Shown here in pieces: positions 1 through 64,000 of a stretch of DNA of 64,000 nucleotides. The notes beneath the pieces were generated by a model. That model was not told the DNA's origin. It saw only the letters and a list, made by a program, of their open reading frames with translations, and made no database searches. Both the position numbers and the translations under genes were made by a program. How positions within the stretch are numbered: position 1 is the stretch's first letter; every line of letters begins with the position of its first letter. This stretch comes from Streptomyces sp. MJM8645 (GTDB lineage Bacteria; Actinomycetota; Actinomycetes; Streptomycetales; Streptomycetaceae): NCBI RefSeq assembly GCF_001625365.1, contig NZ_LJJF01000001.1, forward strand, positions 4,289,001-4,353,000. The letters run 5' to 3'.

Positions 1-671
1 TGGACTACGAGCTCAAGCCCCGCGAGTACGAGCTGAGCGTCGCGCAGACCATCCTCAAGGTGCACTCCCGCGTCGCCGACCTCTACAACCAGCCGATGAA
101 CCAGACCGAGCACCAGCTCCGGCTGACCATCGAGGCGCTGCGCGAGCGCCAGGAACACGAGCTCGTCAACAACCCCGAGTTCGGCCTGCTGGAGAACGCC
201 GCGTACGACCAGCGGATCCAGACCCACTCCGGCCCGCCCACCCCCGACGACATGGACGAGCTGCTCAGCCGCCGCCGCGGCACCAAGATGTTCCTCGCCC
301 ACCCCAAGGCCATCGCCGCCTTCGGCCGCGAGTGCAACAAGCGCGGCCTCGTCCCCGGCACGGTCGAGGTCGAGGGCAAGCACGTCACGGCCTGGCGCGG
401 GGTGCCGGTCTTCCCGTGCAACAAGATCCCGGTCATCGGCGGGCACACCAGTTCGATCATGGCGCTGCGCGTCGGCGAGGACAACCAGGGCGTCGTCGGC
501 CTGCACCAGACCGGAATTCCGGACGAGTACCAGCCGAGCCTTTCGGTGCGGTTCATGGGAATCGACGACAAGGCCGTCATTTCCTACCTGGTCAGCGCCT
601 ATTACTCCGCCGCGATTCTGGTCCCGGACGCGGTCGGCGTCCTGGAGAACGTGGACGTCGCGCAGCGCTAG
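1..671 (+). CDS. Family 2 encapsulin shell protein (5' end outside window)
   Basis: This gene encodes the C-terminal part of a family 2 encapsulin, an HK97-fold protein that self-assembles into an icosahedral protein compartment. The frame is open from base 3, so the true start lies left of the window and only about 222 residues are visible. The segment has recognisable family features: the helix with [20 protein letters not shown], the [22 protein letters not shown] region, and the C-terminal [20 protein letters not shown] stretch. Such proteins are often mislabelled as Crp/Fnr-like because family 2B members, including EshA of Streptomyces griseus, carry a cyclic-nucleotide-binding domain; that part cannot be seen here, so 2A versus 2B is inferred only from the neighbour. 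The next gene is a polyprenyl diphosphate synthase, a known cargo class for family 2B shells. I am sure of the family and unsure of the subtype. Confidence 0.88.
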
Positions 672-936
672 GCCCTGTCCGGGCGAGTCTCAACCATTCC
701 GGCCCGGGCGCGCGATATCCGGGCACGCGCCCAGGCCCGGGCACCGGCCGACCGGAGCCGGTCGGAATTCCACGCCGCCCGGCCGGGGCACCCACACCCC
801 GGCCGGGCGGCGCGCCGCGGCACGTCCGGAAAGCGGGCCGGCCGTCGGCCGACCCGGCCACCGACCGGGTCGGCCGACCCACGACCGGCACCTCACACCA
901 GGCCGCCTCACCGCAGGCCGACAGGGGGAGAAACCC
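672..936. other. Encapsulin to cargo intergenic region
   Basis: These 265 bases separate the shell gene from the synthase gene. The synthase frame is open right back through this stretch but has no start codon in it. It holds short GC-rich inverted repeats but no clear terminator, which is compatible with co-transcription. A strong ribosome binding site (GGGGGAG, 6 nt before the ATG) fixes the downstream start at 937. Confidence 0.5.
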
Positions 937-1986
937 ATGACGAGCTCCACACTGGAGCGGGACCACAAAGAGGGGAACGAGGCGGCGGACGTCCTCGCCC
1001 GGGCCCGCAACCTGGTCGACCCGGTCCTGCGGGCCGCCGTCGACTCACTGCCGGGCGCGATGCGCAAGGTCGCCGGCTACCACTTCGGCTGGTGGGAGGC
1101 GGACGGCTCGCCCGCCGACGCCCCCTCCGGCAAGGCGATCCGGCCCGCCATGGTCCTCGCCGCCACCCAGGCACTCGGCGGCACGACCGCCGAGGCCACC
1201 GCCGCGGCCGCCGCCGTCGAGCTGGTGCACAACTTCACGCTGCTCCACGACGACGTCATCGACCGGGACGAGACGCGCCGCCACCGGCCCACCGCCTGGC
1301 GGGTGTTCGGCACCACCGAGGCCATCCTGGCCGGGGACGCCATGCACTCGCTGGCGCTGCGCCTGCTCGCCGAGGACGCCCACCCGGCCGCCCGGAGCTC
1401 GGTCCGCCGGCTCACCGACTGCGTGGTCGAGCTGTGCGAGGGCCAGCAGATCGACTGCGCCTTCGAGCAGCGCAGCGACGTCTCGCTCGCCGAGTGCCTG
1501 GCGATGGCGGAGGCCAAGACCGGCGCCCTGCTCGGCGCCGCCTGCGCGATGGGCGCCCTGTACGGCGGCGGGTCGGAGGAGGCCGCGCAGGCGATGGACG
1601 GCTTCGGCCGGGAGATCGGCCTGGCGTTCCAGCTGATCGACGACCTGATCGGCATCTGGGGCGATCCGGCGGTGACCGGCAAGCCGGTGGGCGCGGACCT
1701 GGTCGCCCGGAAGAAGTCGCTGCCGGTGGTCGCGGCGCTGGGCTCCGGCACCCCCGAGGGGGCCCGGCTCGCCGGGCTGTACGCCCTCGAACGCCAGCTC
1801 AGCCCTGAGGAGTTGGCGCAGTGCGCGGCGTCCGTCGAAGGCGCCGGCGGCCGCGGCTGGGCGCAGGGCGAGTCCTGCGAGCGGATGGCGGCGGCGATGG
1901 CGCAGCTGGCCACGGCCGTCCCGGAGCCGTCGGCGGCCGACGAACTGCTGGTGCTGGCCGAACTGGTCACCCGCCGCAGCCACTGA
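937..1986 (+). CDS. Polyprenyl diphosphate synthase, likely encapsulin cargo
   Basis: This is a class I trans-isoprenyl diphosphate synthase of 349 residues that would condense isopentenyl diphosphate onto an allylic primer. Both magnesium-binding aspartate motifs are present: DDVID at the first site (about residue 106) and DDLIGIWGD at the second (about residue 233), with the GKAIRP substrate loop near residue 65 and a KK pair after the second motif. The first 20-30 residues (MTSSTLERDHKEGNEAADVL) are polar and look disordered, as expected for a targeting segment, although it is short compared with many encapsulin cargo extensions. A GGGGGAG ribosome binding site precedes the ATG by 6 nt. 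Its position directly after a family 2 shell gene is the basis for calling it cargo; product chain length cannot be read from the sequence. A strong terminator follows at 2055-2089. Confidence 0.85.
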   Translation: MTSSTLERDHKEGNEAADVLARARNLVDPVLRAAVDSLPGAMRKVAGYHFGWWEADGSPADAPSGKAIRPAMVLAATQALGGTTAEATAAAAAVELVHNFTLLHDDVIDRDETRRHRPTAWRVFGTTEAILAGDAMHSLALRLLAEDAHPAARSSVRRLTDCVVELCEGQQIDCAFEQRSDVSLAECLAMAEAKTGALLGAACAMGALYGGGSEEAAQAMDGFGREIGLAFQLIDDLIGIWGDPAVTGKPVGADLVARKKSLPVVAALGSGTPEGARLAGLYALERQLSPEELAQCAASVEGAGGRGWAQGESCERMAAAMAQLATAVPEPSAADELLVLAELVTRRSH

Positions 1987-2054
1987 CCGGGCTCGTCCGA
2001 CCGGGCTCGTCCGACCGGGCTGGTCCGGCCGGACTCGGCTGACCGGACTCGTCG
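1987..2054. repeat. Period-14 tandem repeat after the synthase gene
   Basis: The unit CCGGGCTCGTCCGA occurs twice exactly and then in two or three diverged copies directly after the synthase stop codon, leading into the terminator. It looks like replication-slippage sequence in a non-coding spacer. Confidence 0.6.
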
Positions 2055-2089
2055 GGAGTGGGAAGTCGGCCGGTCCGACTTCCCACTCC
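2055..2089 (+). terminator. Strong terminator of the encapsulin/synthase unit
   Basis: A perfect 15-bp stem (GGAGTGGGAAGTCGG paired with its complement) closes on the 5-nt loop CCGGT. There is no T-tract, as is usual in high-GC actinobacteria. It separates the encapsulin unit from the DUF1254 genes. The rest of the 300-nt gap (2090-2286) holds a CCCGCACCCG-type low-complexity run and the likely promoter of the next gene. Confidence 0.7.
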
Positions 2090-2286
2090 GGGCCCGGCGC
2101 CCGCACCCGCACCCGTACCCGTGTCAGCGCCGGTAGCTGGTGGCCGGCGGGCGCCCGGGAAGCGTCGGGCCACCCGACATGCTGACCCGCCCCACCCCGC
2201 ATAGCATCCCCTATGTACTCGTATGTCCCGAATTCCGGTGCGCGCCTGCGCCGCCGGCCTTCCGTGCACTGGGGAGAGCGACGAGC

Positions 2287-3636
2287 ATGGCCAACCCGGC
2301 ACTCGTGGACCCGGCCACGATCCGCGCGACCGCCGCCGAGGCCTGGATCCGTGCCTACCCGATCCTGCAGAACTACCGCACCCTGTACGCGCAGGCACTG
2401 GACGACGCGGACCCGGGGTACGTCGGCGGCTTCGGCGTCTTCCGCCACCGCTCGCAGCCGTTCACCCCGGCCGACACCGACGTCGCCTCCCCCGACAACG
2501 ACACCCCGCACTCCTGGGCCTGGCTCGACTTGCGCGCCGAACCGTGGGTGGTGTCCGTCCCGGCCGCGGACCGCTACTACGTCCTCCCGCTGCACGAACT
2601 CGACACCGTGTACGCCGGGTTCGTCGGTGCCCGGAGCACCGGCCAGGAGGCCGGCGACTACCTGGTGGCCGGCCCCGACTGGCAGGGCGATCCCCCGCCC
2701 GGCATCCGGGGCGTGCTCCGCACCGCCACCCGCCTGGTCGGCATCCTCGGCCGCACCCACCTCACCGGCGACACCCCCGCGGACATCGGCGAACTGAAGG
2801 CCGTCCAGCAGCAGTACCGGCTGCGCCCGCTGCACGAGTACGCCGGCACCCCGGCGCCCGCCCCCGCGCCGGAGCCGGTCTGGCCGGTCTGGCGCGAGGA
2901 GGTGCTGGACACCGTCGAGTTCCTCAGCTTCCTCGACTTCCTGCTCGGCTTCTTCCCGCTCCGCGGGCCCGTCGAGCTGCCGCCCGCCGAGGTCGACCTG
3001 CGCGGCCGCCTCACCGACCTCGGCGTCGACGGGCGCGGCGAGTTCGAGCCCGCCACGCTGCCGATCGAGGTCCGGGCCGAGATCGAGCGCGGCATCGCGG
3101 ACGGCCGCGCACGGCTGGAGCGCGCCGCCGCCGAATCCGAACCCACCACCCCGGCCGCACTCTTCGGCACCCGTGAGCGGATCGGCGGGGACTTCCTCCG
3201 CCAGGCCCTCGGCGCCAGGCTCGGCCGCTACGGGCTGCCCACCGAGGAAGTCTGGTGCGGCGGTTGGGCGGCGGACAGCGCGGGCAACCGGCCGCCGAAC
3301 GCCAGCGACCGCGACTACGCCGTCCGCTTCGGCCCGGACGACCTGCCGCCGGCCCGGTACTTCTGGTCCGCCACCATGTACGCGCTCCCGGACCGCCTGC
3401 TGGTCGACAACACCCTGGACCGCTACGCGATCGGCGACCGCACCCCCGGCCTGGTCCGCGACCCGGACGGCGGGCTCACCCTCCACCTCCGGCACAAGCG
3501 GCCCGCCGACGCCCAGCACTCCGCCAACTGGCTGCCCGCCCCGGACGGCCCGTTCACGGTCGTCGTCCGGCTCCACGGCCCGGACCGGTCCGTCCTCGAC
3601 GGCCGCTGGCACCTCCCGCCGCTCGACCCGAGCTGA
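2287..3636 (+). CDS. DUF1254/DUF1214 domain protein, first copy
   Basis: This 449-residue protein has the two-domain architecture of the DUF1254 (N-terminal) and DUF1214 (C-terminal) family, whose biochemical role is not established. Family landmarks are AYPILQNYRTLYAQAL near the N terminus, the SPDNDTPHSWAWLDL strand in DUF1254, and in DUF1214 the sequence FWSATMYALPDRLLVDN followed by RYAIGDRTPGL and NWLPAPDGPFTVVVRL. Many relatives are exported, but no signal peptide is visible here, so a cytoplasmic location is likely. The ATG at 2287 follows GGGGAGAG at good spacing. It is followed, after a repeat-bearing spacer, by a diverged paralogue in the same direction, so the pair probably forms one transcription unit. 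Function unknown. Confidence 0.82.
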   Translation: MANPALVDPATIRATAAEAWIRAYPILQNYRTLYAQALDDADPGYVGGFGVFRHRSQPFTPADTDVASPDNDTPHSWAWLDLRAEPWVVSVPAADRYYVLPLHELDTVYAGFVGARSTGQEAGDYLVAGPDWQGDPPPGIRGVLRTATRLVGILGRTHLTGDTPADIGELKAVQQQYRLRPLHEYAGTPAPAPAPEPVWPVWREEVLDTVEFLSFLDFLLGFFPLRGPVELPPAEVDLRGRLTDLGVDGRGEFEPATLPIEVRAEIERGIADGRARLERAAAESEPTTPAALFGTRERIGGDFLRQALGARLGRYGLPTEEVWCGGWAADSAGNRPPNASDRDYAVRFGPDDLPPARYFWSATMYALPDRLLVDNTLDRYAIGDRTPGLVRDPDGGLTLHLRHKRPADAQHSANWLPAPDGPFTVVVRLHGPDRSVLDGRWHLPPLDPS

Positions 3637-3655
3637 CCCGAGCTGACCCGCAGCG

Positions 3656-3710
3656 CAGAAATCCGCACCGCAGAAATCCGCACCGCAGGGATCCGCACCG
3701 CAGAGACCGC
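3656..3710. repeat. 15-bp tandem repeats between DUF1254 genes
   Basis: The unit CAGAAATCCGCACCG occurs twice exactly, once as CAGGGATCCGCACCG, and then as a partial copy. It lies in the 98-nt spacer between the two DUF1254 genes, just after a 10-bp direct repeat (AGCTGACCCG twice) that covers the first gene's stop codon. Confidence 0.7.
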
Positions 3711-3734
3711 GCCGACCGGACGAAGGACACCCCG

Positions 3735-5069
3735 ATGAACCACCCCGAGCTGGAGGCCCTGGCCGCCGACGCCTACGTCTACGGCTACCCGATCGTCGCC
3801 GACCTCACCATGGTCGAGCGCTTCTCCCGGGGCGGCCTGGGCACCCTGCCGGCGGCGTCGTTCAACCACTTCAGCCACGCCACCCGGCTGGCCGGGCCCA
3901 AGGACCACTTCGTCTCGGTCAACAACGACACCCTCTACTCGATCGCCCAGCTCGACCTCTCCGAGGGCCCGCAGGTGCTGCGCGTCCCGGACACCGCGGG
4001 CGCCTACTACGTGCTGCAGGTCGTCGGCGCGTGGACGGACAACGTCGCCTACGTCGGCAGCCGTGCCACCGGCACCGGCGAGCAGACCTGGCTGATCGTC
4101 CCGCCCGGCTGGCACGGCACCCCGTCCGACCCGGCCCGGGTGATCGAGGCGCCGACCACGGTGGCGACCATCGTCGGCCGCTTCGCCTGCACCGGGCCGG
4201 ACGACCTCCGCCGGGTCAAGGCCCTCCAGAAGGCCCTCACCCTGGAGCCGCTGGAGCCCGGCGGGCTGGTCGCCGGACTGCCCGAGCCCGATCCGGAGGT
4301 GCCCGAGCGGCTGGCCTTCTTCGAACGGCTTCGGGTCTGGATGCAGGCCTTCCCACCGGCCGGTCCGGACGTCGAGTACCAGCAGCGCTTCGCCCCGCTC
4401 GGCCTGCTCGACGAGGGCACCTCGCCGTACCGTGCGGCCGCCGCGGACTGGACCCTCGCGCTGGCCAAGGGCCTGGCCGCAGGCCGCGAACGGGTCGAGG
4501 ACGCCACCCGCCCGCCCGAGGACCACCCGCCCGGCGAGTGGCGCTCGGCGCTCCACCTGTTCGACTACAACATCGACCACCTGGGCCCCGGCACCCTCGA
4601 CGACCCCGAGTGGCGCATCCCCGACCGCCGCGCCGGCTACCTCAGCCGGGCCGCCGCCGCCCGGGCCGGCCTCTGGGGCAACCACGCCTACGAGGCCTCG
4701 TTCGCGATGACCTACGACGACTCCGGCGGCCGCCCGCTCAGCGGCGCGCACCGCTACACGCTGCGGTTCGACCAGCCACCGCCGGCCGAGGCGTTCTGGT
4801 CCGTCACGATGTACGCGCTGCCGGACTACTACCTGGTGGACAACCCGATCGAGCGCTACACGATCGGCGACCGCACCCCGGGCCTGGTGTACGGCGCGGA
4901 CGGCTCGCTCACCCTGACGCTCCAGCACGAGCAGCCCGAGGACGAGGTGGAGGCGGCCAACTGGCTGCCCGCCCCGGTCGGCGAGTTCCGGCCGATCATC
5001 CGGCTCTACCAGCCGAAGCCGGCCGTGCTGGACGGCAGTTACCGGGTGCCGCCGATCGACCGGAGCTGA
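3735..5069 (+). CDS. DUF1254/DUF1214 domain protein, second copy
   Basis: This 444-residue protein is a paralogue of the preceding gene with the same DUF1254 plus DUF1214 layout. It shows DAYVYGYPIVADLTMVERF at the N terminus, the DHFVSVNNDTLYSIAQLDL core of DUF1254, and a DUF1214 end with AFWSVTMYALPDYYLVDNP, RYTIGDRTPGLVY and NWLPAPVGEF. Its N-terminal half is closer to the common DUF1254 consensus than that of the first copy. There is no signal peptide. The ATG is preceded by AAGGA. It ends 45 nt from the convergent sigma/BACON gene. Tandem duplication and divergence is the simplest reading of the pair; function unknown. Confidence 0.82.
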   Translation: MNHPELEALAADAYVYGYPIVADLTMVERFSRGGLGTLPAASFNHFSHATRLAGPKDHFVSVNNDTLYSIAQLDLSEGPQVLRVPDTAGAYYVLQVVGAWTDNVAYVGSRATGTGEQTWLIVPPGWHGTPSDPARVIEAPTTVATIVGRFACTGPDDLRRVKALQKALTLEPLEPGGLVAGLPEPDPEVPERLAFFERLRVWMQAFPPAGPDVEYQQRFAPLGLLDEGTSPYRAAAADWTLALAKGLAAGRERVEDATRPPEDHPPGEWRSALHLFDYNIDHLGPGTLDDPEWRIPDRRAGYLSRAAAARAGLWGNHAYEASFAMTYDDSGGRPLSGAHRYTLRFDQPPPAEAFWSVTMYALPDYYLVDNPIERYTIGDRTPGLVYGADGSLTLTLQHEQPEDEVEAANWLPAPVGEFRPIIRLYQPKPAVLDGSYRVPPIDRS

Positions 5070-5114
5070 CCGCCGACGCCGCCGGACGCGGACGTCGAGG
5101 GGGACACCGGACGC

Positions 5115-6989
5115 TCAGTGCGGAGCCGGGGTCGCGGTGCCCGTCGGGGTGCCCGAGGGCGGTGGCGAGGACGGGTGCGCGGACGCCGATGCCGATGCCG
5201 ATGCTGACGACGAAGGCGAAGGCGAGGACGACGCCGAGGAGGACGGCGACGGCGAGGGAGCGGAGGACGACGGCGACCCCGACGGGGACGGAGCCGCCGT
5301 GGCCGGCACCGACGGCTGCGGGGAACTGCTCGGCTGCGGGTCCGTCGTGGCCGACGCCGACGCCGATGCCGACGTCCCCGGAGCAGCGGGGGAGGAGGCC
5401 GAGCCGCCCCGGTTGTGCGGTCCGCCCTCCAGGGTGACCACCGCCTGCGAGGGCGGCAGCGCGATCCGGGCGGTCCAGTGTGCGGTGGGCGCGAGGTCCT
5501 CGTCCACGGTGACGGTCACGGTGATCCGCTGGCCCGGTGCGAGGGTGCCGGAGTCGCGGCTGAGCCGCAGCCAGCCGGCGTCCGTCACGGCGTGCCAATG
5601 GATCTCGGTGGTGCCGGAGTCGGTGAGGGTGAGGACGGTCCGGCTGCCGTACTCGGCGGCCTCGACGGTGAGCAGCCCGGCCGGGGCCGGTTCGGCGCCG
5701 CCCGGGCCGCCGCCGGGCGCGGGTGCCTGGCCGACGGCGGGTGCGGGCGCGGCGACCAGGGTCGGACTGCCGATCGGGGTCGCCCCGTGGGCCGGTACCG
5801 GGACCGCCGGGCCCTGGAGAGTCAGCCGTGGAAAGCCGAGGGGCAACGTTTCTGCACCCCCCGCCCCCGCACCCGCCAACTCCATCCCCGGCACCCCCGG
5901 CACCCCCATGCCCGCCGTCGTGCCCGCCGCCGGCCACGGCTTCGACGGCTGCTGCCCGCCCGTCCGCCCGGCCTTCTCCACCCGCACCGTGGACACCGCG
6001 GCCGCCGTCCCCTCCCCGCTGCTCCGGTGCCCCGCCCACAGGGCGACCACCGGCGCCGCCAGGACGGCCGCGAGCACCCCGGTGGTCACCACCCGCCGAC
6101 GCACCGCCAGCGCCCGGCCCGCGTCCGGCGCCCGGTGCCGGGGAAAGCCGCCCTGGTCGAACCGCAGCCCCGACTCGGCCACCGGCGCCGCCCCCGCCCG
6201 CCGCACCGCACCGGCCGCCGACGGCAGGTACGCCGCTCCCTCGCCTCCCTCGCCCGAGGGCACCGGGGCGGGCGCCGGGGCCGGGGCGGGCGCCGCCAGC
6301 AACGGCAGCCCGGACAGCCCCGCCGCGCCCTCCGCCACCTCGCCGGCCACCCGCTCCGCCGTCCCCCGGCAGGTCGGGCAGTCCACCACGTGCTGCACCA
6401 GCTCCCGGCGCAGCGCCGGGCCGAGCACCCAGTCCCGCCAGGACTCCGCCCCGGCCCCGCCGAGCCGGTCCAGCTCCGGGCAGCTGCCCACCCCGAGCAC
6501 CAGCAGCGCCGCCCTGGTCCGGGCCACCTCCGCCTCGGCGGCGGCGAGCAGCGCGCGGGTCCGTTCGAACGGCAGGCCCAGCACCGCCGCCACCTCGTGC
6601 GGGGTCAGCCGGTGCCGGACGGACAGCTCCAGCGCCTCGCGCTGCTCCGGGTCGGTGCCGGCCGCCTCCGGCCAGGCGAGCGAGGCCAGCTCGCGCCGCC
6701 GCCGGGCCGCCTCGGCCTCGGTCGGCTCCGCCGTGGCGTCCCGCCCGGCGCCGTCCGCGAGCCGCCGCAGGCAGCAGTACCGGGCCAGTGAGAACAGCCA
6801 GGCCCGGACCAACCCGGGCTCGGTCAGCCGGGCGCCGTGCCGCCGTGCCAGCTCGCGGGCCTCGCGCAGGGCGCCGGCGGCCGCGTCGTGCTCGCACAGC
6901 ACCGAGAGACAGTAGGTGAACAGGCCGTCCACCTGCCGGTCGTACGCCGCCAGCACGGCGGCCGGCGGCCCTTCAGTACGCGTTGTCAC
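5115..6989 (-). CDS. Single-chain sigma-like / zinc finger / TM / BACON protein
   Basis: This 624-residue protein joins several modules. Residues about 15-180 resemble an ECF sigma factor: a region-2-like stretch with AAGALREARELAR and AWLFSLARYCCLRR, then a region-4-like helix-turn-helix with LTPHEVAAVLGLPFERTRALL. About 35 residues later comes HVVDCPTC, an H-x3-C-x2-C zinc-binding signature of anti-sigma factors. A single membrane helix (VVTTGVLAAVLAAPVVALWA) follows, then a Pro/Ala-rich linker, a BACON-like beta domain (DAGWLRLSRDSGTLAPGQRI) and a roughly 100-residue Ser/Pro/Ala-rich tail that would be extracytoplasmic. The start is the GTG at 6989 (MTTRTEGPP), seven bases after a TACCGT -10 hexamer, so the mRNA may be leaderless. 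It is divergent from radA. It may be a membrane-held regulator or a degenerate sigma domain used for anchoring. Confidence 0.75.
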   Translation of the reverse strand: MTTRTEGPPAAVLAAYDRQVDGLFTYCLSVLCEHDAAAGALREARELARRHGARLTEPGLVRAWLFSLARYCCLRRLADGAGRDATAEPTEAEAARRRRELASLAWPEAAGTDPEQREALELSVRHRLTPHEVAAVLGLPFERTRALLAAAEAEVARTRAALLVLGVGSCPELDRLGGAGAESWRDWVLGPALRRELVQHVVDCPTCRGTAERVAGEVAEGAAGLSGLPLLAAPAPAPAPAPVPSGEGGEGAAYLPSAAGAVRRAGAAPVAESGLRFDQGGFPRHRAPDAGRALAVRRRVVTTGVLAAVLAAPVVALWAGHRSSGEGTAAAVSTVRVEKAGRTGGQQPSKPWPAAGTTAGMGVPGVPGMELAGAGAGGAETLPLGFPRLTLQGPAVPVPAHGATPIGSPTLVAAPAPAVGQAPAPGGGPGGAEPAPAGLLTVEAAEYGSRTVLTLTDSGTTEIHWHAVTDAGWLRLSRDSGTLAPGQRITVTVTVDEDLAPTAHWTARIALPPSQAVVTLEGGPHNRGGSASSPAAPGTSASASASATTDPQPSSSPQPSVPATAAPSPSGSPSSSAPSPSPSSSASSSPSPSSSASASASASAHPSSPPPSGTPTGTATPAPH

Positions 6990-6996
6990 CCGTCCG

Positions 6997-7002
6997 ACGG
7001 TA
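6997..7002 (-). promoter_or_regulatory. Leaderless-type -10 of the sigma/BACON gene
   Basis: TACCGT on the minus strand ends 7 nt before the GTG start at 6989. Confidence 0.45.
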
Positions 7003-7081
7003 GAGACGGCGGGCGGCGTACCTCGGCCATTCGCCGTGTATGTACTTCTTTCGGGTAACAACATCGCCCATCTGTGTGGGT

Positions 7082-7124
7082 TTGGGCCCGGTTCCGGTGG
7101 AGTTCGGGCCCGGTTCCGGCGGAG
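7082..7124. repeat. 22-bp direct repeat upstream of radA
   Basis: Two near-identical copies of TTCGGGCCCGGTTCCGGCGG (with AG following) lie in tandem in the 172-nt divergent region between the sigma/BACON gene and radA. They could be a duplicated regulatory element or slippage. Confidence 0.6.
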
Positions 7125-7148
7125 CAGGGCGTTGTCGGACCCAGGCGC

Positions 7149-7154
7149 TACGGT
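7149..7154 (+). promoter_or_regulatory. Leaderless-type -10 of radA
   Basis: TACGGT ends 7 nt before the radA ATG at 7162 and no ribosome binding site lies between them. Confidence 0.5.
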
Positions 7155-7161
7155 GGGCCGC

Positions 7162-8673
7162 ATGGCTGCCCGTACCAAGACCACCGCCAAGCCGCGCCCG
7201 GCGTACCGCTGCACCGAGTGCGGCAACCAACTGCCCAAGTGGGTCGGCCGCTGCCCGGAGTGCAACGCCTGGGGCACGGTCGAGGAGTACGGCGCGGTGC
7301 CGATCCGGACGACCGCCGCGGGCCCGGTCAGCTCGCCGGCCCGTCCGATCGGCCAGGTGGACGGCCAGGTCGCGACGGCCCGCTCGACGGGCGTGCCGGA
7401 GCTGGACAGGGTGCTCGGGGGCGGGCTGGTCCCCGGCGCGGTCGTCCTGCTGGCCGGCGAGCCCGGCGTCGGCAAGTCCACCCTGCTGCTGGACGTCGCG
7501 GCCAAGGCCGCCACCGACCGGCACCGCACGCTCTACGTCACCGGCGAGGAGTCGGCCGGTCAGGTCCGGCTGCGCGCCGACCGGATCAACGCGCTCTCCG
7601 AGCACCTCTACCTCGCCGCCGAGTCCGACCTCGGCGCGGTGCTCGGGCACATCGACGCGGTCAACCCCGGTCTGCTGATCCTGGACTCGGTGCAGACCAT
7701 CGCCTCCGCCGAGCTGGACGGCGCCCCCGGCGGTCCGGCCCAGGTCCGCGAGGTGGCGGGCGCGCTGATCCGGGTGTCCAAGGAGCGCGGCATGGCGACG
7801 CTGCTGGTCGGCCACGTCACCAAGGACGGCCAGATCGCCGGCCCGCGCCTGCTGGAGCACCTGGTGGACGTGGTGCTCAGCTTCGAGGGGGACCGGCACG
7901 CCCGGCTGCGGCTCATCCGCGGGATCAAGAACCGCTACGGCGCCACCGACGAGGTGGGCTGCTTCGAGCTGCACGACGAGGGCATCGTCGGCCTGGCCGA
8001 TCCGTCCGGCCTCTTCCTGACCAGGCGTGACAAGCCCGTCCCGGGCACCTGCCTCACCGTCACCCTGGAGGGCAAGCGCCCGCTGGTGGCGGAGGTGCAG
8101 GCGCTGATGGTGGATTCGCAGATCCCGTCCCCGCGGCGCACCACCTCGGGCCTGGAGTCGCCCCGGATCGCGATGATCCTGGCCGTGGTGGAGCGGCACG
8201 GCGGGGTGAAGCTCGGCAAACAGGACATCTACACCGCGACGGTGGGCGGGGTGAAGTTGAGCGAGCCGTCCGCCGACCTCGCGATCGCGCTCGCGGTGGC
8301 GAGCTCCTCCTCGGACACCCCGCTGCCCAGCAACCTGGTGGCGATCGGCGAGGTCGGCCTGGCGGGCGAGGTACGGCGGGTGACGGGGGTGCAGCGGCGG
8401 CTCGCCGAGGCGCACCGGCTGGGCTTCACGCACGCCCTCGTCCCGCCGGATCCGGGCAAGGTGCCGCCGGGCATGAAGGTGGTCGAGGTGGCCGACATCG
8501 GCGAAGCGCTGCGGGCCATCCCGGGCCGCCGCCGGGCCGCCGCCAAGCCGCGCGCTGAGGCGCGTGCTGAGGCGCCGTCGGCGCCGCCGGCCCCGCGCGC
8601 GGCCCGGGTCGTCGCGCACCCGGAGGAGCTGATGGAGGGCTGGGAGCCGGTCGACTCCGACGAACTGCGCTGA
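7162..8673 (+). CDS. radA: DNA repair protein RadA (Sms)
   Basis: RadA is a RecA-related ATPase and DnaB-like branch-migration helicase acting in recombinational repair. The 503-residue product has the full domain set: a C4 zinc finger (C17-x2-C20-x10-C31-x2-C34), Walker A GEPGVGKST at 99-107, the RadA-specific KNRYG motif from K256, and a C-terminal Lon-like domain containing PSADLAIALAVASS. The chosen ATG gives the usual start of the family, and a TACGGT hexamer 7 nt upstream suggests a leaderless transcript. disA follows on the same strand after 150 nt; radA-disA adjacency is common in Gram-positive bacteria, and in Bacillus subtilis the two proteins interact at recombination intermediates. 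Confidence 0.96.
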   Translation: MAARTKTTAKPRPAYRCTECGNQLPKWVGRCPECNAWGTVEEYGAVPIRTTAAGPVSSPARPIGQVDGQVATARSTGVPELDRVLGGGLVPGAVVLLAGEPGVGKSTLLLDVAAKAATDRHRTLYVTGEESAGQVRLRADRINALSEHLYLAAESDLGAVLGHIDAVNPGLLILDSVQTIASAELDGAPGGPAQVREVAGALIRVSKERGMATLLVGHVTKDGQIAGPRLLEHLVDVVLSFEGDRHARLRLIRGIKNRYGATDEVGCFELHDEGIVGLADPSGLFLTRRDKPVPGTCLTVTLEGKRPLVAEVQALMVDSQIPSPRRTTSGLESPRIAMILAVVERHGGVKLGKQDIYTATVGGVKLSEPSADLAIALAVASSSSDTPLPSNLVAIGEVGLAGEVRRVTGVQRRLAEAHRLGFTHALVPPDPGKVPPGMKVVEVADIGEALRAIPGRRRAAAKPRAEARAEAPSAPPAPRAARVVAHPEELMEGWEPVDSDELR

Positions 8674-8732
8674 CCCAAGCCCTGTCGATGCCGCACGCAG
8701 TTAGACTTTCCCCAGTCTCATTGGCCAGAAGG

Positions 8733-8750
8733 CAGTACCGAGCGGTACTG
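8733..8750 (+). promoter_or_regulatory. Inverted repeat in the disA leader
   Basis: CAGTACC and GGTACTG form a perfect 7-bp inverted repeat around GAGC, about 75 nt before disA. A second inverted repeat (AGACT-N6-AGTCT, 8703-8718) lies just upstream and overlaps a TTAGACT -10-like hexamer. They could be operators or leader hairpins. Confidence 0.4.
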
Positions 8751-8823
8751 AGCGACAGAGCAACAGACCGCGGACCGGCGCACGGCGCGAGGCGCGCGGC
8801 ACGGGGTCGACCGGAGGAGTCAC

Positions 8824-9933
8824 GTGGCAGCCAGCGACCGGGGGGCGGACAAGGCCTCCCGTGAGGAGGCCCTGCTGCGGGCCTCCCTCAGTGCCATCGC
8901 ACCCGGCACGGGGCTGCGCGACGGCCTGGAGCGGGTGCTCCGGGCCAACACCGGCGGCCTGATCGTGCTCGGTTTCGACAAGACGGTCGAGTCGATCTGC
9001 ACCGGCGGCTTCGTCCTGGACGTCGAGTTCACCGCGACCCGGCTGCGCGAGCTGTGCAAGCTGGACGGCGCGGTGGTGCTGGACAAGGACATCACCAAGA
9101 TCGTCCGGGCCGGCGTGCACCTGATGCCGGACTCCACGATCCCCACCGACGAGACCGGCACCCGCCACCGCACCGCGGAGCGGGTCAACCGGCAGACCGG
9201 CTTCCCGGTGGTGGCGGTCTCGCACTCGATGCGGCTGATCGCGATGTACGTCAACGGCACCCGCCGGGTGCTGGAGGACTCCACCACCGTCCTGTCCCGC
9301 GCCAACCAGGCGCTGGCCACCCTGGAGCGCTACAAGCTGCGCCTGGACGAGGTGGCCGGCACGCTGTCGGCGCTGGAGATCGAGGACCTGGTGACGGTCC
9401 GGGACGTCACCGCCGTCGCCCAGCGGCTGGAGATGGTCCGGCTGATCGCCACCGAGATCGCCGGCTACGTGCTGGAACTCGGTATCGACGGCCGGCTGCT
9501 CTCGCTCCAGCTGGACGAGCTGATCGCGGGCGTGGAGCCGGAGCGCGAACTGGTCGCCCGGGACTACTTCCCGGAGCGGGCCGCCAAGAAGGGCCGGACG
9601 GTCAACGAGGTGCTGGCCGACCTGGAGGCGCTCACCCACGCCGAGCTGCTGGACCTTCAGACGGTCGCCAAGGCGCTCGGCTACTCGGGCTCCCCGGAGT
9701 CGCTGGACTCCGCGGTCTCGCCGCGCGGCTACCGGCTGCTGGCGAAGATCCCGCGCCTGCCCAACACGGTGATAGAGCGCCTGGTCGAGCACTTCGGCGG
9801 CCTGCAGAAGCTGCTCGCCGCCAGCATCGACGACCTGCAGACGGTCGAGGGCGTCGGCGAGACCCGGGCCCGCTCGGTCCGCGAGGGCCTGTCCCGGCTG
9901 GCCGAATCGTCCATCCTGGAGCGCTACGTCTGA
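8824..9933 (+). CDS. disA: DNA integrity scanning diadenylate cyclase DisA
   Basis: DisA condenses two ATP into cyclic di-AMP and pauses on branched DNA. The 369-residue protein has the DAC domain with the nucleotide-binding DGA at 81-83 and RHR at 114-116, a central helical spine, and a C-terminal RuvA-like helix-hairpin-helix domain (ASIDDLQTVEGVGETRARSV). The GTG start at 8824 is preceded by GGAGGAG. It follows radA co-directionally. In Streptomyces, c-di-AMP controls osmotic balance and cell-wall hydrolase expression, so the M23 peptidase about 5 kb downstream was checked for a ydaO riboswitch, but none was recognisable. A strong terminator follows at once. Confidence 0.97.
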   Translation: MAASDRGADKASREEALLRASLSAIAPGTGLRDGLERVLRANTGGLIVLGFDKTVESICTGGFVLDVEFTATRLRELCKLDGAVVLDKDITKIVRAGVHLMPDSTIPTDETGTRHRTAERVNRQTGFPVVAVSHSMRLIAMYVNGTRRVLEDSTTVLSRANQALATLERYKLRLDEVAGTLSALEIEDLVTVRDVTAVAQRLEMVRLIATEIAGYVLELGIDGRLLSLQLDELIAGVEPERELVARDYFPERAAKKGRTVNEVLADLEALTHAELLDLQTVAKALGYSGSPESLDSAVSPRGYRLLAKIPRLPNTVIERLVEHFGGLQKLLAASIDDLQTVEGVGETRARSVREGLSRLAESSILERYV

Positions 9934-9968
9934 CCAGGCGCCACGTCCGACCTGACGCACCGCCGCGC

Positions 9969-9998
9969 ACGGCCCCCGGGGAACGCCCCGGGGGCCGT
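9969..9998 (+). terminator. disA terminator
   Basis: A perfect 13-bp stem (ACGGCCCCCGGGG with its complement) on an AACG tetraloop begins 36 nt after the disA stop codon. Confidence 0.75.
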
Positions 9999-10082
9999 CG
10001 TGCACCCCGCCGAGTCACCCCGTCGAGTCCCCCCTCGTCGAGCCACCCCGACCGGCGCACCCCGACCGGCCCGTGAGGCGCC

Positions 10083-10113
10083 GAAGCCCCCGGCCGCGTC
10101 GGCCGGGGGCTTC
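10083..10113 (-). terminator. Terminator of the minus-strand membrane protein gene
   Basis: A perfect 13-bp stem (GAAGCCCCCGGCC with its complement) on a 5-nt loop lies 20 nt downstream of the stop codon of the convergent gene at 10133. It could also act as a second stop for disA transcription. Confidence 0.7.
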
Positions 10114-10132
10114 GAGTCGAGTTGAGGGTGGT

Positions 10133-11014
10133 TCAGCTGTCCAGGCGGATCGAGGAGCGCGCCGAGACCTGGCCGCCGGAGAGCCCGGTGAGGTCGGCGA
10201 CCACCAGGTAGGTGCCCGCCGCGGGGGGCGCCGGGTCGGCGGTGGCGCACTGCGGCTTGCTGCGGCTGCGGTCCCAGGTGAACGTCTCGGTCAGGCCGTT
10301 GTTGGCCGGGATCTGCACCCAGCTGCTGCCGCGGTCGGACGGGCAGTCGCCCGAGGACCAGACCCGGTCGCCGTTGCTGGCGGTCACGGTGATCGCGGAG
10401 GCCGCCCGGCCCAGGTCCACCCGGCAGTTGGCGCCGGAGGCGTTCTTCACGGTGAGCGAGAGCCGCGGCTTGTCCTTGGGCTGGTACGAGTTCTGCGCGC
10501 TGGCCAGCTCCAGGGTGACCTGCGAGGAGGCGCAGACCGGAAGCGCCATCACCTCGGGCGTGTTCACCACCGGGGCGCCGCCGCCCGTGCCGCCCGCGCC
10601 GCCGGAACTGCCGGCTGCACCGCCGCCCGCCGCCGCGCCGCCACCCGTGCCCCCGCCGGTGGCAGGAGCCGGGTTGGCACCGCCGCCGGTGCCGCCGGTG
10701 CTGAGGCTGACCTCGCCGCCGCCGGAGCCGGCCACCGGGCCGCCGCTCGCGTTGCCGCCGCTGCCGCCGCCGGGGCGCGCCGCAGGGCCGCTCGGCGACG
10801 CACCGGGCGTGATGGACTGGGCGGGGGTCTGGCTCTGGGACGGAACGGCCTGCGCGGCCTTGCTCGATGAGCCGCCGTCACCGCCCCCGTCCTGATCGAT
10901 CATCAGCCAGGCGATCAGGGCGGCGACCGCCGCGACGGCGACGAGCACGACGACGCGCCGACGCCAGTAGATCGAGGCCGGCAGCGGTCCCACGGGTTGA
11001 CGCAGAGAGGGCAC
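10133..11014 (-). CDS. Membrane-anchored protein with extracellular beta domain, unknown function
   Basis: I do not recognise a named family. The 293-residue product has a short cytoplasmic N terminus, one membrane helix (VVVLVAVAAVAALIAWLMI, about residues 22-40), a Ser/Gly/Pro-rich linker of about 90 residues, and a C-terminal domain of about 140 residues with a beta-sandwich look (VTLELASAQNSYQPKDKPRL, LSLTVKNASGANCRVDLG), probably with one or two disulfides. The topology places the C-terminal domain outside the cell. The GTG at 11014 was preferred over the TTG two codons earlier because a TAGAGT -10 hexamer sits 6 nt upstream of it. It is convergent with disA and divergent from mutY. Confidence 0.72.
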   Translation of the reverse strand: MPSLRQPVGPLPASIYWRRRVVVLVAVAAVAALIAWLMIDQDGGGDGGSSSKAAQAVPSQSQTPAQSITPGASPSGPAARPGGGSGGNASGGPVAGSGGGEVSLSTGGTGGGANPAPATGGGTGGGAAAGGGAAGSSGGAGGTGGGAPVVNTPEVMALPVCASSQVTLELASAQNSYQPKDKPRLSLTVKNASGANCRVDLGRAASAITVTASNGDRVWSSGDCPSDRGSSWVQIPANNGLTETFTWDRSRSKPQCATADPAPPAAGTYLVVADLTGLSGGQVSARSSIRLDS

Positions 11015-11020
11015 GCCCAA

Positions 11021-11026
11021 ACTCTA
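11021..11026 (-). promoter_or_regulatory. Leaderless-type -10 of the 10133-11014 gene
   Basis: TAGAGT on the minus strand ends 6 nt before the GTG start at 11014. Confidence 0.45.
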
Positions 11027-11208
11027 CGAGACTGTGTGTGCCGCTTGACGCACCAACACCGCACAGTCGCCCCTTCCTTCACATGATCCGCCATTTGCGC
11101 CGTTCGAGGGAGCTCTGAAGCGGTAAGTTTCCGGGAGATCCACGGGGGTATCCGGAGCGCTTCTCTCCGCTTCGGTCGCGCCCGTCGACATGGGAGGATC
11201 GAAGGGCC

Positions 11209-12156
11209 ATGGCTGCCATCACCGTCACCCCCGCCCCCGTCCCCCCGGCAGGCGCCGCGCCGGACGCCGTCCGGCCGCCGATGCCGCTGCCGCTGCTGCA
11301 CGCGACCGTCCTCGACTGGTACGAGGCCGACAAGCGCGACCTCCCCTGGCGGACGCCCGAGGCGACGCCCTGGGCGATCATGGTGAGCGAGTTCATGCTC
11401 CAGCAGACCCCGGTGAAGCGGGTGCTGCCCGCCTGGGAGGCGTGGCTGACCCGCTGGCCCACCCCGGCGGACCTCGCGGCCGATGCGCCCGGCGAGGCGG
11501 TCCGGATGTGGGGCCGGCTCGGCTACCCGCGCCGCGCGCTGCGGCTGCACGCGGCCGCGGTGGCGATCACCGAGGAGCACGGCGGCGAGGTGCCGGACGA
11601 CCACGCCACCCTGCTCTCGCTGCCCGGGGTGGGGGAGTACACGGCCGCCGCGGTCGCCTCCTTCGCCTTCCGCCAGCGGCACGTGGTGCTGGACACCAAC
11701 GTCCGCCGGGTGTTCGCCCGCGCGGTGTCCGGCGTCGAGTACCCGGCCCAGGCCACCACGGCCGCCGAGCGCCGCACGGCGACGGCGCTGCTGCCCGACG
11801 ACGCCGAGACCGCGGCCACCTGGGCGGTCGGCGTGATGGAGCTGGGCGCGCTGGTCTGCACCGCGCGCGGCCCGGAGTGCGGGGGCTGCCCGCTGTTCGC
11901 CCACTGCGCCTGGCAGCGGGCGGGCCGCCCGCCGTACGAGGGCCCGGCCCGGCGGGGCCAGACCTACGAGGGGACGGACCGGCAGGTGCGCGGCAAGCTG
12001 CTCGCGGTGCTGCGGGAGTCGCACGGCTCGGTGCCGCAGGCCCGGCTGGACGCGGTCTGGCCGGACGCGGTGCAGCGGGCCCGGGCACTGGACGGCCTGG
12101 TCGCGGACGGCCTGGTGGAGCCCGTCGAGCAGGGCGTCTACCGACTTCCCCAGTAG
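11209..12156 (+). CDS. mutY: A/G-specific adenine glycosylase MutY
   Basis: MutY removes adenine mispaired with 8-oxoguanine. The 315-residue protein has the catalytic-acid region SEFMLQQTPV, the helix-hairpin-helix LPGVGEYTAAAVASF followed by the catalytic aspartate in VVLDTNVRR, and a [4Fe-4S] cluster loop with four cysteines at 217, 224, 227 and 233. The C-terminal MutT-like domain of longer homologues is absent; after the cluster there are only about 80 residues, with a winged-helix look (LLAVLRESHGSVPQARLDAV). Such short MutY proteins occur in actinobacteria. The ATG at 11209 sits 188 nt from the divergent membrane-protein gene. A bidirectional terminator follows. Confidence 0.94.
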   Translation: MAAITVTPAPVPPAGAAPDAVRPPMPLPLLHATVLDWYEADKRDLPWRTPEATPWAIMVSEFMLQQTPVKRVLPAWEAWLTRWPTPADLAADAPGEAVRMWGRLGYPRRALRLHAAAVAITEEHGGEVPDDHATLLSLPGVGEYTAAAVASFAFRQRHVVLDTNVRRVFARAVSGVEYPAQATTAAERRTATALLPDDAETAATWAVGVMELGALVCTARGPECGGCPLFAHCAWQRAGRPPYEGPARRGQTYEGTDRQVRGKLLAVLRESHGSVPQARLDAVWPDAVQRARALDGLVADGLVEPVEQGVYRLPQ

Positions 12157-12186
12157 TCGGCCACGAGTAGTCGGCCACGAACGCGG

Positions 12187-12223
12187 GACGGCGCCCCCGG
12201 AGGATTCCTCCGGGGGCGCCGTC
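12187..12223. terminator. Bidirectional terminator between mutY and DHA2 exporter gene
   Basis: A perfect 17-bp stem (GACGGCGCCCCCGGAGG with its complement) on a 3-nt loop lies midway between two convergent stop codons and can serve both genes. Confidence 0.8.
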
Positions 12224-12241
12224 GTGTCGGCGGGAGGGCGG

Positions 12242-13849
12242 TCAGACGGCCGCCGCCTCCAGCGAGGCCTCGGCGGACTTGTCCGCCTTGCCCGTGCCGG
12301 TACCGCGCAGCGGCACCTCGCGCATGAACACCGCGGCGGCGATCGCGACCACGGCCACCCCCGCACCCCACAGGAAGACGGTGTGCATGCCGTTGGACAC
12401 CGCGTGGTGGTAGGCGTCCTGGATGTTCTCGGGGAGCTTGCGCAGGTCCGCCGGGCTCATCTGGCCCGGGTCCTTCACGGCGCCGCCACCGCCGGCCGCC
12501 GCGTGGTCGCCCAGCCGCTCCTTCATGGTGTCGGTGACCCGGTTGTTGAACAGGGCGCCGAACAGCGCGACACCGAAGGAACCGCCGATGGTGCGGAACA
12601 GGGTGGCGGTGGAGCTGGCCACGCCCATGTCCTTGAGCTCGACGCTGTTCTGCGCGACCAGCATGGTGATCTGCATCAGGAAGCCCATGCCGGCACCGAG
12701 CACGACCATCCAGCAGGCGGAGGTGAAGCTGCTGGTCGCGGTGCCCATGGTGGAGAGCAGCACCATGCCGACGGTCATCACGATGGTGCCGATGATCGGG
12801 AATATCCGGTACTTGCCGGTCTTGGTGACGGCCTGGCCGACCACCAGCGAGACGACCAGCATGCCGAACATCATCGGCATCAGCAGCAGGCCGGAGTTGG
12901 TGGCCGAGGCGCCCTGGACGATCTGCTGGTAGAGCGGCAGGAAGACGGTCGAGCCGAACATCACGAAGCCGACGATGAAGCCGATGATCGAGACCAGGGT
13001 GAAGTTCAGGTTCTTGAACAGGCTCAGCGGCAGCATCGGCTCCTGCACCCGCTGCTCGACGTAGCAGAAGGCGATCAGCGTCGCGGCGGCGAGCGCGGCG
13101 AGTCCCAGGATCTGCTTGGAGCCCCAGTCGTACTGCTGGCCGCCCCAGGTGGTGATCAGGACGAGCGAGGTGATGCCCGTCGTGAGCAGGATGGCGCCCC
13201 AGTAGTCGATCCGGGCGTTGTTGCGGACCTTCGGCAGCTTCAGGGTGACGACGACCACGGCGAGCGCGATCACGCCGAGCGGCAGGTTGATGTAGAAGGT
13301 CCAGTGCCAGCTCAGGTGGTCGGTGATGAAGCCGCCGACCAGCGGGCCGCCGATGGTGGCGAGGGCCATGACCGCGGCGAACATGCCCTGGTACTTGCCG
13401 CGGTCACGCGGCGCGACCAGCGCGCCCATGATCGACATGACGCCGACCATCAGGCCGCCGGCGCCCAGGCCCTGGAGGGCGCGGAAGCCGATCAGCTCGT
13501 TCATGTTCTGCGACAGGCCGGACAGCGCCGAGCCCACCAGGAAGATCACGATCGAGGTGAGGAAGGTGCCCTTGCGGCCGTAGAGGTCGCCGAGCTTGCC
13601 CCAGATCGGGGTGGAGGCGGCGGTGGCCAGGGTGTACGAGGTGACGACCCAGGACAGGTGCTCGGCGCCGCCGAGGTCGCCGACGATGGTCGGCATCGCG
13701 GTGCCGACGATCAGGTTGTCGAGCATGGCCAGCAGCATGGTGACGACCAGGCCGACCATGACGAGGCGGATCTCGCGGGGTGACCGCGGCTGCTCCTCCT
13801 CGGCTGACTTCTCCTCCGGTACCGGGCCGGTGGTCTTGGACTGTGACAT
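12242..13849 (-). CDS. DHA2-family MFS multidrug exporter
   Basis: This 535-residue integral membrane protein belongs to the 14-helix DHA2 (EmrB/QacA) drug:proton antiporters. The N-terminal helices carry the family signature LLAMLDNLIVGTAMPTIVGDL, with motif A as GKLGDLYGRKG between helices 2 and 3 and motif C-like sequence in helix 5. About 14 hydrophobic segments can be counted. The start is the ATG at 13849 (MSQSKTTGP) because the upstream 19 codons of the open frame have no family similarity. A divergent TetR gene begins 219 nt away and a 17-bp imperfect inverted repeat lies between them, so repression by that regulator with drug-dependent release is the expected control. The substrate is unknown. 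Confidence 0.92.
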   Translation of the reverse strand: MSQSKTTGPVPEEKSAEEEQPRSPREIRLVMVGLVVTMLLAMLDNLIVGTAMPTIVGDLGGAEHLSWVVTSYTLATAASTPIWGKLGDLYGRKGTFLTSIVIFLVGSALSGLSQNMNELIGFRALQGLGAGGLMVGVMSIMGALVAPRDRGKYQGMFAAVMALATIGGPLVGGFITDHLSWHWTFYINLPLGVIALAVVVVTLKLPKVRNNARIDYWGAILLTTGITSLVLITTWGGQQYDWGSKQILGLAALAAATLIAFCYVEQRVQEPMLPLSLFKNLNFTLVSIIGFIVGFVMFGSTVFLPLYQQIVQGASATNSGLLLMPMMFGMLVVSLVVGQAVTKTGKYRIFPIIGTIVMTVGMVLLSTMGTATSSFTSACWMVVLGAGMGFLMQITMLVAQNSVELKDMGVASSTATLFRTIGGSFGVALFGALFNNRVTDTMKERLGDHAAAGGGGAVKDPGQMSPADLRKLPENIQDAYHHAVSNGMHTVFLWGAGVAVVAIAAAVFMREVPLRGTGTGKADKSAEASLEAAAV

Positions 13850-13909
13850 GAGGTGGTGTCTCCCGGAGGGGTGTTTCGGACGGGCGGAGGCCGCGCAGTG
13901 ATTCACTTA

Positions 13910-13972
13910 CTTGACGCCCGGCTAGTTTGTGGACCGTCGGCACGGTAAGTTGTTTACTAGCCGGTCGTCAAG
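13910..13972. promoter_or_regulatory. Divergent operator/promoter between exporter and TetR gene
   Basis: CTTGACGCCCGGCTAGT (13910-13926) and ACTAGCCGGTCGTCAAG (13956-13972) are inverted copies with one mismatch, separated by 29 bp. Each arm contains TTGACG, a -35-like hexamer pointing toward the opposite gene, so the two arms are probably both operator halves and promoter parts. The nested CTTAC/GTAAG pair adds to the symmetry. Confidence 0.65.
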
Positions 13973-14068
13973 CCAGTTTCCCGCCCGGCTGCCTGGGCAG
14001 GGAGAATAGGCCCGGGGCGGACGCCACCGGGGTCCGCAGCAGTCACCGACGCACTCATGAGGCAGGCC

Positions 14069-14704
14069 ATGGGCACTCCGCACAGCCCCCGCAGCGACAC
14101 GCGGTCCCGCATCATCGAGGTGTCCCTGGAGCTCTTCTCCGAGCAGGGCTACGAGCAGACCTCGCTGCGCGAGATCGCCGACCGCCTCGGCGTCACCAAG
14201 GCCGCGCTCTACTACCACTTCAAGACCAAGGACGACATCGTCCTGGGCATCGTGGAGCGGATGGCCGCGCCGATCGACGAGACCATCGCGTGGGGTCGGC
14301 AGCAGTCCTGGAGCCCGGAGATGCGCGACGAGCTGATCCGCCGCTTCGCGGACGGGATGGCCGAGCGGGCGCCGCTGCTGCGCTTCTTCCACGAGAACCA
14401 GCCCGCGCTGCGCGAGTCCGCGGCCGGGCTGGCGTTCAAGGACCGCATGATCACGATGATCCAGCTGGTGCACGGGCCGGACGCCGACTTCCGGGAGCGG
14501 CTGCGCGCCACGATGTCGCTGTTCACCGTCCACTCGGCGATGTTCCTGCTCAAGCAGGACACCGCGGACTGCGACCACGGCGACAACGTGTGGGGCGAGT
14601 CCTGGCCGCCGGCGGCCACCCTGGAGGACGCGATCGGGGCGGCCCGGGAGATCGCGCTGGAGATCGGCGGCCGGATCGGCCACCCGGCCCCCGCCCACTC
14701 CTGA
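14069..14704 (+). CDS. TetR-family transcriptional regulator
   Basis: This 211-residue TetR/AcrR regulator has an N-terminal helix-turn-helix (RSRIIEVSLELFSEQGYEQT, then SLREIADRLGVTKAALYYHF at about 28-47) and a ligand-binding C-terminal half of no specific subfamily. The start was set at the ATG 14069 (MGTPHSPRS) because GAGG lies 6 nt before it, while the in-frame ATG at 14057 has no ribosome binding site. It is divergent from the DHA2 exporter gene and shares with it a long inverted repeat, the classical layout of a self-regulated local repressor of drug efflux. Confidence 0.9.
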   Translation: MGTPHSPRSDTRSRIIEVSLELFSEQGYEQTSLREIADRLGVTKAALYYHFKTKDDIVLGIVERMAAPIDETIAWGRQQSWSPEMRDELIRRFADGMAERAPLLRFFHENQPALRESAAGLAFKDRMITMIQLVHGPDADFRERLRATMSLFTVHSAMFLLKQDTADCDHGDNVWGESWPPAATLEDAIGAAREIALEIGGRIGHPAPAHS

Positions 14705-14764
14705 GCGGACGGGCGGGCGGACGGGCAGTCGGGCAGGCGGGCGGACCGGTAGCCGGGGCCGGAC

Positions 14765-15691
14765 TCAGAAGTCGGTGACGCCGTGCCCCGCGAGGAACGC
14801 GATCGGGTTCACCACCGCGCCGTAGCGGTTGCTGGTGCGGATCTCGAAGTGCAGATGGGGCCCGGTCGAGTTGCCGGTGCTCCCGGACCGCCCGATCTGC
14901 TCGCCGGCCGACACCTGGTCCCCGGCCGCGACCCCGAGCGAGGACAGGTGCGCGTACTGCGCGTAGTGCCCGTCCGCCAGCCGCAGCACGACCTCCTTGC
15001 CGTACGAGCCGTCCCAGCCGGCCGACACCACGGTCGCGTTCCCGACCGCCAGCAGCGGCGTGCCCGGGTCGACCGCGAAGTCCACCCCGGTGTGGTACCC
15101 GGCGGCGTACTCGGAGTTGGCCGCCCCGTACGGATTGCTGGTCGGCGCGTCCGGTACCGGGGCCGACCACTCCGGAGCCGGAGCCGGAGCTGGCTCCGGT
15201 GCGGGCGCGGCCTCGGGCCCCGGCGCGGGGGCCTCGGCCGGCGTGCCGGCGACGGGCGGCTCCACCGGCAGCAGGTTGGCGGCCACCGCCACGAACTCCT
15301 GTGCCGAGTCGCCGTTGTTCGGCAGCCGGTACGGGCTCGGCCCGGCCACCTGGACCAGGCCCGGGCTGGGCACGGCGGCCTGCGGCGCGGTGAAGGCCGA
15401 GCTGCCGGGCGTGGTGGGCCGGACGGTCTGCGCCGAGGCGCTGCCGGGCGCGGCCACCAGCAGCGCGCCGGCGAGCAGCACCGCGGCCGCCCCGGCGGCG
15501 ACCACCGCGCGCTCCCGCTCGGCCTGCGGGTGCCCGCCGGGCAGCGGGTGCCGGGGCGCGGCGAGCGCGCGCAGCGGCGCGGCATGGGTGCGGGCGGCAT
15601 GGCCGAGCCGGGGCTGCCAGGCCGCCGCCTGGGCCGCCGTACGGGCGGCGAGCCGGCGCAGGACCGGCCCCACGGGCGGGACAGAGGACAT
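14765..15691 (-). CDS. M23-family cell-wall endopeptidase
   Basis: This 308-residue secreted or membrane-anchored zinc peptidase would cleave peptidoglycan cross-bridges. Residues 1-75 are cytoplasmic and Arg/Ala-rich. A hydrophobic segment (VVAAGAAAVLLAGALLVAA) ending in SASAQ marks an export signal, perhaps with cleavage after SASA. A Pro/Ala/Glu linker leads to a C-terminal M23 (LytM) domain with both zinc motifs: GYHTGVDF (H-x3-D) and GPHLHFEIR (H-x-H). The long N-terminal region before the signal is unusual for an exported enzyme. The ATG at 15691 was preferred to the GTG 35 codons upstream. No LysM or other binding domain is visible. Confidence 0.88.
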   Translation of the reverse strand: MSSVPPVGPVLRRLAARTAAQAAAWQPRLGHAARTHAAPLRALAAPRHPLPGGHPQAERERAVVAAGAAAVLLAGALLVAAPGSASAQTVRPTTPGSSAFTAPQAAVPSPGLVQVAGPSPYRLPNNGDSAQEFVAVAANLLPVEPPVAGTPAEAPAPGPEAAPAPEPAPAPAPEWSAPVPDAPTSNPYGAANSEYAAGYHTGVDFAVDPGTPLLAVGNATVVSAGWDGSYGKEVVLRLADGHYAQYAHLSSLGVAAGDQVSAGEQIGRSGSTGNSTGPHLHFEIRTSNRYGAVVNPIAFLAGHGVTDF

Positions 15692-16064
15692 CGGTAGCCG
15701 TACCTCACGGTGGACGAGGGCAGCACGAAGTGCCCGTTCGGGCGCGTGCTGAGCGGGGGACCACTCAGGTGTAACGGTCACCGAGCGGAGTCCCAAACGG
15801 CGTGACGTACTACGGCGTGTAGTCGGCGTTGCGCCGGAGATTCAAGCTGACGGAGTAATGATCATGAGATCCGATCGTCTGTCACCGGTCTGCGGCAGGC
15901 CGCCCGCGCCCGCGGCCGGGCTACTACCGCCGGTCGTACCGCGCCCGGCGGGAGCCCAGCCGGTGTGACCAGCGCCACGCCCGTCCAGGGTTTGGGTCGG
16001 CCGCACACCCCTTTCCGCCGTCCGCCCCGCTGACCTGGCGGGCCCGCTGGGGGACCATCGACGC
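15692..16064. other. Divergent intergenic region, M23 peptidase / aldolase
   Basis: These 373 bases separate two divergent genes. They include an AT-richer patch with the 8-bp palindrome ATGATCAT (15858-15865) and the pair GGTGACCGTTACACC (minus strand, around 15770-15785), but no confident promoter. I looked for a ydaO c-di-AMP riboswitch reading toward the peptidase and did not find its conserved blocks. Confidence 0.5.
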
Positions 16065-17258
16065 ATGTATGGCAACAGGAGCGAAGACCTCGACGGCAAT
16101 GACCGCCCGAGCCTGCCGGACCGCCGCTTCGCCGCCCTGCGCGGCTGCGAGCGGATCCTGTCCGGCGACCGGCCGCAGAGCATGCGCGAACGCCTCGCCG
16201 CCCTCGCGGGGGAGGGCGGCGGCCACGACCTGGACCACCGCCCGGACCAGTACGGCGACGGCGTGGTCCGCACCCTGGAACGCACGGTCGCCGACCTGCT
16301 CGGCACCGAGGACGCGGCCTTCTTCCCCACCGGCACCATGGCCCAGCAGGTCGCCCTGCGGATCCACGCCGAGGCGGCCGGGCTGCGCACCGTCGCGACC
16401 CACCCGCTGGCCCACACCGACCAGCACGAGCGGCACGCGCTCGGCGTGCTGACCGGCCTGCGCAGCGTCTGGCCGACCATGGCCCCGCGCCAGCCCACCG
16501 TCGCGGAGCTGCGTTCCTTCGACGAGCCGTACGCCGCGCTCAGCCTGGAGCTGCCGCTGCGCGAGGCCGGCTTCGTGCTGCCCGACTGGGCGGAGCTGGC
16601 GGCGCTGGCCGGGGTCGTCCGGGAGGAGTGCGGCGCGGCCCTGCACCTGGACGGTGCCCGGATCTGGGAGTCGGTGTTCCACCTCGGGCACCCGCTGCCG
16701 GAGATCGTCGCGCTGGCCGACTCGGTCTACGTGTCCTTCTACAAGACGCTCGGCGGCATCAGCGGCGCCGCGCTGGCCGGTTCGCTGGGCTTCGTCCGCA
16801 CCGCCAAGGCCTGGCGGCACCGGTACGGCGGCCAGCTCTACCAGCAGTGGCCGGCGGCGCTCGCCGCGCTGGCCGGGCTGGACGCCCGACTCCCGCTGCT
16901 GGAACGGTACGTGACGCACGCCAAGGTGGTCGCCGAGGCGCTGGACGCGGCCTTCGCGGCGGTCCCCGGCGCCCGGGTGCACCCGGCCTCGCCGCACACC
17001 CACCAGTTCCAGCTCTGGCTGCCGTACGCCGCCGGGGAGTTGGACGAGGCCGGGCTGGGGCTGGCCGAGGAGACCGGGGTCGCCCTGTTCGGCGGCTGGC
17101 GCGAGCGGGACCTGCCGGGCCTGGCGATGACGGAGGTCACGGTGTCGGCGTCCGCGCTCGACTGGACGCCGGCGGACGTCGCCGAGGCGGCCGCCGCCTT
17201 CCTGGACCGGCTGCCGGCCCGGGGCGCCGGGGCCGGCGGGAGCCGCGGCGGGGCCTGA
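16065..17258 (+). CDS. Threonine aldolase / beta-eliminating lyase family PLP enzyme
   Basis: This 397-residue fold-type I PLP enzyme belongs to the threonine aldolase/beta-eliminating lyase group, which cleaves beta-hydroxy amino acids to glycine and an aldehyde. It has the FFPTGTMAQQVALR cofactor-binding region, HLDGARIWES with the PLP-pyridine aspartate, and the Schiff-base lysine in SFYKTLGGISGA. The N terminus (MYGNRSEDLDG) lacks the usual SDT start of low-specificity threonine aldolases, so the substrate is uncertain. The ATG at 16065 follows GGGGGA. It ends at a terminator shared with the convergent M6 protease gene. Confidence 0.82.
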   Translation: MYGNRSEDLDGNDRPSLPDRRFAALRGCERILSGDRPQSMRERLAALAGEGGGHDLDHRPDQYGDGVVRTLERTVADLLGTEDAAFFPTGTMAQQVALRIHAEAAGLRTVATHPLAHTDQHERHALGVLTGLRSVWPTMAPRQPTVAELRSFDEPYAALSLELPLREAGFVLPDWAELAALAGVVREECGAALHLDGARIWESVFHLGHPLPEIVALADSVYVSFYKTLGGISGAALAGSLGFVRTAKAWRHRYGGQLYQQWPAALAALAGLDARLPLLERYVTHAKVVAEALDAAFAAVPGARVHPASPHTHQFQLWLPYAAGELDEAGLGLAEETGVALFGGWRERDLPGLAMTEVTVSASALDWTPADVAEAAAAFLDRLPARGAGAGGSRGGA

Positions 17259-17268
17259 CCGGAAAGCA

Positions 17269-17305
17269 TCCGGCCCGCCCCCGCGCGATGCGGGGACGGG
17301 CCGGA
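17269..17305. terminator. Bidirectional terminator between aldolase and M6 protease genes
   Basis: A 16-bp stem with one mismatch (TCCGGCCCG-N-CCCCGC arms) on loop GCGAT lies 10 nt after the aldolase stop codon and 52 nt from the convergent protease stop codon. Confidence 0.7.
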
Positions 17306-17357
17306 CGTGGTGGGTCAGAACCGCCTGGTCACAGGCTGATCGCTACTGCTCGACCGA

Positions 17358-19715
17358 TCAGTTGTCGACCGGGCGGACCCGGATCCAGGTCTCCAGGTAG
17401 TTCGAGGACTCGTTCTCGACCTCGATGCTGGTACCGGTCTTCGGGACGTCCACGCCGCTGTACGGGTTGTCCTTGGACCACCACGACTTCAGGTCCGAGA
17501 ACTCGTCGACACCCTTGGCCTTCGGGACGATCGTCTCGACGCCGTTCTTGTGCAGGGTCAGCTGGCTGGTCTTGCGCGAGCCGAAGGTCGAGTCGTAACC
17601 CTGCATGCGCGGACGCAGCAGGGCGCCGTCGCTCCACTTGAGCGGGGTCGGGTGCGAGTCGATCGGCAGGATCAGACCGTGGCCCGGGTGGGCGCTGACG
17701 TTGTTGTTGGGCTGCGACTCGTCCCAGAACCAGATCAGCAGACCGGGCTGGTACGGGTAGTACTCGACCCACTTCGGCCGGCTGTTGCCCCAACCGAAGT
17801 TGTACGGGCCGGTCTTCAGGGTCTGGTCGAACGAGACGTACTGGCGGTTCTCCGCGATGTAGTACTGCCCGTAGTCCTTGGTGTAGCTGCCGGCGAAGCG
17901 GGTGAAGCCCTTGGCCACCCAGCCGTTGTCACCGTTCTCGACGTCGTCGCTGAAGATCGTCGAACCGTCGGCGGTCACCGAGATGTCGTCGACGGCGAAG
18001 CCGCGGTAGTGCAGGCCACCGTCGGTGGTGTTGTGGAAGCGGACCTTGACGGCCTTGCCGGCGTAGGCGTCCAGCGAGAAGGACACGTCGCCCCAGGCGG
18101 CGGTGAGGCCGGTCAGGGCCGCGCGGCCGCCGGCGTCCTTCGTGATCGGCTTGCCGTTCCAGGTGCCGTCCAGGGCGGTCCAGTTGGTGCCGCCGTCGGT
18201 GGAGACCTCGGCGAAGGCGTAGTCGAAGTTCGCCTCCAGCTCGTACCAGGCCTTGGCGTTCAGGCTGGCCTTGGTCTTGCCGGTCAGGTCGATGTCACGG
18301 GTGAGCGTGACGTTCAGGTTGTCGGCGCTGCCGCTCCACCACTCGCTCTTGCCCGAAGCGGGCTTGTTGATGTCGGTGGGGATGGTCTTCTTCGGCAGCT
18401 CGACGACCAGGGCCTGCGGGAGGCTGCTGTTGTACTCGACCGGGCCGATGTGGTGGGTCGACTCGGTGCCGGCCTTGGCCTTGTCGAACTTCAGCCAGCC
18501 GAGCTTGAGCTTGCTCCAGGCGTCGAGGTCGTTCGGCATGTCGCCGATGGCGCCCTTGCCCTCGCCCAGCCAGGAACCGGAGGACATCAGCGACCAGAAG
18601 CCGACCGAGTTGTCGATGCCGGTGCCGGCGGTGTCGTAGAGGTCCGGCAGACCGAGGTCGTGGCCGTACTCGTGGGCGAAGACGCCGAGGCCGCCGTTCT
18701 CCGGCTGCATCGTGTAGTCGCCGATCCAGAAGCCGGAGTCGCCGACCTGGACGCCGCCGAGCTTGTTGTCGGCCGGGCCAGCCTGGCCGTTCAGGTTGCC
18801 GTAGGCGTACGCGCGGTGGGCCCACAGGGCCTTGCTGCCCTGCTTGCCGCCGCCGGCCGACTTGTCCTCACCGGCGTGCACGATCTGGAAGTGGTCGATG
18901 TACCCGTCGGGCTGGTTGAAGTTCCCGTCGTTGTGGGAACCGTAGCGGTCCCACTGGTCGTACGACGCCAGGGTGGCCTTGACCTGCTCCTTGGTCTGGC
19001 CCTTGGCGATCTGGTCCTTGTACCAGATGTCCACGGCGTCGCGGATCAGGTCCTGGGCGCTGTCGCAGACGTTGGAGCCGCAGTAGTCCGAGCCGTACCG
19101 GGCCTCGTTCCACGGCACCCGCACCCAGTCCGAGACCACGCCGTCGACCGAGTAGCGGCCCGAGGACTGCTTCTCGTAGAAGGTCTTCAGCGAGGGCTTG
19201 TCCTTGGAGAAGTACAGCTCCTGGAAGTGCTGCTGGTTGTAGTCGGCCTGCCAGGCGGTCGAGTTGTCGTTGGCGCGGTCCGGCTTCTCGATCTCGTTGT
19301 GCTTCGGGCCGGCCTCACCGCCGTACATGACCTTGCCGTCTGCGGTCTTGGTGGTGTTGTCCACCTGGTCGCCGAAGTCGACGAGGATGGTGAAGATCTT
19401 GTCCGTGCGCTCGCGACCGAGCTCCACGTACTTGTCCTTGCCCAGCTTGATGCTGCTGCTGCCGTTGTGCTGCTCGACCTGGGCGGTGCCCGCGATCAGC
19501 TGCTCGGTGGCGGCCTTCTGCTCGGCCTCGACCTTCTCGGTCAGCGGGCCCGGCAGGTTGTGCTCGATGTTGGCGGACTGGACGGCGTCGGCCGGGTCCC
19601 TGGGTGCGGGAGCCGAGCCCGCGGCGACGGCGGTGGCCGGGAACAGGCCCGCGCCGAGCGCGACTATGACCGCTGCGGCCGTGGCAGCCGCAGCGGATCT
19701 CCTGATGTTCTTCAA
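17358..19715 (-). CDS. Secreted M6-family (immune inhibitor A-like) metalloprotease
   Basis: This 785-residue extracellular zinc protease belongs to the M6 (InhA) peptidases. A Sec signal peptide follows the start (KNIRRSAAAATAAAVIVALG to ATAVAAG), then a propeptide of about 100 residues, and a catalytic domain with HEYGHDLGLPD at 348-358, the HExxHxxGxxD zinc site. After it comes a beta-rich region of the MAM/jelly-roll type (NFDYAFAEVSTDGGTNWTAL, GFAVDDISVTADG) and a further InhA-type C-terminal domain. The start is a TTG at 19715: GGGGAGG lies 11 nt upstream and no ATG or GTG fits between that site and the signal peptide. Secreted M6 enzymes are abundant exoproteases in Streptomyces. The upstream region is markedly AT-rich for this genome. 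Confidence 0.9.
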   Translation of the reverse strand: MKNIRRSAAAATAAAVIVALGAGLFPATAVAAGSAPAPRDPADAVQSANIEHNLPGPLTEKVEAEQKAATEQLIAGTAQVEQHNGSSSIKLGKDKYVELGRERTDKIFTILVDFGDQVDNTTKTADGKVMYGGEAGPKHNEIEKPDRANDNSTAWQADYNQQHFQELYFSKDKPSLKTFYEKQSSGRYSVDGVVSDWVRVPWNEARYGSDYCGSNVCDSAQDLIRDAVDIWYKDQIAKGQTKEQVKATLASYDQWDRYGSHNDGNFNQPDGYIDHFQIVHAGEDKSAGGGKQGSKALWAHRAYAYGNLNGQAGPADNKLGGVQVGDSGFWIGDYTMQPENGGLGVFAHEYGHDLGLPDLYDTAGTGIDNSVGFWSLMSSGSWLGEGKGAIGDMPNDLDAWSKLKLGWLKFDKAKAGTESTHHIGPVEYNSSLPQALVVELPKKTIPTDINKPASGKSEWWSGSADNLNVTLTRDIDLTGKTKASLNAKAWYELEANFDYAFAEVSTDGGTNWTALDGTWNGKPITKDAGGRAALTGLTAAWGDVSFSLDAYAGKAVKVRFHNTTDGGLHYRGFAVDDISVTADGSTIFSDDVENGDNGWVAKGFTRFAGSYTKDYGQYYIAENRQYVSFDQTLKTGPYNFGWGNSRPKWVEYYPYQPGLLIWFWDESQPNNNVSAHPGHGLILPIDSHPTPLKWSDGALLRPRMQGYDSTFGSRKTSQLTLHKNGVETIVPKAKGVDEFSDLKSWWSKDNPYSGVDVPKTGTSIEVENESSNYLETWIRVRPVDN

Positions 19716-20056
19716 AGTTGTGACGTCCTCCCCGACCGGGGCCAGCTCTTGGCCAAAGCCCGGCAAACCAAAATGAAAGACAGGTGGACGTCATTTGATA
19801 CAAGCGTGGACAAAAAAGATAGCCCTTGACCATGACATGGCCACGGCGCTATCCTGCGCAACTTCCCATCAGCTGACCATATGTCAACCGTATGTCCGTT
19901 AAAGCTTACTGAGAAATCGGACGCACCCGCACCAGCCCGCCGCGAGGCCATCCGCCCTCGCCCACGGGCACCCCCGGTCCGGCCGGCCGGAACGCACCGA
20001 GCCCCCGGCGCGGACGCCGGGGGCTCGGTAGCTGTGAAGTTGTCTGTTAAATGTTG
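19716..20056. other. AT-richer intergenic region upstream of the M6 protease
   Basis: These 341 bases lie between clpC and the protease, both on the minus strand. From about 19770 to 19920 the base composition drops well below the surroundings. It contains TATGTC twice with an 11-bp period (19880 and 19891), a minus-strand TTGACA (19882-19887) inside that repeat, and A- and T-runs nearer the protease. This looks like a regulated promoter region for the protease. The clpC terminator occupies 19997-20028. Confidence 0.5.
19997..20028 (-). terminator. clpC terminator
   Basis: A perfect 14-bp stem (CCGAGCCCCCGGCG with its complement) on loop CGGA lies 29 nt downstream of the clpC stop codon. Confidence 0.75.
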
Positions 20057-22576
<2,520 letters not shown>

Positions 22577-23226
22577 CGTTTATCGCTCCTCAGAGCGGTC
22601 GGGCAGTTCGGGGTCGGTCCCCGCCCTGTCCTTCCGCATGCTAGTCCCGCTCAGCGGCGCGGCCCACGGATTCACTCCCCGGTACGGGAGCGAGATGCTG
22701 CGCGACCATCCGACACCAATCCCAACCTGATGCTGGGAAACGGTGTTCCCACAGGTGGCCCGGATGCACCGGATACCGCTACGCCATCGGCGAACAAGAA
22801 CCGCCGGGGCGGAGCCGGGCCGTCTCCGGCCGGTCACGCATGCTGCCCCTGGACGGGTCCAAGAACCCGTCCACCTGCATTCATACCCGGTATCGGGGCG
22901 CTTCTCGCGCAGTTTCCGCGGTGGCGGTGTTCGCCTGGCGAGAAGTCGCGTCGCGGCGACGGCGGTTCGGCACGGCCGGTGCGGCAGGTACGCCGCCCGG
23001 TGGTGCCGGCGTTACCGCTTCGCCCTTACAGCGTTGCACAGCTCGTGATTGTTCCGCCGCCCGAGCCCGCGCCCCGGACGCCCCCCGGTACCGGTGCTGT
23101 TGCGGCCCCCGGGGTGCGCGCCGCGGGGCGCGGAGGAGAGTCCTCCGCGCCCCGCGCGTGTGTCGTCGGCGCCGTGTGCGGCCGCCGGGGCCCCGCATCC
23201 GCTCCGGCGTTCCGGCGGCGCCGGGG
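22577..23226. other. Long intergenic region between clpC and lsr2
   Basis: These 650 bases hold the clpC promoter region and the lsr2 terminator, both on the minus strand. A 9-bp hairpin (TGGACGGGT with its complement, 22850-22873) lies about 280 nt before clpC. A TCGCC-T-GGCGA palindrome is at 22931-22941. I found no open frame on either strand that looks like a real gene. Confidence 0.5.
23123..23155 (-). terminator. lsr2 terminator
   Basis: A perfect 15-bp stem (GCGGGGCGCGGAGGA with its complement) on loop GAG lies about 70 nt downstream of the lsr2 stop codon. Confidence 0.72.
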
Positions 23227-23577
23227 TCAGGACGCGTTGGCCTTGTCGTAGGCCTCGCGGACGGTGCTCGGCACCCGGCCGCGGTCGTTGACCTCCATGC
23301 CCTGCTCCTTGGCCCACGCGCGGATCTTCGCGGTGTCCGGCGCGCTGCCGGAGGGGCGCGGCGCGGTGCCGCGACCCGGGCGCCGCGGGCCGGCGAGCCG
23401 GCCGCTCTGCTTGCGGCCCTTCTCCACGTACGGCGCCAGCAGACCGCGCAGCTTGTCCGCGTTGGCGCTCTTCAGGTCGATCTCGTAGGCAACGCCGTCG
23501 AGCGCGAACGTCACCGTCTCGTCCGCCGAACCACCGTCGAGATCGTCTTCAAGAATGACCTGCACCCTCTGTGCCAC
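23227..23577 (-). CDS. lsr2: Nucleoid-associated silencer Lsr2
   Basis: Lsr2 is the actinobacterial H-NS-like protein that bridges DNA and silences AT-rich, horizontally acquired genes. The 116-residue product has the N-terminal dimerisation domain (QVILEDDLDGGSADETVTF), a Pro/Arg/Gly linker (RLAGPRRPGRGTAPRPSG) and a C-terminal DNA-binding domain (TAKIRAWAKEQGMEVNDRG) ending in the RGRVPSTV minor-groove hook. Length is typical. The GTG at 23577 follows GGGAAG. It is downstream of argA on the same strand with a 91-nt AT-rich gap, probably holding its own promoter. Confidence 0.97.
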   Translation of the reverse strand: MAQRVQVILEDDLDGGSADETVTFALDGVAYEIDLKSANADKLRGLLAPYVEKGRKQSGRLAGPRRPGRGTAPRPSGSAPDTAKIRAWAKEQGMEVNDRGRVPSTVREAYDKANAS

Positions 23578-23668
23578 GGGCTTCCCTTTCCGCTAAACGA
23601 CCCATTGCCTAAGGAAAGGAAAGCGCCTTTCTCCGGAAAACACAAACCCTTGACCGGCGCGGAGCCGC

Positions 23669-24205
23669 TCAGAGGTGCAGCAGCATGCGCGAGTTGCCCA
23701 GTGTGTTGGGCTTCACCCGCTCCAGGTCAAGGAACTCCGCGACACCTTCATCGTACGAGCGGAGAAGTTCTTCATAGACATCCGTAGCGATCGCCGCCGG
23801 GTCTGTCGTACCATCATCGGTTTCCTGAAGCTCACCGATCTCGACGAAACCGTGTTTCGCGAAGAACGGAACCTCGAACGTCAAGCAGAAAATCCGACGG
23901 ACGCCGAGCCAGCGTGCGGTCTGCAGCAGCTTCTCCAGCAGCAGATGTCCGACCCCGAAGCCCCGGCAGGATGGATCGACGGCGAGCGTGCGGACTTCGG
24001 CCAGGTCCTCCCACATCACGTGCAGGGCGCCGCAGGCCACCACCGCACCGGTGTCGTCGCGTTCGGCGACCCAGAACTCCTGGACGGATTCGAACAGTGT
24101 GACTGTGGGCTTGTCGAGCAGAATGCCGTTGCGTGAGTAGGCGTCGATGAGCCCGCGTACGGTCCGCACGTCCGTGGTCCGCGCACGGCGGATGGTGACC
24201 TCCAT
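23669..24205 (-). CDS. argA: Short N-acetylglutamate synthase (GNAT type)
   Basis: This 178-residue GNAT acetyltransferase matches the short, stand-alone N-acetylglutamate synthases of actinobacteria, which start arginine synthesis by acetylating glutamate with acetyl-CoA. Visible elements are VTIRRARTTDVRTVRGLIDA at the N terminus, GALHVMWEDLAEVRTLAVDP, the acetyl-CoA loop CRGFGVGHLLLEKLL, and the RIFCLTFEVPFFAKHGF strand-helix. It has no amino-acid-kinase domain, unlike proteobacterial ArgA. A GATAAC hexamer ends 9 nt before the ATG and overlaps the stop codon of the upstream BlaI-type gene, so it can be transcribed separately. Confidence 0.9.
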   Translation of the reverse strand: MEVTIRRARTTDVRTVRGLIDAYSRNGILLDKPTVTLFESVQEFWVAERDDTGAVVACGALHVMWEDLAEVRTLAVDPSCRGFGVGHLLLEKLLQTARWLGVRRIFCLTFEVPFFAKHGFVEIGELQETDDGTTDPAAIATDVYEELLRSYDEGVAEFLDLERVKPNTLGNSRMLLHL

Positions 24206-24214
24206 GGCCGGGAC

Positions 24215-24220
24215 GTTATC
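24215..24220 (-). promoter_or_regulatory. -10 hexamer of argA
   Basis: GATAAC on the minus strand ends 9 nt before the argA ATG and overlaps the upstream gene's stop codon. Confidence 0.35.
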
Positions 24221-24653
24221 GTGTCGCGCCCGGCGGGGTCTCCCCGGTATCCGGTCCCGGCTCCGCGGATTCGGCGGGGGCCGGATCCGACGGGAACAGA
24301 GCGGCGACCCGCAAGGCGTCCCGCAGTGCCTCGCGCTGGCCGGGCGACATCAGGCCGAAGAAGTGCACCAGGGCCGCGGCCGGATTGTCACTGGTGGCCC
24401 ACGCGTCGTTCATCAGCGCCGCGGTGTACGCCTCGCGGGACGAGACCGGTTCATATCGATAGGCCCGGCCGACCCGCTCGCGGCGCAGCCAGCCCTTTCT
24501 GTGGAGCTTGTCCAGGACGGTCATCACCGTGGTGTACGCGATTTCGCGTTCCGACTGCAGATCCAGGAGAACCTCGCGAACCGTCACCGGTCGGTTCCAC
24601 TGCCACACCCGGGTCATGATGGCGTTCTCAAGTTCACCGAGTTGCCGGACCAT
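24216..24653 (-). CDS. BlaI/MecI/CopY-family transcriptional repressor
   Basis: This 145-residue winged-helix regulator has the family signature LGELENAIMTRVWQWNRPVTVREVLLDL followed by the recognition helix IAYTTVMTVLDKLHRKGWL and a wing with RVGRAYRYEPV. A C-terminal helical dimerisation part follows. The ATG at 24653 fits the family start, and TATCCT lies 9 nt upstream of it. No BlaR/MecR-type sensor peptidase gene is beside it. Some actinobacterial members respond to copper, but no metal ligands can be assigned here, so the signal and targets are unknown. Confidence 0.88.
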   Translation of the reverse strand: MVRQLGELENAIMTRVWQWNRPVTVREVLLDLQSEREIAYTTVMTVLDKLHRKGWLRRERVGRAYRYEPVSSREAYTAALMNDAWATSDNPAAALVHFFGLMSPGQREALRDALRVAALFPSDPAPAESAEPGPDTGETPPGATR

Positions 24654-24662
24654 AGTGCGGCC

Positions 24663-24668
24663 AGGATA
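24663..24668 (-). promoter_or_regulatory. -10 hexamer of the BlaI-type gene
   Basis: TATCCT on the minus strand ends 9 nt before the ATG at 24653; there is no ribosome binding site between them. Confidence 0.45.
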
Positions 24669-24704
24669 GGGAGTGAATGGGGCAAATCTTGTGAAGTGCG
24701 CCAA

Positions 24705-24750
24705 ACCGGCGCGCCGCCACCCCCGGAATCGGGAATGGCGGCGCGCCGGT
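24705..24750 (-). terminator. lysS-operon terminator
   Basis: A perfect 15-bp stem (ACCGGCGCGCCGCCA with its complement) encloses a 16-nt loop that can itself pair. It lies about 40 nt after the stop codon of the small gene that follows lysS. Confidence 0.75.
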
Positions 24751-24792
24751 GGTTCGGCGGCTGACGGTGTCAGTCGCGGGTTCGCTCGCGGG

Positions 24793-24912
24793 TCAGTCGA
24801 GGTCTTCCTTGGCCTTCTGCGCTCCGCCCTGGCTGCGGATGATGGCCCGCACCAGGAATCCGAAGCCGATCGCCATGACCAGCGGCGGCACGATCGCGCT
24901 GACGTAGTCCAT
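24793..24912 (-). CDS. 39-residue single-pass membrane peptide coupled to lysS
   Basis: This short gene encodes a 39-residue peptide, MDYVSAIVPPLVMAIGFGFL at the start, then VRAIIRSQGG and a charged tail AQKAKEDLD. Residues 4-20 form one hydrophobic helix and the rest is basic then acidic, so it should sit in the membrane with its C terminus in the cytoplasm. Its ATG lies 3 nt after the lysS stop codon and its ribosome binding site GAGGAG is formed by the last two glutamate codons of lysS, which implies translational coupling. Function unknown. Being under 60 codons it is easily missed. Confidence 0.78.
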   Translation of the reverse strand: MDYVSAIVPPLVMAIGFGFLVRAIIRSQGGAQKAKEDLD

Positions 24913-24915
24913 CAG

Positions 24916-26472
24916 TCACTCCTCCTCGGTCTTCTCCGCCGTCGCGGCGGAAGCCTTCGCCTCCGGCTTCACCAGCGGGAAGAGCACGGTCTCCCGGATG
25001 TTCTTGCCGGTCAGCAGCATGATCAGGCGGTCCACCCCGAGGCCGAGGCCGCCGGTCGGCGGCATCGCGTACTCCAGGGCCCGCAGGAAGTCCTCGTCGA
25101 TCTGCATCGCCTCGACGTCGCCGCCGGCCGCCAGCAGGGACTGCGCGGTCAGGCGGGCGCGCTGCTCGACCGGGTCGACCAGCTCGGAGTAGGCGGTGCC
25201 GATCTCGGTACCGAAGATCACCAGGTCCCACTTCTCGGCCACGCCCGGCACCGAGCGGTGCTGGCGGGTCAGCGGGGAGACCTCGGTCGGGTAGTCCTTG
25301 ATGAAGGTCGGCCGGACGGCGTTCTCCTCCAGCAGGCGCTCGACCATCTCCAGCACGATCTGACCGTGGCCCCAGTCCTTGTCGAACGGGATGCCGTGGT
25401 CGAAGGCCAGCTTGCGCAGCTCCTCGACGCCGGTCTCCGGGGTGACCTCGACGCCCAGGCGGGCGGAGATGCCCGGGTAGACGGAGACCTCCTCCCACGG
25501 CTCGGCCAGGTCGATCTCGTGCTCCACGCCGTGCGCGTCCAGGCCCTTGATCACCGTGGTGCCCAGCGCGTCCCGGGCCGCGTTGACGATCGTCTCGCGG
25601 ATCAGCTCGGCCTGGGTGTCGTAGTCGCCGTACGCCTCGTACGACTCCAGCGAGGTGAACTCCGGGTTGTGGGTGGAGTCCGCGCCCTCGTTGCGGAAGT
25701 TGCGGTTGATCTCGAAGACCTTCTCGGCGCCGCCGACCACCAGCCGCTTGAGGTACAGCTCGGGGGCGATGCGCATGTAGAGGTCGATGTCGTACGCGTT
25801 GATGTGCGTCTTGAACGGGCGGGCGTTGGCGCCGCCGTGCACCGGCTGCAGCATCGGGGTCTCGACCTCGATGTAGCCGCGGTCCTCGTAGGTGCGGCGG
25901 ATCGAGCGGACCACCTTGCTGCGCAGGTGCAGGATCTCGCGGGCCTCGGGGTTGACGATCAGGTCGACGTACCGCTGGCGGACCCGGGCCTCCGGGTCGG
26001 TCAGGCCCTTGTGCTTGTCCGGCAGCGGGCGCAGGCACTTGGCGGTGAGCTCCCAGCGGTCCACCATCACGGACAGCTCGCCGCGCTTGGAGGTGATCAC
26101 CTCGCCCTCGACGCCGACCTGGTCGCCCAGGTCGATGTCCGTCTTCCAGGCCGCCAGCCGCTCCGCTCCCAGCTTGTCCAGGGAGAACATCACCTGGAGG
26201 TCGCCGGTGCCGTCGCGCAGCGTGGCGAAGCAGAGCTTGCCGCCGGTGCGGGAGAGGATCACCCGGCCGGTGACGCCGGCCCGCTCACCGGTCGCGGTGT
26301 CGGGCTCCAGGTCGGGGTGCTTGGCGCGCAGGTCCGCGATGGTGCTGGTGCGGGGGAAGCCGACCGGGTAGGGGTCGACACCGGCCGCCCGGAGCCGGTC
26401 CAGCTTCTCGCGCCGGACGCGCATCTGCTCGGGAAGGTCGTCGGTCGCGGGGATGGGGCTCTGATCGCTCAC
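24916..26472 (-). CDS. lysS: Class II lysyl-tRNA synthetase
   Basis: LysS attaches lysine to its tRNA. The roughly 518-residue enzyme has an N-terminal OB-fold anticodon-binding domain (AGVTGRVILSRTGGKLCFATL) and a class II catalytic domain with motif 1 around EVETPMLQPVHGGANARPF, motif 2 (KVFEINRNFRNEG, THNPEFTSLESYEAYGDY) and motif 3 (PPTGGLGLGVDRLIMLL). The start is placed at the GTG 26472 (MSDQSPIPATDD), six bases after a TACCCT hexamer; an in-frame GTG at 26493 preceded by GGAG is the alternative. The C-terminal tail is Lys/Glu/Ala-rich. A 39-residue membrane peptide gene is translationally coupled downstream. Confidence 0.95.
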   Translation of the reverse strand: MSDQSPIPATDDLPEQMRVRREKLDRLRAAGVDPYPVGFPRTSTIADLRAKHPDLEPDTATGERAGVTGRVILSRTGGKLCFATLRDGTGDLQVMFSLDKLGAERLAAWKTDIDLGDQVGVEGEVITSKRGELSVMVDRWELTAKCLRPLPDKHKGLTDPEARVRQRYVDLIVNPEAREILHLRSKVVRSIRRTYEDRGYIEVETPMLQPVHGGANARPFKTHINAYDIDLYMRIAPELYLKRLVVGGAEKVFEINRNFRNEGADSTHNPEFTSLESYEAYGDYDTQAELIRETIVNAARDALGTTVIKGLDAHGVEHEIDLAEPWEEVSVYPGISARLGVEVTPETGVEELRKLAFDHGIPFDKDWGHGQIVLEMVERLLEENAVRPTFIKDYPTEVSPLTRQHRSVPGVAEKWDLVIFGTEIGTAYSELVDPVEQRARLTAQSLLAAGGDVEAMQIDEDFLRALEYAMPPTGGLGLGVDRLIMLLTGKNIRETVLFPLVKPEAKASAATAEKTEEE

Positions 26473-26478
26473 CCCACA

Positions 26479-26484
26479 AGGGTA
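26479..26484 (-). promoter_or_regulatory. Leaderless-type -10 of lysS
   Basis: TACCCT on the minus strand ends 6 nt before the GTG at 26472, supporting that start. Confidence 0.45.
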
Positions 26485-26520
26485 GCCAGCCACACACCGT
26501 GCTCCGCCACGGGATAACGC

Positions 26521-26552
26521 AGGAGGGGGACCGCGTCGGCGGTCCCCCTCCT
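26521..26552 (-). terminator. Terminator of the 26567-27307 gene
   Basis: A perfect 14-bp stem (AGGAGGGGGACCGC with its complement) on a 4-nt loop starts 14 nt after the stop codon. Confidence 0.75.
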
Positions 26553-26566
26553 CGGGCGCGGGCGGC

Positions 26567-27307
26567 TCAGCCGGTGCCGGTGGCGAGTTCGATCTCGTCG
26601 GGATCCGGGGCGGCCGGGGGCGCGGGGTGGGCGGGGGGCTTGGGGCGGCGCCCGAAGAGTTCGGCCGGGGTGGGCATCCGGTGCGGGCGGGGCGGGTTCT
26701 GGGGGGCGGTGGGCCGCTCGGCGGGGGAGTCGGTGCTGCTCATCGTGATCCGTCCTCCAACAGGGGTGGGGAGACTGCTCGGGGGTGCGGCGGGGCTCGG
26801 TACGACGACGAGGTGGCGGTGCTGCCCGGTGGTGAGGGCGAGCCGTTCGCGGACGGCGGCCTCGGCCAGCGCGTGGCAGCGGCCGGCCAGCCGGGAGCGG
26901 CGGGCGCGTTCGCCGTGGCCGCACGGCTGGCGGGTCAGCCCGCGCAGCGCGGTGAGGTCCTCCGGGCCGGGCAGGTAGCCGTCGGTCACGGCCTCCTCCA
27001 GGCGTTCCAGGTAGCCGGGGGCACTGCCGGGCAGGGCTGCCCGGTAGCGCCCGAGGTCGGCGAGCAGGAAGGCGCGCAGCCGGCCGCCCTCCTGGACGGC
27101 CTCGTCGATCGCCTCGGTCAGACGCAGCGCGTCCTGGACGTCCTCCGCCCACAGCTCGGCGCCCGGCCCGGCGAACACCGGACGGTCGGGGAGCTGGAGG
27201 TGGACGGGGACGGCGGGGTGCAGGGCTTGGGCGAGGGCGCGGCGCAGCACGCGGACTTCGTCGGCGCTGAAGGCCATGCCGCCGCGCGATCCGTGTGGCG
27301 TAGGCAT
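26567..27307 (-). CDS. Conserved-looking protein of unknown function
   Basis: I do not recognise this 246-residue protein. The first 150 residues are predicted helical and well ordered (FSADEVRVLRRALAQALHP, LRLTEAIDEAVQEGGRLRAF, YLERLEEAVTDGYLPGPEDL) and include RQPCGHGERARRSRLAGRCH, a basic segment with two cysteines and two histidines. After residue 185 it becomes Pro-rich and disordered (RPHRMPTPAELFGRRPKPP). An internal ATG at about residue 188 could start a separate short peptide, but without a convincing ribosome binding site. A TAGTGT hexamer ends 6 nt before the ATG at 27307. It is flanked by terminators on both sides, so it is monocistronic. Confidence 0.65.
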   Translation of the reverse strand: MPTPHGSRGGMAFSADEVRVLRRALAQALHPAVPVHLQLPDRPVFAGPGAELWAEDVQDALRLTEAIDEAVQEGGRLRAFLLADLGRYRAALPGSAPGYLERLEEAVTDGYLPGPEDLTALRGLTRQPCGHGERARRSRLAGRCHALAEAAVRERLALTTGQHRHLVVVPSPAAPPSSLPTPVGGRITMSSTDSPAERPTAPQNPPRPHRMPTPAELFGRRPKPPAHPAPPAAPDPDEIELATGTG

Positions 27308-27313
27308 GGGCTG

Positions 27314-27319
27314 ACACTA
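27314..27319 (-). promoter_or_regulatory. Leaderless-type -10 of the 26567-27307 gene
   Basis: TAGTGT on the minus strand ends 6 nt before the ATG at 27307. Confidence 0.45.
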
Positions 27320-27408
27320 CGTGAGGAATATCCGATTTGTCGGTAGCGTCGCGCCGACGCCCCACGTTCGGCCCGGCGGAATCGGCCGCGGGGGTGGGGG
27401 AGGACGCG

Positions 27409-27446
27409 CGTCGGCGCCCCCCGGGACGGACCGGGGGGCGCCGACG
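27409..27446 (-). terminator. Terminator of the pan/nad/coaX operon
   Basis: A perfect 16-bp stem (CGTCGGCGCCCCCCGG with its complement) on loop GACGGA begins 18 nt after the coaX stop codon. Confidence 0.8.
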
Positions 27447-27464
27447 GTGGGCCCTGGGGGCCGG

Positions 27465-28250
27465 TCAGGCCGGGCGGTTGCGCTCGAAGACCAGGCGCAG
27501 GCCGATCAGGGTGAGCCAGGGCTCGTGCACGTCGATGGTGGAGGCCTCGCCGAGGACCAGGGGGGCCAGCCCGCCGGTGGCGATCACCTGGACGTCGTCC
27601 GGGTCCTTGGACAGTTCCTTGGCCATCCGGTCGACCAGGCCGTCGACCTGGCCCGCGAAGCCGTACAGGATGCCGGACTGCATGCCCTCGACGGTGTTCT
27701 TGCCGATCACGTTGCGGGGCTTGGCCAGCTCGATCTTGCGCAGCTGGGCGCCGCGGAGGCCGAGCGCCTCGACCGAGATCTCGATGCCGGGGGCGATCGC
27801 GCCGCCCACGTAGTCGCCGCGGGCGTTGACGGCGTCGAAGGTGGTGGCGGTGCCGAAGTCGACCACGATGCACGGGCCGCCGTACAGGTGGTTGGCGGCC
27901 AGGGCGTTGACGATCCGGTCGGCGCCGACCTCCTTGGGGTTGTCCATCAGGACGTGCACCCCGGTCTTCACACCGGGCTCCACGATCACCGCGGGGACGT
28001 CGCCGTAGTAGCGGCGGGTCACCTCGCGCAGCTCGTGGAGCACGGCGGGAACGGACGAGCAGATCGCCAGGCCCTCCACCGCGGCCTCCCGGACCGCAGT
28101 GTGGTTGCCCATCAACCCCTGTAGCAGCACTGCCAGTTCATCGGCCGTGCGGCGCGAATCGGTCGAGATCCGCCAATGTTCCACCACGTCCTCGCCGTCG
28201 AACAGGCCGAGCGTGGTCTGGGTGTTGCCGACGTCGATGGTGAGGAGCAT
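27465..28250 (-). CDS. coaX: Type III pantothenate kinase CoaX
   Basis: CoaX phosphorylates pantothenate in the first step of coenzyme A synthesis. The 261-residue ASKHA-fold enzyme has phosphate-1 motif MLLTIDVGNTQTTLGLFDG, the GADRIVNALAA substrate region, and phosphate-2 motif CIVVDFGTATTFDAV, then GGAIAPGIEISVEAL. Unlike type I and II kinases this type is not feedback-inhibited by CoA. It is the last gene of a cofactor cluster, 29 nt after nadC, and ends at a strong terminator. panC and panD in the same unit supply its substrate. Confidence 0.95.
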   Translation of the reverse strand: MLLTIDVGNTQTTLGLFDGEDVVEHWRISTDSRRTADELAVLLQGLMGNHTAVREAAVEGLAICSSVPAVLHELREVTRRYYGDVPAVIVEPGVKTGVHVLMDNPKEVGADRIVNALAANHLYGGPCIVVDFGTATTFDAVNARGDYVGGAIAPGIEISVEALGLRGAQLRKIELAKPRNVIGKNTVEGMQSGILYGFAGQVDGLVDRMAKELSKDPDDVQVIATGGLAPLVLGEASTIDVHEPWLTLIGLRLVFERNRPA

Positions 28251-28279
28251 GGGGCGCTTTCTGCGAGTCGGGACGAGGG

Positions 28280-29251
28280 TCAGGCGCGCAGGTCGAGGCC
28301 GATGTCCAGGATCGGCGAGGAGTGGGTGAGCGCGCCCACCGCCAGGTAGTCGACACCAGTCTGGGCGACCTCGCGCGCGGTGGCCAGGGTCAGGCCGCCG
28401 GAGGCCTCCAGCTTCGCCCGGCCGGCCACCAGCTCGACGGCCTCCTTCAGCTGCGGGACGGTGAAGTTGTCCAGCAGGATCAGGTCGGCCCCGGCCGCCA
28501 GCACCGGCGGGATCTGCTCCAGGGTGTCGACCTCGATCTCGACCGGCAGGTCGGGGTAGGCGGCCTTGACGGCCCGGAAGGCCTCGGCGACGCCGCCGGC
28601 CGCGACCACGTGGTTGTCCTTGACCAGGGCGGCGTCGGACAGGGCCATCCGGTGGTTGGCGCCGCCGCCGCAGCGCACCGCGAACTTCTCCAGCGCGCGC
28701 AGGCCCGGGGTCGTCTTGCGGGTGTCCCGGACGACGGCGCCGGTGCCCTCCAGGGCGTCGGCCCAGGCGCGGGTCGCGGTGGCGATGCCGGACAGGTGGC
28801 AGAGCAGGTTGAGCGCGCTGCGCTCGGCGGTGAGCAGGTCGCGGGTGCGGGAGCGGACCGACAGCAGCACCTGGCCGGCCTCGACCCGGTCGCCGTCCTG
28901 GACGTGCCGCTCGACCTCGAACTCCTCCTCGCAGATCAGCGAGACGACCGCCTCGGCGATCCGCAGGCCGGCCACCACACCGGCCTGGCGGGCGGTGAAG
29001 TCGGCGGTGGCGACGGCCTCGGCGGGCACGGTGGCCACCGAGGTGACGTCCTCGCCGCCGGCCAGGTCCTCGGCCAGCGCCAGGGTGGCGATGTCCTCGA
29101 CCTCGATCGGGTCCAGTCCGGCCTGCTCCAGCAGCTCGGCCAACTGCGGGTCCAGGCCGGTCTCGTAGCCCTCGCCGTCCCCGCAGGCGCAGCCGTCGCC
29201 GCAGCCGCCCTGGGCGTCGGCCAGGGGGAGTTCCTCGTGGGAGTGGGTCAT
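28280..29251 (-). CDS. nadC: Nicotinate-nucleotide pyrophosphorylase (carboxylating)
   Basis: NadC converts quinolinate and PRPP to nicotinate mononucleotide. The 323-residue protein has the N-terminal open-faced domain and the TIM-like barrel with RDTRKTTPGLRALEKFAVRCGG and NHRMALSDAALVKDNHV, which carry quinolinate- and PRPP-binding residues. It has an odd N-terminal extension of about 35 residues containing GGCGDGCACGDGEG, four closely spaced residues of which three are cysteines, before the normal start of the family. It starts 4 nt after the nadB stop codon and is followed by coaX, so it is tightly co-transcribed. Confidence 0.95.
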   Translation of the reverse strand: MTHSHEELPLADAQGGCGDGCACGDGEGYETGLDPQLAELLEQAGLDPIEVEDIATLALAEDLAGGEDVTSVATVPAEAVATADFTARQAGVVAGLRIAEAVVSLICEEEFEVERHVQDGDRVEAGQVLLSVRSRTRDLLTAERSALNLLCHLSGIATATRAWADALEGTGAVVRDTRKTTPGLRALEKFAVRCGGGANHRMALSDAALVKDNHVVAAGGVAEAFRAVKAAYPDLPVEIEVDTLEQIPPVLAAGADLILLDNFTVPQLKEAVELVAGRAKLEASGGLTLATAREVAQTGVDYLAVGALTHSSPILDIGLDLRA

Positions 29252-29255
29252 GGTT

Positions 29256-30929
29256 CTACTGCTCCTCAGGGGTGCTGACGGGGTCGCCGGAGGCGGTGAG
29301 GGTGGTGATCAGGTGGCGCCGCCAGTGGGCGTCGTCGCGCTCGGGGAAGTCCTCGCGCCAGTGGCAGCCGCGGGTCTCCTCGCGCTGCGCGGCGGCCGCG
29401 ACCAGCGCGGTGGAGACCAGCAGCAGGTTGGCGGCCTCCCAGGTCTCCACCCGCGGGTCGGCGGGCTTCTCCTCGGCGACGTGCGCGTGGGCCTGCTCGG
29501 CGAGCAGGGCCAGCCCGGCGGCGGCGCCGGCCATCGAGGCGGCCGAGCGCAGCACGCCGGCGCCGCGCGACATCAGCCGCTGGATCTCGGCGCGCGACTC
29601 GGGGGCGGGCAGCGGCACCGGCCGTGCGGCGCGGGCGGCGGCGACGTCCACGGCGCGCTCGGGCAGCGCGCCGTGGCGGTGCCGGTCGGCGAGGTCGGCG
29701 GCGATCCCCTCGGCGAAGACCAGGCCCTCCAGCAGCGAGTTGGAGGCCAGCCGGTTGGCGCCGTGCACCCCGGTGCAGGCGACCTCGCCGCAGGCGTACA
29801 GGCCGGGGACGCTGGTGCGGCCGTGCCGGTCGGTGCGGATGCCGCCGGAGGCGTAGTGCGCGGCCGGGGCGACCGGGATCGGCTCGGTGACCGGGTCGAT
29901 GCCGTGCGCGCGGCAGGAGGCGAGGATGGTCGGGAAGCGCTGCTCCCACATCTCGGCGCCGAAGTGCCGCCCGTCCAGGTACATGTGCTCGGCGCCCTGC
30001 TCCTGCATGCGCCGGGTGATCGCCTTGGCGACGATGTCGCGCGGGGCCAGTTCGGCCAGCTCGTGCTGCCCGAGCATGAAGCGGGTGCCGTGCGCGTCCA
30101 CCAGGTGGGCGCCCTCGCCGCGGACCGCCTCGGAGACCAGCGGCTGCTGGCCCTCGGCCTCCGGGCCGAGCCAGAGCACGGTCGGGTGGAACTGGACGAA
30201 CTCCAGGTCGGTGACGGCGGCGCCGGCCCGCAGGGCGAGCGCCACGCCGTCGCCGGTGGAGACCGCCGGGTTGGTGGTGGCGGAGAAGACCTGGCCCATG
30301 CCGCCGGTGGCGAGCACCACCGCGCGGGCCCGGACGGCGCCGACGCCGTCGCGCTGGCCCTCGCCCATCACGTGCAGGGTGAGGCCGGCGGCGTGCCCGT
30401 CGGCGTCGGTGAGCAGGTCGAGGACGAGGGCGTGCTCGATCAGCTCGACGCCGGGGTCGCTGCGGACGGCTTCCACCAGGGCTCGCGATATCTCGGCGCC
30501 GGTGGCGTCCCCGCCGGCGTGCGCGATCCGGCGGCGGTGGTGGCCGCCCTCGCGGGTGAGCAGGATCTCGCCGTCGGTGCCGCGGTCGAAGGCGGCGCCG
30601 ACGGCGATCAGCCGGCGGACGGCGTCCGGGCCCTCGGTGACCAGGGTGCGCACGGCCTCCTCGTCGCAGATCCCGGCGCCGGCCACCAGGGTGTCGTCCA
30701 GGTGCTGCGCGGGGGTGTCGCCCTCGCCCAGGGCGGCCGCGATGCCGCCCTGGGCCCAGCGGGTGGAGCCGTCGTCCAGCATCGCCTTGGTGACCACCAT
30801 GGTCCGCAGACCGGCCTTGCGGGCGTTGAGGGCGACGGTGAGGCCGGCCACCCCGGAGCCGACCACGACCACGTCGGTGGTGGCGGTCCAGCCGGGGGCC
30901 GGGGCGGTGAGGCGGTGCGTGGCGGACAT
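29256..30929 (-). CDS. nadB: L-aspartate oxidase
   Basis: NadB oxidises L-aspartate to iminoaspartate, the first step of de novo NAD synthesis. The 557-residue flavoprotein has the FAD dinucleotide fold VVVVGSGVAGLTVALNARKA, the succinate dehydrogenase-like GSTRWAQGGIAAAL loop, the active-site region YASGGIRTDRHGRTSVPGLY and a C-terminal helical domain with AASMAGAAAGLALL. The start was set at the ATG 30929 (MSATHRLTA), with GGAG 11 nt upstream, rather than 18 codons earlier inside panD's end. nadA, the usual partner, is not in the window. Confidence 0.95.
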   Translation of the reverse strand: MSATHRLTAPAPGWTATTDVVVVGSGVAGLTVALNARKAGLRTMVVTKAMLDDGSTRWAQGGIAAALGEGDTPAQHLDDTLVAGAGICDEEAVRTLVTEGPDAVRRLIAVGAAFDRGTDGEILLTREGGHHRRRIAHAGGDATGAEISRALVEAVRSDPGVELIEHALVLDLLTDADGHAAGLTLHVMGEGQRDGVGAVRARAVVLATGGMGQVFSATTNPAVSTGDGVALALRAGAAVTDLEFVQFHPTVLWLGPEAEGQQPLVSEAVRGEGAHLVDAHGTRFMLGQHELAELAPRDIVAKAITRRMQEQGAEHMYLDGRHFGAEMWEQRFPTILASCRAHGIDPVTEPIPVAPAAHYASGGIRTDRHGRTSVPGLYACGEVACTGVHGANRLASNSLLEGLVFAEGIAADLADRHRHGALPERAVDVAAARAARPVPLPAPESRAEIQRLMSRGAGVLRSAASMAGAAAGLALLAEQAHAHVAEEKPADPRVETWEAANLLLVSTALVAAAAQREETRGCHWREDFPERDDAHWRRHLITTLTASGDPVSTPEEQ

Positions 30930-30945
30930 GGCGTCAGTGGCTCCT

Positions 30946-31395
30946 TCAGCGCGCGGCGGTCGGGGCCGCGCCGTTGCCGTCACCGTACGCCTCGTCGCCG
31001 CGGAGCAGTCCGGTGCCCTCCGGGGCCTCGGCGGGGTCGTCGCCCAGGCCGGTGATCCGGTTCCGCTCGTCCACGAAGACGATGCTCGGTGCGTAGCCCT
31101 TGGCCTCGGCCGTGTCCATCTGCCCGTAGGCGATGAGTATGACCAGGTCGCCGGGGTGGACCAGGCGGGCGGCGGCGCCGTTGATGCCGATCACGCCGGA
31201 GCCGCGCGGGCCGGCGATGGTGTAGGTCTCCAGCCGGGCGCCGTTGTTGATGTCGACGATGTGGACCAGCTCGCCGGGGAGCAGGTCGGCGGCGTCGAGC
31301 AGGTCCTCGTCCACCGTGACGGAGCCGACGTAGTGCAGGTCGGCCTGGGTCACGGTGGCCCGGTGGATCTTGGACTTGAGCATGGTGCGGAGCAT
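30946..31395 (-). CDS. panD: Aspartate 1-decarboxylase (pyruvoyl enzyme)
   Basis: PanD decarboxylates aspartate to beta-alanine for pantothenate synthesis. It is made as a proenzyme that cleaves itself between G24 and S25 (HYVGSVTVD) to create the pyruvoyl cofactor. The 149-residue product also has the conserved [20 protein letters not shown] start and [21 protein letters not shown] core; a C-terminal extension of about 25 residues is disordered. Aspartate is also the substrate of the next gene, nadB, so the operon draws two cofactors from one amino acid. A GGAGG site lies before the ATG. Confidence 0.96.
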
Positions 31396-31474
31396 TGCGG
31401 GTCACGCCTCCTGTGAGTGCATGCCTAAAGGGGAGCTCTTACCGAACGGTTCCGTGCCGGGTGGCCGGCTGCCC

Positions 31475-31500
31475 AGGTCCTGTCCGGCCGGACAGGACCT
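31475..31500 (-). terminator. Perfect 26-bp palindrome overlapping the panC stop codon
   Basis: AGGTCCTGTCCGG is followed immediately by its exact reverse complement, and the last bases form part of the panC stop codon. With no loop it could be a terminator/attenuator between panC and panD, or an operator for a panD promoter. Confidence 0.5.
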
Positions 31501-32404
31501 AGCGGCAGATGACGTGGACGTTGTCGATCAGGCGGGTGGAACCCACCGTCGCGGCGACGGCCAGCACCGCCGCGCCCTGGAAGTCGTCCGCCGCTTCGCT
31601 GAAGTCGTGCGGGTCGACCAGGGCGAGGTAGTCGAGGGTGATGCCTTCGGCCGCGTCCAGGACCGCCGAGGCGGCCTCGCGGACGGCCTTCGGGCCCTGG
31701 GCGGCGGCGTCCCGGCCGGCGAACAGCGCCTTGGAGAGGGCGAGGGCCTGCTCGCGCTCGTCGGCGGAGAGGTAGCGGTTGCGCGAGGAGCGCGCCAGCC
31801 CGTCCTCCTCGCGGGCGGTCGGCACCCCGACCACCTCGACGTCGAAGTCCAGGTCGGCGACCATCCGCTGGATGATCGCGAGCTGCTGCGCGTCCTTCTC
31901 GCCGAAGAACGCGAAGTCCGGGTCGGTGATGTGCAGCAGCTTGGCGACGACGGTCAGCACGCCGTCGAAGTGGCCGGGGCGGGTGGCGCCCTCGAAGCGC
32001 TCGCCCATCGGGCCGGCCGACAGGCGCACCTGCGGGCGGCCGTTCGGGTACACCTCGTCGACGGAGGGCGCGAACACCACGTCGGCGCCGTTCTCCTCGG
32101 CCAGCTTCACGTCCTCGTCCAGGCTGCGCGGGTAGCGCTCCAGGTCCTCGGCCGGGCCGAACTGCAGCGGGTTGACGAAGACCGTCACCGCGACCCGGCC
32201 CTCCTGGCCGACCTGCTTGCGGGCGGCCCGGATCAGCGCGGCGTGGCCCTCGTGCAGCGCGCCCATGGTCATCACGACTGCGTTGTCGACCGGGCGCTCG
32301 TCCGGCCAGAACGCGGCCTCGAAGTCGTCCACGGTGCGAGTGACGACGGCCCGGTGGACCTTCGGCGCCCGCTGGGTCCTGACCGGCTGCTTTCCGCGTG
32401 CCAT
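31499..32404 (-). CDS. panC: Pantoate--beta-alanine ligase
   Basis: PanC joins pantoate and beta-alanine to pantothenate using ATP. The 301-residue enzyme has the nucleotidyltransferase HxGH motif in [34 protein letters not shown], and the KMSKS-equivalent [12 protein letters not shown]. The start at 32404 overlaps the stop codon of the upstream DUF2520 gene as TAATG, which indicates coupling. Its N terminus has about 40 extra residues before the usual start. panB is not nearby. Its stop codon lies within a perfect palindrome before panD. Confidence 0.95.
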
Positions 32405-33414
32405 TAGCGATTCTCCTCGTTCAGTACGTCCAGCAGCGCCGCCGCCGACGCTTCGTCGATCGTCCCGTTGGCGAGCGCCCGCTGCGCGGTGGCGCGGGCC
32501 ATCGCGCGGTAGGCCGCCGGGATGTCCGGGGACACCGTACTGAGCTGCGCCAGGTGGCGCCGCACGGTGCCCGCGTCGCCCCGGGCGACCGGGCCGGTGA
32601 GGGCCGCGTCGCCGGAGCGCAGGCTGTTGTCCAGGGCGGCGCCGAGCAGCGGGCCGAGCAGCCGGCCGGGCTCGGCGACGCCGGCCGTGCGCAGCAGGTC
32701 CATCGCCTGCGCGACCAGGGTGACCAGGTGGTTCGCGCCGTGCGCGAGGGCCGTGTGGTAGAGCGGGCGGACCTGCTCCGGCACCCACTCCGGCTCGCCG
32801 CCCATCTCCACCACCAGCGCCTCGGCGACCGGCCGCAGCTCCTCGGGGGCGGTCACCCCGAACGGGCAGCCGGCCAGCCGGTCCAGGTCGACGGAGGTGC
32901 CGGTGAAGGTCATCGCCGGGTGCAGCGCCAGCGGCAGCGCCCCGGCCCGGGTGGCGGGCTCCAGGATGCCGACGCCGTGCGCGCCGGAGGTGTGCACCAG
33001 CAGCTGCCCGGGGCGGACGGCGCCGGTCGCGGCGAGGCCGGCCACCAGGTCGGCCAGCGTGTCGTCCGGCACGGTGAGCAGCACCAGGTCGGCGGCGGCC
33101 AGCACCTGCGGCGGGGTGACGATCCGCACCCCCGGCAGCAGTGCCTCGGCGCGGCGGCGGGAGGTGGCGGACACCCCGGAGGCGGCGACCACGGTGTGCC
33201 CGGCGAGCTGCAGGGCGGCGCCCAGTGCCGGGCCGACCCGGCCGGTGCCGACCACGCCGACGGCCAGCCGGGCCGGGCGGTTGCCGGGGTCGGCCGGGTC
33301 GTCGGGGTAGCTCGGGTGGCTCGGGTCGTTCAGGTGGCTCGGATCGCCGAAGCCGTCGGCGAGCGGGGCGAACCCGCCGTCGGCGGCGTGGTCGGCACTG
33401 TCGGACGTGTTCAC
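32404..33414 (-). CDS. Rossmann-like/DUF2520 reductase, possible ketopantoate reductase
   Basis: This 336-residue protein has a Rossmann NAD(P)-binding start ([20 protein letters not shown], about residue 52) and a C-terminal DUF2520 helical domain ([40 protein letters not shown]). Proteins of this family sit next to panC in many actinobacteria, and the PanG type of ketopantoate reductase is of this general kind, so conversion of ketopantoate to pantoate is a reasonable inference but is not shown by the sequence. The first 48 residues are a disordered Asp/Pro/Ser/His-rich stretch ([20 protein letters not shown]). The GTG start follows AAGGA. It overlaps panC by one base (TAATG). Confidence 0.85.
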
Positions 33415-33496
33415 GGCCCGGCCCTCGTCCTTAGCTCCTCGTTCCGGTCCTCTTCGGGTACCGGACGTACCGGCCCATTCTACGGGCGCTCAGCCG

Positions 33497-33532
33497 GTCC
33501 TCCACGGGGTGCTCCACGGGGTCCTCCACGGG
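33497..33532. repeat. Three 12-bp tandem repeats
   Basis: GTCCTCCACGGG, GTGCTCCACGGG and GTCCTCCACGGG follow each other without gaps in the space between the response-regulator stop codon and the DUF2520 gene start. Confidence 0.7.
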
Positions 33533-33556
33533 ACGCCCGGGGGTGCCCTGGGCCGC

Positions 33557-34246
33557 TCAGTCCGTCGCCCCGGCCCGGATCAGCCCGGCCTCGTAGGCGA
33601 GCACCACGGCCTGGACCCGGTCGCGCAGGCCGAGCTTGGCCAGGATCCGGCCGACGTGGGTCTTCACGGTGGCCTCGGAGAGCACCAGCCGGGCCGCGAT
33701 CTCGCCGTTCGACAGCCCCTGGGCGACCAGCAGGAACACCTCCCGCTCCCGCTCGGTCAGCGGCCCGAGGGCGTCCGAGCCGGGCGCGCTCTGCGGGGTC
33801 GGCAGCACCTCGGCGAAGCGGTCGATCATGCGGCGGGTGGTGGTCGGCGCGACCACCGCGTCCCCGCCGTGCACCGCGCGGATCGCGGCCACCAGCTCGG
33901 TCGGCGGGACGTCCTTGAGCAGGAAGCCGCTGGCGCCGGCCTTGAGCGCGGCGAAGGCGTACTCGTCCAGGTCGAAGGTGGTCAGGATGAGCACGTGCGG
34001 GGCGTTGGGTACGGGGCTGCCGTCCTCGGCCAGGCAGATCCGGCGGGTGGTCTGCACCCCGTCCAGGCGCGGCATCCGCACGTCCATCAGGATCACGTCC
34101 ACCTGGGTGTGCCGCAGCTCCTCCAGGGCCCGGGCGCCGTCGCCGGCCTCGGCGACGATCTCGATGTCGCCCTGCGACTGCAGGATCATCCGGAAGCCGG
34201 TGCGCAGCAGTTCCTGGTCGTCGACGAGCATCACGCGGATGGTCAA
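33557..34246 (-). CDS. NarL/LuxR-type response regulator
   Basis: This 229-residue response regulator has a receiver domain (MLVDDQELLRTGFRMILQSQ, phospho-acceptor aspartate in VILMDVRMPRLDG, conserved lysine in SGFLLKDVPP) and a C-terminal LuxR helix-turn-helix (LTEREREVFLLVAQGLSNGE, then LSEATVKTHVGRILAKLGLR). The start is the TTG at 34246 because GGAG lies 5 nt upstream, but the GTG or ATG a few codons later are alternatives. It follows the sensor kinase gene after 38 nt. A candidate binding palindrome is upstream of the kinase gene at 35568-35580. Confidence 0.93.
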   Translation of the reverse strand: MTIRVMLVDDQELLRTGFRMILQSQGDIEIVAEAGDGARALEELRHTQVDVILMDVRMPRLDGVQTTRRICLAEDGSPVPNAPHVLILTTFDLDEYAFAALKAGASGFLLKDVPPTELVAAIRAVHGGDAVVAPTTTRRMIDRFAEVLPTPQSAPGSDALGPLTEREREVFLLVAQGLSNGEIAARLVLSEATVKTHVGRILAKLGLRDRVQAVVLAYEAGLIRAGATD

Positions 34247-34284
34247 GGTGGCTCCTTCGGGGGGGCGTCGGGGGGACCGGGGGG

Positions 34285-35511
34285 TTAGTGGGCCGCCTTG
34301 AGCGGCAGGATGGCGCGGATCCGGAAGCCGCCGCCGGGGCGGGGGCCCACGTCGAGGCTGCCGCTGACCATGCCGACCCGCTCGCGCATGCCGATCAGGC
34401 CGTGGCCGAGGCCGTCCGCGCCGCCGACGGCCAGTTGCTCGTCGGTGCTGCCGCGGCCGTCGTCCTCGACCAGGACGGCCAGCTCGCGCTCGCCGAAGTC
34501 GACCGCGACCCGGGCGTGCACGTCGGGGCCGCCGTGCTTGCGGACGTTGGTCAGCGCCTCCTGGACGATCCGGTAGACCGTCAGCTCGACGCCGCGCGGC
34601 AGTTCGCGCGGATGCCCGGAGGTCGCGTAGTCCACCTGCAGCCCGGCCGTGCGGACCTGCTCCAGCAGCTCCGGCAGCTCCTCGACGCCCGGCTGCGGCA
34701 CGTACTCCTCGGCGGTGTCGGCGGTGCGTAGCACGCCCAGCAGGCGGCGCATCTCGACCAGCGCCTGCCGGCCGGTGGACGCGATCGTGCCGAGCGCCTC
34801 CTTCGCCTGCTGCGGCGAGTTGTCGAGCACGTACGCGGCGCCGTCGGCCTGGACGATCATCACCGAGACGTTGTGCGCGACCACGTCGTGCAGCTCGCGG
34901 GCGATCCGGGCGCGCTCGGCGGCCACCGCCACCTTGGACTGGGCGTCCCGCTCGCGCTCCAGCCGGGCGGCGCGGTCCTCCAGCTCGGTCAGGTAGGCGC
35001 GGCGCACCCTGGTCAGTCGGCCCCATGCCCAGCACAGGATGAACGGGGTGCTCATCAGCAGCGTGATCAGCGCCGCCTCGCCGAAGGAGTACGGGCGGGT
35101 GTGGTAGTCCCCGGCGCCGTTGGCGACCGTCTTCAGCGGGTGGAGCTGCCAGAACACCAGGGGCCCGGCGGCCAGCCCGGCGACCAGTGCCAGCCGGGAC
35201 GTCCACTTCTGGCCGAAGGCGGCGCCGGTGTACGCGAACACCAGGTAGGCGAGGGAGGAGGCGGCCGGGAGGACGTCGGCGGCCACCTGGCCGAGGCCGA
35301 GGCCGGTGGCGGCCGCCACGGTGACGTCGGGGAAGCGTCGGCGGAAGACCATCAGCGCGGGCAGCAGCACCGCGATCAGGATCTGTGCGTCGAAGCGCCA
35401 GCCGTCGCTGAAACTGTCGTTCGGCAGCAGGCCGACGAAGAGCACCATCGCAGCCCAGGCGGCGTCGACCACCACGGGGTGACGGCGGAGCCAGGCGTTG
35501 AGTCGATGCAC
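34285..35511 (-). CDS. Two-component sensor histidine kinase (HisKA_3)
   Basis: This 408-residue kinase has an N-terminal membrane region of about five or six helices (residues 12-150) with short loops, which suggests sensing in the membrane rather than a large external domain. A coiled segment leads to the HisKA_3 dimerisation box ARIARELHDVVAHNVSVMIV with the phospho-accepting histidine, and then a HATPase domain with VVEDDGRGSTDEQL-like and GLIGMRERVGMVSGSLDVG motifs. The GTG at 35511 lies 6 nt after a TAGGCT hexamer. It pairs with the response regulator just downstream. The stimulus is unknown. Confidence 0.92.
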   Translation of the reverse strand: MHRLNAWLRRHPVVVDAAWAAMVLFVGLLPNDSFSDGWRFDAQILIAVLLPALMVFRRRFPDVTVAAATGLGLGQVAADVLPAASSLAYLVFAYTGAAFGQKWTSRLALVAGLAAGPLVFWQLHPLKTVANGAGDYHTRPYSFGEAALITLLMSTPFILCWAWGRLTRVRRAYLTELEDRAARLERERDAQSKVAVAAERARIARELHDVVAHNVSVMIVQADGAAYVLDNSPQQAKEALGTIASTGRQALVEMRRLLGVLRTADTAEEYVPQPGVEELPELLEQVRTAGLQVDYATSGHPRELPRGVELTVYRIVQEALTNVRKHGGPDVHARVAVDFGERELAVLVEDDGRGSTDEQLAVGGADGLGHGLIGMRERVGMVSGSLDVGPRPGGGFRIRAILPLKAAH

Positions 35512-35517
35512 GTCTCC

Positions 35518-35523
35518 AGCCTA
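35518..35523 (-). promoter_or_regulatory. Leaderless-type -10 of the sensor kinase gene
   Basis: TAGGCT on the minus strand ends 6 nt before the GTG at 35511. Confidence 0.5.
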
Positions 35524-35567
35524 GGCAGTCACCTGGCGTGTTCAGGTCCGCCGGTAGGGCGATCCGT

Positions 35568-35580
35568 CCTACTCCGTAGG
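35568..35580. promoter_or_regulatory. Candidate response-regulator operator
   Basis: CCTAC-TCC-GTAGG is a perfect 5-3-5 inverted repeat (imperfect outer extension GT...TC) in the divergent region between the kinase gene and the MidA gene. Its position about 45 nt upstream of the kinase -10 suits a LuxR-type regulator site. Confidence 0.45.
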
Positions 35581-35625
35581 TCGGAGACGCACCGTACCGG
35601 TGGGGAGGGCGCGCCCGGCTGCGGG

Positions 35626-35631
35626 TAGCGT
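35626..35631 (+). promoter_or_regulatory. Leaderless-type -10 of the MidA gene
   Basis: TAGCGT ends 8 nt before the ATG at 35640. Confidence 0.45.
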
Positions 35632-35639
35632 CCCGCGCT

Positions 35640-36656
35640 ATGACTTGGATGCGGTGGGCGCCTGCCATGGAGCAGGCCCTGTACGACCCGGACGGCGGCT
35701 TCTACCGCAGGTCGGAGGGCCCGGCCGGGCACTTCCGTACCTCGGTGCACGCCTCGCCGCGGTTCGCCCGCGCGGTGGCCCGGCTGCTGCTGGAGGTTGA
35801 CGCCGCCCTAGGCCGTCCGGAGGAGCTGGCCCTCGTCGACGTCGGGGCCGGGCGCGGTGAACTGCTCACCGGGGTGCTGGCCGAACTGCCCGGCGAGGTG
35901 CTGGCGCGGCTGCGCCCGTACGGCGTGGAGATCGCGCGGCGCCCGGCGGACCTGCCGTCCACAGCCCTGTGGACGGACGAGGTGCCGCGCGGCGTCACCG
36001 GGCTGCTGTTCGCCAACGAATGGCTGGACAACGTGCCGCTGGACGTCGGCGAGGTCGACGACGGCGGGGTGCTGCGCTACCGGGAGGTGGACACCGCGAC
36101 CGGCGGGGAGCGGCTCGGCGGGCCCGCCTCGGCGGCCGACGCGGCCTGGGCCGAGCGCTGGTGGCCGGTCGGGCACCCCGGGGACTCCGTGGAGTTCGGC
36201 GGCACCCGGGACGCCGCCTGGGCGCGGGCCGTCGCCGGGCTGGAGCGCGGCCTGGCCGTCGCCGTCGACTACGGGCACACCGCCGACCGGCGCCCGCTGT
36301 TCGGCACCCTGACCGGCTTCCGGGGCGGCCGCGAGGTGGCGCCGGTGCCGGACGGCTCCTGCGACGTCACCGCGCACGTCGCCCTGGACTCCGTCGCCGC
36401 ACCCGGTCTCCACAGCCTGTGGACAACCCAGCGGGACGCCCTGCGCGCCCTCGGCGTGAGCGGCGCCCGGCCGCCGCTCGCGCTCGCCTCCAGCGACCCG
36501 GTCGGCTACCTGCGGGCGCTCGGCGGGGCCGGCGAGGGCGCCGAACTGACCGACCCGGCCGGGCTCGGCGCGTTCGGCTGGCTCGCCCAGGCCGTCCGCA
36601 TGCCGGTACCGGAGGCCCTGGCCGCCCTGCCGGGGTGGCAGACTCTGACCCCATGA
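35640..36656 (+). CDS. MidA/NDUFAF7-type SAM-dependent methyltransferase
   Basis: This 338-residue protein belongs to the MidA family (SAM-dependent MTase, PF02636). It shows the family's N-terminal block [12 protein letters not shown], a [19 protein letters not shown] segment, the SAM-binding loop [20 protein letters not shown], and the acidic [13 protein letters not shown] motif (NE-x2-D-x-[LV]P). The mitochondrial member NDUFAF7 symmetrically dimethylates an arginine of the complex I 49-kDa subunit. Here the stop codon overlaps the start of nuoD, which encodes the bacterial counterpart of that subunit, as ATGA. That makes NuoD the obvious candidate substrate, by inference. A TAGCGT hexamer ends 8 nt before the ATG. 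Confidence 0.88.
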
Positions 36657-37822
36657 GGGAGACCACGGTCGGCATCGGGGCGGGAGCCGAGAACTTCACC
36701 GGCGAGGCGGGCACCACCGACATGGTGCTCAACATCGGCCCGCAGCACCCCGCCACGCACGGCGTGCTGCGGCTGCGGCTGGTGCTCGACGGCGAGCGGA
36801 TCATCACCGCCGAGCCGGTGATCGGCTACATGCACCGGGGCGCGGAGAAACTGTTCGAGGCCCGCGACTACCGGCAGATCATCATGCTGGCCAACCGGCA
36901 CGACTGGCTCTCCGCCTTCGGCAACGAGCTCGGTGTCGTCCTCGGCGTCGAGCGGATGCTCGGCATGGAGGTCCCCGAGCGGGCGGTGTGGATCCGCACC
37001 CTGCTCGCCGAACTCAACCGGGTGCTCAACCACCTGATGTTCCTCGGCTCCTACCCGCTGGAACTCGGCGGCATCACCCCGATCTTCCACGCCTTCACCG
37101 GCCGCGAGGACCTCCAGCACGTCCTGGAGGAGGCCTCCGGCGGGCGCATGCACTACATGTTCAACCGGGTCGGCGGCCTCAAGGAGGACCTCCCGGCCGG
37201 CTGGCTCGGCCGCGTCCGCACCGCCGTCGCCACCGTCCGCTCCCAGCTGCCGGTCTTCGAGGACCTCGTCCTCGGCAACGAGATCTTCCGCGCCCGCACC
37301 GCCGGCGTCGGCATCCTCACCCGGGCCCAGGCCCAGGCGTACGGCGTCAGCGGCCCGATCGCCCGCGCCAGCGGCCTCGACCTCGACCTGCGCCGCGACG
37401 AGCCCTACCTCGCGTACGACTCCGACGAGCTGCGGCAGGTGCTCACCGTGGTCACCCGCGAGGAGGGCGACTGCCTGGCCCGGTTCGAGTGCCTGCTGGA
37501 GCAGACCCTCAACTCGCTGGACCTCGCCGTCGCCTGCCTCGACAAGATCGCCACCCTGCCGCCCGGCCCGGTCAACCAGCGGCTGCCCAAGGTGCTCAAG
37601 GCCCCCGAGGGCAGCACCTACTCCTGGACCGAGAACCCGCTCGGCATCAACGGCTACTACCTGGTCTCGCGCGGCGACAAGACGCCGTGGCGGCTCAAGC
37701 TGCGCTCGGCGTCCTTCAACAACGTCCAGGCGCTGACCGAGCTGCTGCCCGGGACGCTGGTCGCGGACATGGTGGCGATCCTCGGGTCGATGTTCTTCGT
37801 CGTCGGGGACATCGACAAGTAG
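36653..37822 (+). CDS. nuoD: NADH dehydrogenase subunit D (49 kDa), stand-alone copy
   Basis: NuoD is the 49-kDa subunit of complex I that, with NuoB, shapes the quinone site. The 389-residue product has the conserved [20 protein letters not shown] strand, [25 protein letters not shown]-like helix ([14 protein letters not shown]) and the C-terminal [13 protein letters not shown] and VVGDIDK end. No other nuo genes are nearby, so this is an isolated copy; a full nuo operon presumably lies elsewhere. It starts inside the stop codon of the MidA methyltransferase gene and ends at a terminator. It may be an extra or substitute subunit. Confidence 0.93.
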
Positions 37823-37848
37823 GGCCCGGCCCTTCGCGGGCCGGGCCT
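37822..37848 (+). terminator. nuoD terminator
   Basis: A 10-bp stem (GGCCCGGCCC with its complement) on loop TTCGC begins within or just after the nuoD stop codon. Confidence 0.65.
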
Positions 37849-37888
37849 GCGCAGGTCCCGTGCTTTTCGGGCCCGGTGCTTCCCGGGC

Positions 37889-38788
37889 TCAGCCCTTCTT
37901 CGGCCGCTTGGCCGGGTCGGCCGGGTGCGGGGCCACCTTGCGGTCGCCCTTGGTGGCGATCCGCTCCGCGCACAGGCCGGCCAGCACGTCGTACGCCGCC
38001 TTGCCCATCAGCTCGGTCAGCTCGGGGCGGTAGCTGACGTACACCGGGTCCGGCCCCTGGTGCGCCGCCGGGCTGCCGGTGCACCACCAGTGCAGGTCGT
38101 GGCCGCCCGGGCCCCAGCCGCGGCGGTCGTACTCGCCGATCGAGACCTGGAGGTAGCGGGTGTCGTCCGGCCGGTCGATCCAGTCGTAGGTGCGGCGGAC
38201 CGGCAGCTGCCAGCAGACGTCCGGCTTCGTCTCCAGCGGCTCCCGGCCCTCCTTGAGCGCCAGCGCGTGCAGCGCGCAGCCGGCGCCGCCCGCGAAGCCG
38301 GGGCTGTTCACGAAGATGCACGCCCCGCCGACCCGGCGGGTCTGGCGGTCGCCGTCCTCGTCGAGCATGGTGATGCCGCCGTCGGACGTGATCCGGCCCG
38401 CGGCGTCGGTGCCGTGCGCGAAGTTCTCCCACAGCTCGGGCGTCAGCCGCGCCGCGTGGCCGAGGACGCGCTTCTCGTCGTCCTCGTCCGAGTAGTGCGC
38501 GCCCAGCGTGCAGCAGCCGTCCGACTCGCCGCGGCCCTCGCGGATGCCGTGGCAGCCCTGGCCGAAGACGCAACCCCAGCGGGAGGTCAGCCAGGTGAGG
38601 TCACAGCGGAACACCTGCTCCTCGTCGTCGGGGTCGGCGAACTCGACCCAGGCGCGCGGGAAGTCGAGCGGGACCTCGTCACGGGGGATCCCGCCGAGCG
38701 GGCTCTCGCCGCGCAGGGTCGGCATCGCCAGGTCGACGGGGGCGGGGGAGGCCTTGGACTTCTTCTTGGACGTTTCTGCTGGTGCCAC
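37889..38788 (-). CDS. Cysteine-rich protein of unknown function
   Basis: I do not recognise a named family with certainty. The 299-residue product has ten cysteines, including [54 protein letters not shown] and GLCAER. The dense N-terminal set resembles metal- or Fe-S-binding proteins of the YkgJ general type, but the exact spacing was not matched. The C-terminal third is Trp/Tyr-rich ([20 protein letters not shown]), and the ends are Lys/Pro-rich and disordered. The start is the GTG at 38788, six bases after TACCCT, much shorter than the longest open frame. No signal peptide, so a cytoplasmic metalloprotein is likely. Confidence 0.72.
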
Positions 38789-38794
38789 CCGGCA

Positions 38795-38800
38795 AGGGTA
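38795..38800 (-). promoter_or_regulatory. Leaderless-type -10 of the cysteine-rich gene
   Basis: TACCCT on the minus strand ends 6 nt before the GTG at 38788. Confidence 0.5.
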
Positions 38801-38992
38801 GAGCCTTCGGGCCGGCCGGCCGGGACCCGTCCGGGTGATCCGGCGTGCGCCGTGGCGTCGGCGAGGGCCGGCCGACCGCAGGCTGGAGGGAACCGGGCGC
38901 CACTGTCGGGTTGTCAGATCAGTTTGATGATCTCGCGTTGACCCGTATTGGATGCCCTGGAACACCCCGGATCACCACTGGAGCACCGAGCC

Positions 38993-39844
38993 GTGACCGC
39001 CTCGCCCCGCGCCGCCCACACGGCCGTCCTCGCCGCCCTCGCGGTCCTGGCCGCCGGGTGCGCCTCCGCGCCCGCGCTGCGGGCCCGGACGGCCGCCGCC
39101 GCTCCGCTGTGCGACGCCCCGGTGGTGATCGGTCACCGGGGCGCCCCGCGCAACGCCCCCGAGAACACCATGGCCTCCTTCGAAACCGCCCTCGACCAGG
39201 GCGCCGACTGGCTGGAGACCGACGTCCAGACCACCAGGGACGGCGTCCCGGTGCTGATGCACGACCCCACGGTGGACCGCACCACCAACGGCAAGGGCGC
39301 CGTCGCCGACCTCACCGCCGCCCAGATCGCCGCCCTGGGAGTGACCGTCGGCCCCGGCCCCACCGAGCCCGTCCCCACCCTCCAGGAACTGCTCAAGCGC
39401 CTCTCCGACAGCAACGCCACCCTGCTGATGGAGATCAAGTGGCAGCGCGCCGAGGACGTCACCCGGATCGCCCGGATCGCCGCCGCCAGCGGTGCCAGGG
39501 TCGTCCTCTACTCGTTCTCGGCGGAGCACCTGCGCCAGGCCCACGCCGCCGCGCCCGCCCTGCCGGTCGTGCTGATCCAGGGCTCCGCGATCGCCGAGGA
39601 CCCGGGCGACCTGCCGCTGCGCGGCATCGCCCTGGACGCGGCGCTGGCCAGCGCCTCCCGGATCGCCGCCGAGCGCAAGGCGGGCCGCGAGGTGTACGTC
39701 TGGACGCTCGACGACGAGGAGTCCTGGCAGCTGATGTCGGCCCGGGACGCGGACGGCCTGATCACGGACACCCCGGGCCGGGCCCGCCGCTGGGTGGACA
39801 CCAACTGCCGCCCCGAGCGCCGGGCCGGACCGCGCGGCCACTGA
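38993..39844 (+). CDS. Glycerophosphodiester phosphodiesterase lipoprotein
   Basis: This 283-residue enzyme hydrolyses glycerophosphodiesters to glycerol-3-phosphate and an alcohol. It has the GDPD signature [20 protein letters not shown] near residue 46, [22 protein letters not shown] with the metal-binding Glu/Asp and catalytic histidine, and a C-terminal [15 protein letters not shown] strand. The GTG start at 38993 puts a lipoprotein signal at the very N terminus ([16 protein letters not shown], lipobox LAAGC), so the enzyme should be tethered on the outer face of the membrane. The earlier ATG at 38948 would spoil that signal. It may recover phosphate or glycerol from lipids or teichoic acids. 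Confidence 0.9.
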
Positions 39845-39927
39845 GGGCGTCCGGTCGCCGGAGGCGGGGTACGGGCGGGACCAGTGTGAAGACGGTCGAG
39901 ACCGGTTTCGTCCGGGGCCGGATCGCG

Positions 39928-39933
39928 TAGCGT
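39928..39933 (+). promoter_or_regulatory. -10 hexamer of the Ppx/GppA gene
   Basis: TAGCGT ends 8 nt before the ATG at 39942; the spacer contains GGAGAG, so a leaderless or a very short leader are both possible. Confidence 0.4.
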
Positions 39934-39941
39934 GGAGAGTT

Positions 39942-40904
39942 ATGCGACTCGGTGTACTCGACGTAGGTTCCAACACCGTCCACTTCCTCGTGGTGGACGC
40001 CCATCCGGGTGCCGCCCCGCTGCCCGCGTACTCGCACAAGGCCGAGCTGCGGCTGGCCGAACTGCTCGACGACGACGGCGCGATAAGCGAGGCAGGCGTC
40101 GAGCGGCTGGTCGGCCACATCGCCTCGTCGCTGCGGGTCGCGGAGGACAAGGGCGTCGTCGACATCCTGCCGTTCGCCACCTCCGCCGTCCGGGAGGCCG
40201 CCAACGGCGAGGAGGTGCTGCGCCGGGTCGCCACCGAGACCGGGGTGGAGCTGCGGGTGCTGTCCGGGCAGGACGAGGCCCGGCTCACCTTCCTGGCCGT
40301 CCGGCGCTGGTTCGGCTGGTCCTCGGGCCGACTGCTCAACCTGGACATCGGCGGCGGCTCGCTGGAGATCGCCTGCGGTCAGGACGAGCAGCCCGACGTC
40401 GCCTGCTCGCTGCCGCTGGGCGCCGGCCGGCTCACCGCCCGCTGGCTGCCCGGCGACATCGCCGACCCGGAGGGGCTGCGCGGGCTGAGACGCCACATCC
40501 GGGCCGAGATGGCCACCGTCGTGGGCGAGGTCGCCCGGCTCGGCGCGCCGCAGCACGCCGTCGCCACCTCCAAGACCTTCAAGCAGCTGGCCCGGATGAC
40601 CGGCGCCGCCCCCGCCGACGCCGGCCCGTACGCCGACCGCCGGCTCACCCGCAGCGGGCTGTCCGCCTGGCTGCCGCGACTGTCCTCGATGACCGTCGAG
40701 GAACGGGCGCGGATCCCCGGCGTCTCCGAGGGCCGCGCCAAGCAGCTGCTGGCCGGGGCACTGGTCGCGGACGCCGCGATGGACCTGTTCGGCCTCGACG
40801 AGCTGGACGTCTGCCCGTGGGCGCTGCGCGAGGGCATCATCCTGCGCCGCCTGGACGCCATGGACGGCGCCGCCGACCGCCGCCGCCCGGCCCTCACCCC
40901 GTAG
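39942..40904 (+). CDS. Ppx/GppA-family phosphatase
   Basis: This 320-residue ASKHA-fold enzyme belongs to the exopolyphosphatase/pppGpp phosphohydrolase family. It has the first phosphate loop [34 protein letters not shown], the catalytic-glutamate region [15 protein letters not shown] and the second loop [14 protein letters not shown]. It is the short two-domain form without the HD-like C-terminal domains of E. coli enzymes. Whether it prefers polyphosphate or pppGpp cannot be told from the sequence. It is followed after 114 nt by the isomerase with the basic tail. Confidence 0.9.
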
Positions 40905-41005
40905 GGCCCGCGCGGCAGGGCTCCATACCGTGGGCCCCATGGCCCGTCCGGCGGCTCCCGCCGGGGCCGGCCGGGGATCCGGTCCCGTTCGGAGCGCGGT
41001 CCGCT

Positions 41006-41011
41006 TACGCT
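41006..41011 (+). promoter_or_regulatory. Leaderless-type -10 of the isomerase gene
   Basis: TACGCT ends 7 nt before the GTG at 41019. Confidence 0.5.
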
Positions 41012-41018
41012 GTCTCCC

Positions 41019-42338
41019 GTGGCGCAACCAGCGGGTGAGGACGGGACGCGGGAGGGCCGCGCTCCCGGGGACGGGCAGCCGCGGCCGGACGGCCCGCGCC
41101 GCAAACTCGGCAAGGCCGTCAAGGGTGCCACCGGGGCGCAGGCCGCGAAGGCCGTCGAGGCGGCCCGGCGCACCGGGCGCAAGAGCGCCGCGCGCAAGGC
41201 CGCCGAGCAGCCGTCCGCGCCCAAGGCGAAGACGCCCGCGGGGGACACGTCCGAGGCGAAGACGACCGCCGGGACGAAGCCTGCCGGGACGAAGCCCGAA
41301 GCGCGGAAGCCCGAAGCGAGGAAGCCCGCCGGGGCGAAGCCCGAAGCGCGGAAGCCCGGGACGCGGAAGGCCGCCGCGACGGCCGCCCCCCGGGAGACCC
41401 GTACCGCCCGGGCCGCCGGCGCCGCCAAGGCCGCCGTCCAGTCGGTGCGCTCGGTCAAGGCCGCCCGGCGCGACGCCGCCCGCCCGCCGCTGCTGCGCAC
41501 CACCGACCGGCTGGTGCTGCCCTCGCACCCGGCCCTGCACATCCCCGACACCAAGGTGGTCCTGTCCACCGCGTCGGTGTACCCGGCGGGCACCGCCGTC
41601 GCCTTCGAGCTGGCCGCCAAGCTCGGCTACGACGGGGTCGAGGTGATGGTCTGGAACGACCCGGTCAGCCAGGACATCGACGCCCTGCGCCGCCTCTCCG
41701 ACGCCCACCAGCTGCCGATCCTGGCCGTGCACGCGCCCTGCCTGCTGATCACCCAGCGGGTGTGGACCACCGACCCGTGGACCAAGCTGGTCCGGGCCCG
41801 GGCGGCGGCCGAGAAGCTCGGCGCGAGCGCCGTCGTGGTCCACCCGCCGTTCCGCTGGCAGCGCCAGTACGCCCGGGACTTCGTGACGGGCATCAACCGG
41901 ATGGCGGGCGAGACCGACGTCCGCTTCGCGGTGGAGAACATGTACCCGTGGCGCTACCGCGACCGCGAGGTGCTGGCCTACGCGCCGGGCTGGGACGTCA
42001 CCGACGAGGAGTACCGGCACTTCACCATCGACCTCTCGCACGTCGCCACCTCCCGGATCGACGCGTTCGCCATGGTCGAGCGGATGGGCGACCGGCTCGC
42101 CCACATCCACCTCGCCGACGGCAGCGGCTCCGGCAAGGACGAACACCTGATCCCGGGCCGCGGCAAGCAGCCCTGTGCCGAACTGCTGGAGCACCTGGCC
42201 CGTACCGGTTTCGACGGCCACGTGGTGCTGGAGGTCAACACCCGCCGCTCCGCGTCCCCCGCCGAACGCGAGGCCGACCTGGCCGAGGCGCTCGCCTTCA
42301 CCCGCTTGCACCTGGCCACCCCCTCGCGCGTACGCTGA
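41019..42338 (+). CDS. TIM-barrel sugar isomerase/endonuclease-like protein with histone-H1-like tail
   Basis: This 439-residue protein has two unlike halves. Residues 1-155 are Lys/Ala/Pro/Arg-rich and look like histone H1 or other DNA-binding tails ([21 protein letters not shown], then pentapeptide [10 protein letters not shown] repeats from residue 84). Residues 165-435 form an AP-endonuclease-2-type TIM barrel as in xylose isomerase-like and endonuclease IV-like proteins, with [47 protein letters not shown] and [20 protein letters not shown] carrying likely metal-binding His/Glu/Asp. The GTG start lies 7 nt after a TACGCT hexamer. The tail could target the enzyme to DNA, which favours a nuclease, but the barrel family is mostly annotated as sugar phosphate isomerase. 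Confidence 0.82.
41268..41372 (+). repeat. Seven 15-bp coding repeats (pentapeptide)
   Basis: Seven in-frame 15-bp units encode [30 protein letters not shown] and GTRKA within the basic tail of the isomerase. Copy number could vary between strains. Confidence 0.75.
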
Positions 42339-42384
42339 GGAGCCGCGCCCGGCTGGGTGCGAACTTCCTTGGGTAGGGGGAGAG

Positions 42385-43152
42385 ATGACGGATCGACAGG
42401 GCTTCCGGGAGATCGCCGAGAGCTTCGGCGGGGTCGCCGCCGAGTACGACCGGGGCCGCCCCGGCTACCCGGACGGGCTGTTCGAGGCGCTGGAGCGGTT
42501 GTCCGGCCGCAGCCTCAAGGGCGCCCGGGTGCTGGACATCGGCGCCGGCACCGGCATCGCCACCCGGCTGCTGGCCGCGCGCGGCGCCGACGTCGTCGCG
42601 GTGGAGCCCAACGCGGGCATGGCCGCCCAGTTCCTGGCCTCCTCGCCGGGCCTGCCGCTGGTCAGGGCCGGCGGTGACGAACTGCCGTTCCACGACGACT
42701 CCGCGGACCTGATCAGCTACGCCCAGTCCTTCCACTGGACCCGCACCGAACGGGCCATCCCCGAGGCGATCCGGGTGCTGCGGCCCGGCGGCGCCCTCGC
42801 CGTCTGGTGGAACGTGCACGACGAGACCGTGCCCTGGGTCCGGGCCCGGGTGGAGCGGCTGAGCGCCGCGCTGCCCAACTACCACGGCTACGGCCGGGTC
42901 GCCGAGTTCACCGCCCTCCTCGCCCCGGCCGGGCTGACGGTCGAACGCGCGGTGCTGCGCTGGGAGCGGCGGGCCACCGTCGACCACGTGCTCGACGACC
43001 TGGTCTCCCGCTCGTTCATGGCCGCGCTGTCCCCCGCCGAGCGCGAACCGGTGCTGGCCGTCGAGCGGCAGGCGATGATCGCCGAGTTCCCCGACGGCTG
43101 GGTGGTCGAGCCCTACGTCCTGGAGCTGGCGGTGGGGATCACCCCGGCCTGA
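42385..43152 (+). CDS. Class I SAM-dependent methyltransferase
   Basis: This 255-residue methyltransferase belongs to the UbiE/trans-aconitate-like group (Methyltransf_11). It has the SAM-binding glycine loop VLDIGAGTGIATRLLAARGA, the acidic end of strand 2 (VVAVEPNAGMAAQF), the LPFHDDSADLISYAQSFHW block and the post-motif IRVLRPGGALAVWW. The C-terminal half (LSAALPNYHGYGRVAEF, VERAVLRWERRATVDHVLDD) is shared with actinobacterial proteins of unknown substrate. The ATG at 42385 follows GGGGGAGAG. Substrate unknown. Confidence 0.88.
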   Translation: MTDRQGFREIAESFGGVAAEYDRGRPGYPDGLFEALERLSGRSLKGARVLDIGAGTGIATRLLAARGADVVAVEPNAGMAAQFLASSPGLPLVRAGGDELPFHDDSADLISYAQSFHWTRTERAIPEAIRVLRPGGALAVWWNVHDETVPWVRARVERLSAALPNYHGYGRVAEFTALLAPAGLTVERAVLRWERRATVDHVLDDLVSRSFMAALSPAEREPVLAVERQAMIAEFPDGWVVEPYVLELAVGITPA

Positions 43153-43315
43153 CCTGCACCTTGCCCGACCCGCGCCCGGACGGCCCGCCCGCGTGCCCGC
43201 ATCGCGGACGGACCGTCCGCCGCCTGGACGGCGGGCGTAGGCTCGGTAGCCACAGCGGCCCCCGCATCCTCCTACCGGCGGGGCGCCGGCGAGAGCCCCG
43301 AAGGAGTGGAGCACA

Positions 43316-45160
43316 GTGCCCGAGCTGAGGTCCCGTACGGTCACCCACGGTCGCAACATGGCAGGCGCCCGGGCGCTTCTCCGGGCCGCCGGCGTAGCCC
43401 GCGAGGACTTCGGCAAGCCGATCATCGCGGTCGCCAACTCCTTCACCGAGTTCGTCCCGGGCCACACCCACCTCCAGCCGGTCGGCCGGATCGTCTCCGA
43501 GGCGATCAAGCAGGCGGGCGGCATCCCGCGCGAGTTCAACACCATCGCCGTGGACGACGGCATCGCGATGGGCCACAGCGGCATGCTCTACTCGCTGCCC
43601 TCGCGCGACCTGATCGCCGACTCGGTCGAGTACATGGTCAACGCGCACTGCGCCGACGCGCTGATCTGCATCTCCAACTGCGACAAGATCACCCCGGGCA
43701 TGCTGATGGCCGCGCTGCGCCTGAACATCCCGACCGTCTTCGTCTCCGGCGGCCCGATGGAGGCCGGCAAGGCCACCCTCGTCGACGGCACCGTGCGCAG
43801 GCTCGACCTGATCGACGCGATCTCCCAGGCGGCCAACGAGAACGTCTCCGACGAGGACATCGCGATCATCGAGGAGAACGCCTGCCCCACCTGCGGCTCG
43901 TGCTCCGGCATGTTCACCGCCAACTCGATGAACTGCCTCACCGAGGCCATCGGCCTCTCGCTGCCCGGCAACGGCTCCGTCCTCGCCACCCACACCGCCC
44001 GCAAGGCCCTGTACGAGCGGGCCGGGCGGGCGGTCGTCGAGATCGCGGACCGCCACTACGGCCAGGACGACGCCTCGGTGCTGCCCCGCGCGATCGCCAC
44101 CCGCGCCGCCTTCGAGAACGCCATGGCCCTGGACATCGCCATGGGCGGCTCGACCAACACCATCCTGCACCTGCTCGCCGCCGCCCAGGAGGCCGAGCTG
44201 GACTTCGACCTGCGGGCCATCGACGCCGTCTCCCGCCGGGTGCCCTGCCTGTCCAAGGTCGCGCCCAACGGCTCGTACTACATGGAGGACGTGCACCGGG
44301 CCGGCGGCGTCCCCGCCATCCTCGGCGAGCTGTACCGCGGCGGAATGCTCAACGAGGACGTCCACACCGTCCACTCCGACTCGCTCGCCGAGTGGCTCAA
44401 GACCTGGGACGTGCGCGGCGGTTCGCCCTCCGCCGAGGCCGTCGAACTGTGGCACGCCGCCCCCGGCTGCGTCCGCTCCGCCGAGGCCTTCTCGCAGTCC
44501 GAGCGCTGGGAGTCGCTGGACACCGACGCCGCCAAGGGCTGCATCCGCAGCGTCGAGCACGCCTACTCGCTCGAGGGCGGCCTCGCCGTCCTGCACGGCA
44601 ACCTCGCCGAGGACGGCTGCATCGTGAAGACCGCCGGCGTCGACGAGTCGATCTGGACCTTCAGCGGCCCGGCCGTGGTCGTCGAGTCCCAGGACGACGC
44701 CGTCGAGGCGATCCTCGCCAAGCGGGTCAAGGAGGGCGACGTCGTCGTCATCCGCTACGAGGGCCCCAAGGGCGGCCCGGGCATGCAGGAGATGCTCTAC
44801 CCGACGTCCTTCCTCAAGGGCCGCGGCCTCGGCAAGGCCTGCGCGCTGGTCACCGACGGCCGCTTCTCCGGCGGCACCTCCGGCCTGTCCATCGGCCACG
44901 CCTCCCCGGAGGCCGCCTCCGGCGGCACCATCGCCCTGGTCGAGGACGGCGACACCATCGCCATCGACATCCCCGGCCGGAGCATCTCCCTGGAGGTGCC
45001 CGACGAGGTCCTGGCCGAGCGCCGCCGCGCCCTGGAGGCCGCGGGCGGCTACCGCCCGAAGAACCGCGACCGCCAGGTCAGCCAGGCCCTGCGCGCCTAC
45101 GCCGCGATGGCCACCTCCGCCGACAAGGGCGCCGTCCGCGACGTCACCAAGCTCGGCTGA
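43316..45160 (+). CDS. ilvD: Dihydroxy-acid dehydratase
   Basis: IlvD dehydrates dihydroxy-acids to the 2-keto acids of valine, leucine and isoleucine and, through ketoisovalerate, supplies pantothenate. The 614-residue protein has the Fe-S cysteines C122 ([10 protein letters not shown]) and the C190/C193/C196 group ([19 protein letters not shown]), the FEGPKGG-type loop ([20 protein letters not shown]) and the C-terminal [20 protein letters not shown] signature. The long form of about 610 residues is the type expected in actinobacteria. The GTG at 43316 follows AAGGAG. A hairpin follows. Confidence 0.97.
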
Positions 45161-45183
45161 GCCCCGCGGCACCGCAGCACCGC

Positions 45184-45214
45184 AGGAGCCGTCCCGCAGG
45201 CCGGGGCGGCTCCT
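45184..45214 (+). terminator. ilvD terminator
   Basis: AGGAGCCG pairs with CGGCTCCT around an inner C/G-rich hairpin, 23 nt after the ilvD stop codon and just before the next promoter. Confidence 0.55.
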
Positions 45215-45226
45215 CGCGCGTTGGGT

Positions 45227-45232
45227 GATAAT
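45227..45232 (+). promoter_or_regulatory. Leaderless-type -10 of the 45240 gene
   Basis: GATAAT ends 7 nt before the GTG at 45240. Confidence 0.5.
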
Positions 45233-45239
45233 CGACCCC

Positions 45240-45770
45240 GTGAGCGAGCAGCCCCCCACCCCCGCACCCAAGCCCGCCGGCGCCCCCGAGCCGGAGCCGA
45301 TCCGCTGGTTCGGCACCAGCTGGGTGAACCGGGACAACGGCTACTGGCTGCGCCGCGTCGCCGTGTCGGTCGGTGCGCTGGTCACGACCGCCGTCGCCGT
45401 CCTGCTGCTGCGCTTCGGCGTCGAGGGCGTCGCCCTCTCCGACGGCGGCGGCTTCCTGAACGGGCTGCTGACGGCCGCGATCGCGGTCTGCTCGATGATG
45501 TGCGTCATGCGCACCTGGAAGGTCCTCACCGAGGGCAAGGACCAGCTGAGCGGCTGGATGGCCGAGGACAAGTCGCTCGGCGCGGTCTGGCTCATCGGCG
45601 GCGCCGGCAGCCTGGCCGCCTACTTCGCCCGCAGCCTGGTCGAGGCCCCCGGCGAGGCGGTCAGGCGCTCCTCGTACGAGCGGGCCGTCGCCCAGTACGA
45701 AAAGCGCCAGGCGGGCCGCAGCGGCCGGCCCGGCACCAAGGCGCCGGGCCGGGGCAAGCGCCGGGGCTGA
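45240..45770 (+). CDS. Membrane protein of unknown function downstream of ilvD
   Basis: I do not recognise a named family. The 176-residue product has a Pro/Glu-rich cytoplasmic start, then three hydrophobic helices (VAVSVGALVTTAVAVLLLRF, LLTAAIAVCSMMCVMRTW, AVWLIGGAGSLAAYFARSL) and a basic tail ending in RGKRRG. The sequence WFGTSWVNRDNGYWLRR before the first helix is distinctive. The GTG start is 7 nt after GATAAT. Its stop codon lies only 3 bp from the convergent gene's stop codon, with no terminator between them. Confidence 0.75.
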   Translation: MSEQPPTPAPKPAGAPEPEPIRWFGTSWVNRDNGYWLRRVAVSVGALVTTAVAVLLLRFGVEGVALSDGGGFLNGLLTAAIAVCSMMCVMRTWKVLTEGKDQLSGWMAEDKSLGAVWLIGGAGSLAAYFARSLVEAPGEAVRRSSYERAVAQYEKRQAGRSGRPGTKAPGRGKRRG

Positions 45771-45773
45771 GCC

Positions 45774-47156
45774 TCAGAGGCGGCTGGCCGCGCCGCACTC
45801 GTCGCGGGTCGACAGGTCCTTGCGGCGGTCGTACGGGTCGGTCGTGGGGCCGGTCGGACGGCTGCCCGGGGCGTCCGGCGACTGCGCCGCGAACTGGTCG
45901 AACTCCGGGTGGTAGTAGCCGTCATAGACGTCGCAGGACGAGTTGGCGGACTCCGACCCGCCGCCCTCGCCGAACACGAGCTTCTTCGGGTTGACCCGGT
46001 AGCGGGCCGGGTCGTAGAAGCGGAAGTTCTCGACCCGGCGCACGATCGTGCGCGTGGTCCAGGTGTCCCCGGCCACGTCGGCCGCCGGCACCAGCAGACC
46101 CACCGGCACCAGCAGACCCACCGGCTTGGCCGTGCCGTCCTTCGGCGTGGCCGGCTTCGTCGGCGGCTGCCCGCCCGTCGGCGGCTGGGGTGACGCGGCG
46201 CGCTTGGCGGCGTCCGGGCCGGGGCGCATCGCGTACACGTAGCTGAAGTCGGCGTGGACGAGGAGGCCCTTGTCCCCGTCGCCCTCGAAGGTGATCCGGC
46301 CCTGCACCTTGACCGTGTCGCCCACCTGGACGGCCTCGCGCTGGTCGAAGCGGCTGAACCAGGTGGTCGGGTCGGTGTCCTTGGCGGGGTTGGCCAGCGC
46401 GTTGATCGCGCGGTCCCGGTCCTCCCGGTCCAGCAGCGCCAGGGCGGCTTCCGGCCGGCCGCCCGCGATCACCTGCGGGTCCAGGTTGGCGGCGGTCAGG
46501 TAGTCCTTGACCAACTGCAGCTGGGCGCCGACCTGTTCGGCGGAGAACACGCCGGTGGCCCGGGCGTCGGGCAGGACGAAGGCCTCCGCGCCGTTCGGCC
46601 AGCCCTCGGCGACGGAACCGGCCCACGGGTGGTCCACGGTCGGCTGCTGCTCGTCGACCTTCGGCGGCGCGGCGGTCGGCTGGGCCGTCTCCGGGGCGAC
46701 GGTGGGCACGGGGGTGTGGGCGTTCGAGGAGCCCCCGCCGTAGTGGTCGGAGTACCAGCTGCGCAGCCCGTCGAGGTTCAGGGCCGCGAGCAGCACCGCG
46801 ATGGTCAGCACGACGTACAGCGGCGCGCGCCAGTCCAGCCGGCGGCGGCGCGGGCGCGGGTTGCCCCACGGGTCGGTCACCGGGGGCTTCGGCGTGCGGC
46901 CGAACCGGCGGCCGGCCTTGGCCGGGCCGTCGTTGACCGAGCGGCGGCCGCCCGGGTCGACCGGCGGGGTGTGCTTCCATCGGGCGGCCAGCATCCGGGT
47001 GCGCCCGGACTGCTCGGTGACGGCGGCCCCCTTGACGAACTCCTCGTCCAGGACGAGGTCGGCGAACGGGTCCTTCTCACCCGCTCCGGACGGGTCGGAC
47101 CCGCCCGGCTCACGGCCCTCGGCGGGGCGCGGTTGTGGATCTTCGGCTATCGGCAT
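45774..47156 (-). CDS. Large membrane-anchored protein of unknown function
   Basis: I do not recognise a named family. The 460-residue protein has about 120 polar cytoplasmic residues (with DPFADLVLDEEFVKGAAVTE), one membrane helix (APLYVVLTIAVLLAALNL), a Pro/Thr-rich linker, and an extracytoplasmic domain of about 280 residues (LPDARATGVFSAEQVGAQLQ; VQVGDTVKVQGRITFEGDGD; FRFYDPARYRVNPKKLVFGE). The end has a cysteine pair (SSCDVYDGYYHPEF, STRDECG). A CATACT hexamer lies 6 nt before the ATG. The outer domain could bind wall or a secreted ligand; no catalytic motif was seen. Confidence 0.72.
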   Translation of the reverse strand: MPIAEDPQPRPAEGREPGGSDPSGAGEKDPFADLVLDEEFVKGAAVTEQSGRTRMLAARWKHTPPVDPGGRRSVNDGPAKAGRRFGRTPKPPVTDPWGNPRPRRRRLDWRAPLYVVLTIAVLLAALNLDGLRSWYSDHYGGGSSNAHTPVPTVAPETAQPTAAPPKVDEQQPTVDHPWAGSVAEGWPNGAEAFVLPDARATGVFSAEQVGAQLQLVKDYLTAANLDPQVIAGGRPEAALALLDREDRDRAINALANPAKDTDPTTWFSRFDQREAVQVGDTVKVQGRITFEGDGDKGLLVHADFSYVYAMRPGPDAAKRAASPQPPTGGQPPTKPATPKDGTAKPVGLLVPVGLLVPAADVAGDTWTTRTIVRRVENFRFYDPARYRVNPKKLVFGEGGGSESANSSCDVYDGYYHPEFDQFAAQSPDAPGSRPTGPTTDPYDRRKDLSTRDECGAASRL

Positions 47157-47162
47157 CGCGCC

Positions 47163-47168
47163 AGTATG
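47163..47168 (-). promoter_or_regulatory. Leaderless-type -10 of the 45774-47156 gene
   Basis: CATACT on the minus strand ends 6 nt before the ATG at 47156. Confidence 0.4.
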
Positions 47169-47250
47169 CCGACGGGGTGTGACGATTCGTCGATCGGGGG
47201 CACACCTTGTGGTGAACTCGTGCGCGGGCGCGGCGATCCGTCCCGGTCTG

Positions 47251-47277
47251 TTCCGTTCTATTCCGTTCCGTTCCGGC
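47251..47277. repeat. TTCCG pentanucleotide repeat
   Basis: TTCCG occurs five times here with one interruption, in the 157-nt space between two minus-strand genes. Confidence 0.65.
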
Positions 47278-47313
47278 CGGGTCCGGTCGAGTCCGGGCCG
47301 CCCTGCGGGGGCG

Positions 47314-47763
47314 TCAGTCCTTGGTGCGGGCCTGCTTCACCGACCCCACGATCCCGGCGACGGCCAGCAGGATGCCGGCCGGCAGCAGCGCCAGGAAGAA
47401 CGCGCCGAACAGGCCCGCGTCCCCGAGCAGCAGCTGCGCCAGCATGTCCAGCACCAGCAGTCCGCCGGCCGCCGGGAGGGCCGACTGCCACGGGTGGTCG
47501 TTCGCCCAGCGGCGCAGCCGCCGTTCGGAGGTGTCGCGGCGCAGCTGCCCGCCGACGGTGCCGACCAGGAAGAAGAAGAACAGGGCCCAGCCGGCCGGCC
47601 CGGCCAGCATGCCCAGTGACCAGTGCCCGGAGATCGCGTCGATCCCCAGGGCGGTCGCACCCACCACCGCACCGACCCCCGCGGCCGTCCGCCACGGTCC
47701 CACGGTCGCCGAGGCGACGGCGAGTTGCCGGTTCTCACGTCGGGACATTTCGTCGTGTGCCAT
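47314..47763 (-). CDS. Small integral membrane protein, unknown function
   Basis: This 149-residue protein has four predicted membrane helices (VGAVVGATALGIDAI, LAGPAGWALFFFFLVGTV, ALPAAGGLLVLDMLAQLLL, FFLALLPAGILLAVAGIVG) with a basic loop RRDTSERRLRRWANDHPW in the middle. I do not recognise the family. The ATG at 47763 has GGAG close upstream; a second ATG five codons later is possible. A compound inverted repeat lies 36-62 bp upstream, in the region divergent from proC. Confidence 0.72.
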   Translation of the reverse strand: MAHDEMSRRENRQLAVASATVGPWRTAAGVGAVVGATALGIDAISGHWSLGMLAGPAGWALFFFFLVGTVGGQLRRDTSERRLRRWANDHPWQSALPAAGGLLVLDMLAQLLLGDAGLFGAFFLALLPAGILLAVAGIVGSVKQARTKD

Positions 47764-47798
47764 GACTCCACGGTGCTCCCGCGCGGCGCCGGAGGCCA

Positions 47799-47825
47799 TA
47801 GGGGAAACCCCCGAGATTCTCCCTA
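47799..47825. promoter_or_regulatory. Nested inverted repeats between a membrane protein gene and proC
   Basis: TAGGG...CCCTA form the outer arms, GGGG-AAA-CCCC and GAGATTCTC are nested inside, and CCCTAGGG adjoins. The arrangement looks like a regulator binding site for the minus-strand membrane gene. Confidence 0.4.
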
Positions 47826-47928
47826 GGGACGAGGTCGGGCAACTCGTCGCCGACCACGGGCTGGACGGTCCCGGCGGGTGCCCCCGCGCGGTGCGAGGAT
47901 GGCCGCAGTACCGAGGTAAGGAGCGGCC

Positions 47929-48756
47929 ATGGGCGCCAGCGCAGCACACGGACAGAAGATCGCCTTCCTGGGCACGGGCAAGATCGGCGAGGCCCTGCTC
48001 TCCGGCCTGCTGCGGGCCGGCAAGGACCCGGCGGACGTCCTGGTGACCGCCCGCCGCCCCGAGCGCGCCGCCGAACTCGCCGCCCGCTACGGCGTGGTGG
48101 CCGCCTCCAACGCCGAGGCCGCCAAGCTCGCCGACACCCTGATCCTCGCCGTCAAGCCGCAGGACATGGGCACCCTGCTGGAGGAGCTGGCCCCGCACGT
48201 CGGCGCGGACCGGCTGGTGATCTCGGCCGCGGCCGGCATCCCCACCGCCTGGTTCGAGGAGCGGCTGGCGGCCGGCACCCCGGTGGTCCGGGTGATGCCC
48301 AACACGCCGGTCCTGGTGGATGAGGGGATGAGCGTCATCTCCGGCGGCTCGCACGCCACCGAGGAGCACCTGGAGCGGGCCGAGGAGATCTTCAGCTCGG
48401 TCGGCAAGGCGCTGCGGCTGCCCGAGGCCCAGCAGGACGCGGCCACCGCGCTCTCCGGCTCCGGCCCGGCCTACTTCTACTTCCTGGTCGAGGCGATGAC
48501 CGACGCCGGCATCCTGCTCGGCCTGCCCCGGCAGGTGGCGCACGACCTGATCGTGCAGTCCGCGATCGGCGCCTCGGTGATGCTGCGCGACTCCGGCGAG
48601 CACCCGGTGAAGCTGCGCGAGGCCGTCACCTCCCCGGCCGGCACCACGATCGCGGCCATCCGCGAGCTGGAGAACCACGGGGTGCGGGCCGCGCTGCTGG
48701 GCGCCCTGGAGGCGGCCCGGGACCGCTCCCGGGAGCTCGCCTCCGGGGGCAAGTAG
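47929..48756 (+). CDS. proC: Pyrroline-5-carboxylate reductase
   Basis: ProC reduces pyrroline-5-carboxylate to proline with NAD(P)H. The 275-residue enzyme has the N-terminal Rossmann motif IAFLGTGKIGEALLSGLLRA, VKPQDMGTLLEEL, VRVMPNTPVLVDEGMSVI, and the C-terminal signature ALSGSGPAYFYFLVEAMTDA with SPAGTTIAAIRELENHG. AAGGAG precedes the ATG by 6 nt. It is followed after 22 nt by a HAD phosphatase with its own -10-like hexamer. Confidence 0.96.
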   Translation: MGASAAHGQKIAFLGTGKIGEALLSGLLRAGKDPADVLVTARRPERAAELAARYGVVAASNAEAAKLADTLILAVKPQDMGTLLEELAPHVGADRLVISAAAGIPTAWFEERLAAGTPVVRVMPNTPVLVDEGMSVISGGSHATEEHLERAEEIFSSVGKALRLPEAQQDAATALSGSGPAYFYFLVEAMTDAGILLGLPRQVAHDLIVQSAIGASVMLRDSGEHPVKLREAVTSPAGTTIAAIRELENHGVRAALLGALEAARDRSRELASGGK

Positions 48757-48765
48757 CCGACTGGG

Positions 48766-48771
48766 TAGGCT
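48766..48771 (+). promoter_or_regulatory. Leaderless-type -10 of the HAD phosphatase gene
   Basis: TAGGCT ends 7 nt before the ATG at 48779; no ribosome binding site is present. Confidence 0.5.
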
Positions 48772-48778
48772 CGACGGC

Positions 48779-49429
48779 ATGGCCTACGACCTGGTGATCT
48801 TCGACAACGACGGTGTCCTGGTGGACAGCGAGCCGCTCTCCAACCGGGTGCTGGCCGCGTACCTGACCGAACTCGGCTACCCGACCACGGTCGAGGACTC
48901 CTACCGGGACTTCATGGGCTGCGCCGCCCACCGCATCCACGACGTGATCGCCGAGCGGCACGACGGCGCGACGTTGCCGGAGGGCTTCGACGAGCTGTTC
49001 CACGGCCGGGTCTTCGACGCGTTCGGCACCGAGCTGACGGCCGTCCGGGGTGCGGAGCAGCTGCTGAAGGAACTGCGGCAGCGCTCCGTCCCCTACTGCC
49101 TGGCCTCCTCGGCGCACCACGTGTGGATCCGCACCGCGCTGGACGTCACCGGCCTGCGCGGGTACGTCGCCGAGGAGCGGATCTTCAGCGCCCAGGACGT
49201 CGGCGTGGGCAAGCCCGCGCCGGACCTCTTCCTGCACGCCGCCCGTACCCTCGGCGTCGACCCGGCCCGCTGCCTGGTCGTCGAGGACAGCACCAACGGC
49301 GTGCTGGCGGCCCGGGCCGCGGGCATGGACGTGTACGGCTACACCGCGCTCACCGACCCGGCGAAGCTGACCGCCGCCGGGGCCACCGGGCTGATCGCCG
49401 ACCTCTCCGAGGCCACCGCCCTGCTCTGA
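48779..49429 (+). CDS. HAD-IA hydrolase, phosphoglucomutase-like
   Basis: This 216-residue HAD phosphatase of the beta-phosphoglucomutase-like subgroup has motif I as FDNDGVLVDSEPL (nucleophile Asp and acid Asp kept), a helical cap (residues about 18-85), motif II in CLASSAHHVW, motif III lysine in GVGKPAPDLFLHAAR and motif IV in CLVVEDSTNGVLAARAAGM. The substrate is probably a small sugar phosphate but cannot be deduced. A TAGGCT hexamer lies 7 nt before the ATG. Confidence 0.9.
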   Translation: MAYDLVIFDNDGVLVDSEPLSNRVLAAYLTELGYPTTVEDSYRDFMGCAAHRIHDVIAERHDGATLPEGFDELFHGRVFDAFGTELTAVRGAEQLLKELRQRSVPYCLASSAHHVWIRTALDVTGLRGYVAEERIFSAQDVGVGKPAPDLFLHAARTLGVDPARCLVVEDSTNGVLAARAAGMDVYGYTALTDPAKLTAAGATGLIADLSEATALL

Positions 49430-49581
49430 CCCGCCCTGTCCCGACCCGCCCTGTTCCGCCCGGCTCTCCGCCCGGCCTTGTGCCCGACGGCGGAAAGTCC
49501 TTGCGCGACCCCTCCCGCAATCGCGGTCCACCGCCTACGCTCTCGCCAACATCGTCGTACTGGCCAGTAGCGAGGTCCGTC

Positions 49582-50778
49582 ATGAGTGCCGCGTCACCCG
49601 CGATCCCGCCCGGCCTGCGCGCCGGGCGGGCCGCGCTCGCCGTCAGCTTCCTGCTCCAGGGCACCACCTTCGCGCTGCTGGTCACCTGCATCCCGGAGAT
49701 CCAGCACCGGTACGGGCTGAGCGACGCGCTGCTGCCGCTGTTCCTGGCCGCGGTGCCGATCCTCGCCGGGGTCGGCTCGATCACCTCCGAGCAGCTGGTG
49801 AAGCGCACCGGCGCGCGGGCCGTGCTGCGGGTCGTCCAGCCGCTGGTCTGCCTCAGCCTCGCGGGCGCCGGCCTCGGCGACACGCTCTGGCAACTCGCCG
49901 TCGCGCTCGGGGTGTTCGGCCTGCTGGTGGGCGCGCTCGACGCGAGTATGAACATGCTGGGGGTGGGCCTGCAGCACCGCTACGGCCGCTCGATCATGAT
50001 CGGCTTCCACGCCGCGTTCAGCCTCGGCGGCATCCTCGGGGCGGCCCTCGCCGGCCTCGGCTCGCACTACGACCTCGGCCTGCCAGTGCTGTTCGGCACG
50101 GCCGCGGCGGTGATCGTCCCGCTGGCCCTGCTGACCGGCACCCGATTCGCCGGACCGGCCGAACTCGGGGACGCCGTACGGGAGGCCGCCGAGGCCGCCG
50201 CGCGGTCCATCCCCTGGCGGCCGCTGCTGCCGCTGTGCCTGGCGATGGCGTTCGCGTACATCGCCGACGCCTCGGTCTCCAACTACAGCGTCAAGTACCT
50301 CACCGACGGCCTGGGCAGCGCCGCGGACGTCGCCAAGCTGTCCTACCTCGGCTACATGGTCGCGATGCTGCTGGGCCGCGCGCTGGGCGACCGCGCCGTG
50401 CAGCGCTGGGGCGCCGTCCCGGTGGTCCGGGCCGGTGCCGGGCTGGCCGCGCTCGGCTTCGCGCTGGCCGCCGCCGCGCCCACCGCCTGGGTGGGGATCG
50501 CCGGTTTCACCGTGCTCGGCTTCGGCATCTGCGCGATCATCCCGCAGGTGTTCGCGGCCGGGGGCCGGCTGTTCCCGGCCGACTCGGACGCCGCGGTGGC
50601 CCGGCTGAACCTCTTCAACTACGTGGGTTTCCTGATCGGTTCGCCGCTGGTCGGGACGATCGCCGACGCGAGTTCGTACCGCTGGGCGCTGCTCGCCCCG
50701 ATGCTGCTGGTGCTCGCCGTCCTGCCGCTGGCCGAGCGCTTCGCCCCGGCGCCGGCGCTCGCCCCCGCCAGGGTGTGA
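49582..50778 (+). CDS. MFS transporter, 12 helices
   Basis: This 398-residue protein is a major facilitator transporter with about 12 membrane helices. N-terminal helices include AALAVSFLLQGTTFALLVTC and the second includes LLPLFLAAVPILAGVGSI; a central loop separates two six-helix halves. The general layout and AGFTVLGFGICAIIPQVFAA resemble the FucP/YbjJ-like group, for which sugar or drug substrates are known, but none can be assigned. The ATG at 49582 (MSAASPAIPP) follows GAGG. It is convergent with the secreted-protein gene at 50807. Confidence 0.85.
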   Translation: MSAASPAIPPGLRAGRAALAVSFLLQGTTFALLVTCIPEIQHRYGLSDALLPLFLAAVPILAGVGSITSEQLVKRTGARAVLRVVQPLVCLSLAGAGLGDTLWQLAVALGVFGLLVGALDASMNMLGVGLQHRYGRSIMIGFHAAFSLGGILGAALAGLGSHYDLGLPVLFGTAAAVIVPLALLTGTRFAGPAELGDAVREAAEAAARSIPWRPLLPLCLAMAFAYIADASVSNYSVKYLTDGLGSAADVAKLSYLGYMVAMLLGRALGDRAVQRWGAVPVVRAGAGLAALGFALAAAAPTAWVGIAGFTVLGFGICAIIPQVFAAGGRLFPADSDAAVARLNLFNYVGFLIGSPLVGTIADASSYRWALLAPMLLVLAVLPLAERFAPAPALAPARV

Positions 50779-50806
50779 CGGGGGCGAGCTGGGGCGGGAA
50801 GGGAGG

Positions 50807-51322
50807 TCAGCCGATCACGGTGGCCAGCTCGGGCAGGCCGTTGGCCCACAGCTGGTCCTTGATGCCACCGCCCGACTGGTAGTACTCGTAGTAGACGTAC
50901 GGTGCCCAGTTCAGGGTGTACGGCCCGGTCCAGGTCGGGGCCGAGGTGATCTGGACGGTGACCGCGACGGTGCGGGTCTCGCCCGGGGCGATCGGCGCCC
51001 GGAAGTGGAAGTTCGCGTTGTTCCCGCCGAAGGCGCAGTCGGTGGAGTCACCGGAGCACCCGGTGACCGTGAACGCGCCGGCCTGCTGGTTGGCCGGCCA
51101 GATCGGCTGGATGTACTCGTAGGCGAAGTAGATGTCGGTGGTCTCGGTGTTGGTGAGCGAGAGCGTCAGGGTCAGCTGGTCGCCCGGTGCCGCCGTCTTC
51201 TTGTCGACGGCGAACGAGCTGCCGCTAACCGCGGCGGAGGCCGGCTGGGCGGCAAAGAGCAGGCCAAGTCCCAGTAATGCAGCGAGAATTACCCCAAGGC
51301 GTTGCGCGCTGAATGGCTTCAT
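50807..51322 (-). CDS. Small secreted Ig-like protein
   Basis: This 171-residue protein has a clear Sec signal peptide (RLGVILAALLGLGLLFAAQP ending ASAA) and a single beta-sandwich domain of the Ig/CARDB kind (FAVDKKTAAPGDQLTLTLSL, GETRTVAVTVQITSAPTWTG) with one probable disulfide (CSGDSTDC). The C-terminal YVYYEYYQSGGG is aromatic-rich. It is exported and could bind wall or surface polymers; no enzyme motif is seen. The ATG at 51322 was chosen because the longer open frame upstream is antisense to the deacetylase gene. Confidence 0.82.
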   Translation of the reverse strand: MKPFSAQRLGVILAALLGLGLLFAAQPASAAVSGSSFAVDKKTAAPGDQLTLTLSLTNTETTDIYFAYEYIQPIWPANQQAGAFTVTGCSGDSTDCAFGGNNANFHFRAPIAPGETRTVAVTVQITSAPTWTGPYTLNWAPYVYYEYYQSGGGIKDQLWANGLPELATVIG

Positions 51323-51429
51323 GGCGGAGAGGATATGAAGTCGTGAAGGTTTTGTCTGTAGGGCCTCCGCAGGGGCCCTGAGCCCCGCCCCCGGCGCGCC
51401 CTGGACAAGGCCCGGCCACCCCCACCCGC

Positions 51430-51435
51430 TACGGT
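51430..51435 (+). promoter_or_regulatory. -10 hexamer of the deacetylase gene
   Basis: TACGGT ends 7 nt before the ATG at 51443; the spacer GGAGGCC also reads as a ribosome binding site, so the case for a leaderless mRNA is weaker here. Confidence 0.4.
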
Positions 51436-51442
51436 GGAGGCC

Positions 51443-52639
51443 ATGCCCGACGCCGAGCGTGACACCCCCTGCGGCCTGCACCTCTTCTGGGACGAGGCCG
51501 TCACCGCCTACGACTTCGGCCCCGGCCACCCGATGGACCCGACCCGGCTGGCGCTCACCATGCGCCTGGTCGAGGCCCTCGGACTGGACGCCGGGCCCGG
51601 GGTGACGGTGCGGGCCGCACCGCCCGCCGGCGAGTCCACCCTGCGGCTGGTGCACACCCGGGAGTACGTCGAGGCGGTCAAATACGCCGCCGCCCACCCC
51701 GACGAGTCGGATCCCCGGCACGGGCTCGGCACCGACGACAACTGGGCTTTCCCCGCAATCCATTCGGCCTCCGCGCTGATCGCCGGTCAGTCCGTGGCCG
51801 CCGCCGAGGCGGTCTGGCACGGGGAGACCCCGCACGCGGTGAACTTCGCCGGCGGACTGCACCACGCGATGCCCGCCAAGGCCTCGGGCTTCTGCGTCTA
51901 CAACGACCCGGCGCTGGCCGTCGCCCGGCTGCTCGAACTCGGCGCCGAGCGGGTCGCCTACGTCGACGTGGACGTCCACCACGGGGACGGCGTCCAGCAG
52001 GTCTTCTGGAACGACCCCAGGGTGCTCACGATCTCGCTCCACGAGCACCCCGCCACGCTCTTCCCGCAGACCGGCTGGCCCACCGAGACCGGCGGCCCGG
52101 ACGCCCCCGGCTCCGCCGCCAACCTGCCGCTGCCGGCCGGCACCGGCGACGCCGGCTGGCTGCGCGCCTTCCACGCCGTGGTGCCCGAACTGCTCACCGC
52201 CTTCCGCCCGCAGGTCCTGGTCACCCAGCACGGTGCCGACACCCACCTGGAGGACCCGCTCGCCCACCTCGCCGTCACGCTGGACGCCCAGCGGATGATC
52301 GCCGAGGAACTGCACGACCTCGCCCACCAGCTCACCGGCGGCCGCTGGATCGCCACCGGCGGGGGCGGCTACGCCGTCGTGGACGTCGTCCCGCGGACCT
52401 GGACCCACCTGGTCGCCACCGCTGCCGGACGGCCCGTCGACCCGGCCACCGAGACCCCCGAGTCCTGGCGCGCCGAGGTCTACCGCCGCACCCGCCGGCC
52501 CGCCCCGCTGCGGATGACCGACGGCGCCCGACCGGTCTGGCGCGACTTCGACGCGGGTTACGATCCGGCCGACCGACTCGATCAGGCCATCCTCGCCAGC
52601 CGCCGCGCGGTGTTCCCCCACCTCGGCCTCCTGGCCTGA
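51443..52639 (+). CDS. AcuC-like / class I histone-deacetylase-family enzyme
   Basis: This 398-residue enzyme belongs to the arginase/deacetylase fold family of acetoin-utilisation protein AcuC and eukaryotic class I deacetylases. It has GGLHHAMPAKASGFCVYND with the catalytic His pair, the zinc-binding VDVDVHHGDGVQ (D-x-H), ITQHGADTHLEDPL with the third zinc ligand, and GGGGYAVVDVVPRTW near the end. It probably removes acetyl groups from lysines or a small molecule such as acetyl-polyamine. It is followed on the same strand by the HTH gene. Substrate not established. Confidence 0.9.
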   Translation: MPDAERDTPCGLHLFWDEAVTAYDFGPGHPMDPTRLALTMRLVEALGLDAGPGVTVRAAPPAGESTLRLVHTREYVEAVKYAAAHPDESDPRHGLGTDDNWAFPAIHSASALIAGQSVAAAEAVWHGETPHAVNFAGGLHHAMPAKASGFCVYNDPALAVARLLELGAERVAYVDVDVHHGDGVQQVFWNDPRVLTISLHEHPATLFPQTGWPTETGGPDAPGSAANLPLPAGTGDAGWLRAFHAVVPELLTAFRPQVLVTQHGADTHLEDPLAHLAVTLDAQRMIAEELHDLAHQLTGGRWIATGGGGYAVVDVVPRTWTHLVATAAGRPVDPATETPESWRAEVYRRTRRPAPLRMTDGARPVWRDFDAGYDPADRLDQAILASRRAVFPHLGLLA

Positions 52640-52859
52640 GACCGGCCTCCCGGCCCAGGTGCGGGTGGGCCGTGCGTATGCCCGCTCCCGCGTTCCGCCG
52701 AGTGACTACGTACTGCAACAGTCCTATCTCTCACCGTACGAGGACCGCACCTCCCCTCTTCCCACTGGTACCACCCATAACTACTCTGGGGATACACGTG
52801 TGCCGGTGGAGTCACCGGAGGGGAAGCCGGTGCCTTGCACACGGGTGAAGGGTCGGGTG

Positions 52860-53075
52860 ATGGTCATGAGTTCCGGCGAACGCCCCTTGCAGGAAGTCGT
52901 CTTCCTGACCGTGGCGGAGGTTGCCTCGGTCATGCGGGTGTCGAAGATGACGGTGTACCGGTTGGTGCACAGCGGAGAGCTGCCGGCCATCAGGGTCGGG
53001 CGGTCCTTCCGGGTGCCCCAGCAGGCGGTGCACGAGTACCTCAAGGAGTCCTACGTGAGGCTTGAGAGCGCGTAG
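52860..53075 (+). CDS. Excisionase/MerR-like HTH protein
   Basis: This 71-residue protein consists almost entirely of an HTH_17 (excisionase-type winged helix): FLTVAEVASVMRVSKMTVYR then LVHSGELPAIRVGRSFRV and a closing helix PQQAVHEYLKESY. The ATG at 52860 is set by AAGGG 7 nt upstream. Small proteins of this class, such as BldC, act as global developmental regulators in Streptomyces; this one is a distinct relative and not BldC itself. The genomic context (bS22 mini-gene, epimerase, acyltransferase) is a conserved actinobacterial neighbourhood. The 220-nt upstream region holds TACTCT and GATACA -10-like hexamers. Confidence 0.88.
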   Translation: MVMSSGERPLQEVVFLTVAEVASVMRVSKMTVYRLVHSGELPAIRVGRSFRVPQQAVHEYLKESYVRLESA

Positions 53076-53264
53076 TTCCGGGTGGGCGGGGGTGGGGCCG
53101 CAGCTGCGGATCCCACCCCCGTTCGCCGGGGATTCCCCGCGAGTTTCCCGGTCACCGGGAGCACGATTACGGCCCAGGGCCCGTGGACGGTAGGCTAGGC
53201 CGTCCGTCAGTCGTATGGACTCCGTCTCTCACGGGCGCGAGTCTCAGTGAGCGAGGGTTGTTCC

Positions 53265-53363
53265 GTGGGCTCTGTCATCAAGAAGCGTCGCAAGCGTATG
53301 GCCAAGAAGAAGCACCGCAAGCTTCTGAAGAGGACCAGGGTCCAGCGTCGCAACAAGAAGTAA
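53265..53363 (+). CDS. AURKAIP1/COX24-domain ribosomal mini-protein bS22
   Basis: This gene encodes 32 residues ([20 protein letters not shown] then [12 protein letters not shown]), almost all basic. It is the actinobacterial small ribosomal protein bS22, related to the mitochondrial AURKAIP1/COX24 domain, which binds the 30S subunit. The GTG start follows GAGGG. A TAGGCT hexamer is at 53192-53197, so the mRNA would have a leader of about 65 nt. Three hairpins follow. Because of its size it is commonly missed. Confidence 0.92.
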
Positions 53364-53383
53364 CGCCTGAGCCTGCGCTTCGG

Positions 53384-53399
53384 CCCCGCCCAGGCGGGG
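53384..53399 (+). terminator. First hairpin after the bS22 gene
   Basis: CCCCGCC-CA-GGCGGGG, 20 nt after the stop codon. The same stem reappears at 53445-53460. Confidence 0.5.
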
Positions 53400-53444
53400 A
53401 TTAGTCGCGGACTCGCGTACAACGGCGCAGGAAGAAGTAGTGCG

Positions 53445-53460
53445 CCCCGCCTTGGCGGGG
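53445..53460 (+). terminator. Second hairpin after the bS22 gene
   Basis: CCCCGCC-TT-GGCGGGG, identical stem to the hairpin at 53384-53399, 61 nt further on. Confidence 0.5.
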
Positions 53461-53471
53461 TTCAGGCGTTC

Positions 53472-53507
53472 CACCGCCCGTCCAGGCCTCGGCCTGGGCG
53501 GGCGGTG
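53472..53507 (+). terminator. Third and strongest hairpin after the bS22 gene
   Basis: A 17-bp stem with one G-U pair (arm CACCGCCCGTCCAGGCC) on a 2-nt loop. It is the probable main terminator of the bS22 transcript. Confidence 0.7.
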
Positions 53508-53573
53508 TCGTTTCACGGCCCGGCAGGGCGGCGCGGTACGGTGCACGCAGGCCGCTCGGGCCGAGGGAATGGG

Positions 53574-54695
53574 GTGCACACCGTGGGCGTGGTCGTGCTC
53601 GTCACCGGCGTGGCACGCCATCTCGGTGCCCGCTTCGCCGCCGAGGTCCGCCGCCGTCCGGGCGTGGACCTGGTGGTCGGCGTGGACGTGCAGCCGCCCC
53701 GGCTGCCGGTCGAGGAGCCGGACGGACCGGCCGCCGAGTACCGCTTCCACCAGCTCGACCTGCGCCGCCCGGCGGTCTCCCGGGTGATCGCCGAGCACCG
53801 GGTCGACACCGTGGTCCACCTCAGCGTCAGCGCCACCGGCCTGGGCTCCACCAACCGCTCCGCGGTGAAGGAGTCCAACGTCATCGGCACCATGCAGCTG
53901 CTCGGCGCCTGCCAGAAGGCGCCCGGGGTGCGCCGGTTGGTGGTGAAGTCGACCACCGGCGTCTACGGCTCCGCGCCCCGCGACCCGGCGGTGTTCACCG
54001 AGCGCATCCAGCCGAAGAACCCGCCCGGCGGCGGCTTCGCCAAGGACGCGGCGGAGGTCGAGGGCTACGTCCGCGGCTTCGCCCGGCGCCGCCCGGACGT
54101 CGCGGTGACGGTCCTGCGCTTCGCCAACATCGTCGGCCCCGCCGCGGACACCCCGCTCAGCGAGTACTTCGCGCTGCCCGTGCTGCCGACCGTCCTCGGC
54201 TACGACCCCCGGCTGCAGTTCGTGCACGAGGACGACGCCGTCGCGGTGCTCTGCCGGGCCGCCGCCGAGGCCGAACCGGGCACCGTCAACACCGGGACCT
54301 TCAACGTGGCCGGGGAGGGCGTCCTGCTGCTCTCCCAGTGCGCCCGCCGGCTCGGCCGGCCGACCGTGCCGCTGCTGCTGCCCGCGGTCAGCTGGATGGC
54401 CGGGCTGGCCCGGCAGACCCGGCTGCTGGACGTCTCGCCGGAGCAGCTGCGGCTGCTCACCCACGGCCGGGTGGTGGACACCACGCGACTGCGCGAGACG
54501 CTCGGCTACCGCCCGGCGTTCACCACCCCGGAGGCCTTCGCCGACTTCGCCGCCGCGCAGGGGTCCGGCCTGCTGCCGCCCGAGCGGCTGGCCGCCGTCA
54601 CCGACCGGCTGGCCGCCCTGCTCGGCCCGGTGCGGGCCCCGGCCGCCGGCGTCCCCACCGTCCGTACCGACCGCCCCCGCCGACCCAGGAGCTGA
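53574..54695 (+). CDS. NAD-dependent epimerase/dehydratase (extended SDR)
   Basis: This roughly 373-residue extended short-chain dehydrogenase has an N-terminal Rossmann motif VVVLVTGVARHLGARFAAEV, DLRRPAVSRVIAEHRVDTVV, and a central LVVKSTTGVYGSAPRDP in place of the usual YxxxK block; the canonical tyrosine-lysine pair is not obvious, so catalytic activity is uncertain. C-terminal features include FVHEDDAVAVL and the GYRPAFTTPEAFADF end typical of epimerases. The GTG at 53574 is favoured by GAGGG upstream; the GTG 3 codons later is an alternative. The acyltransferase gene starts 7 nt after its stop codon, so the two are probably coupled and may act on lipids or glycolipids. Confidence 0.85.
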   Translation: MHTVGVVVLVTGVARHLGARFAAEVRRRPGVDLVVGVDVQPPRLPVEEPDGPAAEYRFHQLDLRRPAVSRVIAEHRVDTVVHLSVSATGLGSTNRSAVKESNVIGTMQLLGACQKAPGVRRLVVKSTTGVYGSAPRDPAVFTERIQPKNPPGGGFAKDAAEVEGYVRGFARRRPDVAVTVLRFANIVGPAADTPLSEYFALPVLPTVLGYDPRLQFVHEDDAVAVLCRAAAEAEPGTVNTGTFNVAGEGVLLLSQCARRLGRPTVPLLLPAVSWMAGLARQTRLLDVSPEQLRLLTHGRVVDTTRLRETLGYRPAFTTPEAFADFAAAQGSGLLPPERLAAVTDRLAALLGPVRAPAAGVPTVRTDRPRRPRS

Positions 54696-54702
54696 ACCCG
54701 CG

Positions 54703-55722
54703 ATGAGTGCCGCAGCCGAGAACGCGCCGGGCGAGGCCAGGGTCATCCCGATCGAGTCCGCCCCCAGCTGGACCTCGCCCGACGACCCCGGGCCCGCCGA
54801 CCGGCCAGCCGACCGGCTCGCCGACGCCGTCGGCGGGGCGCTGTCCGGGCAGCTCGGTTCGGCGGCCACCCGGCTGTTCGGCAAGGGCTGGGAGGGCCGG
54901 GCCGCGGACGGGCTGGCCTTCCTGCGCCGCCGGATCACCGGCGACTACGAGGTGGACGAGTTCGGCTTCGACCGGGAGCTCACCGAGGAGGTGCTGCTCG
55001 CCCTGCTGCGCCCGTTGTCCGAGAAGTACTTCCGGATCGAGGTCCAGGGCGTCGAGAACATCCCGGCCGAGGGCGGCGCGCTGATCGTCGCCAACCACTC
55101 CGGGACGATCCCGCTGGACGCCCTGATGACCCAGGTCGCCATCCACGACCACCACCCGCACCACCGGCACCTGCGGATGCTCGCCGCCGACCTGGTGTTC
55201 GTGCTGCCGGGCGTCAACGAGCTGGCCCGCAAGGCCGGCCACACGCTGGCCTGCAACGAGGACGCCCAGGCGCTGCTGGAGCGCGGCGAGGTGGTCGGGG
55301 TCTGGCCGGAGGGCTTCAAGGGCATCGGCAAGCCGTTCGCCGAGCGGTACAAGCTCCAGCGCTTCGGGCGCGGCGGCTTCGTCTCCTCGGCGCTGCGCGC
55401 GAAGGTGCCGATCGTGCCGTGCTCGATCGTCGGCGCCGAGGAGACCTACCCGATGATCGGCAACGTGAAGACACTGGCCCGGCTGCTGGGCCTGCCGTAC
55501 GTGCCGATCACGCCGACCTTCCCGTGGCTGGGGCCGCTGGGCGTGCTGCCGCTGCCGACCAAGTGGACCATCCGGTTCGGGGAGCCGATCGCCACCGACG
55601 GGTACCCGGCGGAGGCGGCGGACGACCCGATGCTGGTCTTCGACCTGGCCGACGAGGTGCGCGAGACGATCCAGCACACGCTCTACAAGCTGCTGGTGCA
55701 GCGCCGGTCGGTGTTCTTCTAG
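54703..55722 (+). CDS. PlsC-type lysophospholipid acyltransferase
   Basis: This 339-residue protein is an acyltransferase of the 1-acyl-glycerol-3-phosphate (PlsC/LPLAT) family. It has the catalytic NHSGTIPLDA (H-x4-D), the GVWPEGFKGIGKPF substrate motif and KVPIVPCSIVGAEETYP. A polar N-terminal region of about 90 residues precedes the domain. It starts 7 nt after the epimerase gene and ends before a terminator shared with rsbN. It could act in phosphatidic acid synthesis or in acylating an envelope lipid made with the epimerase. Confidence 0.9.
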   Translation: MSAAAENAPGEARVIPIESAPSWTSPDDPGPADRPADRLADAVGGALSGQLGSAATRLFGKGWEGRAADGLAFLRRRITGDYEVDEFGFDRELTEEVLLALLRPLSEKYFRIEVQGVENIPAEGGALIVANHSGTIPLDALMTQVAIHDHHPHHRHLRMLAADLVFVLPGVNELARKAGHTLACNEDAQALLERGEVVGVWPEGFKGIGKPFAERYKLQRFGRGGFVSSALRAKVPIVPCSIVGAEETYPMIGNVKTLARLLGLPYVPITPTFPWLGPLGVLPLPTKWTIRFGEPIATDGYPAEAADDPMLVFDLADEVRETIQHTLYKLLVQRRSVFF

Positions 55723-55770
55723 GTTTCCCGCGACCTCTGGGGGCCTTCCGTGGCTTCCGAGGCACGGCCG

Positions 55771-55813
55771 AGGGCCCCGGCGATCCTGGAACTCCAGGGA
55801 TCGCCGGGGCCCT
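55771..55813. terminator. Bidirectional terminator between acyltransferase gene and rsbN
   Basis: A 15-bp perfect stem (AGGGCCCCGGCGATC with its complement), extended by CTGG/CCAG with a bulge, lies between the convergent stop codons. Confidence 0.8.
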
Positions 55814-55835
55814 GCGCCGTCCGGTCGGCCGCCGG

Positions 55836-57158
55836 TCAGCCGCCGAGGAGCCGCAGCCCGGGCAGCAGGCCCGGGATCAGCGGGGGCACCTCGACGCCCT
55901 GCGGCTGGCCGGCGGCCGGGGCGCTGGGCGTGCCGGAGGGCTGCTGCGGTGCCTGCGGCGGGGCCGGGACGGCGCTCGGCGAGGTCTTGCCGCCGGTGAG
56001 CCCGCTGGTGAGGTCCCCGACGAGCCCGTTGACGGCGTCCGGCGCGCTGCTGGGCAGGGTGCTGGGCAGGCCGCCGCCCTTGGCGCCGATGCCGCCGGGC
56101 GTGCTGGCGCCGGTGCTGGCGGGGGCCCGCTCGGTGCCGCCGGGGCGGTTGTTGCCGCCGCTGCTCGCGCCGGTGCCGCCACCCTGGGCCGGGCGTTCGC
56201 CGGGCGCGGTGCCGGAGCCGTTCGCCGGGGTGTCGGCGGGGGCGCCGCCGGTGGCCGGGCCGGCCGTGTCGCCGCCCGCTCCGGTGCCGGCCGGGCCACC
56301 GCTCTTGGCGGTGGGCTGGGCCAGGCGCAGGGGCGCGACGTCCTCGCTTATGTCGTCGAAGAGCTGGTCGACCAGGTGGGCCTGTTGGGTGAGCTGGACG
56401 GGCAGCTGGCCCGCCAGTTCGGTCCAGCGGCCGTCCTCGCCCTGGGCGAAGCCGGCCAGGGCGCGCATCGGGCCGAGCGAGCCGTTGCTGCGGTAGACCG
56501 AGCGGAGCAGCTCGCGGCCCTTGATGGCGTCGGCGTGCATGTCGTCCAGCGCGCGGCGGACCCGTTCGACGGTGCCCGGGCTGAGCCCGGTGGCCGGGCC
56601 GGGGTGGCCGACCAGGGTCTTGGCCTCGCCGAGCCTGGTGGCGGCGTTGTCGAGCAGCAGTTCGCCGCGTTCGGAGTCGGTGTCCGCCAGGTCGAGCCTG
56701 AGCCCTTCGAGGCCGCGCTTCATGCCGTACAGCGTGTCCCCGGGGAGGGCGTTGGAGCTGGCGGCGGCGGCGCCGGCGAGGCTGCCGACGGCCAGTCCGG
56801 CGACCAGTCCGCCGATCGCGAACCGGCGGCTCCAGCGGCCGCGCGGCGCCGTCCGGATGGCCCGGTGCCGGCGTTGGCGGGGCACTGTGGCGCCCGGTCC
56901 GCCGGCGAAGGCCTGCTCGAACGCGGCCATCAGCTGCGCGCGTTGGACGGTCCGTACCTCCGGGTCCAGCGCTGGTCCGGGCATCGCGCCCAGTGCGTCG
57001 GTCAGGCCGACCAGTTGGGCCATCGCGACCGAACCGGCGCCGGTGGCAGCGGTGTTGGCCGATTCGGCGTCCGCTGCGCCGCGCTGCTCCGCCCGGTGGG
57101 CCTCCAGCGCCTCGGCGAAGGCCTTCGCCCGTCGGTGCTCCAGCACGTTTGCCGTCAC
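55836..57158 (-). CDS. rsbN: RsbN-type membrane anti-sigma factor of BldN (DUF5667)
   Basis: RsbN binds and restrains sigma BldN during development. The 440-residue protein has a cytoplasmic N-terminal part of about 110 residues (VLEHRRAKAFAEALEAHRAE) that would bind sigma, one membrane helix (FAIGGLVAGLAVGSLAGAAA), then the DUF5667 block (SNALPGDTLYGMKRGLEGLR) and a long helical plus Pro/Gly/Thr-rich extracytoplasmic tail. The GTG at 57158 follows GGGAGG. It lies directly downstream of bldN, with a 270-nt gap containing a candidate BldN promoter (57292-57320). The identification is by position and domain type, not by catalytic residues. Confidence 0.85.
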   Translation of the reverse strand: MTANVLEHRRAKAFAEALEAHRAEQRGAADAESANTAATGAGSVAMAQLVGLTDALGAMPGPALDPEVRTVQRAQLMAAFEQAFAGGPGATVPRQRRHRAIRTAPRGRWSRRFAIGGLVAGLAVGSLAGAAAASSNALPGDTLYGMKRGLEGLRLDLADTDSERGELLLDNAATRLGEAKTLVGHPGPATGLSPGTVERVRRALDDMHADAIKGRELLRSVYRSNGSLGPMRALAGFAQGEDGRWTELAGQLPVQLTQQAHLVDQLFDDISEDVAPLRLAQPTAKSGGPAGTGAGGDTAGPATGGAPADTPANGSGTAPGERPAQGGGTGASSGGNNRPGGTERAPASTGASTPGGIGAKGGGLPSTLPSSAPDAVNGLVGDLTSGLTGGKTSPSAVPAPPQAPQQPSGTPSAPAAGQPQGVEVPPLIPGLLPGLRLLGG

Positions 57159-57291
57159 GGGCCACACCTCCCTTCGTCGTTGTCGACACCCCGGCCTGCC
57201 GGACGGTTGCCTCGGCGGGCCAAAGCCACTCCATCGGGTGACAGGTCGCAATTCGGCTTGACCGTACGCCTGGTGGGGACTTGCACGCTGG

Positions 57292-57320
57292 CCAACGAGT
57301 GGTGCGGGCGGTGGGTTACG
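57292..57320 (-). promoter_or_regulatory. Candidate ECF (BldN-type) promoter of rsbN
   Basis: On the minus strand CGTAAC (57315-57320) and CGTTGG (57292-57297) are separated by 17 bp, the pattern of an ECF-sigma promoter with AAC in the -35 and CGTT in the -10. It would give a leader of about 125 nt before rsbN and close a feedback loop with BldN. Confidence 0.55.
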
Positions 57321-57428
57321 CGCGGCTGATCATCGGATCGACCGTTCACCCGGACGTGTCGGTCGGGTACGGATGGTGACGGCCCGTCGGGCTGCCCGCC
57401 GGCTATGCCTCCTCCGGTCACCGCGGCC

Positions 57429-58307
57429 TCACCGGGCGTCCGGCGGCAGCAGCCGGGCCAGGGTGCGGACGGCGCGGTACTGGAGGGTCTTGATGGCACC
57501 CTCGTTCTTGCCCATGATCCGCGCGGTCTCGGCCACCGAGAGCCCCTGGAGGAAGCGGAGCGTCACGCACTCCTGCTGCTGCGGGTTGAGCCGGTGCACC
57601 GCGTCCAGCAGGGCGGCGTTGGAGAGCGACTCCAGCACCGACTCCTCCGGGCTGCGCTCGCACTCGTTGGAATCGAGCATCTCGCCGGTGGTCACCTCCA
57701 GCCGGAAGCGGCTGGACTTGAAGTGGTCGGCGACCAGGTTGCGGGCGATGGTCACCAGCCAGGCGCCGAAGTCCCGGCCCTGCCAGGTGAAGGTGCCGAT
57801 CCGGCGCAGCGCGCGCAGGAACGTCTCGCTGGTGAGGTCCTCGGCGGTGGCCCGGCTGCCGACCCGGTAGTAGATGTAGCGGTAGACGGTGTCCGCGTAG
57901 TGGTCGTAGAGCCGGCCGAAGGCCTCGCTCTCGCCGGCCTGGGCCCGCTCGACCAGCTCCATGATCGGGTTGTGCTCGGTCTCGTAGCCGGGGCTCGGCG
58001 CGGTCCGGGCGCGGCCGCGGCCGACGCCGGTGCTGCCGGTGCGGCCGCGCGAGCCGGTGCCGGTGGAGCCGGCGGCGGTGGTGCGCAGTGCCAGGCCGGA
58101 GCCGTGCGGGTGGCCGAACGGGGCGCCGGCGGGCACGAGTTGGGGCGAGGCGGCGAGCTGGCTGCGGAGCAGGTTGCGCAGCAGGTCCAGGCCGGTGGAG
58201 ATCTGCCGGTCGGCGACGGGGCGGCCGCGGAGGCCGGTGCGGGGGCGCAGGGGCGCGGACGACGGGCGGGAGGGTGCAGGCGCGTCGTTCCGGACGGGTG
58301 GGTACAC
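57429..58307 (-). CDS. bldN: Developmental ECF sigma factor BldN
   Basis: BldN is the ECF sigma factor needed for aerial mycelium formation, which activates bldM and chaplin/rodlin-type genes. The 292-residue protein has an N-terminal extension of about 110 residues (MYPPVRNDAPAPSRPSSAPL, then a helix STGLDLLRNLLRSQLAASPQ and a Gly/Arg/Thr-rich linker), the hallmark of this sigma, which is made as a pro-protein. Region 2 follows (MELVERAQAGESEAFGRLYD, DTVYRYIYYRVG, ATAEDLTSETFLRALRR), then region 4 (LNPQQQECVTLRFLQGLSVA, ETARIMGKNEGAIKTLQYRA). The GTG start at 58307 is consistent with the family. rsbN lies just downstream. Confidence 0.95.
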   Translation of the reverse strand: MYPPVRNDAPAPSRPSSAPLRPRTGLRGRPVADRQISTGLDLLRNLLRSQLAASPQLVPAGAPFGHPHGSGLALRTTAAGSTGTGSRGRTGSTGVGRGRARTAPSPGYETEHNPIMELVERAQAGESEAFGRLYDHYADTVYRYIYYRVGSRATAEDLTSETFLRALRRIGTFTWQGRDFGAWLVTIARNLVADHFKSSRFRLEVTTGEMLDSNECERSPEESVLESLSNAALLDAVHRLNPQQQECVTLRFLQGLSVAETARIMGKNEGAIKTLQYRAVRTLARLLPPDAR

Positions 58308-58819
58308 GGGACTCCCAGAGGCAGAACTGTGGACGGATCACCTCCGCCTGCGCGGAGAGCACTCCCGCGCCGCCCGTTCGAGCGGGGCGCGTGGGTGACG
58401 TGCATCCAGGAGAGAATAACGCTTTGTGCAATGACAGCTACACCGTGTGGTCGAAGTGGTCGTTTGGGATCCATTTATCGCGCATATTCGGCTGACTCTG
58501 ACCGGACCTGCCATCGTTCATCCGGCTCAACGTGACCGTTCGGGCGCCCAGGGTGACCAATTCGGGGGTCCGGCCGGTGGTTTCCCAGTCTTGAGGCCTG
58601 GCAACCCCCGACTTTCCCGGTCTGGCGAACGATCAGAACCGGTCACCGGCTGACAGGTTCGCTCATTGGGCCGGAAAGCCGTACCGGAAACGGGAGTTCG
58701 CCCGTACGAGGGGCCAGGTCAGAGGCCTGGTTGACGGCCGGCCACCCGCGCGGGAAGGCCGTGGGGAGGGCGCGGACAGGCCCGGCGGCGGGGGCGCGAC
58801 CGGGGGTGGCGGGAGCCCG
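58308..58819. other. Upstream region of bldN
   Basis: These 512 bases lie between bldN and a HAD-IB phosphatase gene, both on the minus strand. From about 58410 to 58520 the base composition is lower in GC, as expected for a regulated promoter region. I searched for a BldD operator and found only half-site matches (TGACTCTG at 58491-58498), not a full palindrome. A weak hairpin (CCAGG-N-CCTGG, near 58717-58730) could end the upstream transcript. Confidence 0.45.
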
Positions 58820-59854
58820 TCAGGCGCAGCGGCGGCGGCGGTTCAGGGCCACCCCGGCGGCCGCCGCACCCGCGAGCACCCCGAGCGCGGCCGCCGCCGG
58901 CAGCCCCACCCGGGCCGCCTTCCGGCCGGTCCGGAAGTCCCGCACCCGCCAGCCCTGGGCCCGGGCGTGGCGGCGCAGCGCGCCGTCCGGGTTCACCACG
59001 TACGGGTGGCCGACCAGCGAGAGCATCGGGATGTCGTTGGCCGAGTCGCTGTACGCGGCGCAGCGGTCGAGGTCCAGCCGCTCGTGCCGGGCCAGCGCGT
59101 GCACCGCGGCCGCCTTGGCCGGGCCGTGCAGCAGCTCGCCGACCAGCCGGCCGGTGTACAGGCCGCCGTCGGCCTCGGCGACGGTGCCCAGGGCGCCGGT
59201 CATGCCGAGCCGGCGGGCGATCACCCGGGCGACCTCCAGCGGGGCGGCGGTGACCAGCCAGACCCGCTGGCCGGCGTCCAGGTGCATCTGGACCAGGGCG
59301 CGGGTGCCGGGCCAGATCTTGTCGGCCACGACCTGCTCGAAGACCTCCTCGCAGATCGCCTCCAGGTCGGCGGTGCGCTTCCCGGCGACCAGGCCGAGCG
59401 CGGTGTGCTGGGCGTCCGAGATGTGCTCCGGGTCCTCGGCGCCGTTCAGCCGGAACCAGGCCTGCTGCCAGGCGAACCGGGCGATGTCGCGGCGGGTGAG
59501 GAAGCCGCGCCGGTAGAGGCCGACCCCGAGGTAGAAGATCGCGGCCCCGCGCAGGATGGTGTTGTCGCAGTCGAAGAACGCGGCGGCGCGCGGGTCGCCC
59601 GGCTCGGGGGTGTGGTTCTCGGCCGGGGCCTTGGGCGCCTTGCCGGGCCTGCCCGCGGCGGGCGCGGCGCTCTCGGTGGAGCTCTCGGCCGGAGCGGTGC
59701 TCCCCGCGGGCGCGGTGCTCTCCGCGGGGGCGGTGGCCGGCTCCGGCTCGGCCTGTAGCGCAGCTGCCGCCGCCTCGGCGGCAGCCTCGCCCGCCAGGGC
59801 GCTCCGCTCGGTGGTGGAACGCTTCGCCTGGGTGAGCCTTCGGAGCACGGCCAT
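58820..59854 (-). CDS. HAD-IB phosphatase (SerB-like)
   Basis: This 344-residue HAD-IB hydrolase has an N-terminal Ala/Pro/Ser-rich linker of about 110 residues, then motif I FFDCDNTILRGAAIFYLG (DxDNT), a helical cap, motif II WLVTAAPLEVARVIARRLG, and motif IV CAAYSDSANDIPMLSLVGHP. A hydrophobic C-terminal stretch (AARVGLPAAAALGVLAGAAAAGVAL) may anchor it to the membrane. The substrate may be a phospho-amino acid or lipid phosphate. The ATG at 59854 lies 7 nt after TATGCT; an ATG four codons earlier lies inside that hexamer and is less likely. It is divergent from the glutaredoxin gene. Confidence 0.87.
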   Translation of the reverse strand: MAVLRRLTQAKRSTTERSALAGEAAAEAAAAALQAEPEPATAPAESTAPAGSTAPAESSTESAAPAAGRPGKAPKAPAENHTPEPGDPRAAAFFDCDNTILRGAAIFYLGVGLYRRGFLTRRDIARFAWQQAWFRLNGAEDPEHISDAQHTALGLVAGKRTADLEAICEEVFEQVVADKIWPGTRALVQMHLDAGQRVWLVTAAPLEVARVIARRLGMTGALGTVAEADGGLYTGRLVGELLHGPAKAAAVHALARHERLDLDRCAAYSDSANDIPMLSLVGHPYVVNPDGALRRHARAQGWRVRDFRTGRKAARVGLPAAAALGVLAGAAAAGVALNRRRRCA

Positions 59855-59861
59855 GTCATCG

Positions 59862-59867
59862 AGCATA
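59862..59867 (-). promoter_or_regulatory. Leaderless-type -10 of the HAD-IB gene
   Basis: TATGCT on the minus strand ends 7 nt before the ATG at 59854. Confidence 0.5.
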
Positions 59868-59961
59868 GCCAGCCGGGCGCGCGGCGGCCGTGACGGCGCC
59901 GTGCCCGCGCGGTGAACACCGGGCGGTCCCGGGCCCCGGTGGGGCGGCCGCCGGGCGGGCG

Positions 59962-59967
59962 GACAAT
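59962..59967 (+). promoter_or_regulatory. Leaderless-type -10 of the glutaredoxin gene
   Basis: GACAAT ends 6 nt before the GTG at 59974. Confidence 0.5.
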
Positions 59968-59973
59968 GGCCGG

Positions 59974-60258
59974 GTGAGCCCACTGCTGCGACGTGACAAG
60001 AGCCCGAAGCCCGCGCCGGCCGACCGCACCGTGACCCTGGTCGGCAAGCCCGGCTGCCACCTGTGCGACGACGCCCGGGAGGTGATCGTCCGGGTGGCGG
60101 GCGAGCTGGGCGCGACCTTCGAGGAGAAGGACATCACCCAGGACGAGGAGTTGTACCGGCGCTACTGGGAGCAGATCCCGGTGACCCTGATCGACGGCCG
60201 CCAGCACGACTTCTGGCGGGTCGACGAACGCCGCCTGCGTGCCGCCCTCGGCGGCTGA
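59974..60258 (+). CDS. Glutaredoxin-like thiol oxidoreductase
   Basis: This 94-residue protein has the thioredoxin fold of the glutaredoxin-like DUF836 family, with the redox motif KPGCHLCDDA (CxxC) and the cis-proline segment QIPVTLIDG. It should reduce disulfides or mixed disulfides in the cytoplasm; Streptomyces uses mycothiol rather than glutathione, so the true partner is uncertain. The GTG start lies 6 nt after GACAAT. Its position next to rex suggests a redox-themed neighbourhood. Confidence 0.88.
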   Translation: MSPLLRRDKSPKPAPADRTVTLVGKPGCHLCDDAREVIVRVAGELGATFEEKDITQDEELYRRYWEQIPVTLIDGRQHDFWRVDERRLRAALGG

Positions 60259-60421
60259 CCGCTCCCGCCCGCCACCGTCGCCGCCCCCGCCGCTCGGCGG
60301 GGGCGGTTCGCCGAATCGTTGTCAAAGACACCCCGGTCCGGCTTGAGCCGGGGCCGGTTGGTCGGCTTACGATCGAACGCGTTTGCGCCCAAGGGGGGCT
60401 GAGCACACGAGGAGTGCCGCC

Positions 60422-61168
60422 ATGCTTCCCGGCCCGACCCCTGGGACGCCCGAAGCCCCGCCGGGCGCCCGGGGCTTCGCCGTGGTGGACGTGGAGGCGA
60501 CCGGCCGCAGCCCGTGGCGGCACCGGGTGGTCGAGATCGCGGTGGTCCTGCTGGACGAGCGGCTGCGACCGGAGGCGGAGTTCGCCACCCTGCTCGACCC
60601 GCTGGGCCCGGTCGGTCCGACCCATGTGCACCGGATACACCAGGCGGACGTCGAGGGCGCCCCGCGCTTCCGGGAGATCGCCCCGCGGCTGCTGGAGCTG
60701 CTGGCCGGCCGGGTGCTGGTGGGTCACCACGTCAGCTGCGACCACGGATTCCTGGATCGCGAGTTCGCCCGGATCGGGGTCGCGCTGCCGCCCGTGCCGC
60801 TGCTGTGCACGATGCGGCTGGCCCGCGCCCACCTGCCGCAGGCCCGCGGCCACGGCCTGGCGGCCTGCGTGGAGGCGGCGGGCCTGGGCTGGTACCCGGC
60901 GCACACCGCGCTGGGCGACGCCCGGGTGACCGCCGAGCTGCTGCGGCACTGCGTCGGCGTCCCGTCCTGCCCGCCGGACGACTGGGCGGGCCCGCTGCGC
61001 GAGGCGGCCCGGGTGCCCTGGCCGCGGCTGGGCCGGGCCCGCTCCCGTTCGTCCGGCACGCCCGTCCCGCTGGTGCGCCGGGAGGCGCCGTACGGCCCGT
61101 GGCTGCCCGGGGTGCCCGCCCCGGCCGTCCTCCTGACCGAGCGCGGTGCTATGGGTTCGACGGCGTGA
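60422..61168 (+). CDS. DnaQ-like 3'-5' exonuclease
   Basis: This 248-residue protein is a DEDDh exonuclease of the DNA polymerase III epsilon type. Motif ExoI is VVDVEATGRSPWRHRVVE, ExoII is VGHHVSCDHGFLDREFARIG, and ExoIII is HTALGDARVTAELLRH. The C-terminal 60 residues (Pro/Arg-rich) are not part of the domain. The ATG at 60422 is set by GAGGAG 7 nt upstream rather than by the longer frame. It could proofread or degrade oligonucleotides. It ends about 40 nt before the Rex operator. Confidence 0.88.
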   Translation: MLPGPTPGTPEAPPGARGFAVVDVEATGRSPWRHRVVEIAVVLLDERLRPEAEFATLLDPLGPVGPTHVHRIHQADVEGAPRFREIAPRLLELLAGRVLVGHHVSCDHGFLDREFARIGVALPPVPLLCTMRLARAHLPQARGHGLAACVEAAGLGWYPAHTALGDARVTAELLRHCVGVPSCPPDDWAGPLREAARVPWPRLGRARSRSSGTPVPLVRREAPYGPWLPGVPAPAVLLTERGAMGSTA

Positions 61169-61205
61169 TGCGCATCACTGTGTGGGGACAAAACGGACAC
61201 CATCT

Positions 61206-61223
61206 TTGTGCACACGTTCACAA
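61206..61223 (+). promoter_or_regulatory. Rex operator (ROP) in front of rex
   Basis: TTGTGCACACGTTCACAA matches the Rex site TTGTGAAnnnnTTCACAA except at one or two left-arm positions. It overlaps the -35 TTGTGC (61206-61211) of a promoter whose -10 TAGCCT (61229-61234) lies 17 bp further on, so bound Rex would block transcription. High NADH would release it. Confidence 0.85.
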
Positions 61224-61228
61224 ACGCA

Positions 61229-61234
61229 TAGCCT
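61229..61234 (+). promoter_or_regulatory. -10 of the rex-hem promoter
   Basis: TAGCCT lies 17 bp after TTGTGC and 35 nt before the rex GTG. Confidence 0.65.
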
Positions 61235-61269
61235 GGCTGCCAAAGCCCAGCTTCACCCACAGGAGCACC

Positions 61270-62163
61270 GTGGCAATCGGCCGATCACCACAGAGCAGTT
61301 CGCAGACGCCCGACCAGGGCGCCGCGCGCCGACCCTCGCGTGCCCGGGGCATCCCGGAGGCGACCGTCGCCCGCCTGCCCCTCTACCTGCGCGCGCTCAC
61401 CGCGCTCTCCGAGCGTTCGGTGCCGACGGTCTCCTCCGAGGAGCTGGCCGCCGCCGCCGGCGTGAACTCGGCGAAGCTGCGCAAGGACTTCTCCTACCTG
61501 GGCTCCTACGGCACCCGCGGCGTCGGCTACGACGTCGAGTACCTCGTCTACCAGATCTCCCGCGAGCTGGGCCTGACCCAGGACTGGCCGGTCGTCATCG
61601 TCGGCATCGGGAACCTCGGCCACGCCCTCGCCAACTACGGCGGCTTCGCCTCCCGCGGCTTCCGGGTGGCCGCCCTGCTGGACGCCGACCCGAACGTGGT
61701 CGGCGGCAGCGCGGCCGGCCTGCCGGTGCGGCACATGGACGAGCTGGAGTCGATCGTCGAGAGCCAGCACGTCTCGATCGGTGTGATCACCACCCCGCCC
61801 GGCGCCGCCCAGCAGGTCTGCGACCGGCTGGTGGAGGCCGGCGTCACCAGCATCCTCAACTTCGCCCCGACCGTGCTGACCGTCCCGGACGGCGTGGACG
61901 TGCGCAAGGTCGACCTCTCCATCGAGCTGCAGATCCTGGCCTTCCACGAGCAGCGCAAGGCCGGCGAGGAGCCGGACCGCACCGAGTCGGTGCTGGACCG
62001 CGCCCCGGGCCCGGTCCGGGCGGCGGCCGCCAAGCTGCGCCGCGCGGCGGGCGGCAACGGCAAGGGCCGTGGCACCGCCGAGACCGCGGCCAAGGACCAG
62101 ACCGAGCAGGGCCAGCCCGGCAAGGGCGGGGAGGGCGATCTCCCCGCGGTGATGCCCGCATGA
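61270..62163 (+). CDS. rex: Redox-sensing repressor Rex
   Basis: Rex senses the NADH/NAD+ ratio and represses respiratory and fermentation genes when NADH is low. The 297-residue protein has an N-terminal winged helix (YLRALTALSERSVPTVSSEE, GVNSAKLRKDFSYLGSYGTR), a Rossmann domain with VVIVGIGNLGHALANYGGF, and the domain-swapped C-terminal helix SIELQILAFHEQRKA. A Lys/Gly/Ala-rich tail of about 60 residues follows. The GTG at 61270 follows AGGAG. Its own promoter carries a ROP site and hemA-hemC follow, so it autoregulates and ties haem synthesis to redox state. Confidence 0.97.
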   Translation: MAIGRSPQSSSQTPDQGAARRPSRARGIPEATVARLPLYLRALTALSERSVPTVSSEELAAAAGVNSAKLRKDFSYLGSYGTRGVGYDVEYLVYQISRELGLTQDWPVVIVGIGNLGHALANYGGFASRGFRVAALLDADPNVVGGSAAGLPVRHMDELESIVESQHVSIGVITTPPGAAQQVCDRLVEAGVTSILNFAPTVLTVPDGVDVRKVDLSIELQILAFHEQRKAGEEPDRTESVLDRAPGPVRAAAAKLRRAAGGNGKGRGTAETAAKDQTEQGQPGKGGEGDLPAVMPA

Positions 62164-62263
62164 GCGAGCGAGTCAGTCGCAGGGCGCAGGTCGTGCGGAG
62201 CACCCGCCGAGCGGTGCGGGGCGGCCTCATGAGTACGGACAACCGTGGGACCTGGGGGCGGGC

Positions 62264-63601
62264 GTGAGTCTTCTCGTCGTTGGACTGAGCCATCGCACGG
62301 CGCCGGTCGGCGTGCTGGAGCGCGCCGCGCTGACCGGTGAGGTGCCGACCCGGCTGCTGCACGACGCGGCCGCCACCGCGACCGTCGCCGAGGCCGCGCT
62401 GCTCAACACCTGCAACCGGATCGAGCTGTACGCGGACGTGGACAAGTTCCACGCCGGCGTCGCCGAGCTGTCGCTGCTGCTCGCCCACCACAGCGGGGTG
62501 GACCTGGAGGAGCTGACCTCCCACCTCTACGTCCACTACGAGGACCGCGCCGTCCACCACCTGTTCTCGGTGGCCTGCGGCCTGGACTCGATGGTGGTCG
62601 GCGAGGGCCAGATCCTCGGCCAGCTGCGCGACGCGCTGGCCACCGCGCAGGAGGAGCACACCGCCGGGCGCGGCCTGAACGAGCTGTTCCAGCAGGCGCT
62701 GCGGGTCGGCAAGCGGGCGCACAGCGAGACCGGCATCGACAAGGCCGGCCAGTCGCTGGTGACCTTCGGCCTGGAGCAGGTCGCGGCGGGCGCGGGCGAG
62801 ATCGCCGGCAAGCGGGCGCTGGTGGTCGGCGCGGGCTCGATGAGCTCGCTGGCCGCCGCCACCCTGGTCCGCTCCGGCGTCACCGACGTGCTGATCGCCA
62901 ACCGGACGCCGGCCCGCGCCGAGCGTCTGGTCGAGATCCTCGGCTCCGGCGTGGCCCGCACCCTGGACCTGGCCAAGGTGCCGGAGGCGCTGGCCGACGT
63001 CGACCTGGTGATCTCCTGCACCGGCGCGGCCGGTGTGGTGGTCAAGGCCGGGGACGTGGCCGCCGCGGTCGCCGCCCGCACCGCCGACCAGCCGCTCGCC
63101 CTGCTCGACCTGGCCATGCCGCGCGACGTCGACCACGCCGTGCACGAGCTGCCCGGCGCCCTGCTGGTGGACCTGGAGAGCCTCTCCCACGCGCACGCCG
63201 CCACCCCCGGCGCCGGTGACGTGGACCAGGTCGGCCGGATCGTCGCCGACGAGGTGGCCGCCTTCGGCGCCGCCCAGCGGGCCGCCCGGATCGCGCCGAC
63301 CGTGGTCGCGCTGCGGGCGATGGCCTCCGGCGTGGTCTCCGCCGAGCTGGGCCGGCTGGACTCCCGGCTGCCCGACCTGGACGAGCGCTCCCGCGCGGAG
63401 ATCACCCAGACCGTCCGCCGCGTCGTCGACAAGCTGCTGCACGCCCCGACCGTCCGGGTGAAGCAGCTGGCCGCCGAGCCCGGCGGCGCCTCCTACGCGG
63501 ACGCGCTGCGCGAGCTGTTCGACCTCGACCCGGCGGCCGTGCACGCCGTGTCGGGCACACCCGTCGGCGGCCCCCAGCCCTCGGGCGGGGGCGCCAGATG
63601 A
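62264..63601 (+). CDS. hemA: Glutamyl-tRNA reductase
   Basis: HemA reduces glutamyl-tRNA to glutamate semialdehyde, the first committed step of C5 tetrapyrrole synthesis. The 445-residue enzyme has the N-terminal catalytic domain with LLNTCNRIELYA (nucleophilic cysteine), VACGLDSMVVGEGQILGQLR, the NADPH-binding LVVGAGSMSSLAAATLV and the dimerisation helices at the C terminus (VRRVVDKLLHAPTVRVKQL). The GTG start follows a 100-nt gap from rex. The stop codon overlaps the hemC start as ATGA. Confidence 0.96.
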   Translation: MSLLVVGLSHRTAPVGVLERAALTGEVPTRLLHDAAATATVAEAALLNTCNRIELYADVDKFHAGVAELSLLLAHHSGVDLEELTSHLYVHYEDRAVHHLFSVACGLDSMVVGEGQILGQLRDALATAQEEHTAGRGLNELFQQALRVGKRAHSETGIDKAGQSLVTFGLEQVAAGAGEIAGKRALVVGAGSMSSLAAATLVRSGVTDVLIANRTPARAERLVEILGSGVARTLDLAKVPEALADVDLVISCTGAAGVVVKAGDVAAAVAARTADQPLALLDLAMPRDVDHAVHELPGALLVDLESLSHAHAATPGAGDVDQVGRIVADEVAAFGAAQRAARIAPTVVALRAMASGVVSAELGRLDSRLPDLDERSRAEITQTVRRVVDKLLHAPTVRVKQLAAEPGGASYADALRELFDLDPAAVHAVSGTPVGGPQPSGGGAR

Positions 63602-64000
63602 ACCGTCAGCCATCCCACGAGTACCACCGGGACGATCACCTCATGAATGGTCAACCGATCACGGAGCAGACTCCGGCCGCCACCGCGACCCTGCGGCTCG
63701 GCACCCGGCGCAGCGCGCTCGCCATGGCCCAGTCGGGCATGGTGGCCCGCGAGGTCACCCGGGTCACCGGGCGCCCCGTCGAGCTGGTCGAGATCACCAC
63801 CTACGGCGACACCTCCCGGGAGGCGCTGGCGCAGATCGGCGGCACCGGCGTGTTCGTCTCCGCACTGCGGGACGCGTTGCTGGAGGGCCGGATCGACTTC
63901 GCCGTGCACTCGCTCAAGGACCTGCCCACCGCCGAGCCGGAGGGCCTGGCGCTGGCCGCCGTCCCCGAGCGCGAGGACGCCCGGGACGCCCTGGTCGCCG
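63598..64000 (+). CDS. hemC: Porphobilinogen deaminase (3' end outside window)
   Basis: HemC polymerises four porphobilinogens to hydroxymethylbilane. About 134 residues are visible. They include RLGTRRSALAMAQSGMVARE, LVEITTYGDTS, GGTGVFVSALRDALLEGRID and the HSLKDLPT block that binds the dipyrromethane cofactor and substrate. The ATG at 63598 overlaps the hemA stop codon (ATGA) and suggests coupling; the ATG at 63643 in the same frame is a possible alternative and lies nearer the usual family start. Confidence 0.94.
   Translation, partial: MNRQPSHEYHRDDHLMNGQPITEQTPAATATLRLGTRRSALAMAQSGMVAREVTRVTGRPVELVEITTYGDTSREALAQIGGTGVFVSALRDALLEGRIDFAVHSLKDLPTAEPEGLALAAVPEREDARDALVA

Follow-up and report, generated by a model that had tools for sequence, protein, structure and literature searches.

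At the left edge of the analyzed stretch of DNA (the window; 64,000 nucleotides, G000:C1:4289001-4353000, within a 9.2-Mb genome), a shell gene cut by the boundary is followed by a gene for a polyprenyl diphosphate synthase (PT). The question raised by this locus is whether the two genes encode a compartment in which an isoprenoid enzyme is enclosed, how such a compartment would be regulated and loaded, and whether it is a new kind of system.

The shell and synthase genes

The frame that is open at the window edge was assigned in the earlier note to the C-terminal 220 or so residues of a family 2 encapsulin, and the assignment holds for the complete gene, which was read by extending the sequence to the left as the note had proposed (Table 1). 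An alignment of 23 shells places the conserved start at M17 (L003:8250, window -750). The shell scored 761.8 bits against the NCBIfam model NF041163 (encap_f2b, cut-off 400) and 466 bits against PF19307 in a profile search. The family 2B model covers residues 39-487 in one piece, and the cyclic-nucleotide-binding (cNMP) fold that was to be sought in the extended protein is present as an insertion in the E-loop (PF00027, residues 136-223, 54.7 bits), with the SrpI-like part (residues 239-487) coming after it. The closest solved shells are 9bix (645 bits), 9bhu (640 bits) and 9bje, the match to 9bhu bearing out the suggested kinship to EshA of S. griseus. By its family score and its match to 9bix the protein is an HK97-type Family 2 shell, and its identity to the solved structures suggests that it would assemble into an icosahedral shell. 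Its motif 1 reads SRRRGTK, the RRR type found in Enc2, and the shell is probably of Enc2 type. An AlphaFold model of the shell was poor (pLDDT 51.5) and was left out of all readings.

Table 1. Coordinates of the features discussed in the text.
Feature	Position	Strand	Description
Shell, C-terminal part	window 3..671 (listed as 1..671)	+	222 residues; frame open from window edge
Full shell gene	L003:8202-9671 = window -798..671	+	489 codons; first ATG at -798
First gap hairpin	773..812	+	perfect 16-bp stem, 8-nt loop, no T-run
Second gap hairpin	844..878	+	perfect 14-bp stem, 7-nt loop
PT, putative cargo	window 937..1986	+	349 aa; NF041169, PF00348
Hairpin 3' of PT	2055..2089	+	15-bp stem, 5-nt loop, no T-run
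Tandem DUF1254/DUF1214 proteins	window ORFs 2140-3636 and 3255-5069		downstream of PT
Second Family 2B shell of the genome	L004:8896-10410 (G000:C1, about 7.10 Mb)		2.8 Mb from the locus

Exactly 265 nt (window 672..936) separate the shell gene from the PT gene, which lies on the same strand, in agreement with the earlier note. The product of the PT gene scored 498.2 bits against NF041169 (f2_encap_cargo4, family 2 encapsulin cargo polyprenyl transferase, cut-off 450), which places it in the published cargo family of class I polyprenyl synthases; with both models over their cut-offs, the reading of a 2B shell with a PT as putative cargo is upheld. The PT also scored 207.6 bits against PF00348 and 382 bits against the IdsB model, under that model's cut-off of 475, and the best-matching named record is from Kitasatospora (95% identity). 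At its first Asp motif the PT has DDVID (105-109); at the second it has DDLIG (235-239), with D235, D236 and G239 invariant in 43 sequences, so only the first fits the DDxxD pattern that had been ascribed to both.

We also examined the N terminus of the PT, on which loading might depend. In the portion of PMC8346489 that deals with these enzymes, PTs of such operons begin with disordered domains that are 50-100 residues long and share no motif, described as a general trait and not as a criterion of the family. The PT of the window has no such domain. In its predicted structure, built on a 43-sequence alignment (pLDDT 91.9), the only stretch below 50 is residues 1-11 and the first helix spans residues 4 to 36; the polar character that had been noticed at this end is real, the modeled disorder being limited to those 11 residues. 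The distance from the start codon to the YHFGW motif, with start codons picked by script, has a median of 47 residues in shell-linked PTs (n=84) and 44 in unlinked PTs (n=52), in a set of 141 unique PTs drawn from 147 rows (L071 and L199 skipped; L005-L034, 13 hand-listed duplicate or weak loci, and matches of <230 residues or <40% identity already excluded before this step). Because there is no extra N-terminal domain, the deletion of residues 1-30 that had been suggested as a packaging test would cut into the catalytic fold, a correction relevant to the design of any cargo-loading test. The missing domain lowers the standing of this PT as a typical PT cargo, and its filing there rests on the family model and on adjacency. 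The sequence EG(H/N)EAA at residues 12-17 was considered as a targeting motif and rejected: it seemed specific to the shell-linked PTs of the window's family, but it is absent from shell-linked PTs of other families, and unlinked PTs of the genus g18 have a similar helix start (AADVLARTR).

The solved fold nearest to the PT model in a Foldseek search was 3nf2 of S. coelicolor (TM 0.91 by query), and the matches were ordinary prenyl synthases. In these enzymes chain length can be predicted from the residues just before the first Asp motif and from a two-residue insertion. Because aromatic F100 lies five places ahead of DDVID, with T101 at -4 and no two-residue insertion, the predicted product is most likely C20 geranylgeranyl diphosphate (GGPP); our search for a PT of the window clade with a known product returned none. 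Elsewhere in the genome there are separate prenyl synthase genes, at L145 within a squalene-hopene cluster and at L146 next to an amine-oxidase/desaturase-like gene.

Conservation and history of the pairing

All 70 genomes of the genus contain at least one Family 2B shell over the cut-off and 67 contain a PT over the cut-off. A shell lies directly upstream of the PT on the same strand in 65 of these 67 (63 by coordinates, G011 via locus L034 and G027 via L138). Because the shell is adjacent in so many genomes, the pairing is not chance, and with the 265-nt gap it places the PT, like published PT cargo, next to its shell. The remaining two genomes are G047, in which the locus is interrupted by contig ends, and G029, which has no shell there. 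Genome G010 has no PT over the cut-off and its shells sit in other surroundings; G003 likewise has none over the cut-off, its shell and PT being at contig ends. In G022 (L144 4827-7430) a PT lies next to the shell with its match split over two frames, which is either a broken gene or a sequencing error.

The shell-less genome G029 belongs to Kitasatospora sp. MBT63 (locus L059 = L142; L059:4000-6100). Its PT is intact and 79% identical to that of the window, no shell is found between the ATP-grasp gene and the PT, and the best shell elsewhere in the genome is 67% identical. The shell's upstream element now lies 436 nt before the start of the intact PT. Since this lineage keeps an intact PT with no shell adjacent, the PT may work free.

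In many Kitasatospora loci the pair is preceded by ATP-grasp and MGMT genes and followed by the DUF1254/DUF1214 pair. None of these genes was found within 6 kb on each side of Streptomyces-type loci, and because of this absence the DUF1254/DUF1214 pair, considered as a part of the system, is read instead as chromosomal synteny.

Among 296 genomes sampled from the class, 37 contain a PT over the cut-off. Forty PT stretches were chosen from the class list, nearly all of them outside the window's family, and ten are shell-linked; these belong to families f17 and f46, and seven of them are preceded by two shells. Against the cargo model (cut-off 450), four unlinked PTs of genus g18 scored 436-464 bits; their shells are elsewhere in the genome. 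A single clade of shell-linked PTs was rejected by an AU test (p 0.0055) on 74 of the 141 PTs, selected by manual thinning, with the shell-less L059 placed among the shell-linked ones; because the test came after a look at the FastTree tree of the PTs, its p value is softer than printed. The PT tree needs five changes of linkage, three of them forced by well-supported branches, and in this tree gain and loss of linkage are indistinguishable.

Shells were compared in a FastTree tree of 109 shells and 3 solved ones, read without branch supports (149 stretches, less 9 with an internal stop, then 109 unique sequences of at least 440 residues). The window shell (row L001) clusters with shells that directly precede PTs, and the EshA clade is nested within the streptomycete PT-linked shells. 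Five upstream shells of two-shell PT loci are in the tree; motif 1 is of the VWK kind in four and unreadable by the pattern in one. The PT-proximal shells L173 and L174, from another family, group with an upstream-type shell, which argues against a tidy split into types. The second Family 2B shell of the genome is its only other PF19307 match, is also over the Family 2B cut-off and falls in the EshA clade (772 bits to 9bhu; 212/254 identical in the HK97 part). No PT match was found within the surrounding 19 kb.

Two further observations concern terpene synthases. The match nearest to the second shell is about 27 kb off (G000:C1:7132789), and in another actinobacterial family, f18, the Family 2B shells at L209:644-2887 and L212:5492-7738 adjoin two-domain terpene synthases (PF19086 twice).

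The upstream palindrome and the hairpins

The Group I consensus of BldM, as given in an excerpt of PMC4125116, is the 16-bp palindrome TCACcCgnncGgGTGA, and the site upstream of the window's own shell gene, CCACTCGAATGAGTGA at window -855 to -840, scores 9.5 of 12 against it. Of the evaluable Kitasatospora/Streptantibioticus-group loci, 36 of 37 have a BldM-like palindrome scoring at least 9.5, located between -90 and -131 relative to the shell start; at this score, 0 of the 39 evaluable Streptomyces-type loci have one (37 of 41 and 39 of 41 loci evaluable, both groups drawn up by hand); a BldM-like site was found in 12 of 218 control upstream windows. Because the operator is absent from the 39 Streptomyces-type loci, BldM control is not general, and data from S. 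coelicolor transfer only loosely. The pattern YCACYCGNNNGRGTGA occurs 34 times in the genome, counted by strand, versus 2 times for a reversed control pattern. A site at shuffle p <=0.01 precedes 34 of 92 PT-linked shell starts and also 8 of 34 shell starts with no detected PT, EshA-type and other shells among them (the 34 include two whose PT is lost at a contig end); a site of this score is thus not exclusive to PT-linked shells.

In S. coelicolor we take eshB to be the PT-linked shell, with SCO5250 presumably its neighboring prenyl synthase. The excerpts at hand describe a developmentally up-regulated promoter for eshB (SCO5249; PMC3878966) and a 4.4-fold increase of SCO5250 on glucose (PMC7494193). 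A literature search for BldM together with eshB returned no paper. The palindrome was also seen at other places in the window's genome. At L232:1637 and 1794 two BldM-like palindromes, one of them a match to YCACYCGNNNGRGTGA and the other weaker, lie upstream of a WhiB-family gene, which we take to be wblA, next to an ArsA-type ATPase gene. The similar stretches at L233:2018 and L234:2063 (G000 contig C2) have the same palindrome beside similar minus-strand ORFs and possibly represent a duplicated gene.

The earlier note had described a strong terminator shared by the two genes. A hairpin is located behind the PT and likely marks the end of the transcription unit, but it lacks a T-run, and two more stems lie between the genes (Table 1), which argues against a simple operon with one shared terminator. 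The 16-bp stem was reached in 0 of 60 mononucleotide shuffles of the locus's own gap. A scan for T-tail terminators found none on the locus strand, and no TANNNT box was found in the gap. We interpret the two gap hairpins as terminating or attenuating transcription downstream of the shell gene; some other type of promoter may also be present.

Of 42 shell-to-PT gaps (both genes passing the gene finder, gap 60-450 nt), 23 contain a perfect stem of at least 9 bp; among other same-strand gaps the count is 13 of 107 (Fisher p 2e-7, with no correction for relatedness). The corresponding counts are 10 of 88 for divergent gaps and 19 of 44 for convergent gaps, the latter giving a Fisher p of 0.39 versus the shell-to-PT gaps. 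The 19 of 42 shell-PT gaps with no 9-bp stem count against the terminator reading. A usable gap was present in 73 of 81 loci, 43 with a stem of at least 9 bp and 41 with a shuffle fraction <=0.05. For the ten shell-linked PTs of f17 and f46 the gap, taken up to the first PT residue in the alignment, is 0-111 nt long, and its stems do not exceed 6 bp. A 268-nt query from the gap (L003:9669-9936) matched only short pieces in 20 relatives, indicating that it is the hairpin that recurs in the gap and not the sequence.

Working of the locus and comparison with known systems

Intact genes for a shell and a class I (all-trans) synthase are kept together at this locus, with a BldM-type palindrome upstream and hairpins between them. 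We consider it probable that the locus, which lies in a streptomycete of the Kitasatospora group, is an ordinary Family 2B encapsulin locus of the PT type and works in the following manner. The Enc2-type shell would form an icosahedral particle with its cNMP-fold domains outside, at the two-fold pores. Shell would be made in excess over PT because most transcripts would end at, or be trimmed to, the hairpins behind the shell gene. PT dimers would be enclosed during assembly by way of a surface or a roughly 15-residue tail, not by a long disordered domain, and the enclosed enzyme would make a short-chain isoprenoid diphosphate, most likely C20. The compartment would be switched on at aerial growth and sporulation. 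A more far-reaching proposal, which we make tentatively and hold to be rather doubtful, is that the Kitasatospora group has a sporulation-timed isoprenoid compartment in which BldM switches the shell promoter, the hairpins hold the PT at a low, fixed ratio and loading proceeds with no disordered domain; PT and shell would have come together repeatedly in actinobacteria, and in one lineage they would have become unpaired, with the promoter kept for the enzyme.

The PT could instead be free in the cytosol and the shell empty or filled with other cargo, the two proteins being neighbors whose genes stay together because a regulatory region is common to both. The adjacency kept across the genus speaks against this account, as does the linkage in f17 and f46, where seven of ten PTs stand behind two shells, and the excerpt of PMC8346489 assigns the PTs of 900 operons as cargo. 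Points that speak for a free enzyme are the intact PT of MBT63 behind the shell's former upstream region, the lack of an N-terminal extension, the hairpins that set the two genes apart and the unlinked g18 PTs close to the cargo model; in the related eshA-mib operon, moreover, eshA was not needed for 2-MIB synthesis, according to the part of PMC6428758 that treats it. On this evidence we regard a free PT as unlikely, and prefer the reading in which the enzyme is packaged. Co-assembly of the locus shell with the genome's second Family 2B shell into mixed particles appears very improbable. Mixed shells are on record for S. lydicus in an excerpt of PMC12407261, PT loci of other families have two shells side by side, and the two shells of this genome, both over the cut-off, are identical at 316 of 471 aligned residues; but the second shell is of the EshA clade and has an RRR motif 1 like the first, not the TVWK of S. 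lydicus Enc1, and the eshA of S. venezuelae sits in an operon with 2-MIB genes in the excerpt of PMC6428758.

We give scarcely any credence to a gated compartment, opened by cAMP or another cyclic nucleotide on the insertion domain, even though a PF00027 domain is present. At the positions that we take, by comparison with CRP, to be those of the phosphate-binding cassette, 23 shells have R in 11, K in 10 and T in 2 at the presumed Arg, and Asp in 22 and Glu in 1 at the presumed Glu; the Glu and Arg of the cassette are thus not conserved at the assigned positions, and binding of a cyclic nucleotide is unlikely. The relevant part of PMC12407261 also describes the Family 2B insertion domain as non-binding, with diverged binding residues.

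The locus falls among systems already described. The earlier note had put it forward as a candidate for an undescribed system, which does not hold: an excerpt of PMC8346489 (2021) reports 900 Family 2B operons that include a polyprenyl transferase, 888 of which are from Actinobacteria, and NCBIfam has models naming both shell and cargo, so the locus belongs to a published kind. Nearly all genomes of the genus carry the pair, and its kind is catalogued in many actinobacteria. A literature search at the level of titles and the starts of abstracts, with subscription journals largely outside its scope, returned no experiments on a PT-type compartment. What is new here is detail on regulation, evolution and packaging rather than a new system. 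The operator, the hairpins between the genes and the shell-less relative provide entry points to the timing of the compartment, the amount of cargo and the enzyme's need for a shell.

Among the known systems, the PT-type Family 2B operons (PMC8346489; NF041163 with NF041169) are alike in having both families over the cut-offs, the PT beside the shell and the same phylum; the window locus differs in lacking the disordered domain and in having hairpins between the genes, and it has a single shell whereas PT loci of some other families have two. The EshA/2-methylisoborneol encapsulin of S. griseus (9bhu) is of the same shell family, 188/249 residues in the HK97 part being identical to the window shell, but its partner is a 2-MIB synthase and not a prenyl diphosphate synthase, and the two shells fall in different tree clades. 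Two-component Family 2B shells, with diagnostic motifs for Enc1 and Enc2, are described in an excerpt of PMC12407261, in which S. lydicus Enc1, and not Enc2, is unable to form shells alone. The window shell resembles Enc2 of that system (9bix; 178/246 in the HK97 part, RRR) rather than Enc1 (9bje). Unlike that system, which in S. lydicus belongs to the xylulose kinase type, the window locus holds one shell gene; its operon has no further shell gene of the other type, and the neighbors encode ATP-grasp and DUF1254/DUF1214 proteins. The PT has the same fold as the IdsB-type GGPP synthases and the S. coelicolor polyprenyl synthetase 3nf2 (45% identity), and differs from the IdsB-type enzymes in scoring below their model's cut-off and in being linked to a shell.
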